Below are positions 1 through 64,000 of a stretch of DNA of 64,000 nt, piece by piece. This stretch comes from Luteipulveratus flavus (GTDB lineage: Bacteria; Actinomycetota; Actinomycetes; Actinomycetales; Dermatophilaceae). Under the pieces are notes generated by a model. The model was not told where the DNA came from. It searched no databases and saw only the letters and a program-made list of their open reading frames with translations. The stretch spans positions 62,001 through 126,000 of the forward strand of contig NZ_JAROAV010000021.1 in assembly GCF_029439465.1 (NCBI RefSeq). The letters are read 5' to 3'. The first letter of the stretch is position 1, and every line of letters starts with the position of its first letter. Position numbers and translations under genes: made by a program.

Positions 1-325
1 TGCCCGGATCGCCGACACCTACCACGCCTGGCGCGGCACCAATGGCCGGTCGAGTAGGGCCGAGGCGCTAGCCGAGGGCCGTATCGAGACCAAGGACGAG
101 GAGTACGCCGACGTGCCCGGCTTCTGCCGAAGCGTCACCCTCGCGGAGGTCAAGGAGGCCGGGTACGCCCTGACGCCAGGCCGGTTCGTCGGTGCGGCTG
201 AGGCCGAGGACGACGGCGAACCGGTCGAGCAGAAGATCGAGCGCCTCACGAAGGATCTGCTGGCGGCCATGGACGAGTCCGCCCGTCTCGACGCCGCCGT
301 CCGCACCCAGCTCGGGCGGCTCTGA
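1..325 (+). CDS. hsdM: Type I restriction-modification DNA methyltransferase subunit HsdM, C-terminal end (partial)
   Basis: Only the last 107 codons are in the window; the frame is open from base 2 to the TGA at 323-325. HsdM is the SAM-dependent N6-adenine methyltransferase subunit of the M2S complex. The tail shows the family hallmarks: a TYHAWRG stretch, VPGFC, then GYALTPGRFVG and a terminal amphipathic segment. Between AWRGT and YADVPGFC there are about 17 extra residues, encoded by a 48-bp genomic repeat at 44-91. The TGA overlaps the hsdS ATG, so the two are translationally coupled. The catalytic NPPF region lies outside the window. Identity is firm from the C-terminal motif and from hsdS/hsdR downstream. 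Confidence 0.9.
   Translation, partial: ARIADTYHAWRGTNGRSSRAEALAEGRIETKDEEYADVPGFCRSVTLAEVKEAGYALTPGRFVGAAEAEDDGEPVEQKIERLTKDLLAAMDESARLDAAVRTQLGRL
44..91. repeat. REP-like palindromic repeat inside hsdM, in frame
   Basis: The 48-bp segment matches the intergenic segment at 13418-13465 at 40 of 48 positions by eye. Its ends are imperfect inverted repeats (GGTCGAG at the left, TCGAGACC at the right). Its length is a multiple of 3 and it adds 16 codons with no stop in the hsdM frame. Intergenic palindromes with these ends are common in actinobacterial genomes; finding one within a conserved coding region is unusual. Confidence 0.7.
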
Positions 326-1581
326 TGGCGCGAGTGACGACTACCGGCGGTCGAGCGGCGGTCGGCGGTGTTTCGCTCGGCCGGATCGCCATCAGCATCG
401 GCGAGCCGAACATCAGCACACCGGACGGCTTTCGATGGACCGCGCTGAGCGCCGTCGCGCGCCTGGAAAGCGGACACACGCCGAGTCGGAAGCATGCTCA
501 CTACTGGGATGGTGATATCCCCTGGGTTGGTGTCCGCGACGCGACCGGCAACCATGGCTTGGTCATTGATGACACCGCACAGCATGTGACACAGGCCGGG
601 ATCGACAACTCTTCGGCACGAGTCCTTCCTGAGGGCACCGTGTGCCTCTCTCGAACTGCGTCGGTCGGATACGTCGTGACGCTCGGCCGACCGATGGCGA
701 CGAGCCAAGACTTCGTGAATTGGGTGTGCGGTCCTGATCTGGATCCGCGGTATCTGCACTACGTGCTGATGCTGGAGCAGGAAAGCATCCGTCGATTCGC
801 GCGAGGAACGACTCACCAGACCATGTACTACCCGGAGGCTAAGGCGCTCCACGCCCTGCTCCCATCGAGGCCACAACAGACCGCAATTGCAGACGTATTG
901 CGTGCGCTCGACGACAAGATCGCCGCGAACCGCACCGTCATCGACCGGGCCGACGACCTCGCCCGCGTCATGTATGCCTCCGCGTCCGCCGCCTCAGGCG
1001 TGCAGGTGCCGCTGTCGTCCCTGGCGCAGTTCGTCAACGGGAAGGCGTTCACCAAGGACGCCACCGGCACCGGCCGAGTGGTAATCCGGATCGCCGAACT
1101 GAACAGCGGCCTTGGCGGATCGACCGTGCGGAACGACCTTGAGGTGGCGGACCAGCATGTGGCACGCGCCGGTGATCTGCTGTTCGCGTGGTCCGGATCG
1201 CTCACGGTGCACCGCTGGTTCCGTGACGAAGCGATTGTCAATCAGCACATCTTCAAGGTGATCCCTGCTGAGGGTGTCCCGATGTGGGTCGTCAACGGTG
1301 CGGTTCGGTTGAAGCTCAGGGAGTTTCAGGCGATTGCTGCCGACAAGGCGACGACGATGGGTCACATCCAGCGTCGGCACCTGGATGAGCCAGTTGCCGT
1401 ACCGAGTGAGACCGCGCTTGCGTCACTCAGCGACAAGATGACGTCCCTGTGGGAGCGTGCGCTGTCGGCGGAGATGGAGAACGAGCGGTTGGCGGCGACG
1501 CGGGATGCGTTGTTGCCGCTGCTGATGTCAGGCAAGGTCCGCGTCAAGGACGCCGAAGCAACAGTGGGGGAGATGGTGTGA
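325..1581 (+). CDS. hsdS: Type I restriction-modification specificity subunit HsdS
   Basis: A 418-aa DNA-recognition subunit that sets the bipartite target of the HsdM/HsdR complex. It has the standard two-repeat layout. Target-recognition domain 1 is about residues 35-180, followed by a conserved helical spacer (PQQTAIADVLRALDDKI, about 182-198). Target-recognition domain 2 is about 225-390, followed by a second helical spacer ending in the LLPLLMSGKVRV-type C-terminus. The ATG overlaps the hsdM stop (TGATG), and hsdR starts 1 base after the hsdS stop. Length and repeat structure are normal. No truncated hsdS copy or inverted-repeat shuffling cassette is visible in the window. Confidence 0.93.
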   Translation: MARVTTTGGRAAVGGVSLGRIAISIGEPNISTPDGFRWTALSAVARLESGHTPSRKHAHYWDGDIPWVGVRDATGNHGLVIDDTAQHVTQAGIDNSSARVLPEGTVCLSRTASVGYVVTLGRPMATSQDFVNWVCGPDLDPRYLHYVLMLEQESIRRFARGTTHQTMYYPEAKALHALLPSRPQQTAIADVLRALDDKIAANRTVIDRADDLARVMYASASAASGVQVPLSSLAQFVNGKAFTKDATGTGRVVIRIAELNSGLGGSTVRNDLEVADQHVARAGDLLFAWSGSLTVHRWFRDEAIVNQHIFKVIPAEGVPMWVVNGAVRLKLREFQAIAADKATTMGHIQRRHLDEPVAVPSETALASLSDKMTSLWERALSAEMENERLAATRDALLPLLMSGKVRVKDAEATVGEMV

Positions 1582-1582
1582 G

Positions 1583-4500
1583 ATGGCACTGACCGCAACA
1601 GGTTTCAGCGAGGCCGACTGGGAGGAGCTCGCGCTCGACACGCTCGGCGAGCTCGGCTGGCAGCCGAAGGAAGGCGCCGCCCTCGCGCCCGGCTCCGGCG
1701 AGCGCGAGTCGTGGGACGACCTGGTCCTGCGCGGCCGGCTGCTGCAGGCGATGCGCGACCTCAACCCCGGCGTACCCGAGCAGTACCTCCAGCAGACGAT
1801 GGCCGACATCCTCGCCCCGAAGAGCCAGGACGCCATCACCGAGAACCACCGCGTCCACGACCTGCTGGTCGGCGGCTACCGGGGCACGACGTACGTCGAC
1901 CACGACGGTGTCGAGCAGCACCCGACGATCCACCTGATGAGCACCGACCCGGACCGCAACGACTGGGTCGCCGCCCACCAGGTGACGATCCGCGACCGGG
2001 ACCGCGAGCGCCGCTTCGACGTCGTCCTCTACTGCAACGGCCTGCCCGTCAGCATCATCGAGCTGAAGAAGGCCGGCTCGAAGACCGCGACCGTCGCCGC
2101 CGCGCACGCCCAGCTGCAGACGTACGTCGAGGAGTTCCCGATGGCGTTCCGGTTCGCGGTGTGCACGGTCGCCAGCGACGGCGTCCAGGCGCGCTACGGC
2201 ACGCCGTTCACTCCGCTGAACCACTTCGCGGTCTGGAACGTCGACGACAGCGGCCACCCGATGGCCATCGGTGAGGCGGACGAGGACGGCAGGCCCGTCA
2301 CCGAGCTCGAGCTCACCCTGCAGGGGCTGTTCAACCTCGAACGGTTCGTGCAGCTGCAGCACAGCTTCACCGCGTTCGACGAGGACGAGCGCGGCCTGGC
2401 CAAGCGGATCGCCAAGCCGCACCAGTACTTCGCCGTCACCAAGGCCGTCGCCAGCACCATCGAGGCGGTCGGCTCCGACGGACGCGCCGGTGTCGTCTGG
2501 CACACCCAGGGCTCCGGCAAGTCGATGGAGATGGAGCTGTACGCCAACCTCGTCAGCCGCCACCCCCGGCTGCTCAACCCGACGATCGTCGTCATCACCG
2601 ACCGCAACGAGCTGGACGGCCAGCTGTACGGCGCGTTCGACAAGAGCCTGCTGCTGTCCGAGTCGCCGAAGCAGATCACCCGCCGCGCCCAGCTGCGCGA
2701 AGAGCTGACCGACCGCGTCACCGGCGGCATCTACTTCACGACGCTGCAGAAGTTCGGCAAGACCAAGGCCGAGAAGGAGTCCGGCGCCGACCACCCGGTG
2801 CTGTGCGACCGGCGCAATGTCATCGTCATCGTGGACGAGGCGCACCGCAGCCACTACGACGACCTCGATGGCTACGCCCGCCACCTCAAGGACGCTCTGC
2901 CGCACGCGACCCTGATCGCATTCACGGGTACGCCGGTGGCACAAGGGGATCGGGACACCCGCAAGGTCTTCGGCGACGACATCGACGTCTACGACCTGAA
3001 CCGCGCGGTCGAGGACGGCGCCACCGTCCCCGTCCTCTTCGAGCCGCGGCTGATCAAGGTCGAGCGCAAGGGCGACCTGGACGACGAGTCCCTCGACGCC
3101 GCCGCCGACGAGGCCACCGCCGGCCTGGACGACGCCGAGCGCACCAAGGTCGAGCAGAGCGTCGCCGTCCTCAACGCGGTGTACGGCACGCCGGCCCGGC
3201 TGGCGACGCTCGCCGACGACTTCGTCGCGCACTGGGAGGCTCGGCGCGAGCGGATGCGTCCGTTCATCGGGGCCGACGGCAAGGCGATGATCGTGTGCGC
3301 CACCCGCCAGATCTGCGCCGACCTGTACGACGCGATCACCGCCCTGCGCAAGGACTGGCACTCCGACGACATCAGCAAGGGCGTGATCAAGGTCGTCTAC
3401 TCCGGCGACCCGTCGGACACCGGCGCCGTCAAGAAGCACGTCCGCCGTCCGTCCGAGAACGCCACGATCAAGCAGCGGCTCAAGGACGTCGACGACGAGC
3501 TGGAGATCGTCATCGTCAAGGACATGATGCTGACCGGTTACGACTCGCCGCCGCTGCACACGCTCTACCTCGACCGGCCCATCAAGGGCGCGCTGCTCAT
3601 GCAGACCCTCGCCCGGGTCAACCGCACCTTCCGCGGCAAGGAGGAGGGCCTGCTCGTCGCGTACGCCCCGGTCGCGGACAACCTGACCAAGGCGCTTGCC
3701 GAGTACACCGTCGCCGGCGGCCGCGACCAGCGCGACGCGGTCGGCCGCGGAGTGGAGGAGGCCGTCGAGCTGGCGCTCGACCTCGTCGTCAAGCTGCGTG
3801 CGCTCGTCGCGCCGGTCGACTGGAAGGGCATCTGGAGCGCGGACCCCAAGCGCGGCTTCGCTCACGCCGTGCAGGCGACGACGAACTTCCTGCGGACCGC
3901 AACACCCGGCCAGGGCGACGACGACAGCGAGACGCCGGCGGCGGCGTACCGGCGTCTGTCCACGCAGCTCGCCCGCGCCTGGGCGCTCGCACCGCGCTCG
4001 GAGGAGCTGGAGAACCTGCTGCCCGAGCTGCGCTTCTACGAGGAGGTGCGCGTCTGGATGGCCAAGTTCGACGTGGCCGACCGGCAGGCGCGCGGCGAAC
4101 CCGTGCCTGAGGACGCCGCCCGGTTGCTCGGCGAGCTCATCGTGACCTCGACCGAGGCGGGCGGGATCGTCGACATCTACGAGGCGGCCGGCCTGCCGAA
4201 GCCGAGCCTGTCCGACCTGTCCACCGACTTCGTCGAGAAGGCGCAGCAGTCCAGCGCGCCCCAGCTGGCGATCGAGGCGCTGCGCGCCAGCATCCTCGCC
4301 GAGAGCGCCCGCGTGACGCGCGGCAACGTCGTCCGGCAGCGCGCGTTCTCCCAGCGGCTGGCCGAGCTGATGGCGAAGTACACCAACCAGCAGCTGACCT
4401 CGGCCGAGATCATCGCCGAGCTGGTCGAGCTGGCCAAGGAGGTCGCAGCCGACGCCGACCGGGGCAGCCGGTTCGACCCGCCGATGAATGGCGACGAGCT

Positions 4501-4783
4501 CGCCTACTACGACGTGGTCAGCGCCAACGAGTCCGCGGTCGACGTGATGGGCGACGACGTCCTTGCCCAGATCGCCCGCGAGCTGGTCCAGGTGATGCGG
4601 CGGGACGTCCGTACGGACTGGACGGTGCGCGACGACGTACGGGCCAAACTGCGGTCGTCGATCAAGCGGCTGCTGGTCAAGCACGGCTGGCCACCGGACC
4701 AGCAGCCGGGCGCGATCAAGGACGTCATGGAGCAGATGGAGGCCATGGCTCCCCGCTACGCCGAGGAGCGCCGCCGTCGCTGA
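1583..4783 (+). CDS. hsdR: Type I restriction endonuclease subunit HsdR
   Basis: A 1066-aa motor and nuclease subunit that translocates DNA with ATP and cuts far from the recognition site. The N-terminal PD-(D/E)xK nuclease is visible as FDVVLY (about 145) and IIELKK (about 158-163). The helicase part has Walker A TQGSGKS (about 306-312), motif II VDEAH (about 416-420) and motif III TGTP (about 448). A long C-terminal helical assembly region follows. The length is normal for the family and all key motifs are intact. It starts 1 base after hsdS, so hsdM-hsdS-hsdR form one operon and the system looks functional. Confidence 0.95.
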   Translation: MALTATGFSEADWEELALDTLGELGWQPKEGAALAPGSGERESWDDLVLRGRLLQAMRDLNPGVPEQYLQQTMADILAPKSQDAITENHRVHDLLVGGYRGTTYVDHDGVEQHPTIHLMSTDPDRNDWVAAHQVTIRDRDRERRFDVVLYCNGLPVSIIELKKAGSKTATVAAAHAQLQTYVEEFPMAFRFAVCTVASDGVQARYGTPFTPLNHFAVWNVDDSGHPMAIGEADEDGRPVTELELTLQGLFNLERFVQLQHSFTAFDEDERGLAKRIAKPHQYFAVTKAVASTIEAVGSDGRAGVVWHTQGSGKSMEMELYANLVSRHPRLLNPTIVVITDRNELDGQLYGAFDKSLLLSESPKQITRRAQLREELTDRVTGGIYFTTLQKFGKTKAEKESGADHPVLCDRRNVIVIVDEAHRSHYDDLDGYARHLKDALPHATLIAFTGTPVAQGDRDTRKVFGDDIDVYDLNRAVEDGATVPVLFEPRLIKVERKGDLDDESLDAAADEATAGLDDAERTKVEQSVAVLNAVYGTPARLATLADDFVAHWEARRERMRPFIGADGKAMIVCATRQICADLYDAITALRKDWHSDDISKGVIKVVYSGDPSDTGAVKKHVRRPSENATIKQRLKDVDDELEIVIVKDMMLTGYDSPPLHTLYLDRPIKGALLMQTLARVNRTFRGKEEGLLVAYAPVADNLTKALAEYTVAGGRDQRDAVGRGVEEAVELALDLVVKLRALVAPVDWKGIWSADPKRGFAHAVQATTNFLRTATPGQGDDDSETPAAAYRRLSTQLARAWALAPRSEELENLLPELRFYEEVRVWMAKFDVADRQARGEPVPEDAARLLGELIVTSTEAGGIVDIYEAAGLPKPSLSDLSTDFVEKAQQSSAPQLAIEALRASILAESARVTRGNVVRQRAFSQRLAELMAKYTNQQLTSAEIIAELVELAKEVAADADRGSRFDPPMNGDELAYYDVVSANESAVDVMGDDVLAQIARELVQVMRRDVRTDWTVRDDVRAKLRSSIKRLLVKHGWPPDQQPGAIKDVMEQMEAMAPRYAEERRRR

Positions 4784-4793
4784 CCGATGCGCT

Positions 4794-4841
4794 GGACCTG
4801 TGACGGGGAGAGCGTCAGGACTCACTCTCTGGCACAGGTCC
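4794..4841 (+). terminator. Candidate hairpin terminator after the hsd operon
   Basis: A 9-bp perfect outer inverted repeat (GGACCTGTG at 4794-4802, CACAGGTCC at 4833-4841) encloses a second short GAGAG/CTCTC pairing. It lies 10 bases after the hsdR stop. No T-tract follows, as is usual in high-GC actinobacteria. The rest of 4784-5013 shows only the leader of the next gene. Confidence 0.45.
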
Positions 4842-5013
4842 GAGCGCGAGCGAAATCGTAAGGAGAAGTGCGACTGGACGCACCTTTCCGTACCGCTCAA
4901 AGGCAGCGACGACTGATCCCGCTGTGAACGCGGTGGTATCAAGTTCCGGGCATCGACGTCCTTGGGTGATGTGCGTCTCACCTGGGAGGCGCCCATCCGA
5001 ACGGGGAACCACC

Positions 5014-6105
5014 ATGCAGCACCGCACGCGCACCCTCGCCGCCGTCCTGAGCACCACGACCCTCGGTCTCTTCGCCGGGGGAGTAGCCATCGCCGGTCCG
5101 GCGGCGGCGATCAACCCCTGCCAGAGCTCCAACCCGCCGGAGTACTGCTACACCGACCCGGACCCGGGCCCGGCCGTCCCCGGCGCGCCCGGCTCGCTGA
5201 CCGCCGTGTCCGTGCTGCAGAGCGACGTCACGCTCAGCTGGACGGACGCGTCCGGCGCGCAGACCTCCTACTTCGTCCGGCGCACCGTGAACGGCGTCGC
5301 CGGCACCCCGGTGCAGCTGGGTTCCACGGCCACCGGCTTCTCCGACCACGGCGTCCCGACCGGCACGACCGTGACGTACGACGTGTACGCCCAGAACTGC
5401 GACGACACCGGCCAGTGCGTCAACGGCTCAGCCGCCCGGAAGGTCGCCACCACCAAGCCGGCGCCCTCCGACGCGGTCCTGTCCTCGATGTCGGCGGCGC
5501 AGGACGGGTACTACACCTACCCGTACGGCTGGACCGGCCGCGCGGTCTGGAACCCGTCCGGGTCGTACACGCTCAAGGGGACCGCGGTCGACTGGGACAC
5601 CACCTCGCCGATCACCGTCCGCCTGGACGACTCGGGCACCAGCCGGACGGCCACCGCGAACGGCACCGCGGCGGGCTTCAACGTTGCGAACCCGGGGTAC
5701 GGCGACGCGCACGCGTTCTCGTTCGGCTGGACGCCGATGTCGACCGTGCCCGGTAACCACTCGGCGTGCGCGACCGCGCTCAACGTGGGCGGCGGCTCGG
5801 ACAGCGCGCCTTGGTGCTGGGGCTACTTCGTCGACGGCCCGCCGACGAACCTGGCCATCACCAAGGCCGCCAACACGGTGGACGTGACGTTCATCGACGC
5901 CTCCGACCACGAGACCGGCTACTACCTCCAGCGTGAGACCGCACAGGGCTGGGTGTCGGTCGGCAGCTCGCTCGGCGCCACGACCGGCCACGGCACCCGG
6001 CTCTCCATGCGGGAGTACGCGTCCGTCGGGTCCGGCGTCTGCTACCGGGTGCTGATGACCGACGCCAAGGGCCAGGTGCCCAGCGCACCGGTCTGCACCG
6101 CCTGA
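5014..6105 (+). CDS. Secreted fibronectin type III domain protein
   Basis: A 363-aa exported protein of unknown role. The ATG at 5014 is chosen over the GTG 90 bases upstream because GGGGA precedes it and because it begins a clear signal peptide: basic MQHRTR, a hydrophobic core and an AGPAAA cleavage region. A Cys- and Pro-rich linker follows, then an FnIII-like domain (about residues 45-140, with LSWTD and TTVTYDVYA). Next is a beta-rich middle domain containing a Cys pair near ACATALNVGGG, then a second FnIII-like module at the C-terminus. There is no sortase motif or membrane anchor, so it is probably released. It is not obviously linked to the restriction operon. A strong hairpin follows the stop. 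Confidence 0.75.
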   Translation: MQHRTRTLAAVLSTTTLGLFAGGVAIAGPAAAINPCQSSNPPEYCYTDPDPGPAVPGAPGSLTAVSVLQSDVTLSWTDASGAQTSYFVRRTVNGVAGTPVQLGSTATGFSDHGVPTGTTVTYDVYAQNCDDTGQCVNGSAARKVATTKPAPSDAVLSSMSAAQDGYYTYPYGWTGRAVWNPSGSYTLKGTAVDWDTTSPITVRLDDSGTSRTATANGTAAGFNVANPGYGDAHAFSFGWTPMSTVPGNHSACATALNVGGGSDSAPWCWGYFVDGPPTNLAITKAANTVDVTFIDASDHETGYYLQRETAQGWVSVGSSLGATTGHGTRLSMREYASVGSGVCYRVLMTDAKGQVPSAPVCTA

Positions 6106-6119
6106 ACGCGACCGGAGCC

Positions 6120-6155
6120 GTGAGGGAAGGTGCGCAGGAGCGCACCTTCCCTCAC
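6120..6155. terminator. Bidirectional hairpin between convergent genes
   Basis: A perfect 16-bp stem (6120-6135 with 6140-6155) with loop AGGA, just after the FnIII gene stop. It is followed on the + strand by GGTTT and an octamer repeat array. It sits between the convergent FnIII and TetR genes and could end transcription from both sides. Confidence 0.75.
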
Positions 6156-6208
6156 GGTTTCACGGCTTCACGGCTTCACGGCTTCACGGCTTCACGGCTT
6201 CACGGTGT
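6153..6208. repeat. Tandem octanucleotide repeat (CACGGCTT)n
   Basis: Five perfect consecutive copies of CACGGCTT occupy 6161-6200, flanked by variant copies CACGGTTT (6153-6160) and CACGGTGT (6201-6208). On the minus strand the unit reads AAGCCGTG and supplies the TetR stop codon (TGA at 6192-6194). Gain or loss of units would mainly alter the last residues of TetR or the spacing to the terminator. Confidence 0.9.
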
Positions 6209-6875
6209 CGGGCGTAGGCGAGGTCCCCGAGTCCAGCAGGGACGCGTCGCCGCCGTTCTCCTGCACGATGCCGGCCAGTGCGTGCCAGATCAGCAGGGTG
6301 AGGTGCTTCCCGATCTCGGCGCGCGTCATGGTGCGGCTGTCGAGCCACCACTCGCCGGTTGTCAGGCAGAGGCCGACGATGGCGTGCGACCACGGCTCGG
6401 CCAGCGCGGTGTCGAGCCCGAGGTGGCGCAGCTGCCCGGCCATCAGGCCGGCGAGGGCCGCGGCGATGGAGCTCTTCTGCGCGGCCAGGATGTCGCCGTC
6501 ACCCCGGTGGTGGATCAGCAGCCGGAACACCGACGGGTGCTCCTCGATGACGGCGAGGTACCCGTCGACCGCGGCGCCGATGCGCTCCCGCATCGGGCCC
6601 GGCGCGACCAGGGCGGGCAGGACCCGCTCGGCGACCCGGGCGCTGCCCCACGCCGCGACGGCCGCGTGCACCTCGTTCTTGTCGGCGAAGTAGCGGTAGA
6701 GCACCGGTTTGCTCGCCTGGGCCTCCCGGGCCATCTCGGCGACGCTCGCATCCGGGCCGACCCGGTCGATCGTGCGTACGGCGGCTTCGATCAGACCCGC
6801 GCGCCGCTGCTCCCGGTGCTCGTCCCACCGGGTGGTCCGCCGGTCGACCCGGTCGACCTGGTCACGTGCTGTCAC
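6192..6875 (-). CDS. TetR/AcrR family transcriptional regulator
   Basis: A 227-aa one-component repressor. The N-terminal TetR helix-turn-helix is clear: AGLIEAAVRTIDRVG, then SVAEMAREAQASKPVLYRYFADKNEV (about residues 27-72). The rest is a helical ligand-binding domain. The GTG at 6875 is preferred over far-upstream in-frame starts because those would run through the next gene, and because a TACGGT hexamer lies exactly 6 nt before it. The C-terminus runs into the octamer repeat. It is divergent from the DUF2510/RDD membrane protein gene 88 bp away, a possible target. The ligand is unknown. Confidence 0.88.
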   Translation of the reverse strand: MTARDQVDRVDRRTTRWDEHREQRRAGLIEAAVRTIDRVGPDASVAEMAREAQASKPVLYRYFADKNEVHAAVAAWGSARVAERVLPALVAPGPMRERIGAAVDGYLAVIEEHPSVFRLLIHHRGDGDILAAQKSSIAAALAGLMAGQLRHLGLDTALAEPWSHAIVGLCLTTGEWWLDSRTMTRAEIGKHLTLLIWHALAGIVQENGGDASLLDSGTSPTPDTVKP

Positions 6876-6881
6876 GGCGTC

Positions 6882-6887
6882 ACCGTA
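6882..6887 (-). promoter_or_regulatory. Candidate -10 element for the TetR gene (leaderless)
   Basis: TACGGT on the minus strand ends 6 nt before the GTG start, so the transcript would begin at or next to the start codon. No clear -35 was seen. Confidence 0.4.
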
Positions 6888-6963
6888 GTGCGCCCCGCTG
6901 ACGGTCCGCGCCGTGTGCCGACACCGCGGCCGGTGCCGGTCCCACCGGTGAGAGGATGCGCGC

Positions 6964-7899
6964 ATGGCGCAACGTCCCTCCGGGTGGTACGACGACCCTG
7001 ACGACTCGACGCAGCTGCGGTACTTCGACGGCATCCTGTGGACCGAGCGCCGCATGCCGAAGGTGCTGCCCGGGCTGGCGGAGTCGACGATCGGATCGCC
7101 GCCCCGCCCCGAGCAGCCGTACGCCGGGTCGCCGGCCGCGACCACGTCCCGCGCGCCGGGGTCCGGGGCGGGTTCCGGGGCGGGGTCCGGGCAAGGGTCG
7201 TCCTCGGGTACCCCTGAGCAGAACCCCTGGCAGGCGCCGCCGCAGGGCGGGTCCAGCCGCGTGCCCGGGGGCGAGCACCACGGTGAGTGGCCGGGTGGCC
7301 CCGCGCAGACCGGCCAGCACCCGCAGCGGCCGCCGGTCCCGACGACCCCGGACGGCCGGCCGATCAGCGGGTGGTGGCGTCGGTTCGGCGCGTACGCCCT
7401 CGACGGCATGCTCGTCTTCGTCATCAGCGCGGTCGCGTCGTGGCCGTGGGCGCAGAGCTGGTTCGAGACGTACGCGGACTACGCCCGCGACGTCACCGAC
7501 GCCCAGCAGCGGGGGCTGACCACGCCGTCGGCGCCCGAGGCGCTGCAGGAGCTGCCGTGGCAGTGGCTCCTGATCTTCGTCCTCCTGCTGGCCGTGTACG
7601 AGATCGGCTTCACGGTCTGGCGGGGCCAGACGATCGGCAAGATGATCACCGGCATCAGCGTCCGGCAGCTCGAGCACGCGACCCTCCCGACGCTCAGCGA
7701 GGCGGCGGTGCGGTTCGTCGTCAAGGGGATCGCGGCGATCCTCGCGCCGGTCACCGTGCTCAGCGGGCTGGGCACGCTCTTCATGATCGCCGACGGGCTG
7801 TGGCCGCTCGGTGACCGCAACCGTCAGGCCGTGCACGACAAGGCGCCGGGCACCGTCGTCGTGGTCGGCCGGGTGCACCGGCAGAGCCCGCTGCAGTGA
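6964..7899 (+). CDS. DUF2510 and RDD domain membrane protein
   Basis: A 311-aa protein with a short N-terminal DUF2510 motif (GWYDDPDDSTQLRYFDGILWT, about residues 7-27). A long Gly/Ser/Pro-rich disordered linker runs to about residue 130. An RDD domain follows, with several membrane segments starting at WWRRFGAYALDGML (RDD signature Arg...Asp) and ending near residue 290. The RDD family consists of small integral membrane proteins of largely unknown function. The TGA overlaps the GTG of the next gene, so the two are coupled. The start is the ATG at 6964 after a GAGAGGA stretch. Confidence 0.85.
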   Translation: MAQRPSGWYDDPDDSTQLRYFDGILWTERRMPKVLPGLAESTIGSPPRPEQPYAGSPAATTSRAPGSGAGSGAGSGQGSSSGTPEQNPWQAPPQGGSSRVPGGEHHGEWPGGPAQTGQHPQRPPVPTTPDGRPISGWWRRFGAYALDGMLVFVISAVASWPWAQSWFETYADYARDVTDAQQRGLTTPSAPEALQELPWQWLLIFVLLLAVYEIGFTVWRGQTIGKMITGISVRQLEHATLPTLSEAAVRFVVKGIAAILAPVTVLSGLGTLFMIADGLWPLGDRNRQAVHDKAPGTVVVVGRVHRQSPLQ

Positions 7900-8453
7900 G
7901 GCGGGTCGCTCTCTTCACGGGGTCCTCGTTCGGCGCCGACGACCGGTGGCGCCAGGCGGTGGCCGACCTCACCGCCTTCTTCGCCGAGCGCGGCGTCGGG
8001 GTCGTCTACGGCGGCGCGTCCGTCGGGCTGATGGGCGTGGTCGCCGACACGGCACTCGCGCACGGCGTCGAGGTGATCGGTGTCATCCCGCGCGCGGTCT
8101 TCTCCGCCGAGGTGCCCCACCACGGGCTGACCGAGCTGATCCAGGTCGAGTCGATGCACGAGCGCAAGGCCGTGATGGCCTCGTACGCCGATGCCTTCGT
8201 CGCACTGCCCGGCGGGCTGGGCACGCTGGAGGAGATCTTCGAGGTCTGGACCTGGCGCACCATAGGCCTGCACGACAAGCCGGTGGCGTTCTACGACGTG
8301 GACGGCTACTGGTCGCCGCTGCTCGGCGCGCTCGACCACATGGTGGCGGCCGGCTTCGTCCGGGCGCCGGCGCGCGACGGGCTCGTCGTCGCCGATCGCC
8401 CGGACGGTCTGTGGGCGGCGCTCAGCCGTCCTGCTGGCTCACCCACTCCTTGA
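7896..8453 (+). CDS. LOG family (TIGR00730) Rossmann-fold phosphoribohydrolase
   Basis: A 185-aa cytokinin-activating LOG-like protein, which in characterised members releases the free base from nucleoside 5'-monophosphates. Visible motifs are YGGASVGLMG near residue 40 and the diagnostic PGGLGTLEE at about 105-113, followed by FEVWTW. The GTG overlaps the upstream TGA (GTGA). The 3' end overlaps the convergent VOC gene by 32 nt. The physiological substrate in this bacterium is unknown. Confidence 0.9.
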   Translation: MRRVALFTGSSFGADDRWRQAVADLTAFFAERGVGVVYGGASVGLMGVVADTALAHGVEVIGVIPRAVFSAEVPHHGLTELIQVESMHERKAVMASYADAFVALPGGLGTLEEIFEVWTWRTIGLHDKPVAFYDVDGYWSPLLGALDHMVAAGFVRAPARDGLVVADRPDGLWAALSRPAGSPTP

Positions 8454-8916
8454 CCCGACGCTCGGCCTCCTCGTCCGAGACGTCCTCCACGCGGGTCATG
8501 ATCGACCAGCGGACGCCGAACGGGTCCAGGACGGACGCGAACCGGTCCCCGGTGACGAACGTCGACGGTGCCTCCCGCACGGTGCCGCCGGCCTTCTCGG
8601 CGGCCGTCGTCGTGGCGTCGCAGTCCGGCACGTAGATCGCGATCGAGTGCGTGGCGGCCGCTCCCGAGGTCGGCGCCGCGATGCCGTACGCCTCCGCCGG
8701 GTCGCTCAGCTGCAGGCGGCCCTGCTCCAGCTCCAGCTCGGCATGGGCGACCGTGCCGTCCGGGCCGTCGGTGCGCGACACGAGGCGTGCCCCGAAGACG
8801 TCGGTGTAGAAGTCGATGGCGCGGGCGGCGCCGTCCACGCACAGGAAGGGGGTCAGCGAGGTGTAGCCCGCCGGACGGTAGGTCGTGCTCGGTGATGTCT
8901 GGGTCATGTCGGCCAT
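8422..8916 (-). CDS. VOC (glyoxalase/PhnB-like) family protein
   Basis: A 164-aa protein with the paired beta-alpha-beta-beta-beta repeats of the vicinal-oxygen-chelate fold: TPFLCVDGAARAIDFYTDVFGA at the N-terminus and SVLDPFGVRWSIMTR near the end. It resembles PhnB/YdcJ-type proteins of unknown substrate. ATG at 8916 is used; ATG at 8907 is also possible. It diverges from the AraC-type gene with only 18 bp between the chosen starts, so co-regulation is likely. Its 3' end overlaps the LOG gene on the other strand by 32 nt. Confidence 0.85.
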   Translation of the reverse strand: MADMTQTSPSTTYRPAGYTSLTPFLCVDGAARAIDFYTDVFGARLVSRTDGPDGTVAHAELELEQGRLQLSDPAEAYGIAAPTSGAAATHSIAIYVPDCDATTTAAEKAGGTVREAPSTFVTGDRFASVLDPFGVRWSIMTRVEDVSDEEAERRVKEWVSQQDG

Positions 8917-8934
8917 CCTGCCTAGGCTTCGAGG

Positions 8935-9849
8935 GTGGCGTCTTGGACGAATGCGACATCGACCCGACCCCGGCACGTCGGGCCGTACGGCCGTGGCGAC
9001 GGGCTGGGCGAGATCGTCCACCCGCAGCGCACCGACCAGGTCCTGGAGCGGGGGCGGCTCGAGGTGACCTCACCGGCGCTGGCGGCGTACGCCGACCGGT
9101 TCTGGACGGTGCGCTGGCGGCGGTACGACGCCCCGGTCGAGTTCAGCGAGGTCATCACCAACCCGGTGTGCCACCTCACCTTCGAGGACGGCCGACGGTC
9201 CGACGGTGGCCCGCTCGTGCGCCACGGCATCGAGCTGCCGGCCGCCGTGCTCACCACGGTGTGGACCGACCGGTTCCGGGTCCGGCTCGAAGGCGAGGCA
9301 CGGGTCATCGGGGTGCGCTTCCGCCCTGGTGCGATGGCCGCGATCGCCGGCCGGCCGCTGGCCGCGGACCAGAGCCTGACCGTCGACGACGTGCTCACCG
9401 GTGCCGGCGCCGTCCTGCGCCAGGTCCTGGCGGAGCCGTCCGACGAGCGCCGGCGCACCATCGTGCAGGACTGGCTCGAGCCGCAGCTGCCCGAGCCGGC
9501 GCCCGACTACCTCGCCGTCTCGGCGCTGGTCGACGAGATCCGCCTGGACGCATCGATCGTGCGCGTCGACCAGATCGGCTCCTCGGCCGGCCTGTCGGTG
9601 CGCTCGGTGCAGCGGCTGTTCCGTCGCTACATCGGCGTGACGCCCAAGTGGGTGCTCCTGCGGTGCAGGCTGCAGGACGCCGCGGCCCACCTCGACGACG
9701 ACCCCTGCACGGATCTCGCCGACCTCGCGACCCGGCTGGGGTGGTACGACCAGTCCCACTTCGTCCGCGACTTCCGCCGCTTCCTCGGCGTCACACCGGG
9801 TCGGTACGCCCGCGACGCCCGTACGACGCCGCCGTCCGCGATGCCGTGA
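8935..9849 (+). CDS. AraC family transcriptional regulator
   Basis: A 304-aa regulator. The N-terminal part (about 35-165) resembles the DUF6597-type sensor domain found in many actinobacterial AraC proteins. The C-terminal AraC helix-turn-helix region holds QIGSSAGLSVRSVQRLFRRYIGVTPK and the second helix pair DLATRLGWYDQSHFVRDFRRFLGVTPGRY (about 265-293). GTG at 8935 is the longest plausible start. Because it nearly abuts the divergent VOC gene, a later start is possible. The VOC gene is the likely target. Confidence 0.85.
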   Translation: MASWTNATSTRPRHVGPYGRGDGLGEIVHPQRTDQVLERGRLEVTSPALAAYADRFWTVRWRRYDAPVEFSEVITNPVCHLTFEDGRRSDGGPLVRHGIELPAAVLTTVWTDRFRVRLEGEARVIGVRFRPGAMAAIAGRPLAADQSLTVDDVLTGAGAVLRQVLAEPSDERRRTIVQDWLEPQLPEPAPDYLAVSALVDEIRLDASIVRVDQIGSSAGLSVRSVQRLFRRYIGVTPKWVLLRCRLQDAAAHLDDDPCTDLADLATRLGWYDQSHFVRDFRRFLGVTPGRYARDARTTPPSAMP

Positions 9850-9852
9850 GAA

Positions 9853-9884
9853 GTGGCCCCGCCTGGCGAGGCTGCCAGGGCCAC
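9853..9884. terminator. Candidate bidirectional terminator, AraC / fahA
   Basis: An imperfect hairpin: GTGGCCC...CCTGGC on the left pairs with GCCAGG...GGCCAC on the right with a small bulge. It lies 3 bases after the AraC stop and before the convergent fahA stop. Confidence 0.5.
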
Positions 9885-9917
9885 CGCCCGCGATCTCGTG
9901 GGAGGTGGCCCTGAGCG

Positions 9918-11135
9918 TCAGCGGGCGGGGAGGATCGTCCCCGTCACCTCGCCGAGCCCGATGCGGGTGCCGTGCGGACCGGGCGCCGTACCGGTGATCG
10001 TCACCGTGTCGCCGTCCTCCAGGAAGGCGCGGGTCGTCCCGTCCTTCAACGTGATCGGCTCCTGGCCGGCCCAGGTCAGCTCGAGCAGCGAGCCGCGCTC
10101 GCCCTTGTCGTGCCCGGAGATCGTGCCCGACGCGAACAGGTCGCCGGGGCGCAGGCTCGCGCCGTTCACGGTCAGGTGGGCGAGCATCTGGGTGGGGGAC
10201 CAGTACATGTCCAGGTACGGCGGGTGCGACACCACCGTCCCGTTGATCGCCACCTCCAGGGAGATGTCCAGGCCGAACAGCGCCGAGCCGCGCAGGTAGT
10301 CCAGCGGCTGCGGGTCCTGGCCCGGGAGGTCGACGCGCGCGGCGGCCAGCGCCTCCATCGGGACCACCCAGGCGCCGACGGACGAGGCGAAGGACTTGCC
10401 GAGGAACGGTCCGAGCGGGACGTACTCCCACGCCTGGATGTCTCGGGCCGACCAGTCGTTGAACAGCGTCATGCCGAACAGGTGGTCCTCGGCCTGGTCC
10501 ACGCCGACGCGGGTACCCACCTGCGTGGAGTCGCCGACGACGAAGCCCAGCTCGGCCTCGATGTCCAGGCGGACGCTGGGTCCGAACACCGGAGCGGGGT
10601 CCTGCGGGCCCTTGCGCTGCCCGGTCGGGCGGACGATGTCGGTGCCGCTGACCACGACCGTCCCGGCGCGGCCGTGGTAGCCGATCGGCAGGTGCTTCCA
10701 GTTCGGGGTGAGCGCGTCGCCGTCCGGGCGGAAGATCGAGCCGACGTTGGTCGCATGCTGCTCGCTGGCGTAGAAGTCGACGTAGTCCGCGACCTCGAAC
10801 GGCAGGTGCAGCGTCACCGCGTCCAGGTCGTACAGGAACGGCTCGACGCAGCCGCGGCGCGTGTCGTTGGTGAGCATCTCCACGATCCACGCGCGCCCGG
10901 CGGCCCACGCCGAACGTCCCTCGGCCAGAAAGGCGTTCAGGGTCCCGGTCTGCCAGACGAGGGCCGACTCCATCCCCGCGGCCTCAGCCGCGGCGCCGAG
11001 GTCCAGGACGCGGTCGCCGACGCGGCAGCCGACGCGCGCCTCACCGTCACGGGGCGAGAACACGCCGTACGGCAGGTTGCTGACGCCGAACAGGTGGTCG
11101 GAGGGCAGCTGCAGCCAGTCTGCGGCCACGGTCAT
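9918..11135 (-). CDS. fahA: Fumarylacetoacetase (tyrosine catabolism)
   Basis: A 405-aa enzyme that hydrolyses fumarylacetoacetate to fumarate and acetoacetate, the last step of the homogentisate pathway. It shows the typical N-terminal domain (HLFGVSNLPYGVF) and the catalytic FAH fold with ELGFVVG and HLFGMTLFNDWSARDIQAWEYVPLGPF, the metal-site region (about 225-275). The length is normal. The ATG overlaps the stop of the upstream gene (ATGA), so both are in one operon. hmgA, an earlier step, faces away from this operon at 12081. A maleylacetoacetate isomerase was not seen in the window. Confidence 0.95.
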   Translation of the reverse strand: MTVAADWLQLPSDHLFGVSNLPYGVFSPRDGEARVGCRVGDRVLDLGAAAEAAGMESALVWQTGTLNAFLAEGRSAWAAGRAWIVEMLTNDTRRGCVEPFLYDLDAVTLHLPFEVADYVDFYASEQHATNVGSIFRPDGDALTPNWKHLPIGYHGRAGTVVVSGTDIVRPTGQRKGPQDPAPVFGPSVRLDIEAELGFVVGDSTQVGTRVGVDQAEDHLFGMTLFNDWSARDIQAWEYVPLGPFLGKSFASSVGAWVVPMEALAAARVDLPGQDPQPLDYLRGSALFGLDISLEVAINGTVVSHPPYLDMYWSPTQMLAHLTVNGASLRPGDLFASGTISGHDKGERGSLLELTWAGQEPITLKDGTTRAFLEDGDTVTITGTAPGPHGTRIGLGEVTGTILPAR

Positions 11136-11980
11136 GGGCGGGTCTCCTCGATGAGTCGTAGGTCGGCCAGGTCACGGATGGGGTCGAGCACATCACAGCA
11201 GCCGTAGGAGTGGAACTGGTCGCGGACGGCGCGTACGGCCGTGTCGTCGAGGGCGCGGACCTGGTCGGCGAGCTCGGCCGAGTCACGTTGCGCCAAAACG
11301 GTTCCCACCTCGGACGCGGAGTCGCCCTGGAGCGCCCGGTGGGTCGCGAGCAGGACGTTGAGGACGCCGTGCTGCTCCTCGTCCCCGGCCGGGGTGGACG
11401 CCGTGTGGGCGACGGCGTGGTGCAGTCCGCCGGTGAGCTTGAACGCGATGCCGTGCTGCACGGTCGCGACGACGAACGCCGCCAGCTGGTGGACGGTCGG
11501 GACGGGCGTGCGCTCGGTCGAGCCGGTACGCAGCTTGGCCCGGACCTGCTGCCCGTCGGCGAGCTCGGACAGGTCCTGCAAGGCCGCCAGCCCGGCCTCG
11601 TCCGGACTCACCTCGACCGCGAGCGGGACCCCGAGGTCGAGCGCGTCCCGCCAGTGCGGCCCGTGGCCGAGCTCGATGCCGGCGAGCGAGTGACCCTCGG
11701 CGTCGGCGAGCAGGTGCGCGGCGCTGAGCAGCCGGCCGAGGTCGGCGCCGGGGCGCCCGACGACCGCGATGGTGAGCGGTGACGCGCCGCTGACCGCCTC
11801 GTTGACCAGATCGGTCGGGAGCAGCAGCGGCCCGACCAGGTCGGCGTACGTCGCGCCGCGTCTGCGCTCGCGTCGCGCGATGGCGTCCGGCAGGCTCGCG
11901 TTGCCCGGAGGAAAGACCGCGGCATCGTCGACGAGACCGATGAACAGCGCACGTGGGGGCAGCGTCCGCGGCGTTGACAT
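11132..11980 (-). CDS. Uncharacterised protein coupled to fahA
   Basis: A 282-aa soluble protein that I do not recognise. It alternates helical segments with short hydrophobic strands (LTIAVVGRP, AFVVATVQHGIAFKLTGGLHHA), consistent with an alpha/beta or barrel-like fold, and has no signal peptide or membrane segment. The block GIAFKLTGGLHHAV and the C-terminal HSYGCCDVLDPI are likely conserved. The ATG at 11980 is chosen over a GTG 9 bases upstream because TAGCGT lies 7 nt before it. Its 3' end overlaps fahA by 4 nt and it faces hmgA, so a role in homogentisate or tyrosine breakdown is inferred from context only. Confidence 0.8.
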   Translation of the reverse strand: MSTPRTLPPRALFIGLVDDAAVFPPGNASLPDAIARRERRRGATYADLVGPLLLPTDLVNEAVSGASPLTIAVVGRPGADLGRLLSAAHLLADAEGHSLAGIELGHGPHWRDALDLGVPLAVEVSPDEAGLAALQDLSELADGQQVRAKLRTGSTERTPVPTVHQLAAFVVATVQHGIAFKLTGGLHHAVAHTASTPAGDEEQHGVLNVLLATHRALQGDSASEVGTVLAQRDSAELADQVRALDDTAVRAVRDQFHSYGCCDVLDPIRDLADLRLIEETRP

Positions 11981-12002
11981 GGCCGTCACGCTACTGCATG
12001 CT
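11974..12002 (+). promoter_or_regulatory. Weak candidate promoter for hmgA
   Basis: A perfect -35 TTGACA at 11974-11979, a 17-bp spacer, then CATGCT at 11997-12002, which matches the -10 consensus at only 3 of 6 positions. It would give a leader of about 70 nt containing the palindrome at 12024-12042. Confidence 0.3.
11988..11993 (-). promoter_or_regulatory. Candidate -10 element for the fahA operon (leaderless)
   Basis: TAGCGT on the minus strand lies 7 nt before the ATG at 11980, with no ribosome binding site between. Confidence 0.35.
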
Positions 12003-12023
12003 CGGCGGGCCGATGATACAGAT

Positions 12024-12042
12024 GCGTCCGTTTATCGGACGC
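12024..12042. promoter_or_regulatory. Candidate operator between hmgA and the fahA operon
   Basis: A perfect inverted repeat, GCGTCCG and CGGACGC separated by TTTAT, centred in the 100-bp divergent intergenic region. The symmetry and position suit a dimeric repressor controlling both homogentisate transcripts. No regulator gene is adjacent, so the binding protein is unknown. Confidence 0.55.
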
Positions 12043-12080
12043 GCGCTCACGGGTTCAGCCGAGCGACGAAGGGGCACACG

Positions 12081-13373
12081 ATGGCGCACTACCGCTCGCA
12101 GGGCAGCATCCCGCCCAAGCGGCACACCCAGCACCGCGACGAGAGCGGAAACCTCTACTACGAGGAGCTGATGGGCGAGGAGGGCTTCACCGCCGACTCC
12201 TCGCTGCTCTACCACCGCGGCATCCCCTCGGCCATCTCCGACGCCCGGGTCTGGGAGCTCGGCGACTCGCTCGCGACGACGCCGAACCACCCGCTGATGC
12301 CCCGCCACCTGAAGCTGCACGACCTGTTCAGCGCCGACGACACCGGAGTCGACGCCGTGACCGGGCGCCGGCTCGTGCTCGGCAACGGCGACGTCCGGAT
12401 CTCCTACGTCGTCGCGGACACGGTGAGCCCCTGGTACCGCAACGGCATCGGCGACGAGTGCGTGTACGTCGAGCGCGGGAACGCCCGGGTGGAGACGGTC
12501 TTCGGGACGTTCGACCTGCGCCAGGGCGACTACCTGGTCATCCCGCGCGCGACGACCCACCGCTGGCTGCCGGTCGTGGCCGGCGACGAGGGCTTCGTCG
12601 AGCCGCTGCGGGCGTACTGCATCGAGGCCAACTCCCACATCGCACCGCCCAAGCGGTACCTGTCCCGGTACGGCCAGCTGCTGGAGCACGCGCCGTACTG
12701 CGAGCGGGACCTGCGCGGCCCGGACGGTCCGCTGCTGGCCGAGGGCATCGGCGCCGAGCGGGACGAGCCGACCGAGGTCTACATCAAGCACCGGGGAAGC
12801 GGCCCGCAGGCCAGCGGCGGCATCGTCGGGACGGTCTACACCTACCCGTACCACCCGCTGGACGTGGTCGGCTGGGACGGCTGCCTCTACCCGTACGCGT
12901 TCAACATCGAGGACTACATGCCGATCACCGGCAAGGTCCATCAGCCGCCGCCCGTGCACCAGGTGTTCGAGGGCTACAACTTCGTGATCTGCAACTTCGT
13001 GCCGCGCAAGGTCGACTACCACGAGCTGTCGATCCCGGTGCCGTACTACCACTCCAACGTCGACAGCGACGAGATCATGTTCTACGTCGACGGCGACTAC
13101 GAGGCGCGCAAGGGTTCGGGCATCGGCAAGGGCTCGATCTCGGTGCACCCGGGCGGTCACGCGCACGGCCCGCAGCCCGGCGCCACGGAGAAGTCGATCG
13201 GCGTCCACTACTTTGACGAGCTCGCGGTCATGGTCGACACGTTCCGTCCGCTGGAGCTGGGCGAGGCCGGCCGCACGGTCGACGACGGCAAGTACGCCTG
13301 GAGCTGGGTCGGCGGACGGACCGACCCGCCCGAGTCCGCCCCCGGCAGCACCGAGGTCTTCAGCACCAGCTGA
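12081..13373 (+). CDS. hmgA: Homogentisate 1,2-dioxygenase
   Basis: A 430-aa non-heme Fe(II) dioxygenase that opens the homogentisate ring to maleylacetoacetate. The start (MAHYRSQGSIPPKRHTQHR) and the cupin segments IGDECVYVERGNARVETVFG and GDYLVIPRATTHRW are characteristic. The region PYYHSNVDSDEIMFYVDGDYE, followed by HPGGHAHGP (about 328-375), carries the His/acidic/His set that binds iron in this family. ATG at 12081 fits the conserved N-terminus. Earlier in-frame starts would run into the divergent gene. It faces the fahA operon across a palindromic operator. Confidence 0.95.
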   Translation: MAHYRSQGSIPPKRHTQHRDESGNLYYEELMGEEGFTADSSLLYHRGIPSAISDARVWELGDSLATTPNHPLMPRHLKLHDLFSADDTGVDAVTGRRLVLGNGDVRISYVVADTVSPWYRNGIGDECVYVERGNARVETVFGTFDLRQGDYLVIPRATTHRWLPVVAGDEGFVEPLRAYCIEANSHIAPPKRYLSRYGQLLEHAPYCERDLRGPDGPLLAEGIGAERDEPTEVYIKHRGSGPQASGGIVGTVYTYPYHPLDVVGWDGCLYPYAFNIEDYMPITGKVHQPPPVHQVFEGYNFVICNFVPRKVDYHELSIPVPYYHSNVDSDEIMFYVDGDYEARKGSGIGKGSISVHPGGHAHGPQPGATEKSIGVHYFDELAVMVDTFRPLELGEAGRTVDDGKYAWSWVGGRTDPPESAPGSTEVFSTS

Positions 13374-13380
13374 CCACCGG

Positions 13381-13465
13381 CCGCCGGTTGAGCCGGTCCG
13401 AGGCGCCGGCTGTGTACGCCGGTTGAGCCGGTCCGAGGCGCTAGCCGAGGACCGTGTCGAAACCC
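13381..13465. repeat. Intergenic REP-like repeat, one full and one partial copy
   Basis: A partial copy (13383 to about 13407) and a full copy (13418-13465) share CCGGTTGAGCCGGTCCGAGG and lie head to tail after hmgA. The full copy is 40/48 identical to the element inside hsdM. The region 13374-13670 holds no gene: it contains these repeats, a hairpin, a second repeat type at 13501-13543, and the leader of the nucleotidase gene. Confidence 0.7.
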
Positions 13466-13472
13466 CGTGACA

Positions 13473-13493
13473 CGCAGGGAGACTCTCCCTGCG
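13473..13493. terminator. Hairpin terminator after hmgA
   Basis: Perfect 8-bp stem CGCAGGGA / TCCCTGCG with a 5-nt loop, directly after the REP copy. It could close the hmgA transcript. Confidence 0.55.
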
Positions 13494-13500
13494 CGTCCGG

Positions 13501-13543
13501 CGGCCTCGACGGCTCCACCTCGCTCCGCAGGCTCGACCAGCGG
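13501..13543. repeat. Second REP-type intergenic element
   Basis: On the minus strand this reads CCGCTGGTCGAGCCTGCGG followed by AGCGAGG and GTCGAGGCC. The phrase resembles mosaic intergenic repeats seen widely in related actinobacteria. This is a single copy in the window, so the family assignment rests on recall rather than an alignment. Confidence 0.4.
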
Positions 13544-13670
13544 CCGGTCGCTCCGACGACGGGCGACGGACGCGTGAACGCGGTCGGAAGTTTGGCCGGC
13601 TCGGCGGCGGGCGTCGGCGGTCGCGAGTAACGTCCCCTCGGTCCTACCGGACGCCACCCCGAGGAGAACG

Positions 13671-15500
13671 ATGTCGAACCCGAGCAGCTCCCTGTCCCGC
13701 CGCAACCTGCTGTCCATGGCCGTCGTCGGCGGCGCCGGCCTGGCGCTGGCCTCGACCACCGAGGCCCGCGCGGCCGCGACCGGTGGTGACGACGTGACGA
13801 TCACCGTGCTCGGCACGACCGACCTGCACGGCAACGTCTTCAACTGGGACTACTTCAAGAACGCCGAGTACGACGACGCCAAGCACAACGACATCGGCGC
13901 GGCCAAGTGCGCGACCCTCATCAAGGCCGTACGGGCCGAGCGCGGCGCCGACACCTGCATCACGCTCGACGCCGGCGACACGATCCAGGGCACCCCGCTG
14001 GCCTACTACTACGCCAAGATCGACCCGATCACCCAGGGCTCGACCCACCCGATGGCCGCGGCGATGAACGAGATCGGCTACGACGCCGCCGCGCTGGGCA
14101 ACCACGAGTTCAACTACGGCATGGACCTGCTGCGCGCGTTCGAGCGCCAGCTGCGCCACCCGCTGCTCGGCGCCAACGCCGTCGACTGGAGCACCAAGGA
14201 GCCCGTCTTCCCGCCGTACGTCCTCAGGCGCGTCAAGGTGAAGGGGCAGAAGCCGATCACCGTCGGCATCCTCGGCCTGGTGACCCCGGGCGTCGCGATC
14301 TGGGACAAGGCCAACGTCGAGGGCAAGGTCCGCTTCGAGGGCATCGTCGAGCAGGCCAAGGTGTACGTCCCGAAGATGAAGGCCGCCGGCGCGGACGTCG
14401 TCGTCGTGTCCTGCCACTCGGGCGCCGACACCTCCTCCTCGTACGGGGACGCGCTGCCGTACCCGGAGAACGCCAGCACCCTGCTGGCGCAGCAGGTCCC
14501 GGGCATCGACGCGGTCCTGGTGGGCCACGCGCACAAGGAGATCCCGCAGCGGTTCGTCACCAACGAGCAGACCGGCAAGCAGGTGCTGCTCAGCGAGCCG
14601 TACTACTGGGGCATGCGCGTCACCGTCATGGACCTCGGCCTGACCAAGGTCCGCGGCCAGTGGCAGGTCACCAGCTCCTCGGCGACGCTGCTGGACGCGA
14701 ACACCGCTCCCGAGGACGCCGCGGTCGCCGCGCTCGTCCGTCCCGCGCACCAGAAGGTGCTCACCTACGTCAACGGCGTCATCGGCACGAGCAAGGCCGC
14801 GATGTCGGCGGCGACGTCCCGGTACGAGGACACCCCGGCCATGGACTTCATCAACCACGTGCAGGCGGACGCGGTGAAGAAGGCGCTCGCCGGCACGTCC
14901 GACGCGAGCACGCCCGTGCTGTCGATCGCCGCGCCGTTCAACAAGGCCGCCGCGATCCCGGCCGGCGACGTCACCGTCCGCGACGTGGCGGGCCTGTACA
15001 TCTACGACAACACGCTGCTGGCCATCCGGTTCACCGGCGCCCAGGTCCGGGCGTACCTGGAGAAGTCGGCGGAGTACTTCAAGCAGGTCTCCGGCGCCGG
15101 TCCGTTCACGCCCGACCAGCTGACCAACGCCGTGACGCCGACCGCGCCGAACGGCACGCCGGACTACAACTACGACATCATGGGCGGCCTCGACGCGGCG
15201 CTGACGTACGACATCGACGTGACCGTCCCGGCGGGCAGGCGGATCCGCAACCTCGCCTACGCCGGCGCGCCTGTGACCGACGGCCAGCCGTTCGTGGTCG
15301 CGATCAACAACTACCGCCAGTCCGGTGGCGGCGGCTTCCCGGGCGTCACCACCGCGCCGGTGCTCTACAACCGCCAGGTCGAGATCCGTCAGCTGCTGAT
15401 CGACTGGGTCACCGCGGAGAAGGTCATCGACCCCGCCACGTTCTCCAGCACCGACTGGCGCCTGGTGTCGGGCAGCACCCCGGTGGTCATCAACGGCTGA
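13671..15500 (+). CDS. Exported bifunctional UDP-sugar hydrolase / 5'-nucleotidase family phosphoesterase
   Basis: A 609-aa exported phosphatase. The N-terminus is a twin-arginine signal (SRRNLLS, a hydrophobic stretch, ATTEARA-type cleavage near residue 35). The metallophosphatase domain shows TTDLHGN, DAGDTIQG, GNHEFNYG, CHSGAD and VGHAHKE, which together form the two-metal site. The C-terminal 5'-nucleotidase domain (from about 390) contains the substrate-binding AINNYRQSGGGGFPG loop. It likely recovers nucleosides, sugars or phosphate outside the membrane. GGAG precedes the ATG. A strong hairpin follows. Confidence 0.92.
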   Translation: MSNPSSSLSRRNLLSMAVVGGAGLALASTTEARAAATGGDDVTITVLGTTDLHGNVFNWDYFKNAEYDDAKHNDIGAAKCATLIKAVRAERGADTCITLDAGDTIQGTPLAYYYAKIDPITQGSTHPMAAAMNEIGYDAAALGNHEFNYGMDLLRAFERQLRHPLLGANAVDWSTKEPVFPPYVLRRVKVKGQKPITVGILGLVTPGVAIWDKANVEGKVRFEGIVEQAKVYVPKMKAAGADVVVVSCHSGADTSSSYGDALPYPENASTLLAQQVPGIDAVLVGHAHKEIPQRFVTNEQTGKQVLLSEPYYWGMRVTVMDLGLTKVRGQWQVTSSSATLLDANTAPEDAAVAALVRPAHQKVLTYVNGVIGTSKAAMSAATSRYEDTPAMDFINHVQADAVKKALAGTSDASTPVLSIAAPFNKAAAIPAGDVTVRDVAGLYIYDNTLLAIRFTGAQVRAYLEKSAEYFKQVSGAGPFTPDQLTNAVTPTAPNGTPDYNYDIMGGLDAALTYDIDVTVPAGRRIRNLAYAGAPVTDGQPFVVAINNYRQSGGGGFPGVTTAPVLYNRQVEIRQLLIDWVTAEKVIDPATFSSTDWRLVSGSTPVVING

Positions 15501-15524
15501 TCCCCACCCGCGACCACCCGATTT

Positions 15525-15568
15525 CGGTGTGGCTTACCGAGCGCTCTGGCGCTCGGTAAGCCACACCG
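15525..15568. terminator. Perfect 20-bp bidirectional terminator hairpin
   Basis: Arms 15525-15544 and 15549-15568 are perfectly complementary over 20 bp with loop TCTG. It fills the gap between the convergent nucleotidase and pncA genes. No T-tract is present. Confidence 0.8.
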
Positions 15569-15575
15569 ACGGGGC

Positions 15576-16184
15576 TCAGGCTCCGACGACCGGCTCCCCG
15601 ACCAGCTCGACCCCGGCGGCGCGCAGCCGATCGAGCGCGCTCTCGGTGCTCTCGGCGGCGACACCGGCGGTGAGGTCCAGCAGGACCCGGGTGCCGAAGC
15701 CCGCCTCCACCGCGTCCAGCGCCGTGGCCCGCACGCAGTGGTCGGTGGCGATGCCGACCACGTCGACGCGCTCGACCCCGCGCTCCTGCAGCCAGTCCGC
15801 CAGCGGCTGCTCCTGCTCGGTCGCACCCTCGAACCCGCTGTACGCCGCAGCGAACCGGCCCTTGCGGAAGACCGCCTCGACCTGGTCCAGCGCCGGCTGC
15901 ACGGCCGGGTGGAAGTCCGCCCCGGCCGTACCGATCTTGCAGTGCACCGGCCAGGTGTCGACGAAGTCCGGGCTGCTGGACCAGTGCTCGCCCGGGTCCT
16001 CGTGCCAGTCGGCGGTCGCGACGACGTGCTCGTAGGAGTCGCCCTCGGCCTCGACGAACGCAGCGATGTCGGCGGCCACCTCGGCGCCGCCGGCGACGGC
16101 GAGGGACCCGCCCTCGCAGAAGTCGTTCTGCACGTCGACGAGGACGAGCGCGCGGCGGGTCGGGGCGACGGGGTCGGTGCTCAT
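15576..16184 (-). CDS. pncA: Nicotinamidase (isochorismatase-like hydrolase)
   Basis: A 202-aa enzyme converting nicotinamide to nicotinate for NAD salvage; the PncA class also activates pyrazinamide. By comparison with the family, the catalytic triad is Asp17 (LVDVQNDF), Lys108 (VFRKG) and Cys149 (ATDHCV). Metal ligands are expected at Asp59 and His61 (TADWHED) plus His81. All are present, so it should be active. The ATG at 16184 is preceded by TACGCT 6 nt upstream. pncB at 20.2-21.5 kb uses its product. Confidence 0.93.
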   Translation of the reverse strand: MSTDPVAPTRRALVLVDVQNDFCEGGSLAVAGGAEVAADIAAFVEAEGDSYEHVVATADWHEDPGEHWSSSPDFVDTWPVHCKIGTAGADFHPAVQPALDQVEAVFRKGRFAAAYSGFEGATEQEQPLADWLQERGVERVDVVGIATDHCVRATALDAVEAGFGTRVLLDLTAGVAAESTESALDRLRAAGVELVGEPVVGA

Positions 16185-16190
16185 GGATCG

Positions 16191-16196
16191 AGCGTA
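16191..16196 (-). promoter_or_regulatory. Candidate -10 element for pncA (leaderless)
   Basis: TACGCT on the minus strand ends 6 nt before the pncA ATG, and no ribosome binding site fits between. Confidence 0.4.
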
Positions 16197-16237
16197 GATC
16201 TCAACGCTGGTATGACCCGGGCGAGACCGTCGGTTCC

Positions 16238-16243
16238 TACAGT
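16238..16243 (+). promoter_or_regulatory. Candidate -10 element for the histidine kinase gene (leaderless)
   Basis: TACAGT lies 7 nt before the ATG at 16251. No Shine-Dalgarno sequence is present in the gap. Confidence 0.4.
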
Positions 16244-16250
16244 GACGGGC

Positions 16251-17411
16251 ATGAGCGAGCGTTCCTGGTGGGAGTCCGTCCCCGCCGCCGTGGCGGTCGC
16301 GGGCCTCATCACCGTCGGAGTGCTCGGCTCCGCCCCGCACATCCCCGCCGGGCCCGGTCACCGTGAGATCGACGCGCTCGCGGTAGGGCTCGGCCTCGTC
16401 GGCGCCTGGGCGCTGCTGCTGCGCTGGGTTCAGCCGTACCTCATGGTGGCGATCTCCGGGCTCGCCGTCGCGACGTACGCGTACCTGAACTACCCGGGCG
16501 GGCCGGAGTACCTGCCCGGCCCGCTCGCGGTGATGACTTTCGGGTTCGTCCGGTCGCGGCGCCAGCTGTACGCCGTCGCCGTCGCGTACCTGGCCGCGAT
16601 GTCGGTCGCGACGCTCGCGGCGGGTGACGGGAGCGACTACTCGGCGTTCCTGGGCTTCCTCGGCTGGACCGGCGCCGCCGTGCTCGTCGCGGAGGTGCTG
16701 CGCGCTCGTCGGGAGCGGGCGGCGGCCCACCGTGAGACCCAGCGCCGCCAGCAGCAGCAGACCCTGGTCGAGCAGCAGCTCGGGCTGGCCAGGGACCTGC
16801 ACGACAGCGTCGCGCACGCCCTCACCGCCATCAACGTGCAGGCCGCCATCGCCGAGCGCACCGTCCACCGCGACCCGGAGGCCGCTGCCGGGGCGGCCGC
16901 CGCGATCCGCGAGACCAGCCGCAGCGCGCTGACCGACCTGACCCAGATCGTGAAGTCGCTGCGCTCCACCGACGACACGCCGACCAGCCCGGACCGCGGG
17001 CTCGAGGACGTGGAGACGCTCGTCGAGCAGGCCCGCCGGGGCGGCCTGCAGGTCGAGCTGCAGCGCCTCGGCGGGGAGGGCCGCGACAGGCCCGGCGGAG
17101 ACAGCAGCGACCGCGAGGTTGGCGTCCCGGCCGCGCTCGCGGCGTACCGGCTGGTCCAGGAGGCGCTCACCAACGCGACCCGGTACGCACCCGGCTCGCG
17201 GGTCCAGGTCGTCATCGACCGCAGGCAGGGACTGACCGTCATCGTGCGCGACGACGGCGGCGACCCGCACCGGGCCGACGAGCGCGTGCAGGGATCCGGT
17301 CACGGCCTGCTCGGCATGCGCGAACGCGTCCTCGCCTCTGGTGGCACGCTGGAGCACGGACCTCGTGAGCGAACAGGATTCGAGGTGGCCGGCCGATGGG
17401 CGAATCCATGA
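16251..17411 (+). CDS. Two-component sensor histidine kinase (NarL/LuxR partner type)
   Basis: A 386-aa membrane kinase. The N-terminal half has about five hydrophobic membrane segments (residues about 10-150) with almost no extracytoplasmic loop, so it probably senses within or through the membrane. A short coiled coil follows, then the HisKA_3 dimerisation domain RDLHDSVAHALTAINVQ with phospho-acceptor His184. The HATPase domain has an N box EALTNATRYAPG and a G box GSGHGLLGMRERV. Its end overlaps the response regulator gene. With the downstream ABC exporter it resembles kinase-regulator-transporter modules that respond to envelope stress or antibiotics. Confidence 0.92.
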   Translation: MSERSWWESVPAAVAVAGLITVGVLGSAPHIPAGPGHREIDALAVGLGLVGAWALLLRWVQPYLMVAISGLAVATYAYLNYPGGPEYLPGPLAVMTFGFVRSRRQLYAVAVAYLAAMSVATLAAGDGSDYSAFLGFLGWTGAAVLVAEVLRARRERAAAHRETQRRQQQQTLVEQQLGLARDLHDSVAHALTAINVQAAIAERTVHRDPEAAAGAAAAIRETSRSALTDLTQIVKSLRSTDDTPTSPDRGLEDVETLVEQARRGGLQVELQRLGGEGRDRPGGDSSDREVGVPAALAAYRLVQEALTNATRYAPGSRVQVVIDRRQGLTVIVRDDGGDPHRADERVQGSGHGLLGMRERVLASGGTLEHGPRERTGFEVAGRWANP

Positions 17412-18136
17412 CCCCCGAGCAACCCGACCGCCCCGGCACGCCCGCCGAACGGACCGGGCCGATCCGCGTCGTCGTCGCGGACGACCAGACGCTCGTACGC
17501 CGCGGGTTCGCCACGCTGATCGGCCTGGAGGCCGACATCGAGGTGGTCGCCGAGGCGACCGACGGCGCCGAGGCGGTCCGGGCGGCCCGCGACCTGCGCC
17601 CGGATGTGATCCTGATGGACATCCGGATGCCCGGCCTGGACGGGCTCGAGGCCACGCGGCAGATCACCGGCGACCCTGCGCTCGCCGACGTCCGGGTGCT
17701 CGTGCTGACGACGTTCGACCTGGACGAGTACGTCTTCGAGGCGCTCCGGCTCGGCGCCAGCGGCTTCCTGGTCAAGCACACCGACCCGGACGAGCTGGTC
17801 CGCGCGGTCCGCGTCGTCGCCGCGGGCGAGGCGCTGCTCTCACCCGGCGTGACCCGGCGGCTGATCCACCAGTTCGCCCAGGGTCCGGCGGCGCCGCCCG
17901 GTCGTACCGCAGCCGCGACCTCGGACATCGCCCGGCACCTCACCGAGCGCGAGCGGGAGGTCGTCGGGCTGGTGGCGCAGGGGCTGTCCAACGAGGAGAT
18001 CGCTGAGCAGTGGTTCGTCAGCCAGGCCACCGTGCGCACCCACGTGAGCCGCGCAATGACCAAGCTGTACGCCCGCGACCGCGCTCAGCTGGTGGTCCTG
18101 GCCTACCAGCACGGCCTCGCGACCCCGCCCGCCTGA
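17396..18136 (+). CDS. LuxR/NarL-type response regulator
   Basis: A 246-aa regulator. The receiver domain (about 23-140) has the acidic pair VADDQ, phospho-acceptor Asp75 in LMDIRMPG, and the conserved Lys in GFLVKHTD. A linker leads to the LuxR HTH (LTEREREVVGLVAQGLSNEEIAEQ, then ATVRTHVSRAMTKL) near 190-240. Two starts are possible: ATG 17396, with GAGGTGG upstream (used here), and ATG 17408, which forms an ATGA overlap with the kinase stop. It likely activates the ABC genes that follow. Confidence 0.92.
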   Translation: MGESMTPEQPDRPGTPAERTGPIRVVVADDQTLVRRGFATLIGLEADIEVVAEATDGAEAVRAARDLRPDVILMDIRMPGLDGLEATRQITGDPALADVRVLVLTTFDLDEYVFEALRLGASGFLVKHTDPDELVRAVRVVAAGEALLSPGVTRRLIHQFAQGPAAPPGRTAAATSDIARHLTEREREVVGLVAQGLSNEEIAEQWFVSQATVRTHVSRAMTKLYARDRAQLVVLAYQHGLATPPA

Positions 18137-18227
18137 GGTCCGGGTGCGCGGGCTCAACGCCTGACGTACGCCGAACGTCGACACCTGCACGACGCGGGTG
18201 ACCACCGCTCGCCGGAACAGTCGAGGC

Positions 18228-19160
18228 ATGAGCACCTCAACCCTTCCCGACGCGGTCGCGGTGACCGGCCTGACCAAGAGGTACGGCCGCCGCACCGTCG
18301 TCGACGACGTCTCCGTGCGGATCCCGAGCGGGTCCGTCACCGGTCTGATCGGCCCGAACGGCGCCGGCAAGACCACTGTCATGTCCATGCTGCTCGGCCT
18401 GGTCCGGCCGACGTCCGGCGAGGGCCAGGTGCTCGGTCATGACCTGGCCCGGCCCAAGGCGTACGTGGGCCGGGTCGGCGCCCTCATCGAGGGTCCGGCG
18501 TTCCACCCGTCCATGAGCGGCCGGGCCAACCTGCGCAACCTCGTCCGGCTCGGGCGCCATGACCCCGAGCAGATCGCACCCCTGCTGCACCTGGTCGGCC
18601 TCGCCGACCGCGGCGACGACCTGTACGGCGCGTACTCGCTCGGGATGAAGCAGCGCCTCGGCATCGCCGCCGCGCTGCTCGGCGACCCCGACCTGGTGAT
18701 CCTCGACGAGCCCACCAACGGCGTCGACCCGCAGGGGATGCGCGACATCCGTCACCTGGTCCGGCGCATCGCCGAGGGCGGCCGGACCGTCCTGGTGTCC
18801 TCGCACCTGCTAGCCGAGCTGGAGCACGTGTGCGACCACCTGGTCGTGATCGACCGCGGGGGCCTGCGCTACCAGGGGCCGATGGACGAGCTCCCGACCG
18901 GCCGGCGCGAGGTCATCCGGGTCGCCGCCGACGGCGCGGCCACGGACCTGCACGACCTGCTCGTCCGCGACGGGCTCGAGGCCACGGCTCGCGGCACGGT
19001 CACCGAGGTCGAGATCGGCGAGGCGGACCCCGTACGGCTCGCCGCTCGCATCAACAGCACCGCCCACGCAGCCGGCATCACCCTGACCGAGCTGCACCAC
19101 CAGCGTCAGACGCTCGAGGACCGCGTCCTCGAGCTCGTCGGGAACGGAAGTGCGTCATGA
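18228..19160 (+). CDS. ABC transporter ATP-binding protein
   Basis: A 310-aa ATPase subunit of the BcrA/DrrA-like exporter group. Walker A GPNGAGKTT is at about 42-50, signature YSLGMKQRLGI near 140, and Walker B LVILDEPTNG near 162. A C-terminal accessory region of about 90 aa follows. CGAGG precedes the ATG. The gap of 91 bp to the response regulator shows no terminator, so co-transcription is possible. It overlaps the permease gene by 4 nt. Confidence 0.93.
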   Translation: MSTSTLPDAVAVTGLTKRYGRRTVVDDVSVRIPSGSVTGLIGPNGAGKTTVMSMLLGLVRPTSGEGQVLGHDLARPKAYVGRVGALIEGPAFHPSMSGRANLRNLVRLGRHDPEQIAPLLHLVGLADRGDDLYGAYSLGMKQRLGIAAALLGDPDLVILDEPTNGVDPQGMRDIRHLVRRIAEGGRTVLVSSHLLAELEHVCDHLVVIDRGGLRYQGPMDELPTGRREVIRVAADGAATDLHDLLVRDGLEATARGTVTEVEIGEADPVRLAARINSTAHAAGITLTELHHQRQTLEDRVLELVGNGSAS

Positions 19161-19987
19161 CCACCGCCACTCGTCCTGCCGAGACGACCGGCACCGATCG
19201 GCGTCTGCGCGGGGGAGCGTTCCTCGCGGAGTGGACCCGCCTCGGCCAGCGCCGCGTCTGGCTGCCCGCGATCGCCACCACCGTCCTGTACGCCGCCGTC
19301 GTCACCTTCGCGCTGATCGCCACCGCGCAGGACCGTGGTCCGGGCGTCACGATCAGTGCGCTGTCGCAGTCGGGCGGCGGCACGCTCGCACCCTCCTCGG
19401 CGGCGCGCTTCGCCTCCGTCCTGCTGCTCGCGGTGTTCGTCGGGCTGTCGGCCGGCGCGTTCTCCAAGGGCACCTGGCGCGCGGCGCTGCTGCACCATCC
19501 GGGCCGGTTCGGTCTGGCCGTCGGGACGTTCCTCGCCCGTATCGCGGGTCTGGCGGTGATCGTCGCCCTGCTGTTCGTGGTCGGGTGGGCCACCGCGGCC
19601 GTCGTCGGACCGAGCCAGGGCGTCGACACCTCGGCGTGGACCGACGCCGCATCCTGGCAGAGCGCGGCCGAGGACTTCCTGCGCGTGCTCGGCTTCGGCG
19701 TCGGCTGGGCGCTGCTCGGCACGGCCGTCGGCATGGCGACCCGGTCGGTACCGGTCGGCCTCGCGGTCGCGGTCCTGTGGGCCGGTCCGATCGAGAACGT
19801 CCTGGGTGACTCGTTCGCCTTCGGGCAACGCTGGTTCCCCGGCCTGCTGCTGCGGTACGTCGTCGCCCCGGACTCGCTCGGCATCAGCCTCAGCAACGCC
19901 GAGCTCTACGGCACCCTCGCCGCGTACGGGGTCGTGCTGCTGGGCGTGATCGCGTTCCTGGTCGGTCGCCGCGACGTCACCAGCTGA
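19157..19987 (+). CDS. ABC transporter permease (ABC-2 type)
   Basis: A 276-aa membrane subunit with about six hydrophobic segments. The first is WLPAIATTVLYAAVVTFALIA (from about residue 34), and a large external loop of about 25 residues precedes the second. The ATG overlaps the ATPase stop (ATGA). There is no separate substrate-binding protein, consistent with export. The substrate cannot be read from sequence; candidates are an antimicrobial peptide or a lipid-like compound. A long hairpin follows. Confidence 0.85.
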   Translation: MTTATRPAETTGTDRRLRGGAFLAEWTRLGQRRVWLPAIATTVLYAAVVTFALIATAQDRGPGVTISALSQSGGGTLAPSSAARFASVLLLAVFVGLSAGAFSKGTWRAALLHHPGRFGLAVGTFLARIAGLAVIVALLFVVGWATAAVVGPSQGVDTSAWTDAASWQSAAEDFLRVLGFGVGWALLGTAVGMATRSVPVGLAVAVLWAGPIENVLGDSFAFGQRWFPGLLLRYVVAPDSLGISLSNAELYGTLAAYGVVLLGVIAFLVGRRDVTS

Positions 19988-20019
19988 CCACCGGCCACCC
20001 GCCTGGACCACCCTTTCGG

Positions 20020-20078
20020 CCGGGTGCGCGTGTCCTGCCGGATTCCGCTGTGAATTCGCGCAGGACACGCGCACCCGG
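20020..20078. terminator. Perfect 19-bp inverted repeat after the ABC genes
   Basis: Arms 20020-20038 and 20060-20078 are perfectly complementary over 19 bp with a 21-nt loop. They lie between the ABC permease and the convergent pncB gene. The remaining bases up to 20156 show no gene. Confidence 0.7.
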
Positions 20079-20156
20079 TCCGGAGAGGTCGCGAGGGAAA
20101 GAGGTCGTGAGCGTGGGCGCGGGACGGGGTGAGCGGGGCCGGGTGGGTACGGGCGG

Positions 20157-21482
20157 TCAGGGCTGGTCGTCGACGTACGTGGTCGGGATCACCGGCTCGC
20201 CGCGCGACAGCTGCAGCGCCGGGCGTGGCAGCTCGGCGCGGGACCGGGCGTGCCGGTCGCGCGCCGCGTCCAGCGAGGTGGCCCCGACGACGCGGCCCCG
20301 CTCGACCAGCGGGACGAGCAGCTCACGGTCGTTCCCGTCGTTCTCGGGGCGCTCGCCGATGCCGATGACCTCCTCCTGCGCGATGCCGTTGTCGCCGATG
20401 CGCCGCAGCGCGTACTTGCGCCCGGCGACGGAGAGCTTGTCCTTGCTGGCCTTGGCGACGCCGACCATGGCGCCCGCATCGTCCGCACGCGCCACCAGCT
20501 TGTAGACCATGCTCGCCGTCGGCGCACCCGACCCGGTCACCAGCTGGGTGCCCACGCCGTACGCGTCGACCGGGCCGGCCTGGAGAGCCGCGATGGCGAA
20601 CTCGTCCAGGTCGCTCGTGACGACGATGCGGGTGCCGGTCGCGCCGAGGCGGTCCAGCTGCTCGCGCACCTCGCGGGCCTGCACCAGCAGGTCTCCGGAG
20701 TCCAGCCGGACGCCGCCGAGCTGCGGACCGGCCACCTCCACGGCGATCTCGACGGCCGTGGTCACGTCGTAGGTGTCGACCAGCAGGGTCGTCCCGACCC
20801 CGAGCGAGTCGACCTGGGCCTGGAACGCCTCCCGCTCGTCGTCGTGCAGCAGCGTGAACGAGTGCGCGGCCGTGCCGGCCGTGGGGACGCCGTACCGACG
20901 GCCCGCCTCCAGGTTCGAGGTCGTGGTGAACCCCGCGATGTACGCCGCGCGCGCCGCCGCGACGGCGGCCATATCGTGCGTCCGCCGCGAACCCATCTCG
21001 ATGCACGGGCGGTCACCGGCCGCGCCGGTCATCCGGGACGCGGCCCCGGCGATGGCGGTGTCGTGGTTGAAGATCGACAGGGCGAGGGTCTCCAGGATCA
21101 CGCCCTCGGCGAAGGTCGACTCCACGACCAGCACCGGCGACCCGGGGAAGTAGGTCTCGCCCTCGGCGTAGCCCCAGATGTCGCCGGTGAAGCGGTAGTC
21201 CGCGAGCCAGGAGAGCGTGGCCTCGTCGACGACCTCGCGCTGCCGCAGGTCCTCCAGCTCGGCGTCGCCGAAACGGAAGTCGGCGAGAGCGTCCAGGAAG
21301 CGACCGGTGCCCGCCACCACGCCGTACCGTCGGCCTTCCGGCAGCCGGCGCGCGAACAGCTCGAACACGCTGGTCCGGTGCGCCGCTCCGCTGCGCAGGG
21401 CTGCCTGGAGCATGGTCAGCTCGTAGTGGTCGGTCAGCAGCGCCGTCGACGGGCGCGACATGGTCGTGGTTTCAGCGCTCAC
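20157..21482 (-). CDS. pncB: Nicotinate phosphoribosyltransferase
   Basis: A 441-aa enzyme that joins nicotinate and PRPP to give nicotinate mononucleotide. The N-terminal LLTDHYELTMLQAAL, the EMGSRRTHD segment, the LVDTYDV strand and the VRLDSGDL phosphate-binding strand are typical of the family. GTG at 21482 is chosen because TAGGGT lies 7 nt upstream. ATG at 21461 is the alternative, giving 434 aa. It is divergent from clpS, with -10 hexamers that overlap. It works with pncA at 15.6 kb in NAD salvage. Confidence 0.92.
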   Translation of the reverse strand: MSAETTTMSRPSTALLTDHYELTMLQAALRSGAAHRTSVFELFARRLPEGRRYGVVAGTGRFLDALADFRFGDAELEDLRQREVVDEATLSWLADYRFTGDIWGYAEGETYFPGSPVLVVESTFAEGVILETLALSIFNHDTAIAGAASRMTGAAGDRPCIEMGSRRTHDMAAVAAARAAYIAGFTTTSNLEAGRRYGVPTAGTAAHSFTLLHDDEREAFQAQVDSLGVGTTLLVDTYDVTTAVEIAVEVAGPQLGGVRLDSGDLLVQAREVREQLDRLGATGTRIVVTSDLDEFAIAALQAGPVDAYGVGTQLVTGSGAPTASMVYKLVARADDAGAMVGVAKASKDKLSVAGRKYALRRIGDNGIAQEEVIGIGERPENDGNDRELLVPLVERGRVVGATSLDAARDRHARSRAELPRPALQLSRGEPVIPTTYVDDQP

Positions 21483-21489
21483 AGCGGTC

Positions 21490-21499
21490 ACCCTATGGT
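21490..21499. promoter_or_regulatory. Overlapping divergent -10 elements for pncB and clpS
   Basis: On the + strand TATGGT (21494-21499) lies 6 nt before the clpS GTG. On the - strand TAGGGT (21495-21490) lies 7 nt before the pncB GTG. The hexamers share the central TA. Neither gene has room for a leader, so both transcripts would be leaderless and start from one symmetric promoter core. Confidence 0.5.
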
Positions 21500-21505
21500 T
21501 GAGGC

Positions 21506-21820
21506 GTGTCCGTAGCCCCACCCGAGCAGGCGACGCCCGACGTCGAGACGGACGTCCGACCGCAGGAGCAGGTCGTCGAGCGCCTCGACCGCCCGTGGGT
21601 CACCATCGTGTGGAACGACCCGGTCAACCTCATGTCGTACGTGTCGTGGGTGTTCCAGAGCTACTTCGGCTACGGGCAGGACAAGGCCGAGGAGCTCATG
21701 CTCGCGGTGCACCGCGAGGGCCGTGCCGTGGTGTCGAAGGGGACCCGCGAGAAGATGGAGACCGACACCGAGGCGATGCACGGCTTCAGCCTCTGGGCGA
21801 CGTTCCAGAAGGACGACTGA
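21506..21820 (+). CDS. clpS: ATP-dependent Clp protease adaptor ClpS
   Basis: A 104-aa N-recognin that delivers N-degron substrates to ClpAP or ClpCP. After a disordered N-terminus of about 30 residues comes the ClpS core, with [15 protein letters not shown] (binding-pocket loop) and [12 protein letters not shown]. The GTG at 21506 sits 6 nt after a TATGGT hexamer. The DUF2017 gene follows 2 bp after the stop, a pairing common in actinobacteria. Confidence 0.95.
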
Positions 21821-21822
21821 GG

Positions 21823-22443
21823 ATGGCGACGGCTTTCCGGCGCAAGGGTTCTCGTGTCGTCGGGCGGATGGACGTGCACGAACGCGAGCTCGTCGTCAGT
21901 CTGCTGCAGCAGACCCGCGAGCTCCTCGGCGGGGACGACCACGCCGGTACCGGCGACCCGTTGCAGGACCTGCTCGGGTCGTTGGGCGCCGAGCCGCTGG
22001 ACCCCGAGGAGGTGGCCGGCCGCGACCCGGCGCTGCAGCGCCTGCTGCCCCCGGCGAGCCGGGACGACGAGCGGATGGCGGCCGACTTCCGGGCCATGAC
22101 CGAGGGTCACCTGCGGCAGCAGAAGACCGCGACGCTGGCCACCGCGATCGTGGCTCTCGGCGGCGACCCGGGCGCAGCGCCGGGGGCCGACCTGGAGGAC
22201 CGCCGCGGCGACACCGTCGAGCTCGACCTGGGCCAGGCGCAGTCACTGATGCGGGCACTCACCGACGTGCGCCTCGTGCTCGCCGAGCGGCTCGAGCTGC
22301 GGACCGACGAGGACAGCGAGCAGCTGCACGCGATGCTCGAGGACGCCGAGGACATCGAGGACCCCCGGATGCTGCTGGCGGCGTACTACGACTTCCTGAC
22401 CTGGCTGCAGGAGTCGGTGACGCTGGCGATCATGCGCCGCTGA
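21823..22443 (+). CDS. DUF2017 domain-containing protein
   Basis: A 206-aa soluble protein of unknown function that follows clpS in many actinobacteria. It is mostly helical and acidic in the middle. The conserved blocks are VHERELVVSLLQQTRELLG at the start and the paired SLMRALTDVRLVLAERL and LLAAYYDFLTWLQESVT near the end. GAGG precedes the ATG, 2 bp after the clpS stop. Context suggests a link to Clp proteolysis. Confidence 0.88.
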   Translation: MATAFRRKGSRVVGRMDVHERELVVSLLQQTRELLGGDDHAGTGDPLQDLLGSLGAEPLDPEEVAGRDPALQRLLPPASRDDERMAADFRAMTEGHLRQQKTATLATAIVALGGDPGAAPGADLEDRRGDTVELDLGQAQSLMRALTDVRLVLAERLELRTDEDSEQLHAMLEDAEDIEDPRMLLAAYYDFLTWLQESVTLAIMRR

Positions 22444-22531
22444 GCGCGTCCCGCCCGCCCAGGAGCCTTGGCGGGGGAGGGGCGCCACGGGCCGAGGGCG
22501 GTGCGCGGGCGGCACTAGGATCGGGCCCATC

Positions 22532-24052
22532 ATGAGCACCGAAGACTCCCGCCCCGTCCGCCTCCGCGTCGCCCCGTCGCCGACCGGCGACCCGCACGTC
22601 GGAACCGCCTACATGTCGATGTTCGACCTCGCGTTCGCGCGCCAGCAGGGCGGCCAGTTCGTCCTGCGGATCGAGGACACCGACCAGGCCCGGTTCCGGG
22701 AGGACAGCGAGCAGCAGATCTACGACACGCTCGCGTGGCTCGGCCTCACCCACGACGAGGGCCCCGACGTCGGCGGCCCGTACGCGCCGTACCGCCAGTC
22801 CGAGCGGCTCGAGACGTACAAGCCGTACGCCGACCGGCTGCTGGCCGAGGGCAAGGCCTACCACTGCTGGTGCTCCAGCGAGCGGCTCAAGGAGATGCGC
22901 GAGAAGCAGCAGGCGCTCAAGCAGCCCACCGGGTACGACCGGCTGTGCCACGGCAAGACCAAGGAGGAGCGTGCGAGCCTGCCGGGCTTCACCGACCAGC
23001 CCGTGGTCCGCATGTTCATCCCCGACGACGTCGACCTCACCTTCACCGACCTCATCCGCGGCCTGGTCAGCGCGCCGCGTCCGGACGACCAGGTGATCGT
23101 CAAGGCGGACGGGTTCCCCACGTACCACCTGGCCGTCGTCGTCGACGACCACGAGATGGGCATCACGCACGTGGTCCGCGGCGAGGAGTGGATCTCCAGC
23201 ACCCCCAAGCACGTGCTGCTCTACGACTGGCTCGGCCTGGCGAAGCCGCACTTCGCCCACATGCCGCTGCTGCGGGACGAGAAGAAGGCGAAGATCTCCA
23301 AGCGCAAGAGCCCGTGGGCGCGGCTGACGTGGTTCCGGGAGCAGGGCTACCTGCCGGAGGCGCTGCTGAACTTCCTCGCGCTGCTGGGCTACCCGCCGAT
23401 CATCGAGCCGGACGGCACGGAGCGGGAGATCTTCACCTTCGCGGAGTTCACCGAGCGCTTCGACTGGGCCAAGGTCAACACCGTCGGCCCGATCTTCAAC
23501 CTCGAGAAGCTGAACTGGCTCAACGGTCACTACATCCGCGAGCTCGAGGTGGGCGACCTCGCCGGCCGGCTGCTGCCGTTCCTGTACGCCGACGGCGTGC
23601 TGCCGCAGCAGCCGAGCCTGCCGCAGCTGGGCCGGCTGCAGGAGATCACCGGGCTGATCCAGACCCGGATGAGCCTTCTCACCGAGGCCACGGCGTTGGT
23701 ACGGCCGTTCTACGTCGAGGACGACCAGCTGGAGATCGCCGACGACGCGCGCGCCCAGCTCAAGGACGGCGCCAAGGAGGTGCTCGACGCGGCCATCACC
23801 GCCCTCGAGCCCATCTCGGGCAGCATCGGCAAGCCGGACGGCACGGGCGTGGAGTGGACCCACGACCGGATCGAGACCGCGCTGCGCGAGGCGATCGTGG
23901 ACGGGCTGGGCATCAAGCCCCGCCTGGCGTTCGGCCCGCTACGGACCGCCGTCTCGGGCCAGAAGGTCTCGCCGCCGCTGTTCGAGTCGATGCAGATCCT
24001 CGGCAAGGCCTCCGTGCTCGCCCGGCTGGAGCGGCTGCGCGACTCGCTGTGA
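22532..24052 (+). CDS. gltX: Glutamyl-tRNA synthetase
   Basis: A 506-aa class I aminoacyl-tRNA synthetase. The HIGH-type motif is PSPTGDPHVGTAY (about 13-25) and the KMSKS-type motif is KISKRK. The C-terminal helical anticodon-binding region is full length. Actinobacteria usually lack GlnRS, so this enzyme is expected to charge tRNA-Gln with glutamate too, for later amidation by GatCAB; that is family knowledge. Genes for tRNA-Gln(CTG) and tRNA-Glu(CTC) lie 0.9-1.1 kb downstream. TAGGAT at 22516-22521 is a candidate -10, 10 nt before the ATG. Confidence 0.97.
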   Translation: MSTEDSRPVRLRVAPSPTGDPHVGTAYMSMFDLAFARQQGGQFVLRIEDTDQARFREDSEQQIYDTLAWLGLTHDEGPDVGGPYAPYRQSERLETYKPYADRLLAEGKAYHCWCSSERLKEMREKQQALKQPTGYDRLCHGKTKEERASLPGFTDQPVVRMFIPDDVDLTFTDLIRGLVSAPRPDDQVIVKADGFPTYHLAVVVDDHEMGITHVVRGEEWISSTPKHVLLYDWLGLAKPHFAHMPLLRDEKKAKISKRKSPWARLTWFREQGYLPEALLNFLALLGYPPIIEPDGTEREIFTFAEFTERFDWAKVNTVGPIFNLEKLNWLNGHYIRELEVGDLAGRLLPFLYADGVLPQQPSLPQLGRLQEITGLIQTRMSLLTEATALVRPFYVEDDQLEIADDARAQLKDGAKEVLDAAITALEPISGSIGKPDGTGVEWTHDRIETALREAIVDGLGIKPRLAFGPLRTAVSGQKVSPPLFESMQILGKASVLARLERLRDSL

Positions 24053-24855
24053 GCCGCGCGTACGACGCCGTCCTCCTCGATGTCGACGACACCCTGCTCG
24101 ACACCAGCAGGGCGATGATCGCCGCGGGCGCCGTCGCCCTGCGCGAGCTGTGGCCCGGGCGCGACGACGGCTGGTACCAGGCGGCGTCCGAGCGCTTCCG
24201 GGTCGACCCGGGCGGTCACTTCCGCCGGTACACCGAGGGTGAGCTGGACTTCGAGGAGATGCGAGCAGCCCGGCTGCGGGAGGTCGCGGCCGCGTACGGG
24301 CTCGGCTACCCGGACGCGGGCCACGACCGCTTCGAGGCCGCATTCCGTCCGGCGTTCCGTGCTGCCCAGCGGGTGTACGACGACGTACGCCCGTTCCTGG
24401 CGCGGTGCGCCGCCGCGGAGGTCGCGGTCGGCGCGGTGACCAACTCCTCCGCCGCGGCGACTGCGGACAAGCTGGACGCCGTCGGGCTGGCCGAGGACTT
24501 CGCGGTCGTCGTGACGCGGGACACGCTCGGGTTCGGCAAGCCGGACGCCCGGGTGTTCGCGCACGCGTGCGGCAGCCTGTCGGTCCCGCCGGAGCGGACC
24601 GTGTTCGTCGGCGACGAGCTCGCCGCGGACGTGCGCGGGGCGGCGGACGCCGGGCTGCGGGCGTGCTGGCTGCGGCGCCCGGCTGCGGTCGTCTCGGCGC
24701 ACGCGCCGGACCTCACGCAGGCGTCCTCGACGGCGCCCGAGGGCACCCTGATCGTCAGCGATCTCAACGCGATTCCGGGTACCGGAGACCCGTTCCGGAG
24801 CGGCTCGGCGGACGGTGCCGAGAGCCGATTTGGGACCGGGGGAACGGGCCGGTAA
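24049..24855 (+). CDS. HAD family hydrolase
   Basis: A 268-aa phosphatase-like protein. Motif I is LLDVDDTLLDT with nucleophile Asp about residue 10, motif II is AVTNSS, motif III is the Lys in FGKPDARVF, and motif IV is FVGDELAADVRGA. The cap domain is helical, as in subfamily IA. The last 35 residues, after LRRPAA, are Ser/Gly-rich and look disordered. The GTG overlaps the gltX stop (GTGA), so the two are co-translated. The substrate is unknown. Confidence 0.88.
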   Translation: MSRAYDAVLLDVDDTLLDTSRAMIAAGAVALRELWPGRDDGWYQAASERFRVDPGGHFRRYTEGELDFEEMRAARLREVAAAYGLGYPDAGHDRFEAAFRPAFRAAQRVYDDVRPFLARCAAAEVAVGAVTNSSAAATADKLDAVGLAEDFAVVVTRDTLGFGKPDARVFAHACGSLSVPPERTVFVGDELAADVRGAADAGLRACWLRRPAAVVSAHAPDLTQASSTAPEGTLIVSDLNAIPGTGDPFRSGSADGAESRFGTGGTGR

Positions 24856-24923
24856 GGTTATCCCTCGGTTCACCGGAACGGCGGTGCGACGGCGACGTCG
24901 TCCGTGATCACGGTGATACCCCT

Positions 24924-24995
24924 TGGGGTATGGTGTAATTGGCAGCACGACTGATTCTGGTTCAGTTAGTCTAGGTTCGAGTCCTGGTACCCCAG
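24924..24995 (+). tRNA. tRNA-Gln (anticodon CTG)
   Basis: A cloverleaf is readable. The acceptor arm TGGGGTA pairs with TACCCCA. The anticodon stem ACTGA/TCAGT encloses loop TTCTGGT, giving anticodon CTG (Gln, codon CAG). The T arm contains GGTTCGAGTCC. The 3' CCA is not encoded. Confidence 0.95.
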
Positions 24996-25106
24996 CGCTG
25001 ATCGTCAGAGTGATCCTCACTCCGACGATTCGGAGAAAATCACCGCTCACGGTATGGTTTTCCTCCGCTGCTGGTGAGGTTCTTCCGAGCCAGGGAGCAT
25101 GCCGCG

Positions 25107-25178
25107 GCCCCGTTGTGTAGCGGCCTAGCACGCCGCCCTCTCAAGGCGGTAGCGCGGGTTCGAATCCCGTCGGGGCTA
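25107..25178 (+). tRNA. tRNA-Glu (anticodon CTC)
   Basis: The acceptor arm GGCCCCG pairs with CGGGGCT (one G-T pair at the end). The anticodon stem CCGCC/GGCGG encloses CTCTCAA, giving anticodon CTC (Glu, codon GAG). The T arm is GCGGGTTCGAATCCCGT. CCA is not encoded. The 111 bp between the two tRNAs hold no gene; TATGGT around 25052 could be a -10 for this tRNA. Confidence 0.96.
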
Positions 25179-25185
25179 CGTTGAG

Positions 25186-25225
25186 ACGAACGGCCTCTGA
25201 CCTTCACCGGTCAGGGGCCGTTCGT
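25186..25225 (+). terminator. Terminator after tRNA-Glu
   Basis: A 17-bp stem (25186-25202 with 25209-25225, one G-T pair) with loop TTCACC, 8 bases after the tRNA and followed by CGTTC. Confidence 0.8.
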
Positions 25226-25256
25226 CGTTCCCGGGCCTGGCCGCGAGACTGGTGGC

Positions 25257-25883
25257 GTGACCACCCACGTCTGGTACGCCGCGTACGGCTCGAACCTGTC
25301 CGAGCAGCGTTTCGCGCACTACCTCTGCGGCGGCCGTCCTCTCGGGGCGAACCGGATCTACCCCGGCGCACGCGACCGAAGGCCGGCGTCGGACTCCCGG
25401 CCAGTGAGGCTCAGGGGCGGCATCTTCTTCGGCTGGGAGTCCCCGACCTGGGGCGGGGGAGTGGCGTTCCTGGACCCGAGAGGACCCGGCGAGGCGCTCG
25501 CACGCGCGTACCGGATCACCCGGGAGCAGCTGTCCGACCTGCACTCCCAGGAGATGCACCGTGAGCCGGGCGACGACCTCGCCTGGGAGCTGCTGCACCG
25601 GGACGGACAGCTCGTTCTCGGCGACGGCCGGTACGAGACCGTGATGCTGGCCGGTCGGGTCGCCGACGAACCGCTGGTCACCTTCACCTGCCCGGACGGC
25701 CCGGGCCGGCCGGACGTCAACGCTCCGTCGGCGACGTACCTCCAGCTGGTGGCGCGCGGGCTGGGCGAGACCCACCGGCTGGCCGAGCCGGAGATCGTCG
25801 ACTACCTCGCCGGCTGCCCGGGGGTCTCGGGGCGCTGGTCCGGCGACGAGCTCACAGCGGCGGTCGCCGCCGGTCTCGGCTGA
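25257..25883 (+). CDS. Gamma-glutamylcyclotransferase-like fold protein
   Basis: A 208-aa soluble protein. The N-terminal WYAAYGSNLS is the substrate-loop motif of the GGCT/BtrG fold. FFGWESPTWGGGVAFLDP resembles the second part of the domain. Related actinobacterial proteins are often mislabelled histone deacetylase. The substrate is unknown. It starts with GTG. The last 82 nt overlap the convergent MerR gene on the other strand. Confidence 0.65.
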   Translation: MTTHVWYAAYGSNLSEQRFAHYLCGGRPLGANRIYPGARDRRPASDSRPVRLRGGIFFGWESPTWGGGVAFLDPRGPGEALARAYRITREQLSDLHSQEMHREPGDDLAWELLHRDGQLVLGDGRYETVMLAGRVADEPLVTFTCPDGPGRPDVNAPSATYLQLVARGLGETHRLAEPEIVDYLAGCPGVSGRWSGDELTAAVAAGLG

Positions 25884-26500
25884 GGCCCGCCCTTCCCGAC
25901 CGACCCTGCGCTGCGGTTCTGGTGCGCGAGGCGACGCAGCGTCTGCAGGACCGGGTCGACCATCACCGTGCCGACGACGACGTAGCGCAACGCCTCGCCA
26001 CGGTCGACCGGCACGGAGGCGATGTCGGCGTCGGCCACCCGGTCCATCGCGTCCGCGTACTGGCCCAGTCGTTCCCAGGTCACGTCGATCCCGGCCGAGC
26101 GTGCGGCCTGGACCTGGTTCGTCAGCCGCGCGACCAGCGTCTCGTCGGGCGCGATGTGCCAGCCGCGCTCGTGGATCCACGACCAGGTCCGCTCGGTGAG
26201 CTCGGGGTCACTGACCGGTGCGGTGTCGCCGGTGAGCGCCCGAGCGGCCACGCCGAGCAGCTCGTGCCGCTCCGGCGGCGGGTCGTCGACGGCGGCGAGC
26301 ACCGACCGGGTGGCCGCCATGCTGAGACCGCCGGTGTCCATCAGCGCCCGGATCAGGCGGACCCGCTCCACGTGCGACTCGTCGTAGCGCGCCTGGGTGC
26401 GGCTGAGCGACTCCCCGGGGTGCAGCACGCCCTCGCGCAGGTAGAACTTCAGGGTCGCGACCGGCGCGCCGGTCGCGGCGGACAGCTCGGACATGCGCAT
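25802..26500 (-). CDS. MerR family transcriptional regulator
   Basis: A 232-aa regulator. The N-terminal winged helix MRMSELSAATGAPVATLKFYLREGVL has the MerR layout, and the second recognition part is SRTQARYDESHVERVRLIRAL. The C-terminal half is a helical effector domain without the Cys set of metal-sensing members. AGGAGG precedes the ATG. It is divergent from a DUF4188 gene, and a near-perfect palindrome sits between that gene's -35 and -10. The C-terminal tail is Pro/Ser-rich and overlaps the cyclotransferase-like gene by 82 nt. Confidence 0.88.
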   Translation of the reverse strand: MRMSELSAATGAPVATLKFYLREGVLHPGESLSRTQARYDESHVERVRLIRALMDTGGLSMAATRSVLAAVDDPPPERHELLGVAARALTGDTAPVSDPELTERTWSWIHERGWHIAPDETLVARLTNQVQAARSAGIDVTWERLGQYADAMDRVADADIASVPVDRGEALRYVVVGTVMVDPVLQTLRRLAHQNRSAGSVGKGGPQPRPAATAAVSSSPDQRPETPGQPAR

Positions 26501-26511
26501 AGGGCCTCCTG

Positions 26512-26543
26512 TTGACTTGGAGAGTACTACTCCCCAATATGGG
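26512..26543 (+). promoter_or_regulatory. MerR-type promoter and operator for the DUF4188 gene
   Basis: -35 TTGACT at 26512-26517 and -10 TATGGG at 26538-26543 are 20 bp apart, longer than the normal 17. Between them lies an inverted repeat: TTGGAGAGTA (26517-26526), one central C, and TACTCCCCAA (26528-26537), with one mismatch. A stretched spacer filled by a palindrome is the hallmark of MerR-activated promoters. Confidence 0.7.
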
Positions 26544-26571
26544 AACAGGAACTATCCAAGGGAGCGGAACC

Positions 26572-27114
26572 ATGGTCGAACGCCTCACGCACTCCCATGA
26601 CGGCGAGTTGGCGGTGCTCCTCATCGGGATGACCGTCAACCGGCCGTGGCGACCGGGCCAGTGGCTCCCGGTCGCGCGAGCGATGCCGCGGATGATCACC
26701 GAGCTGTACGCGAACAAGGCCGCCGCCGAGCGGGGCGAGCAGGAGTGGCTGGGCTTCCTCGGCGCTCGCTCCCTCGTCGGCGGACGTGGCCCGACCGTTG
26801 TGCAGTACTGGCGCAGCGCCGAGGACATCTACCGGTACGCCGGCGACGTCGGGCGGGAGCACCGGCCCGCGTGGAAGGCGTTCTACGAGCGCGCTCGTCG
26901 CCACCCCGACGCGGTCGGCGTCTGGCACGAGACGTACGCCGTCCCCGCGGGCGGTCACGAGTCCATCTACTTCGGGACACCGCCGATGGGGCTCGGCGCC
27001 GTCACGGGCCTCGTGCCGGTACGCCGACGCGGTGAGACGGCGCGCGAGCGCATCTCCTCGCGGGTGCGGCCCGAGGCCGAGGTCGGGCGCGGCTCCGAGG
27101 CCCGCCGGCGCTAG
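26572..27114 (+). CDS. DUF4188 domain-containing protein
   Basis: A 180-aa protein of the DUF4188 family, related to small dimeric monooxygenase or aldoxime-dehydratase-like folds. MTVNRPWRPGQWLPVARAMPRMI and VQYWRSAEDIYRYA are the typical blocks, followed by HRPAWKAFYERAR and VGVWHETY. ATG at 26572, after AAGGGAGCGG, is chosen over ATG 26539 because the latter lies inside the operator and promoter. The MerR gene opposite is the probable activator. Its stop overlaps the convergent IclR stop. Confidence 0.7.
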   Translation: MVERLTHSHDGELAVLLIGMTVNRPWRPGQWLPVARAMPRMITELYANKAAAERGEQEWLGFLGARSLVGGRGPTVVQYWRSAEDIYRYAGDVGREHRPAWKAFYERARRHPDAVGVWHETYAVPAGGHESIYFGTPPMGLGAVTGLVPVRRRGETARERISSRVRPEAEVGRGSEARRR

Positions 27115-27857
27115 GCCGACTCGCCTCGCTGCGCCTGCTGCGCCGCCGCGCGGGCGAGCACCTCGGTCAGCTTGTTGGCGCCGGCGATCACCGTCGCCGC
27201 GTGCAGCCGGCCGGGCTGACGGGAGACGCGCTCGATCGGTCCGGAGATCGACACGGCCGCGATGACCTTTCCCGAGGGGCTGCGTACGGGTGCGGAGACC
27301 GAGGCGACACCCTGCTCGCGCTCGCCGACGCTCTGCGCCCAGCCGCGCCGGCGGACGGCCGACAGCATCGTGGCGGTGAACTTCGCCCCCTGCAGCCCCT
27401 TGTGCAGCCGCTCGGGCTCCTCCCAGGCGAGCAGGATCTGGGCGGCCGAGCCGGCGTGCATCGACAGGGTCGCCCCGACGGGGATCGAGTCGCGCAGGCC
27501 GACCGGCCGGTCGGCGGCCGCGACGCAGATGCGCTGGTCGCCCTGGCGACGGAACAGCTGAGCACTCTCGTTCGTGTGGTCGCGCAGCGCACCGAGTACG
27601 GGACCGGCGGCCGCGAGCAGCCGGTCCTCACCGGCGGCCGACGCCAGCTCGACCAGGCGCGGGCCCAGCACGAACCGGCCCTGGGTGTCGCGAGCCACCA
27701 GCCGGTGGTGCTCGAGAGCGACCGCCAGGCGGTGGGCCGTGGGCCGGGCCAGGCCGGTGGACGACACGAGCTGAGCGAGGGTCGAGGGGCCGGCCTCCAG
27801 AGCAGAGAGCACGACCGCCGCCTTGTCGAGAACGCCGACGCCACTAGACTTGTCCAT
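27111..27857 (-). CDS. IclR family regulator, LtbR/NdgR type
   Basis: A 248-aa regulator. The winged HTH is at residues about 8-70 ([35 protein letters not shown]). The IclR effector domain follows, with [15 protein letters not shown] and [21 protein letters not shown]. Position and sequence match the regulator that faces leuCD throughout actinobacteria (LtbR in Corynebacterium, NdgR in Streptomyces), which controls leucine and other amino-acid genes. ATG at 27857 begins a conserved [13 protein letters not shown] start. The 98-bp divergent gap holds a palindrome. Confidence 0.9.
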
Positions 27858-27870
27858 GTCTTGATACTGC

Positions 27871-27889
27871 CGTCTCAGTGCGCGAGACG
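27871..27889. promoter_or_regulatory. Candidate IclR operator upstream of leuC
   Basis: Inverted repeat CGTCTC (27871-27876) and GAGACG (27884-27889) separated by 7 bp, in the divergent region between the IclR gene and leuC. Its position fits autoregulation plus control of leuCD. Confidence 0.5.
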
Positions 27890-27955
27890 CAAGTTCATCG
27901 CCCACAACGGCGGCGGAGGATGACGGGAGTCACACCGGGAGAAGGAGCAGCAGCG

Positions 27956-29347
27956 ATGCCACGGACGCTGGCCGAGAAGGTCTGGGACGAGCACGTCGTG
28001 CGGCGTGCGGACGGAGAGCCGGACCTGCTCTACATCGACCTCCACCTGCTGCACGAGGTGACCAGCCCGCAGGCGTTCGACGGTCTGCGTCTCGCGGGCC
28101 GTGGTGTCCGCCGGCCCGACCAGACGGTGGCGACCGAGGACCACAACGTCCCCACCACGCCCGGCCCGATCAGCGACCCGGTGAGCCGAACCCAGGTCGA
28201 GACGCTGCGCAAGAACTGCGCCGACTTCGGCGTCCGGCTCTTCCCGATGGGCGACGCCGAGCAGGGGATCGTGCACATCATCGGCCCGCAGCTCGGGCTC
28301 ACCCAGCCCGGCACGACGATCGTCTGCGGCGACAGCCACACCTCGACGCACGGCGCGTTCGGGGCACTCGCCCTCGGCATCGGCACCAGCGAGGTCGAGC
28401 ACGTGCTCGCCACGCAGACCCTGCCGCTCACGCCGTTCCGCACCATGGCGATCACGGTCGACGGCGACCTCCCGGAGGGCGTGACCGCCAAGGACATCAT
28501 CCTCGCCGTCATCGCCGAGATCGGGACGGGCGGCGGCCAGGGGTACGTCCTGGAGTACCGGGGGAGCGCCATCGAGCAGCTGTCGATGGAAGCCCGGATG
28601 ACCGTGTGCAACATGTCGATCGAGGCCGGTGCGCGCGCCGGCATGATCGCCCCGGACGACACGACGTTCGCCTACCTCGAGGGCCGTCCGCACGCGCCCG
28701 CCGGCGCCGACTGGGACGCCGCGGTCGCCGCCTGGCGCGAGCTGCGCACCGACGACGGAGCGACCTTCGACCGTGAGGTGCGCATCGACGCGAGCACGCT
28801 GTCGCCGTACGTCACGTGGGGCACCAACCCCGGTCAGGGCCTGCCGCTGTCGGCGTCGGTCCCCGACCCCGAGTCCTTCGGCGACGAGACCGACAAGGCG
28901 GCCGCCGAGCGCGCCCTCACCTACATGGGGCTGGAGGCGGGTACCCCGCTTCGCCGGATCGCGGTCGACACCGTGTTCCTCGGCTCGTGCACCAACGGCC
29001 GGATCGAGGACCTGCGCGCGGCCGCCGCCGTCATCGAGGGTCATCGGGTCGCCGACGGCGTCCGGATGCTCGTCGTCCCCGGGTCCGCGCGCGTCCGCCT
29101 GCAGGCCGAGGCGGAGGGGCTGGACGCGGTGTTCACCGAGGCGGGTGCCGAGTGGCGGCTGGCGGGTTGCTCGATGTGCCTGGGCATGAACCCCGACCAG
29201 CTGACTCCCGGTGAGCGCAGCGCGTCGACATCCAACCGCAACTTCGAGGGCCGCCAGGGCAAGGGCGGGCGCACCCATCTGGTCAGCCCGCTCGTGGCGG
29301 CCGCCACCGCGGTCCGCGGCACCCTGTCCAGCCCAGCGGACCTGTGA
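27956..29347 (+). CDS. leuC: 3-isopropylmalate dehydratase large subunit
   Basis: A 463-aa aconitase-family subunit. With LeuD it isomerises 2- to 3-isopropylmalate in leucine synthesis. The 4Fe-4S ligands are visible as Cys345 (GSCTNGR), Cys405 and Cys408 (CSMCLG). The N-terminal [10 protein letters not shown] and [14 protein letters not shown] motifs are present. AGAAGGAG precedes the ATG at 27956; an ATG 36 bases upstream is less likely. leuD follows after 14 bp. Confidence 0.97.
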
Positions 29348-29361
29348 AAGGACCATGAGCC

Positions 29362-29964
29362 ATGGAGAAGTTCACGACTCACACCGGCATCGGCGTCCCG
29401 CTGCGGCGCAGCAACGTCGACACCGACCAGATCATCCCGGCCGTCTACCTCAAGCGGGTGACCCGGACCGGCTTCGAGGACGGCCTCTTCTCGGCCTGGC
29501 GCGGCGACGAGTCGTTCGTCCTGAACGACGCCACCTACTCCCGTGGCTCGGTGCTCGTCGCGGGTCCCGACTTCGGCACCGGCTCCTCCCGCGAGCACGC
29601 CGTCTGGGCACTCATGGACTACGGCTTCCGGGTCGTCATCTCCTCGCGGTTCGCCGACATCTTCCGGGGCAACGCCGGCAAGGCCGGCCTGCTGACCGCA
29701 CAGGTACGTCAGGACGACGTCGAGCTGCTCTGGAAGCTCCTGGAGAACCACCCCGGCCTCGACGTACGGGTCGACCTGGAGGACCGGACGATCACGGCCG
29801 GCGAGCTGGTCGTCCCGTTCGAGGTCGACGACTACACCCGCTGGCGGCTGCTGGAGGGCCTGGACGACATCAGCCTCACCCTCCGACACGACGGCGAGAT
29901 CGCCGAGTTCGAGCAGGGGCGGCCGAGCTGGAAACCGTCGGTCCAGGAGGCCGCCCGGCGGTGA
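29362..29964 (+). CDS. leuD: 3-isopropylmalate dehydratase small subunit
   Basis: A 200-aa swivel-domain subunit that completes the LeuCD dehydratase. Typical blocks are [16 protein letters not shown] near the start, [17 protein letters not shown], and [25 protein letters not shown] lies before the start. Together with leuC it forms a two-gene operon closed by a strong terminator. Confidence 0.97.
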
Positions 29965-30012
29965 GCCGCGTACGCCCGCGGCAGCCGTACGGCCCCTGAG
30001 CGATCGCCGACG

Positions 30013-30057
30013 AAGAAGCCCGGATCCTGTTGTCCGTCAACTGGATCCGGGCTTCTT
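30013..30057 (+). terminator. Rho-independent-like terminator after leuD
   Basis: Perfect 15-bp stem (30013-30027 with 30043-30057) with a 15-nt loop, ending in CTTCTTT. The rest of 30058-30293 contains the hupB leader; TAACGT near 30209 is a possible -10. Confidence 0.85.
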
Positions 30058-30293
30058 TGCGTGCGCGCGCCCGCGAGGTACCTACGGGTACGTGACCGTT
30101 TCGGGGCCGCCTTCCTGCCTCCGACGCGTGTTCTCGGCGACCGCCCAAAGCCGTTACGACACAAGGCATTCGAGGAAGCAGATGGTGGACGCGCGCGACA
30201 GGGAGGCATAACGTCATGTCAAGTCGGGTGTCCGCTCGGCCGTCAACCAGCTGTCCGGCGCAGGCCGGCGAGGATCCCTGAAGGGGCACCACC

Positions 30294-31055
30294 GTGAACA
30301 AGGCAGAGCTCATCTCGAGCCTTGAGGGCCGGCTGGGTAGCAAGAAGGCTGCCAGCGACGCACTCGAGGCCGTTCTGGACGTGATCATCCGCGAGGTGGC
30401 GAAGGGCAACAAGGTCGGCATCACCGGCTTCGGCACCTTCGAGAAGATCGCCCGGGCCGCCCGCACCGGACGCAACCCGCGTACGGGCGAGTCGGTGCGC
30501 ATCCGGCGCACCTCCATCCCGAAGTTCCGACCGGGCACGGCGTTCAAGATCGTGGTCGCCGACCCCAAGTCGCTGCCGAGGACCGGGAACGCGGGTGGCC
30601 GTGCCGCGGCCGCTGCGCCGGTGGCGACCAAGAGCGCGGCGAAGAAGACCACCGCAAGGAAGGCGACGGGCACCAAGACGGCGGCGAAGAAGACCACCGC
30701 CAAGAAGGCCACCCCCACCCGGGCGACGGCCAAGAGGGCCCCGGCAGCGACCACGGCCGCAGCCAAGAAGACGACCGCGAAGAAGGCGCCGGCGAAGAAG
30801 ACCGCGACGACCCGGACGGCGGCGAAGAAGTCGACGGGGACGGCCGCGGCCAAGAAGACCACCGCCGCCAAGAAGACGACGGCCACGAAGGCGCCCGCCA
30901 CCAAGGCGGCGGCGAAGAAGAGCACCGCCAGGACGTCGACGGCCAAGAAGGCGCCGGCGAAGAAGACCACGGCGGCCCGCAGCACGGCGAAGAAGACCAC
31001 CGCCAAGAAGACGACGGCCAAGAAGGCGCCCGCCAAGCGCACCGCCCGCCGCTGA
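30294..31055 (+). CDS. hupB: HU-family nucleoid protein with histone H1-like tail
   Basis: A 253-aa DNA-binding protein. Residues 1-90 are a complete HU fold: MNKAELISSL, the GFGTFEKIARAARTGRNPRTGE arm, and FRPGTAFKIVV. From about residue 100 to the end is a tail made almost only of Lys, Ala, Thr and Pro in degenerate KKTTAKK and KKAPAKK repeats, as in mycobacterial HupB. The tail, about 150 aa, is longer than the HU core. GTG start, with AAGGGG upstream. It probably compacts the chromosome and may be post-translationally modified on Lys. Confidence 0.95.
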   Translation: MNKAELISSLEGRLGSKKAASDALEAVLDVIIREVAKGNKVGITGFGTFEKIARAARTGRNPRTGESVRIRRTSIPKFRPGTAFKIVVADPKSLPRTGNAGGRAAAAAPVATKSAAKKTTARKATGTKTAAKKTTAKKATPTRATAKRAPAATTAAAKKTTAKKAPAKKTATTRTAAKKSTGTAAAKKTTAAKKTTATKAPATKAAAKKSTARTSTAKKAPAKKTTAARSTAKKTTAKKTTAKKAPAKRTARR

Positions 31056-31063
31056 CCGCGGAC

Positions 31064-31101
31064 GGCCCGGCCGCCGACGACCTGCGTACGGCGGCCGGGC
31101 C
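31064..31101 (+). terminator. Terminator after hupB
   Basis: Perfect 13-bp GC stem (31064-31076 with 31089-31101) and a 12-nt loop, 8 bases after the hupB stop. Confidence 0.75.
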
Positions 31102-31152
31102 GGCGCCTTGTCGGGCGGTGCTCGGGAGTCGTGGAGCGGCGCTCGGCTGTCG

Positions 31153-31371
31153 TCAGCGGATGCGCTGGCCCGGTCCGACCCCGGTGATCCAGAGGCGGGT
31201 GACCCCCTGCGCGCCGACCTCGACGCTGACGCGCTGACCGGGTCGCAGCAGCCGTAGCCCGCTGGCCAGGAACGCCGCGCGCGAGAACTCCAGGGCGCGG
31301 CCGTTGTCCATCAGGACCGAGCCGGAGCAGTCCTCGGCGTCGAAGGTGTGCACTGTCGCCTGCATCGTCAT
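31153..31371 (-). CDS. Small cold-shock-domain-like protein coupled to cofC
   Basis: A 72-aa protein. The pattern ATVHTFDAEDCSGSVLMDNGR, then EFSRAAFLASGLRLLRPGQRVSVEV, follows the beta-strand layout of bacterial cold-shock proteins (TVKWFN...GFGFI...GQRVEFEV). The aromatic RNP1/RNP2 residues are largely replaced, so RNA binding may be weak or altered. Its ATG overlaps the cofC stop (ATGA), making it the second gene of a cofC operon. The fold assignment is by eye and uncertain. Confidence 0.6.
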   Translation of the reverse strand: MTMQATVHTFDAEDCSGSVLMDNGRALEFSRAAFLASGLRLLRPGQRVSVEVGAQGVTRLWITGVGPGQRIR

Positions 31372-32012
31372 GCCGTCCTTCGCGCGGTGGGGTCCAGCAC
31401 CCTGCTCGACCAGGGGCCGATGCCCATCTCGACGGCCCGTTCGAGGGAGCCGATGTCGTCGACGTCGTGGCGCAGCGTCGGCAGGTCCAGCTCCAGGACG
31501 GTGCACCGGCGGGCGTGCCGGGCCGCCGACCCCCGGCCGAACCGAGGGGCGAGCGCGGTCGCGTCGTGGTGGGTGAGCAGGACCGTGCCCGAGCCCTCGC
31601 GGTCCGGTACGAGCGCGCTCTCGGTCGCCGCGCACGCCCGCAGACCCGCGGACAGCTCCTCCGCCCGCAACGCCGGGAGGTCTCCGAGCAGCACCGCCGC
31701 GGGCAGCCGCGGGTCGCGTCGGGTCGCCTCGTGCAGGCCCGCCCGGACCGCGCCGTTCAGGCCGCGACCGGGGTCGGGCACCGTCGTGATGTCGTGACGA
31801 GCCATCTCGGCGCTGACCAGGTCGTCCTCGGTGACCACGATGACGCGATCGGCGCGGACCACTTCCTGGACCACCGAGAGGGTGTCCATCGCCAGGGCGA
31901 ACGCGAGGTCCGCACGGGCGACGCCCGCAGGTGGCCGGAGCCGGGACTTGGCCCGGAAGCGACTCTTCACCGGGACGATGACGTGCCAGGCCGAGGTGAC
32001 GGGAGTGCTCAC
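31368..32012 (-). CDS. cofC: 2-phospho-L-lactate (or PEP) guanylyltransferase CofC
   Basis: A 214-aa nucleotidyltransferase making the activated lactyl or enolpyruvyl guanosine diphosphate used in cofactor F420 synthesis. It shows WHVIVPVKSRFRAKSRL at the start, VVTEDD, the LLGDLPAL metal and substrate loop, and the late THHDATALAPRFG segment. GTG at 32012 is used, since earlier in-frame codons run into the divergent plsC promoter. Its presence implies the organism makes F420; the other cof/fbi genes are not in this window. Confidence 0.9.
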   Translation of the reverse strand: MSTPVTSAWHVIVPVKSRFRAKSRLRPPAGVARADLAFALAMDTLSVVQEVVRADRVIVVTEDDLVSAEMARHDITTVPDPGRGLNGAVRAGLHEATRRDPRLPAAVLLGDLPALRAEELSAGLRACAATESALVPDREGSGTVLLTHHDATALAPRFGRGSAARHARRCTVLELDLPTLRHDVDDIGSLERAVEMGIGPWSSRVLDPTARRTA

Positions 32013-32121
32013 CGACCCATCGTCGCAGAGACCGGGCGCGCGCCGGCCCGTGACACGGGTCGACACTGCATGCTGAGCGCAGGCAGTATGACCCGAGCCC
32101 AGTGGTCGCGAGAGGAGAACC

Positions 32122-32883
32122 GTGCAACGCCCGCCCATGCGTGAGGACATCACCCCCCTCTACCGCGGCATCATCACGACGGTCCGTCCGGTGCTGCGCA
32201 AGGTCACCGCCCAGCGGTGGTCGGGCGAGGAGCACCTACCCGGGACGGGTGGCTTCGTGATCGCGTCGAACCACGTCTCGAACTTCGACCACTTCCCGCT
32301 GGCGCACTTCCTGGTCGACCACGGTCGCGCGCCGCACTTCCTCGCCAAGAGCGTGCTGTTCGACCCGCCGGGTCTGAAGCAGATCATGAAGGGCACGGGG
32401 CAGATCCCGGTCTACCGCGGCACGACTCGCGCCTCGGACGCGCTGTCGGCCGCGACGGCGGCGCTGCGTGGCGGCGCGTGCGTGTGCGTCTACCCCGAGG
32501 GCACCATCACCAAGGCTGCGGGGTACTGGCCGATGACGGGCAAGTCCGGTGCAGCGCGGCTCGCTCTGGAGACCGGCTGCCCGCTGGTCCCGATGGCGAT
32601 CTGGGGTACGCAGGACATCCTCGAGCCGTACGCCGGCCTGCGGCTGCCGAAGGTCATCCCACCCCGCCCGGTGACGGTCCGCGTCGGTCCAGCGCTCGAC
32701 CTGAGCGACGTCCGCGACGAGCGCCCGACGCCCGCGGTGCTGGGCGAGGTGACCAACCGTCTGATGGACGCGATCACCGGGCTCCTGGAGGAGATCCGCG
32801 GGCAGAGCGCCCCGAGCCATCGCTTCGACCCGCGCAAGGACACGCCGGTCCGGGGCAAGAAGTCGAAGAAGAGGTCGTCGTGA
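32122..32883 (+). CDS. plsC: 1-acylglycerol-3-phosphate acyltransferase
   Basis: A 253-aa membrane-associated acyltransferase converting lysophosphatidate to phosphatidate. The catalytic HX4D box is NHVSNFDHFP (about 50-59). The acceptor-binding YPEGTIT and VPMAIWGTQDIL segments follow. The C-terminus is a basic KKSKKRSS tail. GAGGAG precedes the GTG. The stop overlaps the gpsA GTG, so two consecutive phospholipid genes are coupled. Confidence 0.92.
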   Translation: MQRPPMREDITPLYRGIITTVRPVLRKVTAQRWSGEEHLPGTGGFVIASNHVSNFDHFPLAHFLVDHGRAPHFLAKSVLFDPPGLKQIMKGTGQIPVYRGTTRASDALSAATAALRGGACVCVYPEGTITKAAGYWPMTGKSGAARLALETGCPLVPMAIWGTQDILEPYAGLRLPKVIPPRPVTVRVGPALDLSDVRDERPTPAVLGEVTNRLMDAITGLLEEIRGQSAPSHRFDPRKDTPVRGKKSKKRSS

Positions 32884-33881
32884 CGAGGGTCGCCGTGTTC
32901 GGGAGCGGCAGCTGGGGGACGGCGTACGCCTCGATCCTGGCCGACGCCGGCTGCGACGTGACGATGTGGTGCCGTCGCGCGGAGGTCGCCGAGGAGATCA
33001 GCAGCACCCATCGCAACCGCACCTACCTGCCGGACCTCGTGCTGCCGGGGTCGGTCCGGGCAACCGCGGACCCGGATGAAGCCGGGACCGGCGCCGACAT
33101 CGCGGTGCTCGCAGTGCCGTCGCAGACGCTGCGCGACAACCTCGCGCAGTGGGGTGACGCCCTGGGTGACCAGGCCGTCGTCGTCTCCCTGATGAAGGGC
33201 ATCGAGCTCGGGACGACCAAGCGGATGAGTGAGGTCGTGCAGGACGCCGGCCGGGTCGACCCCGCCCGGATCGTCGTGGTGTCAGGGCCGAACCTCGCCG
33301 TCGAGATCGCGGCGAAGCAGCCTGCGGCAGCCGTGGTGGCCTCGACGGGCAAGCCGGCCCGGGCCCGCGTGGCCGAGGCGAGTGCGACCCCGTACTTCCG
33401 GCCGTACACCAACGGCGACGTCGTCGGCGTCGAGATCGGCGGCGCCGTCAAGAACGTCATCGCCCTGGCGGTCGGCATGGCCAAGGGCATGGGCATGGGT
33501 GACAACAGCATGGCCAGCCTGCTCACCCGCGGCCTGGCGGAGACCGCCCGGTTCGGGGTGCGCCTCGGCGCGGACCCGCAGACCTTCCTCGGGCTCGCCG
33601 GCGTGGGCGACATGGTGGCGACCTGCGCCTCACCGCTGTCGCGCAACTACTCCTTCGGCTTCAAGCTGGGGCAGGGCATGTCACTGGAAGAGGTCGTCGC
33701 CGACACCCGGCAGACCGCCGAGGGCGTGAAGTCGTGCGAGTCGATCCTGGCGCTGGCCCGGCAGGTCGGCGCGGACGTGCCGATCGTGGAGGCGGTCGAG
33801 GCCGTGGTGCACGAGGGACGCAACCCGCGCGACCTCGTCGGGCTGCTGATGACGCGGGCCCTCAAGCACGAACGGAGCTGA
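32880..33881 (+). CDS. gpsA: Glycerol-3-phosphate dehydrogenase [NAD(P)+]
   Basis: A 333-aa enzyme supplying sn-glycerol 3-phosphate for phospholipids. The N-terminal Rossmann motif is FGSGSWGTAYASIL, followed by SLMKGIE and SGPNLAVEIA. The catalytic-domain motif GGAVKNVIALAVGM contains the active-site Lys, with GLAGVGDMVATC further on. Start GTG overlaps plsC (GTGA). Its 3' end overlaps the convergent PLP-enzyme gene by 20 nt. Confidence 0.96.
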   Translation: MTRVAVFGSGSWGTAYASILADAGCDVTMWCRRAEVAEEISSTHRNRTYLPDLVLPGSVRATADPDEAGTGADIAVLAVPSQTLRDNLAQWGDALGDQAVVVSLMKGIELGTTKRMSEVVQDAGRVDPARIVVVSGPNLAVEIAAKQPAAAVVASTGKPARARVAEASATPYFRPYTNGDVVGVEIGGAVKNVIALAVGMAKGMGMGDNSMASLLTRGLAETARFGVRLGADPQTFLGLAGVGDMVATCASPLSRNYSFGFKLGQGMSLEEVVADTRQTAEGVKSCESILALARQVGADVPIVEAVEAVVHEGRNPRDLVGLLMTRALKHERS

Positions 33882-34941
33882 GCGCGCCGTCGAGGTCACT
33901 CCACAGGTCCTCGACGTCCTCGATGCCGACGCTCAGCCGCACCAGCTCCTCCGGCACCGTCGTCGGCTCCAGCGGGTGCCGGCGGCGGCGCTCGATCAGG
34001 GACTCGACGCCGCCGACACTGGTCGCCGGCGTCCAGACCTGCACGGTGCGCTCGACCTGCTCGGCCGCCGCTCGGCCGCCGGCCAGCTCGATGCTGACCA
34101 CGGCGCCCATGCCGGGGTAGCGGACCACACGGACGGCCGGGTGGGCACGCAGGCGTCCGGCCAGCTCGGCGGCGCTCGCGCAGGCGCGCTCCATCCGCAG
34201 GTGGAGGGTGCGCATGCCGCGCAGAGCCAGCCACGTCTCGACCGGACCCGGGATCGCGCCACGCAGGCTGCGCTGCTCCACGAGGCGGTCCAGCAGCGCG
34301 TCGTCCGAGGTCACGACGGCACCGAGCAGCAGGTCGGAGTGCCCCGAGAGCCACTTGGTCGCCGAGTGCACGACGGCGTCCGCGCCGAGCGCGAGCGGCC
34401 GCTGCAGCAACGGCGTGGCGAAGGTGTTGTCGCAGAAGGAGAGGACGCGGCGCTCGCGCGCGGCGCCCAACAGGCTCGGCAGGTCGGCGACCTCGAGCAT
34501 CGGGTTGGTGGGGGACTCGACCCACAGCACGTCGGCGCCGTCCAGCGCCGCGAGCACGTCGTCGGTCCGGCTGACGTCGACCCGGCGGACCTGCAGGTGC
34601 CCGTCCCGCTCGAGAGCGTCGAGCAGACCGCCGGTGCCGTTGTACGCGTGGTGCGGAGCCACGACGACCCCGCCCGCCGGTGTGAGGTCCAGGCACGCGG
34701 CGATCGCACCCATGCCGGAGGCGAACGCGAGCCCCCGCCCGCCCTCCAGCGAGCCCAGCGTCTCCTCGAACGCGCTCCACGTCGCGTTACCGGTCCGGGC
34801 GTACCCGACCGGTCCGTCGGCGACGTACGTCGAGCTGAGCTCCAGCGGAGGGCTCACCGGTGCACCCGGCGTCCGCTCCGGACGGCCACCGGCCACCAGG
34901 CGGGTCGCGACGGTCAACGACGAGGGGTCAGGTCCGGCCAT
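33862..34941 (-). CDS. Cys/Met metabolism PLP-dependent enzyme (cystathionine gamma-synthase/lyase-like)
   Basis: A 359-aa fold-type I PLP enzyme. Visible features are YARTGNATWSAFEETLGSLEGG, the cofactor strand ESPTNPMLEVADL, DNTFATPLL, and the PLP Lys in SATKWLSGHSD. It belongs to the trans-sulfuration group, but the exact reaction (synthase, beta-lyase or gamma-lyase) cannot be told by eye. It converges on gpsA with a 20-nt overlap and is divergent from ddl. Confidence 0.88.
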   Translation of the reverse strand: MAGPDPSSLTVATRLVAGGRPERTPGAPVSPPLELSSTYVADGPVGYARTGNATWSAFEETLGSLEGGRGLAFASGMGAIAACLDLTPAGGVVVAPHHAYNGTGGLLDALERDGHLQVRRVDVSRTDDVLAALDGADVLWVESPTNPMLEVADLPSLLGAARERRVLSFCDNTFATPLLQRPLALGADAVVHSATKWLSGHSDLLLGAVVTSDDALLDRLVEQRSLRGAIPGPVETWLALRGMRTLHLRMERACASAAELAGRLRAHPAVRVVRYPGMGAVVSIELAGGRAAAEQVERTVQVWTPATSVGGVESLIERRRRHPLEPTTVPEELVRLSVGIEDVEDLWSDLDGALSSVRA

Positions 34942-34999
34942 GGCGTCAGCCTGGCACGTCGGGTGGGTGGCGCTGCACGGCAGACCGCGAGACGGGCAC

Positions 35000-35005
35000 T
35001 AGTCT
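35000..35005 (+). promoter_or_regulatory. Candidate -10 element for ddl (leaderless)
   Basis: TAGTCT lies 8 nt before the ddl ATG without a ribosome binding site. It is embedded in a CGAGAC (34988-34993) / GTCTCG (35002-35007) inverted repeat. Confidence 0.4.
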
Positions 35006-35013
35006 CGTCCGCG

Positions 35014-36135
35014 ATGAGCACCTCACCAGCCTCCGGCAAGCAGCGCGTCGCGATCGTCTTCGGCGGTCGCTCCTCCGAGCACATGGTGTCCTGCGCGACC
35101 GCCGCGGGCGTGCTGGAGGCCATCGACCGGGAGCGCTTCGAGGTGCTGCCGATCGGCATCGCCCGCGACGGCCGGTGGCTGCTGATGGCCGACGACCCGA
35201 AGCCGTTGCAGCTGACCGCGTCCCAGCAGCCGGAGGTCGACGGCGACACCGCGGTCGTCGTCCCCGCCGACCCGGCCGGCCGCGACGTGCTGGTCCTGGA
35301 GCCCGGGCAGCCGCCGCGTGAGCTCGGGGCGGTCGACGTGGTGCTCCCGCTGCTGCACGGACCCTTCGGCGAGGACGGCACCCTGCAGGGCCTGCTGGAG
35401 CTCGCCGACATCCGGTACGTCGGATCGGGCGTCTCGGCGTCCGCGGTGATGATGGACAAGCACCTGATGAAGGTCGTGTTCGCCGCCGCCGGTCTACCCG
35501 TCGGCCCGTACGTCGTGATCACCGACAAGGAGTGGCGCCGGGACAAGGCGCTCGCCCTGGACGCGGTGAGCTCGCTCGGGTGGCCGGTCTTCGTCAAGCC
35601 CGCCCGGGCCGGCTCCAGCCAGGGCGTGATGAAGGTCGAGCACCACCAGCAGCTCGAGTCGGCGATCGAGGCCGCCCGGGAGCACGACCCGAAGGTCATC
35701 GTCGAGGCCGCCGTCGTCGGGCGCGAGATCGAGTGCGGCGTGCTCGAGGGCCACGGCTCGGACCGTCCACGCGCCAGCGAGATCGGCGAGATCGAGGTCA
35801 TCGGCGGCCACGACTTCTACGACTTCGAGGCGAAGTACATCGACGAGGGCAACGTCCGGCTCAGCTGTCCCGCGAGCATCGCGCCCGAGGTGGCCGCGGA
35901 GGTCAAGGAGCTGTCGGTGAAGGCGTTCGAGGCCGCGGGCTGCGAGGGTCTGGCGCGGGTCGACTGGTTCTACGAGCCCGGTGGGCGGCTGGTCCTCAAC
36001 GAGATCAACACGCTGCCCGGCTTCACCCCGCAGTCGATGTTCCCGCAAGTGTGGGCCCAGAGCGGCCTGGACTACACCGCGCTGATCACCGAGCTGATCG
36101 AGCTGGCCACCGAGCGTCGTACCGGCCTGCGCTGA
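35014..36135 (+). CDS. ddl: D-alanine--D-alanine ligase
   Basis: A 373-aa ATP-grasp enzyme making the D-Ala-D-Ala dipeptide for peptidoglycan. The N-terminal IVFGGRSSEHMVSC, the LHGPFGEDGTLQGLLEL loop, the ATP-binding VFVKPARAGSSQGV, and the C-terminal metal and substrate motif LVLNEINTLPGFTPQSM are all intact. The start ATG has a TANNNT hexamer 8 nt upstream. It converges on the DUF3515 gene with 19 bp between stops. Confidence 0.96.
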   Translation: MSTSPASGKQRVAIVFGGRSSEHMVSCATAAGVLEAIDRERFEVLPIGIARDGRWLLMADDPKPLQLTASQQPEVDGDTAVVVPADPAGRDVLVLEPGQPPRELGAVDVVLPLLHGPFGEDGTLQGLLELADIRYVGSGVSASAVMMDKHLMKVVFAAAGLPVGPYVVITDKEWRRDKALALDAVSSLGWPVFVKPARAGSSQGVMKVEHHQQLESAIEAAREHDPKVIVEAAVVGREIECGVLEGHGSDRPRASEIGEIEVIGGHDFYDFEAKYIDEGNVRLSCPASIAPEVAAEVKELSVKAFEAAGCEGLARVDWFYEPGGRLVLNEINTLPGFTPQSMFPQVWAQSGLDYTALITELIELATERRTGLR

Positions 36136-36154
36136 CCCCAGGCTCTCCCGATCG

Positions 36155-36610
36155 TCAGGAGCAGCGGTGGGGGCCCTGCGGGATCGCGGCTGCGGCGCGG
36201 GTGAACGCGCCCAGCACGGTCGGCTCGGGGGAGTACTTCTTCGGGACCAGCACCTCGATGGCCGGGTCGCGTCCGTACGTGACGAACGACATGCCGTCCG
36301 ACAGCGGCGTACCCACCCAGTCGATGCCGCTGACGCCGAAGCACTGCCGGCTCGTGGGGCCGGGTGAGGTCACGCCGCACCGGGCGATGATCGCCGGGTC
36401 GCCCCACGCCCGCACGGACGCGGAGCCGGTCGAGACGTCCCGGCGCTGCTGGTTCGACACCGTGCTCGGCCAGGCCGCGGACGCCTTGGTGCACAGCGGG
36501 TCCGAGGCGCCGTCGGCCACGGTCACGTCCACAGCCGAGGAGCAGCCCGCGACCAGCAGCCCGGCCGGGAGCAGGAGAGTGAGCCGCCTCAGACGTGGAC
36601 GATCGTGCAC
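36155..36610 (-). CDS. DUF3515 family lipoprotein
   Basis: A 151-aa predicted lipoprotein. A signal sequence ends in a lipobox LLVAGC (Cys about residue 23), followed by a conserved extracellular domain with Cys pairs (PLCTKA, IIARCGV, RQCFGV). The DUF3515 family is found near ddl and thiL in many actinobacteria; its function is unknown. The GTG at 36610 lies inside the end of the Lrp-domain gene (22-nt overlap), so the two are co-transcribed. Confidence 0.85.
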   Translation of the reverse strand: MHDRPRLRRLTLLLPAGLLVAGCSSAVDVTVADGASDPLCTKASAAWPSTVSNQQRRDVSTGSASVRAWGDPAIIARCGVTSPGPTSRQCFGVSGIDWVGTPLSDGMSFVTYGRDPAIEVLVPKKYSPEPTVLGAFTRAAAAIPQGPHRCS

Positions 36611-36822
36611 GTCAGCGTCCGCGTGATGCCGGGGACGTCCTGGATCTTGGCGATGACGAGCTTGCCCAGCTCGTCGACGGTCTTGGCCTCGATACGGGCG
36701 ATCACGTCGTACGGCCCGGTCACGTCCTCCGAGAGCGCCACGCCCTCGATGGCGGCCACGTCGGTGGCCACGGACGACGCCTTGCCCACGTCGGTCTGGA
36801 TGAGGATGTAGGCCTGAACCAC
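36589..36822 (-). CDS. Stand-alone Lrp/AsnC ligand-binding domain protein
   Basis: A 77-aa protein formed only of the RAM (AsnC C-terminal) domain: VQAYILIQTDVGKASSVATDV, VTGPYDVIARIEAKTVDELGKLV, and a final TRTLTCTIV strand. There is no DNA-binding HTH. GGAGG precedes the GTG at 36822. Such single-domain proteins probably sense an amino acid or modulate full-length Lrp proteins. It overlaps the DUF3515 gene by 22 nt and is divergent from thiL. Confidence 0.88.
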   Translation of the reverse strand: MVQAYILIQTDVGKASSVATDVAAIEGVALSEDVTGPYDVIARIEAKTVDELGKLVIAKIQDVPGITRTLTCTIVHV

Positions 36823-36932
36823 TGCTGCCTCCGTGCTGGGGTGGCCCGGTGCGACCCGGGTGGGGACCTCCTTGGGTCCCGGCACCCAGACGCTACCGTG
36901 CGGTGCAGCCATCCAGACCCCGAGGGAGCCAG

Positions 36933-37925
36933 GTGACCACCACGCGGACGTCGCGTCCTGCCGGCGACGCCGGCCCGACGCTGGCCGACCTCGACGAGGA
37001 CCAGCTGCTGGAGCGCATCTTCCCGGCCCTGCCGGGAGGTCCGGCCGTGCTGGTCGGGCCGGGCGACGACACCGCCCTGCTGCGCGCCCGCTCCGGCGCC
37101 GTGCTGGCGACGACCGACGCGATGGTGCGCGGCCGGGACTGGCTGGACGAGTGGTCGACCGGCGAGGACGTCGGCCGCAAGCTCGTCGCCCAGAACGCCG
37201 CCGACATCGCGGCCATGGGCGGTCGCACGACCGCCCTCCTCGTCACCCTCGTCGCGGACCCCGCGACGTCCGTCGCGTGGGTGAGCGACATGACGACCGG
37301 CCTCGCCGCGGCCGCCGCCGAGGCCGGGATCGCGGTCGTCGGCGGTGACCTGTCGTCTGCGCCCACCGGCACGCTGGCCCTGTCCGTCACGGCGCTCGGT
37401 GAGCTCGACGGCGAGCCCGTCCTGCGCTCCGGGGCACAGGTGGGTGACCAGGTCGCCGTTCACGGCACCTTGGGCTGGTCGGCGGCGGGTCTGCTTCTGC
37501 TGCAACGGGACTCGGCGACGCGCGCACCGGATCTCGTTCGCTACCACCGCGCGCCGCTCCCCGCGTACGAGGAAGGGCCACGGGCGGCCGCGTCCGGTGC
37601 CACGGCGATGCTCGACATCTCCGACGGTCTCGTGCGCGACGCGGGACGCATCGCGAAGGCGAGCGACGTCCGGATCGCCCTGGACACAGGGTTGCTCGCC
37701 GACGACATCGGCCGACTGGTGCCCGCCGTGGGCGCCGATGGCGCTCGCGACTGTGTCCTGACCGGCGGCGAGGAGCACTCCCTCCTCGCGTGCTTCCCCC
37801 GCGCAGGCGTGCCGTCCGGGTGGCGAGCCGTGGGCGTCGTCCAGGACGGATCCGGGGTGACGGTGGACGGCACCGTGACCGTCGGCGGCGGCTGGGACCA
37901 CTTCGCGCGGCGCGCCACGCCGTAG
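36933..37925 (+). CDS. thiL: Thiamine-monophosphate kinase
   Basis: A 330-aa kinase producing thiamine diphosphate. The family motifs are GPGDDTALLR, LATTDAMVRGRDW, QNAADIAAMGGRTTALLV (metal and phosphate binding) and VVGGDLSSAP. The GTG at 36933, with GAGGGAG upstream, is preferred over an ATG 84 bases earlier that sits ahead of TACCGT (36894-36899), a candidate -10. No thiamine riboswitch is visible in the short leader. Confidence 0.93.
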   Translation: MTTTRTSRPAGDAGPTLADLDEDQLLERIFPALPGGPAVLVGPGDDTALLRARSGAVLATTDAMVRGRDWLDEWSTGEDVGRKLVAQNAADIAAMGGRTTALLVTLVADPATSVAWVSDMTTGLAAAAAEAGIAVVGGDLSSAPTGTLALSVTALGELDGEPVLRSGAQVGDQVAVHGTLGWSAAGLLLLQRDSATRAPDLVRYHRAPLPAYEEGPRAAASGATAMLDISDGLVRDAGRIAKASDVRIALDTGLLADDIGRLVPAVGADGARDCVLTGGEEHSLLACFPRAGVPSGWRAVGVVQDGSGVTVDGTVTVGGGWDHFARRATP

Positions 37926-37995
37926 CAGCACCTGCGACGCCATCAGGAGTAGCGTGCCAAGGTCACGTCAGCCCTGACCGGAAGGCGATTCGCCG

Positions 37996-39702
37996 ATGCT
38001 CATGGACACCAGCGCGTTACGGCTCGACGCAGGGCCGATCGACTACGTGCTCGTTGCGCTGTACTTCACGTTCGTGCTCGGGATCGGGTACGTCGCCAGA
38101 CGCCAGGTCTCGACCAGCCTCGACTTCTTCCTCTCCGGTCGGTCGCTGCCCGCCTGGGTGACCGGCCTGGCGTTCATCGCGGCCAACCTGGGCGCCGTCG
38201 AGATCATGGGCATGTCCGCCAACGGCGCCGAGTTCGGCATGGCGACGATGCACTACTTCTGGATCGGCGCCGTCCCGGCGATGCTGTTCCTCGGCGTCGT
38301 GATGATGCCCTTCTACTACGGGTCCGGCGTGCGCAGCGTCCCCGAGTTCATGCGGCGCCGCTTCGGCACGGGCGCGCACCTGGTCAACGCCATCAGCTTC
38401 GCGGTCGCCCAGGTCCTCATCGCGGGCGTGAACCTCTACCTGCTGGCCACGATCGTCAACGTCATCCTGGGCTGGCCGATCTGGGTGTCGACCATCGTCG
38501 CCGCGCTGATCGTCCTCTCCTACACCGCGCTCGGTGGCCTGTCGGCCGCGATCTACAACGAGGTGCTGCAGTTCTTCGTGATCGTCGCCGCGCTCGCGCC
38601 GCTCACGATCATCGCCCTGCACAAGATCGGCGGGGTCGACGGCCTGGTCGACAAGGTCAAGGGCAGCACCGGCGGTGAGGAGAACCTCAAGTCCTGGCCC
38701 GGCACCGGGCTGACCGGCATCGAGACACCGTGGCTGTCGGTCGTCGGCATCGTCTTCGGTCTGGGCTTCGTCCTCAGCTTCGGCTACTGGACGACCAACT
38801 TCGTCGAGGTCCAGCGGGCCATGGCGTCCCGGTCCATCTCCTCCGCGCGGCGGGCGCCGATCATCGGCGCCTTCCCGAAGATGTTCATCCCGTTCATCGT
38901 CGTGATCCCCGGCATCATCGCGGCGGTCATCGTGCCGGAGATGTCCAAGTACAAGGCAGCCGGCGGTCCGGACGGCAGCGAGGTCAAGTACAACTACGCG
39001 ATCCTGTACCTGATGCGCGACCTGCTCCCCAACGGCATGCTCGGTATCGCGATCGCCGGTCTGCTCGCCTCGTTCATGGCCGGCATGGCCGCCAACATCT
39101 CCGCGTTCAACACGGTCTTCTCCTACGACATCTGGCAGCAGTACGTCGTCAAGGACAAGGAGGACGGCTACTACCTCGGGGTCGGCCGGGTGATGACGGT
39201 GGTCGCGACCGCGATCGCCATCGGCACCGCCGCGATCGCCTCCGGCTACAGCAACCTGATGGACTACCTGCAGACGCTGTTCGGGTTCTTCAACGCCCCG
39301 CTGTTCGCGACGTTCATCCTGGGCATGTTCTGGAAGCGGATGAGCCCGACCGCCGGTTGGGCCGGTCTGGTGTCGGGTACGGCCGCGGCCGTGGTCGTGG
39401 CGCTGCTGAGCAAGGACTCGCTCGGCGACCTCAGCACCGGAGCGCTGAACCTCTCGGGCCAGGGCGCGAGCTTCGCCGCAGCCGGTGCGGCGTTCGTGGT
39501 CGACGTGGTGGTCAGCGTCGTCGTGAGCCTCATGACGAGACCGAAGCCGGAGAAGGAGCTGCGCGGGCTGGTCTACAGCCTCACCCCGAAGGAGGACTTC
39601 GAGGACGATGAGTCCAGGTCCCTGCCGTGGTACCAGTCGCCGGTGAAGCTCGCCGGCATCGGTCTGGTGCTCGTCATCATCCTCAACGTCATCTTCCACT
39701 GA
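37996..39702 (+). CDS. Sodium:solute symporter family (SSS) transporter
   Basis: A 568-aa integral membrane protein with about 14 hydrophobic segments, of the SSS/SGLT type. Typical stretches are [22 protein letters not shown] near the start, [19 protein letters not shown] in the middle and [20 protein letters not shown], which in this family lines the sugar/Na+ path. ATG 37996 or 38002 could be the start. TAGCGT at 37950-37955 is a possible -10. A small membrane protein gene follows after 21 bp. The solute is unknown. Confidence 0.93.
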
Positions 39703-39723
39703 GCCCGGACGGAGTCACACATC

Positions 39724-40230
39724 ATGGCCAAGAAGACAGCGGGCGCCTTCGACATCCGCAACATCATCGCGATGCTCGTCGGGATCTACGGCATCGTGCT
39801 GGTCGTCATGGGGTTCGCCTCGGCTGATCAGCACGAGCTCGACAAGTCCGACGGTCTCAACATCAACCTGTGGGCGGGCTGGGCCATGGTGGCGGCCGCC
39901 GCCCTGCTCGTGCTGTGGAGCGTGCTGCGGCCCGTGGTCATCCCACCGGAGGCCGAGCAGGGCGCGTCCGGTGCCGTGGGAGCGCGTGGTGCTGCCGAGG
40001 GCACCGCCGCGGCAGGTGCGGGCACGGCCGGAGCGGCGGCTGCTGACGGGACGACGGCTGCTGACGGGACGACGGAACGGACCGCGGACGGGGTGGGGGA
40101 GCGCACCGGCCGGGTCGACGACACGCAGACAGCGACCCACGGCGACGAGCAGAACATCTCGACCAGCGGTGCCAGCGCGTTCGAGCCGGGCGACCAGGAC
40201 CACTCGGACGAGGAGCCGAAGGACACCTGA
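39724..40230 (+). CDS. Small membrane partner protein of the SSS transporter
   Basis: A 168-aa protein with two membrane segments ([20 protein letters not shown] and [17 protein letters not shown]). A cytoplasmic or external tail of about 90 residues, rich in Ala, Gly, Thr, Asp and Glu, follows. Proteins with the [16 protein letters not shown] start often follow SSS genes in actinobacteria, suggesting an accessory subunit. An 18-bp tandem duplication adds ADGTTA-type repeats to the tail. Confidence 0.75.
40038..40073. repeat. 18-bp direct tandem duplication in the SSS partner gene
   Basis: The unit GGCTGCTGACGGGACGAC occurs twice without a gap (40038-40055, 40056-40073). It is in frame and repeats AADGTT in the disordered tail. 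Confidence 0.95.
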
Positions 40231-40378
40231 CCGACATGGGGTGTTCACAAGATCCCCCTTGCCAACTCCTGACCTGCTCCGAACGGGGGGCCGACGTCCG
40301 GCTGCCTACCGTGGGCGGACCCCGCAGGGCACCACCCCGGTGACCCATGAGCGCGGGGTCGACCAGGAGGAAGAACGC

Positions 40379-41059
40379 ATGAGGAAGACCGCAAGCGCCG
40401 CCGTCGCCGTCCTGACCGGGGCACTCACCGTCGGCGTGTCCGCCGGCACCGGTGCGCACGCCGCTGAGGCACCGGCGCACTCGTCGGTGTCCGCGCCGGC
40501 GTACACGCCCGGGTCGAACGACGACGCCGCCAACGAGCACCTCCGCAACCAGCTGCGGCAGGCGCTCGCGCGGCAGGCGACCTCGGCGCCGCGCGTGCAG
40601 GCCGCCACGACTGTGTACTTCTCGGTGGCCGACGCCCCCACCTACGCCGGGGTCATCCGCCAGGGCGCCGAGATCTGGAACAGCAGCGTCAGCAACGTCA
40701 AGCTGGTCGAGAACGACTCGTCCGCGACGCTGACCTACCGCGAGGGCAACGACTCGCGCGGTTCGTACGCCTCCAGCGACGGCCACGGCAGCGGCTACAT
40801 CTTCCTGGACTACACGCAGATGGGCGAGTACGCGCAGGTGCGGGTCACCGCGCACGAGACCGGTCACGTGCTGGGCCTGCCGGACCACTACGAGGGTCCG
40901 TGCAGCGAGCTGATGTCCGGCGGCGGCCCGGGCCCGTCCTGCACGAACGCCAACCCCAACTCCACCGAGATCTCCCAGGTGAACGCGCTGTGGGCCAACG
41001 GTGTGACCGGTGGGGTGCTGAAGACCCCGAACGCCGCGCCCCGGGTGCTCGTGCACTGA
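40379..41059 (+). CDS. Snapalysin-type secreted zinc metalloprotease (M7)
   Basis: A 226-aa exported protease. Signal peptide to about residue 28 ([12 protein letters not shown]), propeptide to about 75, then the mature domain from [11 protein letters not shown]. The zinc site [13 protein letters not shown] gives the HExxHxxGxxD set with Asp as third ligand, diagnostic of snapalysins. [14 protein letters not shown] resembles a Met-turn region bracketed by Cys. AGGAGG precedes the ATG. TACCGT at 40307-40312 may be the -10. A strong hairpin follows. Confidence 0.9.
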
Positions 41060-41077
41060 CCCGCGCACGAGACCGTC

Positions 41078-41109
41078 GACGACGCCCCGGTGCTCACCGG
41101 GGCGTCGTC
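41078..41109. terminator. Terminator between the protease and the methyltransferase
   Basis: A near-continuous 15-bp inverted repeat (41078-41092 with 41095-41109) with a minimal loop, between convergent genes. Confidence 0.75.
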
Positions 41110-41113
41110 GTGC

Positions 41114-41922
41114 TCAGACCAGGACGATCAGCTCGCCGTGCAGGACGCTGAGCCAGCCGTCCGGAGCGGCTGCCCAGGCCCGCCAGGCCTGCGAGATCCG
41201 GTGCAGTGTCGCCTCGTCGGCGAGCCCGTCGCGCAGCGCCTGCTGAGCGACGGTCGACGTCGTGATGCGGTCGGCCCACATCTCGCCCCACCACCTGCGG
41301 TCCTGCGGGGTGGCCAGGCACCAGGTGCTCGAGCTCGGGATGGCCTGCGGCAGGCCTGCCTGCTGCGCCCACGACAGCAGCCGGCGTCCGGCGTCGGGCT
41401 CACCGCCGTTGGCGCGGGCGGCCGCCTGGTACAGCGTCTCCACTCCTCCAGCCCGGGCAGCCTCGGCCACCACGCGAACGCCGCGTAGTCGCTGTCCCGG
41501 ACGGCGACGATCCCGCCGGCCCGCGTCACGCGGGCCAGCTCGCGCAGTGCCTGGACCGGGTCGGTGACGTGCTGCAGCACCTGGTGGGCATGGGAGACGT
41601 CGAACGCGTCGTCCGGCAGGTCGAGCGCGTGCACGTCGGACACGACGGTCGTCGCGGCCACGCCCTGACGCCGCAGCTCGGCCCTGGTCAGGTCAGCGGC
41701 GGCGTCGGTGAGCTCGATCGCGGTGACCGCTCCAGGGGCGACGCGGCGCGCCAGGTCAGCGGTGATCGTCCCGGGCCCGGAGCCCACGTCGAGCAGCTGG
41801 TGTCCCGCGCGGAGCCGGGGGAGCAGGTAGCCGCAGGAGTTCTCGGCGGTCCGCCACCGGTGGGACCGCAGCACGCTGTCGTCGTGGCCGTGGGTGTACG
41901 TCGCGCTGCGGGAGCCGTCCAT
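41114..41922 (-). pseudogene. SAM-dependent methyltransferase, broken by a frameshift
   Basis: The first part (from ATG 41922) encodes a class I methyltransferase with LLDVGSGPGTITADLARRV (SAM motif I), ELTDAAADL, DVHALDLPDDAFDVSHAHQVLQHV and RVTRAGG. At about 41436-41442, after PGLEEW, the frame is lost. The expected continuation LYQAAARANGGEPDAGRRLL runs in another frame down to a TGA at 41114. One missing base explains the break. Corrected, the protein would be about 269 aa, normal for the family. It may be a real pseudogene or a sequencing error. Confidence 0.8.
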
Positions 41923-41939
41923 GGCAGGAGCCAACAGCA

Positions 41940-41971
41940 GAGGCCGACCCTCCGTCAGGAGGATCGGCCTC
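41940..41971 (-). terminator. Second terminator hairpin after rpmB
   Basis: 14-bp stem (41940-41953 with 41958-41971, one G-T type mismatch) with loop GTCA, downstream of rpmB on the minus strand. Confidence 0.75.
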
Positions 41972-41975
41972 GGGG

Positions 41976-41994
41976 TCTCGCCCTACGGGCGAGA
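41976..41994 (-). terminator. First terminator hairpin after rpmB
   Basis: 8-bp stem TCTCGCCC / GGGCGAGA with a 3-nt loop, 5 bases after the rpmB stop. Confidence 0.6.
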
Positions 41995-41998
41995 GAGG

Positions 41999-42193
41999 TC
42001 AGCGCGTGACCTTGCCCGCCTTGAGGCAGGAGGTGCACACGTTCAGACGCTTCGGCGTGGTGCCGGCGTCACCGACCAGCGCACGAACGCGCTGGATGTT
42101 CGGGTTCCAGCGGCGCTTGGTGCGGCGGTGCGAGTGCGAGATGTTGTGACCGAAGCTCGGTCCCTTGCCGCAGACGTCGCAGGTGGCAGCCAC
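41999..42193 (-). CDS. rpmB: 50S ribosomal protein L28
   Basis: A 64-aa ribosomal protein beginning [28 protein letters not shown]. It is the zinc-binding (C+) form, with CDVC and CTSC pairs. AGGAG precedes the GTG at 42193. Two hairpins follow the stop. It is divergent from the DAK2 gene; the 216-bp gap between them holds no other gene that I can see. Confidence 0.97.
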
Positions 42194-42409
42194 GGGTTTC
42201 TCCTGAGGTCGAACGTATGAACTGGACGAGATGTCTTGGTGCTCCCTCCGGGCGATCGGCCGCACGCGTGATCGGCCCAGGCCGCTCGGGGGAACCGGTC
42301 AAGAATAGCCGAGGCGCCCGTCCAGCACCAAAACGGACGCCGCGGGGCGGCTCCGCCCGGCGTGGCACACCTGCAGGCTAGCCTTCGTCACGCCCGCAAG
42401 GAGGTGTCC

Positions 42410-43909
42410 ATGACCCTGGACGTGCTCGACCTGCCCGCGCTGCGCCGGTGGGTGGTCATCGCGCGCGCCGACCTGGCCAGGCACGCCGCCGCGATCAACG
42501 GGCTCAACGTCTTCCCCGTCCCGGACGGCGACACCGGCACCAACCTGCTGCTGACGCTGGACGAGGCCGCTCGCGAGGTCGCCGCGCTGCGGCTGACCGG
42601 TCTCGCCGAGTCCGCCGAGGCCCTGGCCCGGGCGACGCTCACCTCCGCCCGGGGCAACTCGGGGGTCATTCTCAGCCAGCTCGTCCGCGGGGTGGCCGAG
42701 ATCGCGGGTCGCGGGACAGGCGAGCAGCTCGACCACGACGACCTGCGGCAGGCCCTCGCACGCGCGAGCGTCCTCGCTCGGTCCGGTGTAGCCCGTCCGG
42801 TCGAGGGCACCGTCCTCAGCGTCGCCTCCGCCGCGGCCGACGGCTGCGCCGACGGGTCCTCTCTCGCAGAGGTCTCCGGCCGTGCAATCACCGCGGGCCG
42901 GGAGGCGCTCGCGCGGACCCGCGAGCAGCTGGACGTCCTGCGCGAGGCGGGCGTGGTCGACGCCGGCGGCGCGGGCTACCTCCTGGTGCTCGAGGCGCTG
43001 GACCGGGTCGTCCGCGACGATCCGAGCCCGGCGGACGGCGACGCCACGCCGGAGTGGCTGCTCGCCGCCGGGCCGGTGTCGCTCGGCGCGGCGGGCTCCG
43101 ACGACTGCGGACCGCGGCACGACGGACCCGCGTACGAGGTGATGTACCTCCTGGACGACAGCGACGACGTACGGGTCGAGCGGCTGCGCGGCCGGCTGGA
43201 CGCCCTCGGCGACTCGGTCGTCGTGGCCGGCGGGCCGCGGGTCTGGTCGGTCCACGTGCACGTCGACGACGTCGCCGCCGCCCTCAACGCCGGGGTGGGC
43301 GCCGGTCGGCCGCACCGCTTCCGGGTGACGCGCTTCGACGTCGGCGCGCCGCCGCCTCGTCCGGTGGCGGGCTTCGGGATGCTCGTGGTGGCGGACGGCC
43401 TCGGCGACCTCGACGGCGTCCGGGGCTCGCAGGTGGCGCTGGTCGACGTCGCGGACGTCCGCGACCAGCCGGGTGCCGTCGTGGACCGGCTGCGCGACCT
43501 GGGCGGCGACGAGGGCGTCCTCGCCCTGACCGACTCCACCGCCGCGGCGGAGATCGTGCACGAGGCCGCCGCCATCGTCGGACGGGTCGTGCACGTGGTC
43601 GGGTCCCACCCGGTGCACGTCCTCGCGGGCCTCTCGGTGATCGACGGCGACGGCTCGCTGGTCGACGCCGCCCGGGACGCACTGGAGGTCGTCGACGAGG
43701 CCGTCGTCGTCCTTCTCGAGAGGACGGGCGCCGAGCAGACGGCACAGGTGCTCGACCGCGTCCGGGAGTCGGGCGCCGAGGTGGTGACCCTGGTGACCGG
43801 AGCGGGCGCGCAGGTCCCGGCCGAGCTCCTGGACGGGCTCGCCGGCGTCGAGGTCACGGTGCTGGAGAGCCGGGCGCGCGGCTGGGCTCTCGCGGTGGGC
43901 CTGGAGTGA
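42410..43909 (+). CDS. DAK2 domain protein (YloV / FakA-like)
   Basis: A 499-aa protein with an N-terminal DAK2 nucleotide-binding domain and a C-terminal DegV-associated domain. The ATP/Mg motif NVFPVPDGDTGTNLLLT is at about 33-49, ARGNSGVILSQLVRG at about 82-96, and GVVDAGGAGYLLVLEAL near 182-198. Relatives are fatty-acid kinases working with DegV/FakB binding proteins. A strong AAGGAGGTG ribosome binding site precedes the ATG. It overlaps recG by 4 nt, the standard actinobacterial arrangement. Confidence 0.9.
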   Translation: MTLDVLDLPALRRWVVIARADLARHAAAINGLNVFPVPDGDTGTNLLLTLDEAAREVAALRLTGLAESAEALARATLTSARGNSGVILSQLVRGVAEIAGRGTGEQLDHDDLRQALARASVLARSGVARPVEGTVLSVASAAADGCADGSSLAEVSGRAITAGREALARTREQLDVLREAGVVDAGGAGYLLVLEALDRVVRDDPSPADGDATPEWLLAAGPVSLGAAGSDDCGPRHDGPAYEVMYLLDDSDDVRVERLRGRLDALGDSVVVAGGPRVWSVHVHVDDVAAALNAGVGAGRPHRFRVTRFDVGAPPPRPVAGFGMLVVADGLGDLDGVRGSQVALVDVADVRDQPGAVVDRLRDLGGDEGVLALTDSTAAAEIVHEAAAIVGRVVHVVGSHPVHVLAGLSVIDGDGSLVDAARDALEVVDEAVVVLLERTGAEQTAQVLDRVRESGAEVVTLVTGAGAQVPAELLDGLAGVEVTVLESRARGWALAVGLE

Positions 43910-46107
43910 GCGGCGTGCAGCGGTCGACCCGGCTGGTCCGGGTCCTGGGCGATGCCGCCAAGAAGCTGGAGAAGGCCCGCGGGCTCGGCACGGTGGGGGA
44001 CCTGCTGGAGTTCCTGCCGCGGCGCTACATCGACGCCAACACCTCCGGCCGGCTGTCGGAGTTCACCGTCGGCGAGACGGCCGTGCTGGTCGCGACCGTC
44101 GTCTCCGCGCAGACCCGCAGCATGCGCAACCGCCGGGGTCGGATGCTCGAGGCGGTGATCCAGGACGCCGACGGGACCACCGCGCGCCTGGTGTTCTTCC
44201 GCGCGTACGGGCACGACAGCCGCCTGCTGCCCGGGGTGCGCGCCCTGTTCCGCGGCAAGCTGGACGCCTACCGCGGCGGGTGGCAGCTCTCGCACCCGGA
44301 CTACACGCTCGTCGACGGCGAGGACGACACGGTGTACGAGGGCGGCCTCGTCCCGCTCTACCTCAACATCCCGGGCGTCACCGACATGCAGCTCACCCAG
44401 TCGATGCGCCTGGTGCTGGACCAGCTCGACGACGCCGACGACCCGGTCCCGCCGGACGTGCGGGACCGCCGCGACCTGGTCGACCAGCCCACCGCGTACC
44501 GGCTGCTGCACCTGCCGCGCTCGATGGCCGAGGTGGGGCGGGGCAAGCGACGCCTGCGGTACGACGAGGCGCTGGTCGTGCAGACCGCCCTCGCCCAGAG
44601 CCGGCACCGGTACGACGCGGAGGAGGCCGTCCCGCGGCGCCCGCTGGCCGGCGGCCTGCTCGCCGCCTTCGACGAACGGCTGCCGTTCGAGCTGACGCCG
44701 GGCCAGCAGCGGGTCAGCGAGGAGATCGCCGAGGACATGGCGCGCAGCCGGCCGATGCACCGGCTCCTGCAGGGGGAGGTGGGTTCGGGCAAGACGATCG
44801 TCGCGCTCCGGGCGATGCTCGCGGCTGTCGATGCCGGCGCGCAGGCCGCGCTGCTCGCTCCCACGGAGGTCCTGGCCCAGCAGCACGAGCGCTCGATCCG
44901 CGCGATGCTCGGCGACCTCGCCGAGGCGGGCATGCTCGGGGGCGCGGAGCACGCCACGGGGGTGGCCCTGCTGACCGGGTCGATGTCCCGCGGCCAGCGC
45001 GAGCGGGTCCTGCTCGACATCGCCACCGGTCCGGTCGGCATCGTGATCGGGACGCACGCCCTGATCCAGGACCAGGTCATGTTCGCCGACCTCGGCCTCG
45101 TCGTCGTCGACGAGCAGCACCGGTTCGGGGTCGAGCAGCGAGATGCGTTGCGCAGCAAGGCACTTCGGCCTCCGCACGTGCTGGTGATGACTGCGACGCC
45201 GATCCCTCGTACGGTCGCGATGACGGTCTTCGGCGACATGGACACCTCCTCGCTCACCGAGCTGCCGAGGGGCCGGCAGCCGATCGCCTCGCACGTGGTC
45301 CCGGCGTCCCGGCCCGCGTGGTTGGAGCGAGCCTGGACCCGCCTCGCCGAGGAGGTCGGCCGCGGTCATCAGGCGTACGTCGTGTGTCCGCGCATCGGCG
45401 ACGCCGACGACGGCGCCCGGGAGAGCGACGTCGAGGTCGAGACGGACGCCGAGGAGTACGCCGACGAGGAGCCGGCCGAGACGCCGCGCGAGCTGCACGG
45501 GGTCTACGAGACGCTGCAGCGGCTGCGCGAGGAGCCGGCCCTGCGCGGGCTCCGGGTCGAGATGCTGCACGGCCGCATGACGCCCGAGGACAAGGACGCC
45601 GTCATGCGCGCGTTCGGCGCCGGCGAGGTCGACGTCCTGGTGTCGACGACCGTCATCGAGGTGGGCGTCGACGTCCCCAACGCCACCGCCATGGTCGTGC
45701 TGGACGCCGACCGGTTCGGCATCTCCCAGCTGCACCAGCTGCGCGGTCGGGTCGGGCGAGGCTCGGCCGGCGGCCTGTGCCTGCTGGTCACCGAGTCGGA
45801 CAACCCCGACACGGTCGCGCGGCTGGAGGCCGTCGCGGGGACGACGGACGGCTTCGCCCTGGCCGACCTCGACCTGGAGCTGCGGCGGGAGGGCGACGTG
45901 CTCGGGGCGAGCCAGAGCGGGCGGCGCTCCGGGCTGCGGCTGCTGCGCCTCACCCACGCCAAGGACATCGAGCTGATCGAGCAGGCCCGCGAGGACGCCG
46001 GGGCGCTCGTCACCGAGGACCCCGACCTGCTTCGGCACCCGGCGCTCGCCGAGCTGGTCCGCAGCCGGCTGGACGACGAGCAGGCCGCGTTCCTGGAGCG
46101 CGGCTGA
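43906..46107 (+). CDS. recG: ATP-dependent DNA helicase RecG
   Basis: A 733-aa fork-remodelling helicase. The N-terminal wedge domain has an OB fold (about 60-150, AVLVATVVSAQTR). Walker A is GEVGSGKTIVAL (about 291-301), motif II is VDEQHRFGV (about 400), motif III TATPIPRT, and the C-terminal motif is STTVIEVGVDVPNAT with QLRGRVGRG. An acidic insertion of about 30 residues (DADDGARESDVEVE onward) separates two helicase motifs. GTG overlaps the DAK2 stop. Confidence 0.96.
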   Translation: MSGVQRSTRLVRVLGDAAKKLEKARGLGTVGDLLEFLPRRYIDANTSGRLSEFTVGETAVLVATVVSAQTRSMRNRRGRMLEAVIQDADGTTARLVFFRAYGHDSRLLPGVRALFRGKLDAYRGGWQLSHPDYTLVDGEDDTVYEGGLVPLYLNIPGVTDMQLTQSMRLVLDQLDDADDPVPPDVRDRRDLVDQPTAYRLLHLPRSMAEVGRGKRRLRYDEALVVQTALAQSRHRYDAEEAVPRRPLAGGLLAAFDERLPFELTPGQQRVSEEIAEDMARSRPMHRLLQGEVGSGKTIVALRAMLAAVDAGAQAALLAPTEVLAQQHERSIRAMLGDLAEAGMLGGAEHATGVALLTGSMSRGQRERVLLDIATGPVGIVIGTHALIQDQVMFADLGLVVVDEQHRFGVEQRDALRSKALRPPHVLVMTATPIPRTVAMTVFGDMDTSSLTELPRGRQPIASHVVPASRPAWLERAWTRLAEEVGRGHQAYVVCPRIGDADDGARESDVEVETDAEEYADEEPAETPRELHGVYETLQRLREEPALRGLRVEMLHGRMTPEDKDAVMRAFGAGEVDVLVSTTVIEVGVDVPNATAMVVLDADRFGISQLHQLRGRVGRGSAGGLCLLVTESDNPDTVARLEAVAGTTDGFALADLDLELRREGDVLGASQSGRRSGLRLLRLTHAKDIELIEQAREDAGALVTEDPDLLRHPALAELVRSRLDDEQAAFLERG

Positions 46108-46679
46108 TGTCGCGGATCATCGCCGGGACGGCCGGCGGCCGGCGGATCGAGACTCCACCCGGCGCCGGCACGCGGCCGACGACCGACCGGGTGCGCGAGG
46201 CGCTCTTCTCCCGGCTGGAGCACCTCGAGGTCCTGGAGGACGCGGTGGTCCTCGACCTGTACGCCGGCTCCGGGGCCCTGGGCCTGGAAGCCGCCAGCCG
46301 TGGCGCGGCCGCCGTCACGCTCGTCGAGGCGGACCGCCGGGCGGCCACCGTGATCCGGCGCAACGTGGCCGATCTCGGGCTGCGCCAGTGCCAGGTCCGC
46401 GCCGAGCCGGTCGAGCGCGTGCTCGCGTCAGCGCCGAGCGAGCGCACGGTCGAGCTGGTCCTGGCCGACCCGCCGTACGACGTGGAGGAGACGTCGCTGG
46501 AGCGGGTGCTGGCCCTGGTGGTCCCGTGGCTGGTGCAGGACGCCCTGCTGGTGATCGAGCGCTCCTCCCGCTCGCCCGAGCCAACCTGGCCGGCGGACGT
46601 GGAGCTGATCGGCCCGCGGCGGTACGGCGAGACGGTCATGTGGTTCGCCGAGTACCTCCCCGAGGGCGAGATCGCCTGA
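46107..46679 (+). CDS. rsmD: 16S rRNA (guanine966-N2)-methyltransferase RsmD
   Basis: A 190-aa enzyme that modifies G966 of 16S rRNA. It starts with the conserved RIIAGTAGGRRI, followed by TRPTTDRVREALFS, the SAM-binding LDLYAGSGALGLEAASRG, and the catalytic DPPY motif (LVLADPPYD). The ATG overlaps the recG stop (TGATG). Confidence 0.95.
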   Translation: MSRIIAGTAGGRRIETPPGAGTRPTTDRVREALFSRLEHLEVLEDAVVLDLYAGSGALGLEAASRGAAAVTLVEADRRAATVIRRNVADLGLRQCQVRAEPVERVLASAPSERTVELVLADPPYDVEETSLERVLALVVPWLVQDALLVIERSSRSPEPTWPADVELIGPRRYGETVMWFAEYLPEGEIA

Positions 46680-46754
46680 GGCGCACTAGGGTCGAGGGCG
46701 GCGTCGCGGCGGCCGTCCGGCGCCCGACCCACGAGCCGGCAGAGCGAGGCGCAG

Positions 46755-47246
46755 ATGAGCGGCAACCCACGACGGTGCGTGTGCCCCGGTTCGTACGACC
46801 CGATGACCAACGGGCACCTGGACGTCGTCACGCGGGCGAGCGCGCTGTTCGAGGAGGTCGTCGTCGCGCTGCTGTACAACCCGGACAAGCACGGGACGTT
46901 CTCGCCGCAGGAGCGGCTGGAGCTCATCGAGAAGTCGGTCGCCCACCTGCCCAACGTCCGGGCCGAGGGCTTCGGCAAGGCGCTGGTGGTCGACGTGTGC
47001 GAGCAGGTCGACGCGGGCGTGCTCCTGAAGGGGATCCGCGGGGACGCCGACTACGACTACGAGCTGCCGATGGCCCTGATGAACCGCGAGATGACCGGCG
47101 TGGAGACGCTGATGCTGCCGGGCGATCCGCGGCTGGGGCACTACTCCAGCTCGCTGATCCGCCTGATCGCGAGCCACGGCGCCGACGTTTCCGCGATGGT
47201 GCCCGAGCCGGTCCTGCAGCCGCTGCTGGAGCGGCTGCGCGGCTGA
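46755..47246 (+). CDS. coaD: Phosphopantetheine adenylyltransferase
   Basis: A 163-aa nucleotidyltransferase making dephospho-CoA. The T/HxGH-type motif is PGSYDPMTNGHLDVVTRA near the start. KGIRGDADYDYELPMALMNREM and the late YSSSLIRLIASHGADVS are diagnostic. TAGGGT at 46687-46692 is a possible -10 for a separate transcript. It converges on the lipid kinase gene with 14 bp between stops. Confidence 0.96.
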   Translation: MSGNPRRCVCPGSYDPMTNGHLDVVTRASALFEEVVVALLYNPDKHGTFSPQERLELIEKSVAHLPNVRAEGFGKALVVDVCEQVDAGVLLKGIRGDADYDYELPMALMNREMTGVETLMLPGDPRLGHYSSSLIRLIASHGADVSAMVPEPVLQPLLERLRG

Positions 47247-47260
47247 GTCCGCCGCGCCGG

Positions 47261-48169
47261 TCAGGGCGTGATCAGCGAGAGCCCGTCCGGCACCGCCTCG
47301 ATCACGGCCGGCAGCGGTCCGGCGCAGTCCCCGTCGGCGTACGCGTTCATGTCGGGGGTAATGATCTCGATCCGCTTGCCCCGGTGGGTCCGCACCGCGC
47401 GGTGGTCGACGTGCGTCCCGGTGAAGATCTTCGGCAGCACGGTCGGCAGCTCCAGGCGGGGGTACGGCACGGTGTGCATGACCGTGACGTCCAGCAGCCC
47501 GTCGTGCGGGTCGGCGGACGGGCACATCCGCATGTCCCCGCCGTACGAGCGGGTGTTGCCGACCGCGACCAGGATCAGCGCGCCGTCGATCACCTCGTCG
47601 TCGATGACGAGGCGGAACTGGCGCGGCCGTAGCCGCAGGTACTCCACGCCGATCGACAGGACGTACCGAGCACGTCCGTTCGGCCAGCGCAGGGCGTTGT
47701 TCCGGTCGGCGACGAGGGAGTCGAACCCCGCCATCGCGATGGTGGCGAAGTAGCGCGAGGAGCCGTCCGCCGTGGTCACCCGACCGAGGTCGAACGGCGC
47801 CGCCTCCCCTTCCAGCGCGACGTCGACGGCGGCGGACACGTCCTTCAGCGGGAGGTCGATGACGCGCGCGAGGTCGTTCCCGGTGCCCGCCGGGACGATC
47901 GCGAGCGGCACACCGGTGGCGGCGGCCGCCTGGACGGCCAGCCCGTGGGTGCCGTCGCCGCCGACGCTGAGGATGGCGTCGGGACGCTGCGCAGCGGCTG
48001 CGAGGATGCGGGCCGCGGCGTCCTCGCGGCTGGAGCCCGTGACGTGGTCGACCTCGACGCCCCGGGCACGCAGCATCTGCAGGACGGGAGCGACGGCGTC
48101 CTCGCCCTTGCCGTGCCCGGCGTTCGGGTTGGTGAGGACGGCGAGACGGCTCCGCGGGGCGCTGGTCAC
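47261..48169 (-). CDS. Diacylglycerol kinase family lipid kinase
   Basis: A 302-aa DAGK-catalytic-domain protein. LTNPNAGHGKGE forms the phosphate loop, SVGGDGTHGLAVQ the nucleotide-binding GGDGT motif, and VPAGTGNDLARV the active-site turn. Relatives phosphorylate diacylglycerol, ceramide or sphingosine-like lipids. GTG at 48169 is used; ATG at 48220 would add 17 residues. Confidence 0.9.
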   Translation of the reverse strand: MTSAPRSRLAVLTNPNAGHGKGEDAVAPVLQMLRARGVEVDHVTGSSREDAAARILAAAAQRPDAILSVGGDGTHGLAVQAAAATGVPLAIVPAGTGNDLARVIDLPLKDVSAAVDVALEGEAAPFDLGRVTTADGSSRYFATIAMAGFDSLVADRNNALRWPNGRARYVLSIGVEYLRLRPRQFRLVIDDEVIDGALILVAVGNTRSYGGDMRMCPSADPHDGLLDVTVMHTVPYPRLELPTVLPKIFTGTHVDHRAVRTHRGKRIEIITPDMNAYADGDCAGPLPAVIEAVPDGLSLITP

Positions 48170-48313
48170 GCCGGCCAGTGTGCCCGAGGTGGTCGGCCGA
48201 GACGGCCACGACGGCTGCATTTGGGCCGTGGGCAGGGCCTCCGGTAACCTTGTGCGTCGGTCTACGTCGTCGTGACGTGTACCGAGCCACCCCGATATGA
48301 CGTGAGTAGCCCG

Positions 48314-48898
48314 ATGACGCCTGCCGATACCCGCCGACCCCTGGTGCTCGACACCAGAGAGCTCGGTCGGCGACCCGGTCAGATGGTCGAGCTGCAGCGC
48401 ACTGTCGAGGCTCCGAGTGATCTGGGCACCGACGTGATCGCCGTCCCCGAGGGCCAGCCGATCGAGCTGGACCTGCGGCTGGAGTCGGTCATGGAGGGCG
48501 TCCTGATCTCCGGCTCGGCCCGCGCCACCGCGACCGGCGCCTGCGTGCGGTGCCTGGACGACGTCCACCTTGCGGTGGACGTGCCGGTTCAGGAGCTGTT
48601 CGCCTACGCCGACCGCGCCGCGCACCACCACGAGGTGGCCGCGGAGCAGGACGACGACGACCTGCGGGAGCTGGACGGCGACTTCGCCGACCTGGAGCCC
48701 GTGCTGCGGGATGCGGTGGTGCCAGCACTGCCGTTCCAGCCGGTGTGCCGGGAGGACTGCCCGGGACTGTGCTCCGAGTGCGGAGCGCGTCTCGCGGACG
48801 ACCCGGACCACCACCACGAGAAGTTGGACCCCCGATGGGGTGCCTTGGCCGCGCTGAGCGACCAGGACGCCTCCGACGACGAGAAGAAGAGGAACTGA
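48314..48898 (+). CDS. YceD (DUF177) family protein
   Basis: A 194-aa protein of the family that sits before rpmF in most bacteria and is linked to 23S rRNA accumulation. It has LVLDTRELGRRPG at the start, CVRCLDDV in the core, an acidic central loop (QDDDDLRELDGD), and a C-terminal CREDCPGLCSECGARL Cys cluster that probably binds zinc. Start is uncertain: ATG 48314 is used, GTG 48302 or 48272 are alternatives. TAACCT at 48245-48250 may be a -10. Confidence 0.9.
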   Translation: MTPADTRRPLVLDTRELGRRPGQMVELQRTVEAPSDLGTDVIAVPEGQPIELDLRLESVMEGVLISGSARATATGACVRCLDDVHLAVDVPVQELFAYADRAAHHHEVAAEQDDDDLRELDGDFADLEPVLRDAVVPALPFQPVCREDCPGLCSECGARLADDPDHHHEKLDPRWGALAALSDQDASDDEKKRN

Positions 48899-48899
48899 C

Positions 48900-49094
48900 G
48901 TGGCTGTCCCGAAGCGGAAGATGTCGCGCTCCAACACCCGGTCGCGCCGGGCGAACTGGAAGGCGACCGCCGTGGCCACCCAGGCCTGCCCGCAGTGCTC
49001 CGCGCTGAAGCAGCCGCACCTGGCCTGCCCCTCCTGCGGTACGTACGCCGGCCGTCACTACAGCTCGGCCGAGCGCAGCGAGCACCAGGGCTGA
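48900..49094 (+). CDS. rpmF: 50S ribosomal protein L32
   Basis: A 64-aa ribosomal protein: [20 protein letters not shown], then a CPQC/CPSC zinc ribbon and GTYAGR. GTG start, 1 base after the yceD stop. C+ (zinc) form, as for L28 in this window. Confidence 0.97.
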
Positions 49095-49107
49095 TCCCCC
49101 CGCTGCC

Positions 49108-49914
49108 GTGACCCCGCCGACGAAGAAGTCGCAGCGGCACGAAGCAACGCAGCGGCCCGTCGCTGACCTGTCCCGGATCCTCACCGAGGTCTCCGGGACG
49201 GTGATCGACGAGCCGCTGCTTCTGCGTGCCCTGACGCACCGCTCCTACGCCTACGAGCAGGGCGGCGTACCCCACAACGAGCGCCAGGAGTTCCTCGGGG
49301 ACGCCGTGCTCGGACTGGTCGTGACGGACACCCTGTTCCGCACCCACCCCGACCTCCCCGAGGGCCAGCTCGCCAAGCTGCGCGCCTCGGTCGTGAACTC
49401 GCGCGCCCTCGCCGCTGTGGCCCGCGGCCTCGGCCTCGGCGACTTCGTGCTGCTCGGACGCGGCGAGTCGATCACCGGCGGCCGGGACAAGGACTCGATC
49501 CTCGCCGACACGACGGAGTCGATCATCGGCACCGTCTACCTCGCCGGCGGTATCGAGGCCGCGAGCCGGCTGGTGCACCACCTGATCGACCCGCTGCTGG
49601 CGACCGCCGCCGGCCTGGGCGCCGGCCTGGACTGGAAGACCTCCCTGCAGGAGGCGACCGCGGCCGCCGACCTCGGCGTGCCGTCGTACGTCGTCACCGA
49701 CGAGGGTCCGGACCACGACAAGGAGTTCACCGCGGTCGTCCTGGTGGGCGAGCGGGAGCTCGGTCGCGGTGTGGGCCGCAACAAGAAGGGCGCCGAGCAG
49801 ATGGCCGCCGAGCGGGCCTGGAAGGCGCTGCAGCAGCCGGACGAGCCGGCCGTCGCGCCGGACGAGATGGCTGCCCGGGCCGACGAGGCGGTCGCTCCGT
49901 CCGCCGATGCCTGA
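49108..49914 (+). CDS. rnc: Ribonuclease III
   Basis: A 268-aa double-strand-specific endoribonuclease acting in rRNA processing. The catalytic signature [14 protein letters not shown] is at about 56-69, and the second acidic site [15 protein letters not shown] follows. The C-terminal dsRNA-binding domain is about 175-245 ([12 protein letters not shown]...[16 protein letters not shown]). A short acidic tail ends the protein. GTG start. It overlaps mutM by 8 nt. Confidence 0.96.
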
Positions 49915-50871
49915 GCTGCCCGAGGTCGAGGTCGTCCGCCGGGGCCTGGCCGACCATGTGGTCGGCCGGTCCGTCGTGGCGGTCGACATCCGTGGCCATC
50001 GGGTCGCCAGGCGGCACCTGGCCGGGCCGCTGGACCTCGCCGACCGGCTGACGGGGACGACCGTCGTCGCCGCGCGGCGCCGCGGCAAGTACCTGTGGCT
50101 GGAGCTCGCCGACCACGCAGCCGGCCACGGCGACCCGGACGAGACCGCGCTGATCGCCCACCTCGGCATGAGCGGCCAGATGCTGGTCGAGCCCGCCGAC
50201 GCGCCCCTGGAGAAGCACGCCCACGCGGTGCTCGCGCTCCGGGACCCCGACGGCAGCGAGGGCCTGCACCTGCGGTTCGTCGACCAGCGCACCTTCGGCG
50301 GCCTCTACCTGGACGACCTCGTGACCGACACGTTCGCCGGCGCCGACGCGCTCATACCCTCCACGCTCGCCCACATCGCCCCGGACCCGCTGGAGACGGC
50401 GTACGACCAGGCCTCGGTCGTCCGCCGGATGAAGGCCCGCCACACCCAGATCAAGCGCGCCCTGCTGGACCAGTCCCTGGTCTCGGGCATCGGCAACATC
50501 TATGCCGACGAGGCGCTCTGGCGCGCCCGGCTGCACGGTGAGCGAATGACGGACGCGCTCACCAAGCCGGTGCTGTCGGCGCTGCTCGACCACGCCCGCG
50601 ACGTCATGGGCGAGGCTCTGGGGAAGGGCGGTACGTCCTTCGACGCCCTGTACGTCAACGTCAACGGTGCTAGCGGCTACTTCGAGCGGTCGCTGAACGC
50701 CTACGGTCGCGAGGGTGAGCCGTGCCGGCGCTGCGGGCGTCCGATGCGGCGTGAGGCGTTCATGAACCGCTCCTCCTTCTCCTGCCCGCGCTGCCAGCCG
50801 CGACCCCGGACGGTGCGGCGCACGGCCACAAGTCCGGCGACATCGTCAGGGGTTCGACGTAGTGTGCGCGG

Positions 50872-50875
<4 letters not shown>
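49907..50875 (+). CDS. mutM: Formamidopyrimidine-DNA glycosylase
   Basis: A 322-aa base-excision glycosylase/AP lyase removing 8-oxoguanine. It begins with the diagnostic [13 protein letters not shown], where Pro2 is the nucleophile and Glu3 is catalytic. Lys of [11 protein letters not shown] and the helix-two-turn-helix [25 protein letters not shown] are present. The zinc finger is [24 protein letters not shown] (from about residue 275). A basic tail of about 25 residues beyond the finger is unusual and overlaps the next start. Confidence 0.95.
50860..50865 (+). promoter_or_regulatory. Candidate -10 element for the M3 peptidase gene (leaderless)
   Basis: TAGTGT lies 6 nt before the GTG at 50872, inside the 3' end of mutM. 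Confidence 0.4.
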
Positions 50876-52785
<1,910 letters not shown>

Positions 52786-52823
52786 CCACCGACCTCCCGC
52801 CGGATGCCCTGTCGGCCGGGGCA

Positions 52824-52829
52824 TACGGT
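52824..52829 (+). promoter_or_regulatory. Candidate -10 element for map (leaderless)
   Basis: TACGGT lies 6 nt before the GTG at 52836. Confidence 0.4.
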
Positions 52830-52835
52830 GGAGCG

Positions 52836-53603
52836 GTGATCGAGCTGAAGACGCCCCAGGAGATCGAGGCGATGCGACCGGCCGGCCGGTTCGTCGCCTC
52901 CGTGCTGACCGCGCTGAAGGAGAAGGCCGCGGTCGGCGTGAATCTCCTGGAGCTGGACGCCCTGGCGCACCAGATGATCCGGGACGCCGGAGCCACGTCG
53001 TGCTACATCGACTACCACCCCAGCTTCGGTGCCAGCCCGTTCGGGAAGGTGCTGTGCACCTCGGTGAACGACGCGGTGCTGCACGGCCTGCCGCACGACT
53101 ACGTCCTGCGCGACGGCGACCTGCTGTCCGTGGACTTCGCGGCCGCGGTCGGCGGCTGGGTGTCCGACGCCGCGCTGTCGGTCGTCGTCGGCACCCCTCG
53201 GCCCGAGGACGAGAAGGTCATCACGACGACCGAGCACGCGCTGGAGGCAGGGATCGCCGCGGCCCAGGTCGGCAGCAAGATCGGCGACATCTCCGCAGCG
53301 ATCGCCGAGGTCGCCCACGCCGCGGGCTACCGGGTCAACACCCAGTTCGGCGGTCACGGCGTGGGCCGGACGATGCACGGCGACCCGCACGTGCCGAACG
53401 ACGGGCGCCCCGGGCGCGGTCTGCGTCTGCAGCCGGGCCTGGTCATCGCGATCGAGCCCTGGTTCATGCAGGGCACGGACGAGATCTACACCGACCGCGA
53501 CGGCTGGACGCTGCGCAGCCGGGACGGCTCGCGGGGTGCGCACTCCGAGCACACGATCGCGATCACCCCCGACGGCCCGCTGGTGCTGACCGCCCGGGGC
53601 TGA
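52836..53603 (+). CDS. map: Methionine aminopeptidase, type I
   Basis: A 255-aa metalloenzyme that removes the initiator Met. The pita-bread fold residues are in place: LLSVDFAAAVGGWVSDAAL (two Asp ligands), GGHGVGRTMHGDPHVPN (His), IAIEPWFMQGT (Glu) and HSEHTIAI (Glu). It lacks the N-terminal zinc-finger extension of longer isoforms. GTG start with a hexamer 6 nt upstream. It converges on a lipoprotein gene 13 bp away. Confidence 0.94.
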   Translation: MIELKTPQEIEAMRPAGRFVASVLTALKEKAAVGVNLLELDALAHQMIRDAGATSCYIDYHPSFGASPFGKVLCTSVNDAVLHGLPHDYVLRDGDLLSVDFAAAVGGWVSDAALSVVVGTPRPEDEKVITTTEHALEAGIAAAQVGSKIGDISAAIAEVAHAAGYRVNTQFGGHGVGRTMHGDPHVPNDGRPGRGLRLQPGLVIAIEPWFMQGTDEIYTDRDGWTLRSRDGSRGAHSEHTIAITPDGPLVLTARG

Positions 53604-53616
53604 GTCGCTGCGTCGG

Positions 53617-54327
53617 TCAGGCGCTCCACTTCCAGCTGGCGAGCACGGGCGCGATGACCTTGTTCCGGTCCGCCTCGCTGACCGAGGGGCTGAACGAGAA
53701 CGTCACGACGTAGGAGTTCTTGCCGCGCAGGATGTACGCCTGGTCGATCAGGTAGCTCTGTGTACCGCTCGTGAGAGCGCTGCTCGTGCGGGACGCCTCG
53801 GTGCCCGCGACCGTGGTCCGCGGCAGCACCTTGACGTTCTTCGCGCCGGCCGCCTCGAGCTGCCGCTTGGAGGCGAGCTCGACCAGGTCCAGCGTCGTGC
53901 CGCCCGTGCCCTCCTGCCGGATGACGTTGATGTTGTCGGCGAAGCCGTCGCGGTCGAGGAAGTTGATGGCCACTGCGTCGGCGTTCGGCACCTTGCCCTT
54001 GGCGTCGCTCCAGCCCTTGGGCGCCGAGAAGGAGTAGTCCCGCTTCGTGCCGGTGATCCGCGCCCCCTGGGCGGGCGCGACCGAGGTCGACGGGGCGGCG
54101 GAGGACGGGGAGGAGGAGGTGCTCGTGGTCGTCGGAGCGGCGCTGGAGCTGCTGGACGACGTGCTGCTCGGGGTCTCGGCAGCGGTGCTGCTCGAGCTGG
54201 AGCTGGAGCTCGATGACGGAGCGCTCGGCTGCGCTGAGCTGACCTGGGGCGAGCTGTCACCGCAGGCGGAGAGCAGTCCGGCGGAGAGGGTGAGGAGGAC
54301 GACGGCGTGACGGGTGCGGCGCGGCAT
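53617..54327 (-). CDS. Ser/Thr-rich lipoprotein, LpqN/PsbP-like domain
   Basis: A 236-aa predicted lipoprotein. Signal and lipobox LLSAC (Cys about residue 22) are followed by a low-complexity Ser/Thr/Pro/Ala linker to about residue 90, probably spanning the cell wall. A C-terminal domain of about 140 aa (RDYSFSAPKGWSDA...FSPSVSEADRNKVIAPVLASWKW) resembles LpqN/LpqT and DUF1795 proteins of actinobacteria. ATG with TAGGCT 6 nt upstream. Function unknown. Confidence 0.8.
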   Translation of the reverse strand: MPRRTRHAVVLLTLSAGLLSACGDSSPQVSSAQPSAPSSSSSSSSSSTAAETPSSTSSSSSSAAPTTTSTSSSPSSAAPSTSVAPAQGARITGTKRDYSFSAPKGWSDAKGKVPNADAVAINFLDRDGFADNINVIRQEGTGGTTLDLVELASKRQLEAAGAKNVKVLPRTTVAGTEASRTSSALTSGTQSYLIDQAYILRGKNSYVVTFSFSPSVSEADRNKVIAPVLASWKWSA

Positions 54328-54333
54328 GCCGTC

Positions 54334-54339
54334 AGCCTA
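54334..54339 (-). promoter_or_regulatory. Candidate -10 element for the lipoprotein gene (leaderless)
   Basis: TAGGCT on the minus strand ends 6 nt before the ATG at 54327. Confidence 0.4.
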
Positions 54340-54386
54340 GCGAGCGGTCGGTCGACGCCACCGTGTCGACCTCGCGACCCGCCGGG

Positions 54387-55269
54387 TCAGGTCAGGCCGA
54401 GCAGGCGCGCGCCGTTGTGCCACAGCACGGACCGCATCCAGTCGGCCCCGAGGTCGAGCCGGTCGAGCGCCTCGATCTGATGGGCGTACGGGTAGGGGAT
54501 GTTGGGGAAGTCGCTGCCCAGGACGACCTTGTCCTGCAGGTCCCGCAGCCGTGCCGGGTAACCGGGCGGCATGGGCGCCATCGACTCGGTGAAGTCCGTG
54601 CCGACCATGGTCGTGTCGAGATGGACGTTCGCGAACTCCGTTGCCAGATCTGCGAACTCGTCGTACTCGGGCAGCCCGGCGTGGGCGATGACGAGGGTCA
54701 GCCGCGGGAACCTCGTCAGCAGGCGACGGATCGGCGGCACTCCGGTGTGAGTACCCGGGTGCGGACCGGAGCCGCAGTGGATGACGACGGGAATCTGGTT
54801 CTGCTGCAACGTGTCCCAGGCGTCGTCCAGCATCGGGTCGTCCGGCGCGAACTCGCCGACCTGCACGTGCACCTTGAACAACCGTGCCCCCGACTCCACT
54901 GCGGACCGGACGTACGCCGGCGCGTCCGGCTCGGCGTACAGCGTGGCGCAGTGGACGGCGTCCGGGACCCGTGCGGCGAAGTCGGCGCACCACGCGTTGA
55001 GCCAGGCGGCCATGCCCGGCTTGTGGGGGGTAGGTGAGTGCCGGGACCGACCGGACGCCCAGCGCGCGGATGATCTCGAGCCGGCGCGTCTCGTCGTACC
55101 GGTAGGTGATCGGCCAGGCGCGGCCCGTCACCTGCTCGGCCCGGTCGAAGTACGACCACACCTTCTCCAGCATCCCCTGGGGAAGGAAGTGGACGTGGAC
55201 GTCGGCCAGCCCGGGGAGTCCGAGGCCGCGCCAGTACACGGGGACGTCGGCGTCGGTCCAGGTCGTCAC
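54387..55269 (-). pseudogene. Amidohydrolase (amidohydro-related, TIM-barrel), frameshifted at a C6 tract
   Basis: The N-terminal part from GTG 55269 has the metal motif LADVHVHFLP. The frame is lost after ALTYP at about 55025-55030, where the coding strand has six consecutive C. Five would restore ALTYPHKPGMAAWLN and continue to the TGA at 54387. The downstream part keeps VVIHCGSG, VIAHAGLPEYDEF and VLGSDFPNIPYPY, all expected metal-site segments. Corrected, it is about 293 aa. A homopolymer error, a decayed gene or a contingency tract are all possible. Confidence 0.8.
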
Positions 55270-55276
55270 CGGCCCG

Positions 55277-55282
55277 ACTCTA
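55277..55282 (-). promoter_or_regulatory. Candidate -10 element for the amidohydrolase gene (leaderless)
   Basis: TAGAGT on the minus strand lies 7 nt before the GTG at 55269. Confidence 0.35.
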
Positions 55283-55313
55283 GGCGCGGTGGGAACCCGT
55301 GACCCGCCGAGTC

Positions 55314-55832
55314 TCAGTCGTGCGCGAGGAACGCCTTGCGCAGCAGGGCGTTCAGGCGCGTGATCTCGGTGATCGTCAGCCCGCGGAAGAGCGCCTTCTC
55401 CTGGGCCGCCCAGTCGTGGACCACGCGGTCCCAGGCCTCCCGGCCCGCCGGCGTCGCCTCGATCAGGATGCTGCGGCGGTCGTCCGGGTCCTCGCGCCGG
55501 GTCACCATTCCGCGGGCGACGAGGCGGTCGATGCGGCTGGTCATGCCGGCCCGCGTGATTCCCACCCGGTCCGCGAGCTGGGCGGGCGTCGCTGCCTTCC
55601 CCTGGTCGTCGCTGCCGAGCAGGTGGTGCAGTGTCTTGAACTCCTCGTGGGAGAGCGGGTCGTCGGACAGCAGGTCGCGCAGCCGCCCGTCGGAGAGCTG
55701 GATCATCTTGTCCATGCGCACGAGAGCGCCCTCGACCTCACGGTCGAAGCCGTCCTCGTCCGTGAAGAGCCGGGCCCATCGCTCGACGTGCTCGTCGGCG
55801 AGATCGGTGCCCTGCGTCGGTGTCGTGCTCAC
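55314..55832 (-). CDS. MarR family transcriptional regulator
   Basis: A 172-aa winged-helix regulator. The HTH and wing are LADRVGITRAGMTSRIDRLVARGMVTRREDPDDRRSILI split across about residues 90-135, flanked by dimerisation helices. GTG at 55832 begins STTPTQGTDLADEHVERW. It lies downstream of smc on the opposite strand and upstream of the amidohydrolase, which it might control. The ligand is unknown. Confidence 0.88.
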   Translation of the reverse strand: MSTTPTQGTDLADEHVERWARLFTDEDGFDREVEGALVRMDKMIQLSDGRLRDLLSDDPLSHEEFKTLHHLLGSDDQGKAATPAQLADRVGITRAGMTSRIDRLVARGMVTRREDPDDRRSILIEATPAGREAWDRVVHDWAAQEKALFRGLTITEITRLNALLRKAFLAHD

Positions 55833-56023
55833 TATCGAAGTGTCCCACCCGGAACGAGACGGGCGAAAAGCCGGCAACAGCTCGCCGGGAGGCAGCTCGT
55901 CGACGTTCAGCCGGCGGGTCCGGCCCCCGTCGGCACCGCGAGGCCACGCGGCCCGGGTCCCGGGAGCGCCGTACGCCCACGGCTACAGTGACCGGAATCG
56001 CGATCTGGGAGGATGCGCCGCTC

Positions 56024-59000
56024 GTGTACGTCAAGAGCCTCACCCTGAAGGGCTTCAAGTCCTTCGCCTCGGCGACCTCCATGCGCCTCGAGCCCGGCAT
56101 CACCTGCATCGTCGGCCCCAACGGGTCGGGCAAGTCCAACGTCGTCGACGCCCTCGCTTGGGTGATGGGCGAGCAGGGCGCCAAGAGCCTGCGCGGCGGC
56201 AAGATGGAGGACGTCATCTTCGCCGGTACCCCCGGCCGCGCGCCGCTGGGCCGGGCCGAGGTGACGATGACGATCGACAACACCGACGGTGCGTTGCCGA
56301 TCGACTACACCGAGGTCACGATCAGCCGGACGATGTTCCGCAACGGCGGCTCCGAGTACGCCATCAACGGCACCTCGTGCCGGCTGCTGGACATCCAGGA
56401 GCTGCTGTCCGACTCCGGTATCGGCCGGGAGATGCACGTCATCGTGGGCCAGGGCCAGCTCGACGCCGTGCTGCGGGCGACGCCCGAGGAGCGCCGCGGG
56501 TTCATCGAGGAGGCCGCGGGCGTCCTGAAGCACCGCAAGCGCAAGGAGCGCGCGCTGCGCAAGCTGGACCAGATGGAGGGCAACCTCACCCGCGTCAACG
56601 ACCTGACCAGCGAGATCCGCCGCCAGCTGGGTCCGCTCGGTCGGCAGGCGGAGACCGCTCGCAAGGCCGCGGTCATCCAGACCGACGTCCGTGACGCGCG
56701 GCTGCGGCTCCTCGCCGACGACCTCGTCCAGCTGACGAGCACGCTCGAGCAGGAGATGGCCGACGAGACCGCCCTCATCGAGCAGCGCACCCAGGTCGAG
56801 CGGCGGCTCGCGTCCGTACGCGCCGAGCTCGACCGGCTGGAGCGCGAGGCCGCCGAGGCCGCCCCGATGCTGAGCACGGTGCAGAACCACTGGTTCGCGC
56901 TGAGCTCGCTCAAGGAGCGGCTGGAGGCCACGGCGAGCCTTGCGGGTGAGCGCGTCCGGTTGTTGGCCGAGGACGACGAGGACGAGCAGACTCGCCCCGG
57001 CCGCGACCCGGAGCAGCTGCGCCGGCAGGCCGCCGACCTGCGCGCCCAGGAGAGCTCGACGCGGACGGAGATCGAGCAGGCGACGCTCGCGCTGCAGGAG
57101 GCGGTCGAGCGCCGTGGCGAGCTGGAGCGCGCGCACGAGGAGGAGCAGCAGCGGCTCGCCCGGCTGGCGCGCGCGGCCGCCGACCGTCGGGAGGGCCTGG
57201 CCAAGCTGCAGGGCCAGGTGGGCGCCCGCCGCAGCCGGCTGGAGGCCGGGGAGTCCGAGCTGGGCCGGCTGCAGGAGACCATCGGCGACGCCGCCCGCCG
57301 CGCCACCGCGGCCGAGCGCGACTTCGCGGCCCTGGAGGCGACCATCGCCCAGGACGAGGAGGGCGAGGAGGGGCTCGACGACGCGTACGAGTCGGTGCAG
57401 GAGCGGCTGGAGACGGCTCATGCCGAGCACGAGGGCGTCCGCGAGACCGAGCGCTCCGCGACCCGAGACCGCGAGAGCGCGCAGGCCAAGGTCGACGCGC
57501 TCGCGCTGAGCCTGCGACGCCAGGACGGCGCCGCGACGCTGCTGGGGGCCGATGAACCGCTGGCCGGGCTGCGCGGCTCGCTGTCCACGCTGGTCCAGGT
57601 CACCGACGGCCACGAGGCCGCGCTCGCCGCGGCTCTCGGCTGGGCCGCGGACGCGGTCGTCACGGACGGCGTCGACGTCGCGGCACGGGCCCTGCGCGTA
57701 CTGCGCGACCAGGACGCCGGCCGCGCCGTGCTGCTGACCGGCAGCACCGCGCGCAGCAGTGACCCGGCCGGGTGGCCGCGACTGCCGGAGGGTGTCTTCT
57801 GGGCGCGGGAGGTCGTGACCTGCGACGACCGGCTCCGTCCGGCGATCGAGCAGCTGCTGGAGCGCGTGGCCCTGGTGCCGGACGTCGAGGCGGCCAGGCG
57901 GCTGCTGGACGACGAGCCGGCCGTGACCGCGGTGACCGCCGAGGGCGACGTCTTCGCGCCCGGCTTCGTCCGCGGCGGCTCCGCGGCGGCACCGAGCCTG
58001 ATCGAGCTGCAGGCGGCGATGGACGACGCCCGGGACCAGGTGGCGGACGCCACCCGGCGCGGTGAGCAGGCGCGCTTCAAGGCGGCCGAGCTCGCCGAGA
58101 CGGTCCGCGCGCTCGCCGAGGAGGCGGACGCCGCGCTGGAACGGCTGCACGAGTCCGACGCCCGGATGTCCGCCGTCGCCGAGCAGCTCGGTCAGCTCGG
58201 TCAGGTGATGCGCTCCGCGGGCGCTGAGCGCGAGCGCCACGAGCGTGCGGTCGCGCAGGCCCAGGAGGCGCTGGAGTCCAACCGAAGCGAGCTGGAGGAG
58301 CTGCAGGCGCGGCTCACCGCCGCGGAGGAGGAGCCGGCGGAGGCCGAGCCGAGCACCGACGACCGCGACCGGTTGGCCGTCGAGGCGGCCCAGGCGCGGA
58401 CGGCGGAGACCGAGCTGCGCCTCACCCTGCGGACCCGCGAGGAGCGGGCCCGCGCCCTGGCCGGACGCGCCGACGGCCTGGAGGCCGCCGTCCGGTCCGA
58501 GCTGGACGCCCGGGAGAAGGCGCGGGCGCGGCGCGAGCGACGCCAGCAGCAGGCGGCCGTGGCCGCGGCGGTCGGCCGGGGCGCTGCGTACACCGTGGCG
58601 GTTGTCGGCGGGCTGCTGGAGGTGGCCGCCGACCGGCGCACGACCGTCGAGCGGGAACGAGCCGAGCGCGACCGGGTCCTGGCCGACGTGCGGAGTCGCG
58701 TGAGCACGCTGGGTGACGAGCTGCGCGACCTCACCGACACCGTCCACAAGGACGAGGTCGCCCGTGCTCAGCAGCGGCTGCGCATCGAGGCGCTGCAGAC
58801 CAAGTCCGTCGAGGAGCACGGCATCGACCCCCAGGTGCTGGTCGAGGAGTTCGGCCCGCACCAGCTCGTCCCGTACGTCGCCGGCCCGGACGACGACCCC
58901 GACGACCTGCCGGAGCCGTCGGCGTTCGTGCGCGAGGTGCAGGAGAAGCGGTTGCGCAGCGCCGAGCGGAAGCTGGGCCAGCTGGGCCGGGTCAACCCGC

Positions 59001-59680
59001 TGGCGCTGGAGGAGTTCGCGGCGCTGGAGGAACGGCACAAGTTCCTCACCGAGCAGCTGGAGGACCTGCGCAGCTCCAAGCAGGACCTGCTCTCGATCGT
59101 CGCCGAGGTGGACGAGCGGGTGCAGCGCGTCTTCGCGGAGGCGTTCGCCGACACGGCGGCGCAGTTCGAGGGTGTCTTCGAGCGACTCTTCCCAGGCGGC
59201 GAGGGGCGCCTCGTCCTCACCGACCCGGGCGACATGCTCACCACCGGCATCGAGGTCGAGGCGCGGCCCCCGGGCAAGAAGATCAAGCGGCTGTCGCTGC
59301 TGTCCGGTGGAGAGCGGTCGCTGGTGGCGGTCGCGCTGCTCGTCGCGATCTTCAAGGCCCGGCCGAGCCCGTTCTACATCATGGACGAGGTCGAGGCGGC
59401 GCTGGACGACGCGAACCTCGGCCGGCTGATCACCCTGTTCGAGGAGCTGCGCGACTCCAGCCAGCTGATCGTGATCACGCACCAGAAGCGGACCATGGAG
59501 GTCGCCGACGCGCTGTACGGCGTCTCGATGCGCGGCGACGGCATCACCACCGTCGTCTCGCAGCGGTTGCGCGACATCAGGGACGACGGCACGCCGACGA
59601 TGTCGGCGGGCACCCCCGTCACGGCGGACATGGACCAGGAGCCCGAGGGCGCGCCCGCGGAGGCCGCCGCCGTCGGTTGA
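56024..59680 (+). CDS. smc: Chromosome segregation protein SMC
   Basis: A 1218-aa condensin ATPase. The N-terminal Walker A is GPNGSGKSNVVDALAWVMGEQ (about 31-51). Two long coiled coils flank the hinge (about 505-660, with AALGWAADAVVTDG). The C-terminal ABC signature LLSGGERSLVAVALL is near 1092 and Walker B FYIMDEVEAALDDAN near 1117. Length is normal. GTG 56024 follows GGGAGGA, and TACAGT at 55984-55989 is a plausible -10. Its partners scpA/scpB are not in the window. A hairpin follows. Confidence 0.97.
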   Translation: MYVKSLTLKGFKSFASATSMRLEPGITCIVGPNGSGKSNVVDALAWVMGEQGAKSLRGGKMEDVIFAGTPGRAPLGRAEVTMTIDNTDGALPIDYTEVTISRTMFRNGGSEYAINGTSCRLLDIQELLSDSGIGREMHVIVGQGQLDAVLRATPEERRGFIEEAAGVLKHRKRKERALRKLDQMEGNLTRVNDLTSEIRRQLGPLGRQAETARKAAVIQTDVRDARLRLLADDLVQLTSTLEQEMADETALIEQRTQVERRLASVRAELDRLEREAAEAAPMLSTVQNHWFALSSLKERLEATASLAGERVRLLAEDDEDEQTRPGRDPEQLRRQAADLRAQESSTRTEIEQATLALQEAVERRGELERAHEEEQQRLARLARAAADRREGLAKLQGQVGARRSRLEAGESELGRLQETIGDAARRATAAERDFAALEATIAQDEEGEEGLDDAYESVQERLETAHAEHEGVRETERSATRDRESAQAKVDALALSLRRQDGAATLLGADEPLAGLRGSLSTLVQVTDGHEAALAAALGWAADAVVTDGVDVAARALRVLRDQDAGRAVLLTGSTARSSDPAGWPRLPEGVFWAREVVTCDDRLRPAIEQLLERVALVPDVEAARRLLDDEPAVTAVTAEGDVFAPGFVRGGSAAAPSLIELQAAMDDARDQVADATRRGEQARFKAAELAETVRALAEEADAALERLHESDARMSAVAEQLGQLGQVMRSAGAERERHERAVAQAQEALESNRSELEELQARLTAAEEEPAEAEPSTDDRDRLAVEAAQARTAETELRLTLRTREERARALAGRADGLEAAVRSELDAREKARARRERRQQQAAVAAAVGRGAAYTVAVVGGLLEVAADRRTTVERERAERDRVLADVRSRVSTLGDELRDLTDTVHKDEVARAQQRLRIEALQTKSVEEHGIDPQVLVEEFGPHQLVPYVAGPDDDPDDLPEPSAFVREVQEKRLRSAERKLGQLGRVNPLALEEFAALEERHKFLTEQLEDLRSSKQDLLSIVAEVDERVQRVFAEAFADTAAQFEGVFERLFPGGEGRLVLTDPGDMLTTGIEVEARPPGKKIKRLSLLSGGERSLVAVALLVAIFKARPSPFYIMDEVEAALDDANLGRLITLFEELRDSSQLIVITHQKRTMEVADALYGVSMRGDGITTVVSQRLRDIRDDGTPTMSAGTPVTADMDQEPEGAPAEAAAVG

Positions 59681-59682
59681 TG

Positions 59683-59708
59683 ACCGGCAGACGCGGCCGG
59701 CTGCCGGT
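59683..59708 (+). terminator. Terminator after smc
   Basis: Perfect 8-bp stem ACCGGCAG / CTGCCGGT with a 10-nt GC loop, 2 bases after the smc stop. Confidence 0.6.
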
Positions 59709-59779
59709 GATCGGTGCGTCCTGTCCGGCGACGGGCGTGCCGGTTTGGGCTTCCGGGCGCGAGTGAGCACACTTGGCGC

Positions 59780-60028
59780 ATGGTGTGGCTGATTCTGTCG
59801 ATGGTCCTGTGTGTCGTTCTCGGTGGAGCCGTCGTCGGCGTCGTCGCCGTGCCTGCCCGACGGGACGGGAAGCAGGTGCTCACCCCGCGCGGCGAGCAGG
59901 TCGTCGCGGGGGTCGCCCGGCGCACGGACAAGGTCGTCGAGGGGGCCAAGGACGCCACCGGCACCGTGGTCGGGTCCGCCAGGAGCAAGGTCTCCGCGTC
60001 GCCGCAGCGCACCGAGACGGGCGAGTAA
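59780..60028 (+). CDS. Small single-span membrane protein
   Basis: An 82-aa protein of unknown function. One membrane segment (VWLILSMVLCVVLGGAVVGVVAV) is followed by a basic, Thr/Val-rich cytoplasmic tail (RRTDKVVEGAKDATGTVV). ATG at 59780. It sits between smc and ftsY. Confidence 0.6.
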   Translation: MVWLILSMVLCVVLGGAVVGVVAVPARRDGKQVLTPRGEQVVAGVARRTDKVVEGAKDATGTVVGSARSKVSASPQRTETGE

Positions 60029-60109
60029 CCCCCGGCTTCGCCGCAGCGTCGACGTCCGTCGTCGGCGCACGGGTGCTGTGCACCCTGACCCTTTGCCATG
60101 ATGGGCCGC

Positions 60110-61369
60110 GTGGATGAGCTCTGGGTGATCCTGACCGTCATCACGCTCGCAGCGATTGCGGGCCTGATCCTGGTTGTCGGCCTGCTGCGTGGCAGGGGCG
60201 GCCGGACCAAGGAGCTGCCGACCCGACCGTCGGCGCCGACGCAGCCGGAGCGCACTCCGCCCAAGGCCAACACCTACAAGCCTGGCCCGGGCGCCCGGAT
60301 CGACACCAGCGGCGGGGTCGGCACGATCGACCGCCCCGGGTCGGCGACACCGACGGCACCGCCTGCTCAGCCACCGGCCGAGCCGCCGTCGACGCAGGCC
60401 GAGCCCGAGCTCGTCGAGCCGCCGGTCCCGACCGTCGAACGCCCGGAGTCCGCTCGCGGGCGGATGGTGCGCCTGCGCGAGCGCCTGTCCCGCTCCAACA
60501 CCGCGCTGGGCAAGGCGCTGCTCGCGGTGCTCGCCGGCGGGAAGCTGGACGACGAGGCCTGGGAGGACGTCGAGGACACCCTGCTGCAGGCCGACCTCGG
60601 CGTCGAGGCGACCACGGAGGTCGTGGACGCGCTCAAGAAGCGGGTCCAGGTCGACGGCGTCGCGGACGAGGAGCAGGTCCGCGGCTGGCTGCACGAGGAG
60701 CTGCTGGCCCAGGTCGACCCGACCATGGACCGCCGGATCGCGGCGACGCGGGTCGCCGGGCGGCCCGCCGTCGTCCTGGTCGTCGGCGTCAACGGCACCG
60801 GCAAGACCACGACGGTCGGCAAGCTCGCCCGCGTGCTGGTGGCCGAGGACAAGGACGTCGTGCTCGGCGCCGCCGACACCTTCCGGGCGGCGGCCGCCGA
60901 CCAGCTGCAGACCTGGGGCGAGCGGGTCGGGGTGCCGACGGTCCGCTCCGAGCGCGAGGGGGCCGACCCGGCCGCGGTCGCGTTCGACGCGGTCAAGGGC
61001 GGCGCCGAGACCGAGGCCGACGTGGTCCTGGTCGACACCGCCGGACGGCTGCACAACAAGGCGAACCTGATGGACGAGCTGGGCAAGATCAAGCGCGTCA
61101 TCGAGAAGCAGAGCCCGATCGATGAGGTCCTGCTGGTGCTGGACGCCACCACCGGTCAGAACGGCCTGCGGCAGGCGGAGGTCTTCGCGCAGGTCGTCGA
61201 GATCACCGGCATCGTCCTCACCAAGCTCGACGGCACGGCCAAGGGCGGCATCGTCGTCGCGGTGCAGCGCCAGCTCGGCGTGCCGGTCAAGCTGGTCGGT
61301 CTCGGCGAGGGTCCGGACGACCTCGCGCCGTTCGACCCCGCCGCCTTCGTCGACGCCGTCCTGGACTGA
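60110..61369 (+). CDS. ftsY: Signal recognition particle receptor FtsY
   Basis: A 419-aa SRP receptor GTPase guiding ribosomes to the membrane. It has an N-terminal membrane segment (LWVILTVITLAAIAGLILVV), a Pro/Thr-rich linker of about 85 residues in place of the acidic A domain of E. coli, then the NG domain. G1 is GVNGTGKTTTVGKLA (about 226-240), G3 DTAGRLHNKANLM (about 308), G4 TKLDGTAKGG (about 371). GTG 60110 or ATG 60098 may be the start. The N-terminal anchor is typical of actinobacteria. Confidence 0.95.
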   Translation: MDELWVILTVITLAAIAGLILVVGLLRGRGGRTKELPTRPSAPTQPERTPPKANTYKPGPGARIDTSGGVGTIDRPGSATPTAPPAQPPAEPPSTQAEPELVEPPVPTVERPESARGRMVRLRERLSRSNTALGKALLAVLAGGKLDDEAWEDVEDTLLQADLGVEATTEVVDALKKRVQVDGVADEEQVRGWLHEELLAQVDPTMDRRIAATRVAGRPAVVLVVGVNGTGKTTTVGKLARVLVAEDKDVVLGAADTFRAAAADQLQTWGERVGVPTVRSEREGADPAAVAFDAVKGGAETEADVVLVDTAGRLHNKANLMDELGKIKRVIEKQSPIDEVLLVLDATTGQNGLRQAEVFAQVVEITGIVLTKLDGTAKGGIVVAVQRQLGVPVKLVGLGEGPDDLAPFDPAAFVDAVLD

Positions 61370-61465
61370 GGTCGCGAGTGATCGACCGCCCGCGCGGTGC
61401 CACGCCTCGTGATGAGATCGTGACCTTCCTGGACCCCGGGGCAGGCGCGTGTCACTGTATGGCTC

Positions 61466-62260
61466 ATGTCCGGGAGGCATGCCGCGTCGGGGAGCGGCAG
61501 ACGATGGTTGGTCCCAGCGCTGCTCACGATCGCGGTGCTGCTGCTCGCTGTCGGCGCAGCGGCGGGACTCGGCCTGTGGGACGGCGACGACTCCAGCGGT
61601 CAAGGCGCTCCGACGACGATCAGCCCGCCTGCGAGCACGTCTGCCGTCGTCCCGAGCTCGAGTGCCGGGGCGAGCCCCACCGCAGGGACGAGCTCCACGA
61701 CCATCCCGAGCCCGGGCGCCGCGACCTCGTCCACCTCCGGTCCCTCGCCCGTCGCGGCGATCGATGCGTGCCGCGGCGAGGTCGGTGCAGGCACCGCGCT
61801 CGCTCGGGCGGCCGCGTCCTCGGCGGCGCACTACGGCACCCACACCCAGGCGCAGCTCGCGGTCGACGCCGGGCGCATCAGTGAGGCGACCGCCAAGCAG
61901 CGGTGGGCCGACTCCAAGAAGCTCGGGCCGAGCGATGTGAGTGCGTTCGCCGCGGCGGACCGGACGTACACCTCGCGGTCGGGCGCGTGCGGGCGCGTGC
62001 CGACCGGCACGGCCGGGGCGAACGGCTGTCGGTCCCGCGCCTCCGCGCTGGCCGACCTGGCGCGGACGGCACGGCCGATCAACAGCGGGTGGTCCCACCA
62101 CCTGGACATGATGAAGTCCAAGCCGCACGACGAGGCGGGCCGCGACTTCAGCAGCTACATGACGACGTGGCGCGGCATGGTCCGGGCCGCCCAGCCCGAG
62201 CTGGCGGCGTACTCCCGGGCGAGCGCCGCGCTGGCGAAGGCGCCCACCTGCTCGTCCTGA
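61466..62260 (+). CDS. Membrane-anchored extracellular protein, function unknown
   Basis: A 264-aa protein I do not recognise. A basic start is followed by one membrane segment (WLVPALLTIAVLLLAVGAAAG), then a Ser/Thr/Pro-rich linker to about residue 95. The predicted outer domain has four to five Cys (AIDACRG, SGACGRV, NGCRS, PTCSS) and the motif GWSHHLDMMKSKPH followed by DFSSYMTTWRGMV. The Cys spacing suggests disulfide-bonded folding. It ends 2 bp from the convergent DUF2236 gene. Confidence 0.7.
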   Translation: MSGRHAASGSGRRWLVPALLTIAVLLLAVGAAAGLGLWDGDDSSGQGAPTTISPPASTSAVVPSSSAGASPTAGTSSTTIPSPGAATSSTSGPSPVAAIDACRGEVGAGTALARAAASSAAHYGTHTQAQLAVDAGRISEATAKQRWADSKKLGPSDVSAFAAADRTYTSRSGACGRVPTGTAGANGCRSRASALADLARTARPINSGWSHHLDMMKSKPHDEAGRDFSSYMTTWRGMVRAAQPELAAYSRASAALAKAPTCSS

Positions 62261-62262
62261 GC

Positions 62263-63177
62263 TCAGGCGCGCAGACTGCGGGCCCGTCGTACCGGCGGGT
62301 CGTTCAGCATCCAGCGGACGCCCGACGCGGCGAGCCGGCCACCGGCGTCCAGGACCCGCAGACCACCAGGCGGCAGTGAGATGCCGAGCAGCTCGCGGTA
62401 GCGGTCGGGGAGTGTCGCCACGGCGCCGCTCACGAGGAGCGCGTACGCGGGGCGTGCCGCGACCGACATCGGAGGCTCGAGCATCACGAACCGTGCCGTG
62501 CTGCGCGCCAGCGGTGACCCCTCGAGCTCGCCGTCGTACGACATGAGCACCCGGCGCAGGTCGGCGACGGTGCGCGGCGGGTCGACCACGCCGACCCGCG
62601 CGGCGACCGAGCCGATCTGCGCGACGTAGGTGTCGGCCTCCTCGGTGGTCAGCGGTCGGGGACCGTAGGCCTGGTAGGTCGCGAGGAAGGACTCCGCCTC
62701 GGCCGCGTGGACCCAGCCGAGCAGGTGCGGGTCGGCGGCGTGGTAGGCCCGGCCGTCGGTCGTGGTGCCTCGGATCCGCTGATGGATGCCCCGGACCCGA
62801 GCGATGAGTCGCTCGGCGTCCTCGACCGTGCCGAAGGTGGTCGTGGAGATGAAGTTGCTGGTGCGCTGCAGGCGGCCCCAGGGGTCGCCGCGGTAGCCGG
62901 AGTGGTCGGTCACCCCGGCCAGGGCGAGCGGGTGCAGGGCCTGGACCAGCAGCGCCCGCAGGCCGCCGACGAACATCGCGGCGTCGTGGTGGACGCGCCA
63001 CACCGGGTCCTGCGGGGTGAACCACCGGTCTCCGGGCGTACCCCAGATGCGGTCCGCGCGGCCGACGGCGTCGTCACCGGCGACGCGGCCCTGCAGCGCC
63101 ATGGCCGCCCGGTGGCGCAGGACGTCGTGGGCCTTGCGCAGCGGGGCGGGAGGGGAGAGCAGCAGGTTCGCCGTCAC
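62263..63177 (-). CDS. Oxygenase MpaB family protein (DUF2236)
   Basis: A 304-aa protein. Diagnostic segments are VHHDAAMFVGGLRALLVQALHPLALAGVTDHS and TTTFGTVEDAERLIARVRGIHQRIRG, then HLLGWVHAAEAESFLATYQAYG. These match the DUF2236/MpaB family, whose characterised members bind heme b and cleave polyisoprenoids (rubber oxygenase Lcp) or other lipids. The substrate here is unknown. GTG start; divergent from amt. Confidence 0.88.
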   Translation of the reverse strand: MTANLLLSPPAPLRKAHDVLRHRAAMALQGRVAGDDAVGRADRIWGTPGDRWFTPQDPVWRVHHDAAMFVGGLRALLVQALHPLALAGVTDHSGYRGDPWGRLQRTSNFISTTTFGTVEDAERLIARVRGIHQRIRGTTTDGRAYHAADPHLLGWVHAAEAESFLATYQAYGPRPLTTEEADTYVAQIGSVAARVGVVDPPRTVADLRRVLMSYDGELEGSPLARSTARFVMLEPPMSVAARPAYALLVSGAVATLPDRYRELLGISLPPGGLRVLDAGGRLAASGVRWMLNDPPVRRARSLRA

Positions 63178-63264
63178 CGCTCCAGTATCACCCGTCTCGC
63201 ACCGTGGGACGATCGGCCCCGTGACACCGAGGGTTTACCTGGGAGGGGACGCCGCAACATCGAC

Positions 63265-63291
63265 GTAACACGAGCGCACGCCCGGTGAAAC
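63265..63291 (+). promoter_or_regulatory. Possible GlnR-type nitrogen box upstream of amt
   Basis: GTAAC (63265-63269) and GAAAC (63287-63291) are in line, with GCACG between them at 6-bp intervals. This is close to the 5-mer/6-bp periodicity of actinobacterial GlnR sites (GTnAC-n6-GaAAC), but the middle unit is degenerate. It lies 25 bp before the amt start. Confidence 0.35.
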
Positions 63292-63315
63292 GGTCGCCGA
63301 CCACAGTGTCGGCCC

Positions 63316-64000
63316 ATGACCTACGTATCCCTGGCCGCCGCCGAGGCGCCGACGCTGGATGTGGGCAACACCGCGTGGATGCTGACCAGCGCCGCGCTCG
63401 TGCTGCTGATGACACCCGGTCTCGCGCTGTTCTACGGCGGGATGAACCGGTCGAAGTCCGTCCTCAACATGATGATGATGTCGTTCGGCGCGCTCGGCGT
63501 CGTCGGCGTGATCTACGTGCTGTGGGGCTTCTCGATGTCCTTCGGCCCCCACAGCATCGGCGGGTTCTTCGCGAACCCCCTCGACCTGTTCGGGCTGAAC
63601 GGTGCCATCAACGACAAGGCCGGCGACCCGATCCTGTGGTCGGTCGGCAACATCCCGACCGCGGTGTTCGCCGGGTTCCAGCTGACCTTCGCCGTCATCA
63701 CCGTCGCGCTGATCAGCGGCGCGCTCTCGGACCGGGTGAAGTTCAGCACCTGGCTGGTCTTCTCCGGTATCTGGGTGACGCTCGTTTACTTCCCGCTGGC
63801 CCACATGGTCTGGGGTGGCGGCAAGCTGAGCGCCGCCGGCTGGTTCGGCAAGCTCGCCGCCGACGGCTCCACCGAGTACGGCCCGATCGACTTCGCCGGC
63901 GGCACCGTGGTCCACATCAACGCCGGTATGGCCGGCCTGGTGCTCGCTGTCCTGGTCGGCAAGCGGGTCGGCTTCGGCAAGGTCCCGATGCGCCCGCACA
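63316..64000 (+). CDS. amt: Ammonium transporter (partial, runs off the window end)
   Basis: The first 228 codons of an Amt/Rh channel. Membrane segments begin with NTAWMLTSAALVLLMTPGLALFYGG; the conserved GNIPTAVFAGFQLTFAVIT and DFAGGTVVHINAGMAGLVLA contain the pore Phe and the His of the twin-His motif. ATG at 63316. In this lineage amt is often followed by glnB and glnD, which would lie beyond the window. Confidence 0.95.
   Translation, partial: MTYVSLAAAEAPTLDVGNTAWMLTSAALVLLMTPGLALFYGGMNRSKSVLNMMMMSFGALGVVGVIYVLWGFSMSFGPHSIGGFFANPLDLFGLNGAINDKAGDPILWSVGNIPTAVFAGFQLTFAVITVALISGALSDRVKFSTWLVFSGIWVTLVYFPLAHMVWGGGKLSAAGWFGKLAADGSTEYGPIDFAGGTVVHINAGMAGLVLAVLVGKRVGFGKVPMRPH

Follow-up and report, generated by a model that had tools for sequence, protein, structure and literature searches.

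Judged from its sequence, a segment near the end of hsdM (positions 45-91 of the window) is a REP/REPIN-type arm that entered the gene in frame, at a surface linker of the encoded methyltransferase subunit. Such arms also bracket a gene for a small GIY-YIG nuclease, and the arm type changes together with the nuclease. It is probable, at roughly 0.68, that the hsdM segment arose by insertion of a REP arm and that the GIY-YIG nuclease spreads the repeats, a role deduced for the enzyme from gene arrangement and co-evolution. The GIY-YIG partner is the new element here, while REPs inside genes are of a known kind.

A palindromic arm within hsdM

The window is a stretch of 64,000 nucleotides (G000:C14:62001-126000) from a 4.15 Mb source genome, which is assembled in 57 contigs and is 99.92% complete. 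It opens in the 3′ part of hsdM, followed by hsdS and hsdR. The features of this locus, and the intergenic arms with which it is compared, are listed by window position; arm types A and B are those described in the next section.

2..325, + strand: 3′ end of hsdM, type I restriction-modification methyltransferase subunit (full gene approximately G000:C14:60670-62325)
38..42, + strand: ACCAA, left copy of a 5-bp direct repeat around the hsdM insert (right copy at 89-93; 51 bp apart, or 17 codons)
45..91, + strand: solo type-A REP arm within hsdM, GCC + GGTCGAGTAGGGCC-GAGGCGCTAGCCGAG-GGCCGTATCGAGACC, translated GRSSRAEALAEGRIET (assigned from genomic matches, the exact pattern and absence from homologues)
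325..1581, + strand: hsdS, specificity subunit, intact (PF01420)
1583..4783, + strand: hsdR, restriction subunit, intact (HSDR_N, SWI2_SNF2, T1RH-like_C)
13386..13410, + strand: truncated left half of another type-B arm, adjoining the 13418 arm upstream
13418..13464, + strand: intergenic type-B arm, GGTTGAGCCGGTCCGAGGCGCTAGCCGAGGACCGTGTCGAAACC (pattern match and comparison with the hsdM arm)

An earlier note on this DNA had matched hsdM positions 44-91 to the intergenic repeat at 13418-13465 at 40 of 48 bases, and this likeness is confirmed as 85% identity over 47 ungapped bases (45-91 against 13418-13464). A strict pattern search of the whole genome finds an exact type-A match at C14:62048-62091; the conserved arm proper spans 48-91, or 45-91 once the flanking GCC is counted. 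Positions 45-92 have 31 further matches in the same genome (E 1.6e-12 to 7.5e-4). The hsdM arm has no partner arm and stands alone. The accompanying claim that the repeat entered without breaking the frame also holds, as the 552-codon frame of hsdM is open through the copy, and hsdS and hsdR are intact.

HsdM of this genome reads AWRGT-NGRSSRAEALAEGRIETKDEE-YADVPGFC. The segment is absent from about 100 HsdM homologues ranging from the same family to distant phyla, those in genomes without the repeat family included. The homologues do not, as had been supposed, pass straight from AWRG to VPGFC; most carry a short variable linker, AWRGT followed by 5-9 residues (rarely more) and Y[AD]D before VPGFC. 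The earlier figure of about 16 inserted codons therefore stands against the closest homologue (L030, AWRGTHAPAEYADIPG) and falls to a net gain of about 12-13 against a typical one. The closest homologue, 82% identical and 16 codons shorter, comes from G113, and since this genome carries the repeat family (32 type-A copies), its hsdM reads as an unoccupied site within a repeat-bearing relative. The HsdM loci of two genomes of the family share every 31-mer with the corresponding loci of Janibacter limosus and J. anophelis, and Janibacter belongs to the same family.

The mobility of the element is something we infer from sequence comparison, the hsdM site showing neither a precise empty site nor a target duplication. 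The ACCAA direct repeat around the insert is possibly a target duplication or a microhomology, and the ACC of its right copy belongs to the arm. In a model of the homologue L056, the insertion site is predicted to fall in a short linker that joins helix 440-454 to strand 473-477; the nearest solved HsdM structure is 3khk. An AlphaFold model of the 107-residue fragment encoded in the window was set aside for its low confidence at the insert. The peptide VVEPVETT is not mentioned in the literature searched. Elsewhere in the window, positions 30604-31075 hold a Lys/Ala-rich 15-base coding repeat (AAKKT type) with about 19 overlapping register positions, which resembles a histone-H1-like tail.

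The repeat family and its in-frame copies

Two arm types make up the family in the source genome. Type A reads GGTCGAGTAG-stem/tip-CGTATCGAGACC (42 exact pattern matches in the genome) and type B reads GGTTGAGCCG-stem/tip-GTCGAAACC (104 exact matches), and reversed-pattern controls return 0 matches in 4.15 Mb for both. Hairpin covariation scored over 27 arms comes to 0.407, where shuffled arms give 0.112, with 44 compensatory cells against 15.5; when the partner is slid by one column, the share of paired cells falls from 94% to at most 47%. The outer stem shows a compensatory change between the two types, C-G in one and T-A in the other. Most arms stand in inverted '+-' pairs, mostly 18 nt apart in type A and 37-39 nt apart in type B; 166 arms and 59 pairs were recorded in the stretches read around the copies, the pair table leaving aside the C19 stretch.

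These arms have the properties of REPs, being short imperfect palindromes in many interspersed copies, most of which are without coding support on both sides. The inverted pairs with a short, constant spacer have the form of REPINs, of which the hsdM copy represents a solo arm. The earlier reading of the repeat as a REP-type element is upheld by this palindromic family, its exact copies, its inverted pairs and its hairpin covariation. Type A carries GTAG before the inner stem and inside the outer stem, where type B has GCCG. In place of the CGTC tag, the arms of the source genome have CGTA, CGTG or CGAG, and some arm types of other actinobacteria do carry CGTC. Compared with MITEs, the family has inverted arms and a parent-like REP-nuclease-REP unit, and the ACCAA flanks overlap the arm and establish no constant duplication. 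Four repeat loci searched against Rfam gave no match. The distribution of the repeat across genomes of the family is patchy, and arms are tandem or clustered at several loci. Since a REP copy lies about 200 bp or less from the edge of many contigs (the starts of C1, C4, C7, C12, C16, C17, C19, C23, C25, C32, C34, C35, C37, C41, C43, C45 and C55; the ends of C39, C51 and others), the assembly was probably broken at REP copies.

A copy was taken to lie within a gene when a frame is open through it and the base composition by codon position is of coding type on both sides, after which the genes and their families were read. The resulting counts are lower bounds, as the stretches read are those around exact copies. 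Seven further genes (cobN, treY, glgB, the E2 acyltransferase gene, fhaA, a DUF2126 gene and a Band_7 gene) carry in-frame copies.

CobN: in-frame repeat copy
TreY, malto-oligosyltrehalose synthase: in-frame repeat copy
GlgB, branching enzyme: in-frame copy in the tail
2-oxoacid dehydrogenase E2: in-frame copy in the lipoyl-E3-binding linker
FhaA: in-frame copy in a linker
Transglutaminase/DUF2126 protein: in-frame repeat copy
Band_7 protein: in-frame copy in the tail

Whole pairs occur in five of the seven genes, and four of these five are exactly 123 bp, or 41 codons; among other pairs, the length is divisible by three in 18 of 54. At several of these linkers, different repeat-derived peptides are found in G040 and G077, two genomes of the same genus; several are occupied by shorter segments in G113 and G122, which are more distant. 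The likeliest reading of the in-frame copies is that they are insertions that fell in tolerant linkers and survived; they bear out the suggestion that the element creates new peptide insertions in this lineage. Both checks that the earlier note had proposed were thus carried out: the HsdM alignment finds the inserted residues missing from the homologues, including those of genomes that lack the family, so that the note's refuting condition did not arise, and the genome-wide count gives 42 + 104 exact-pattern copies, with in-gene copies in at least eight conserved genes. Tandem repeat-derived peptides are seen in G077 (L213, L208), VEPGTADTPP in GlgB and TPLVEPGERPGAT in the Band_7 protein, from which it appears that inserted arms can expand further. 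Among other candidates, a long open frame with a repeat-like peptide at C31:52336-52398 looks, on inspection only, like the strand opposite a gene, and candidates on C37 and C46 were dropped for the base pattern expected opposite a real gene. The C24 candidate was retained, as it shows that pattern only after the copy and its upstream part is GlgB.

Intragenic REPs have already been described, and REPs within genes are as such known in other phyla (PMC3733652), so that the actinobacterial set is a further case. The likeness to Rickettsia palindromic elements drawn in the earlier note is apt as an analogy of behaviour: those elements likewise lie in frame in unrelated conserved genes, as single arms or dimers, and add peptides (PMC3733652). 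They differ from the present copies in host and sequence, and some of the actinobacterial insertions are whole 123-bp pairs. Enterobacterial RU/MITE-like repeats are also small mobile sequences with reading frames inside genes, but of longer units, 103-168 bp (PMC2759123).

A GIY-YIG nuclease gene between inverted arms

A possible mobilizing enzyme is encoded between two identical type-A arms, C34:9099(+) and C34:9549(-), both of which belong to the four arms closest to that of hsdM. They bracket the following gene.

G000:C34:9240-9533: GIY-YIG nuclease gene, 98 codons (PF01541)

The protein is Slx1-like, and its nearest structures are those of the UPF0213 proteins 1zg2 and 1ywl. Across 149 genomes of the family, 13 have type-A arms, 17 have the GIY-YIG gene and nine have both (Fisher p 1.8e-7, relatedness being ignored). 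Several of the gene-only genomes have variant arms around the gene. Conversely, a GIY-YIG match at 1e-8 is not found in four type-A-bearing genomes, G024 (131 copies), G122, G097 and G031, in which the gene may have been lost after the repeats spread, or the link may be looser.

The bracketing was assessed at 46 nuclease loci from several families, most of which were found by similarity to the gene of the source genome and are thus related, for which the permutation tests correct in part. An arm lies on the '+' strand upstream and on the '-' strand downstream in 33 of the 46, with the downstream arm beginning 1-159 bp past the stop codon, compared with arms on both sides in 0 of 107 hsdM control genes. 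In a pattern-free comparison of 350-bp flanks, 45 of the 46 loci score above the best of 98 controls (each locus entering with its inverted or its direct score, whichever is larger); the inverted score alone is at least 40 in 36 of 46 against a control maximum of 31. Nuclease genes without a pattern match have other palindromes on both sides, as judged by eye. The consensus of the 46 nucleases retains the GIY-YIG core (Y, YVG, R, H, E), and some genomes carry several copies, up to five. In G040 (L232, L249, L250), a full gene is accompanied by a second copy split over two frames, apparently decaying and still bracketed by arms. In 51 of 62 loci (82%, against 0.9% shuffled), the motif TCCACAG (either strand, a DnaA-box-like core) precedes the gene, lying between the upstream REP and the start codon and mostly 47-60 bp before the start (L230-L301); it may be part of a promoter, a link to replication or a site for the nuclease.

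The two flanks of a locus match each other and the nuclease between them. Where both nearest arms were read, the upstream and downstream arm types agree in 38 of 42 loci, against 9.6 when shuffled; this is the bracketing by inverted REPs of matching type that characterizes the proposed REP-GIY-YIG class. G301 has five nuclease paralogues, and each has its own palindrome sequence on both sides, these sequences falling into four dinucleotide types; in the protein tree paralogues of the same arm type from G301 and G210 cluster together. Arm type tracks nuclease phylogeny: on a tree from a 99-column alignment that leaves 31 of 58 inner branches open, and with arm type assigned by eye in 13 cases, it changes 16 times against 30.6 when shuffled (minimum 24 in 2000). 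Within one family it changes 9 times against 18.6. Without the 13 arm types assigned by eye, there are 13 changes against 22.8.

This arrangement, its specificity and its co-evolution are evidence of the kind that first led to the proposal of RAYTs (PMC2817692), and from them we infer that the nuclease cleaves the arms and that the repeats move. A structure-specific GIY-YIG nuclease (Slx1-like/UPF0213) would recognize the folded arm and cut the arm or its target, and repair or copying would then spread the arms. The REP-gene-REP arrangement would be the autonomous unit, and REPINs, consisting of arm, spacer and arm with no gene, would be its non-autonomous derivatives, as the REPINs of RAYTs are. 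Most insertions into genes would be lost; those whose length is divisible by three, which hold no in-frame stop and which fall in a flexible linker or tail would persist as new peptides. The hsdM case would be one arm of about 48 bp, a net gain of 16 codons, that settled between the helix and the strand before GFC.

Alternatively, with the hsdM insert still a REP copy, the nuclease may be a passenger or a control enzyme: it would process hairpins in repair, its gene would be retained close to REP clusters or have inserted into them, and the REPs would spread by other means. This is unlikely, although it is the strongest of the competing explanations: the GIY-YIG superfamily includes structure-specific repair nucleases such as Slx1 (PMC1564403), UPF0213 genes in housekeeping operons are free of brackets, and four repeat-bearing genomes are without the gene. 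A passenger is not expected to match its arms, yet both flanks share one arm type, this type follows nuclease phylogeny, and paralogues within one genome are bracketed by different palindromes. It is less probable again that the REPs spread without a dedicated enzyme, through replication slippage, template switching at hairpins or gene conversion between copies. The tandem and clustered arms and the tandem repeat-derived peptides in relatives are in keeping with such processes, whereas the fixed '+-' geometry with constant spacers at unrelated sites, the patchy distribution and the matched bracketing of one gene family speak against them.

RAYTs, which are Y1 tyrosine transposases, are the known partners of REPINs (PMC2817692; PMC3116915), and one might be encoded in sequence missing from the assembly, or act in trans. 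The PF01797 (Y1_Tnp) profile, which covers RAYTs and is positive in E. coli and four other controls, finds nothing in the source genome or in any of the repeat-bearing genomes among the 149 of the family, one of them assembled as a single contig and carrying 272 copies; it is present in four incomplete family genomes that have no type-A repeats. No Y1 gene flanked by two inverted REPs accompanies the family, and a RAYT is rejected as the mobilizer, the recourse to a missing or distant one being very improbable. The linker in hsdM does vary in length among homologues, but the notion that the inserted segment simply reflects this variation, with its repeat likeness due to chance or convergence, can be dismissed, since 44 bases fit a strict type-A pattern whose reversed control is empty and E values against other copies are as low as 1.6e-12.

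Related loci and known systems

The mobilization by a GIY-YIG nuclease favored above has its closest parallel in REPIN/RAYT systems and the GTAG REPs of Pseudomonas, Stenotrophomonas and E. coli, which share with the present family the many imperfect palindromes, inverted doublets with a short fixed spacer, solo remnants, an enzyme gene between two inverted REPs and the co-evolution of enzyme and REP type (PMC2817692; PMC3116915). They differ in that the bracketed gene encodes a Y1 tyrosine transposase, where here it encodes a GIY-YIG nuclease and no Y1_Tnp occurs in the repeat-bearing genomes, and in that RAYTs are reported as single copy. Slx1-like/UPF0213 nucleases (1zg2, 1ywl; Bacillus yazA) have the same domain and small size, but no bracket was found at the loci examined for UPF0213 genes in housekeeping operons (Bacillus yazA, Radiobacillus, Sphingomonas), and the protein family therefore has other roles too. 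Methylobacterium homologues are also bracketed, with inverted scores of 103 and 44.

A Sphingobium gene from a second GIY-YIG subfamily, which we take to be COG2827-like, led to ten more proteobacterial and other loci, so that eleven bacteria were tested. Inverted CGTC-type repeats around the GIY-YIG gene score above all shuffles in eight of the eleven: Sphingobium, Novosphingobium, Rhizobium, Sinorhizobium (S. meliloti), Shinella, Aeromonas, Azospirillum (A. lipoferum) and Neisseria (CGTC-bracketed GIY-YIG loci L311, L315-L320 and L324). No clear inverted bracket surrounds the GIY-YIG genes of Photobacterium, Rhizobium tumorigenes and Planktothrix, the last having mainly a direct repeat. CGTC REPs are known from alpha-Proteobacteria, Neisseria and the Rickettsia elements RPE-4 and RPE-6; they are not associated with transposase genes and 'apparently lack a dedicated transposase' (PMC3733652). 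On the basis of these flanks, the bracketed GIY-YIG gene is a candidate for that missing enzyme. Like the actinobacterial repeats, CGTC REPs have no known transposase and occur as inverted dimers and intragenic copies (PMC3733652); they differ in arm sequence and in a GIY-YIG subfamily other than the UPF0213-like one.

With slightly less confidence than the explanation favored above, these loci together suggest a second, RAYT-independent class of REPs, in which GIY-YIG nucleases would co-evolve with and mobilize the palindromes that bracket them, embracing those of Actinobacteria, the CGTC REPs of Proteobacteria and perhaps Rickettsia palindromic elements, and repeatedly making new peptide segments. 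No paper linking GIY-YIG nucleases to REPs was found in the open literature searched, subscription papers and preprints being outside its scope. A nuclease family that is itself bracketed by matching REPs in dozens of genomes is a direct and testable candidate for the mobilizer, and its chemistry is not that of RAYTs, which use single-strand HUH chemistry. The lineage also offers a natural laboratory for the gain of segments by proteins, since these repeats have turned into in-frame linkers in enzymes such as CobN, TreY and HsdM.

Two of the loci outside Actinobacteria have unusual surroundings. On the Planktothrix agardhii plasmid (L323), the GIY-YIG gene, with a strong direct repeat in its flanks, lies between MmeI and the DISARM gene drmA. 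On plasmid AZO_p3 of Azospirillum lipoferum 4B (L320), a REP-GIY-YIG-REP unit lies between sufB and sufC, which usually form one operon, as expected for a mobile unit.
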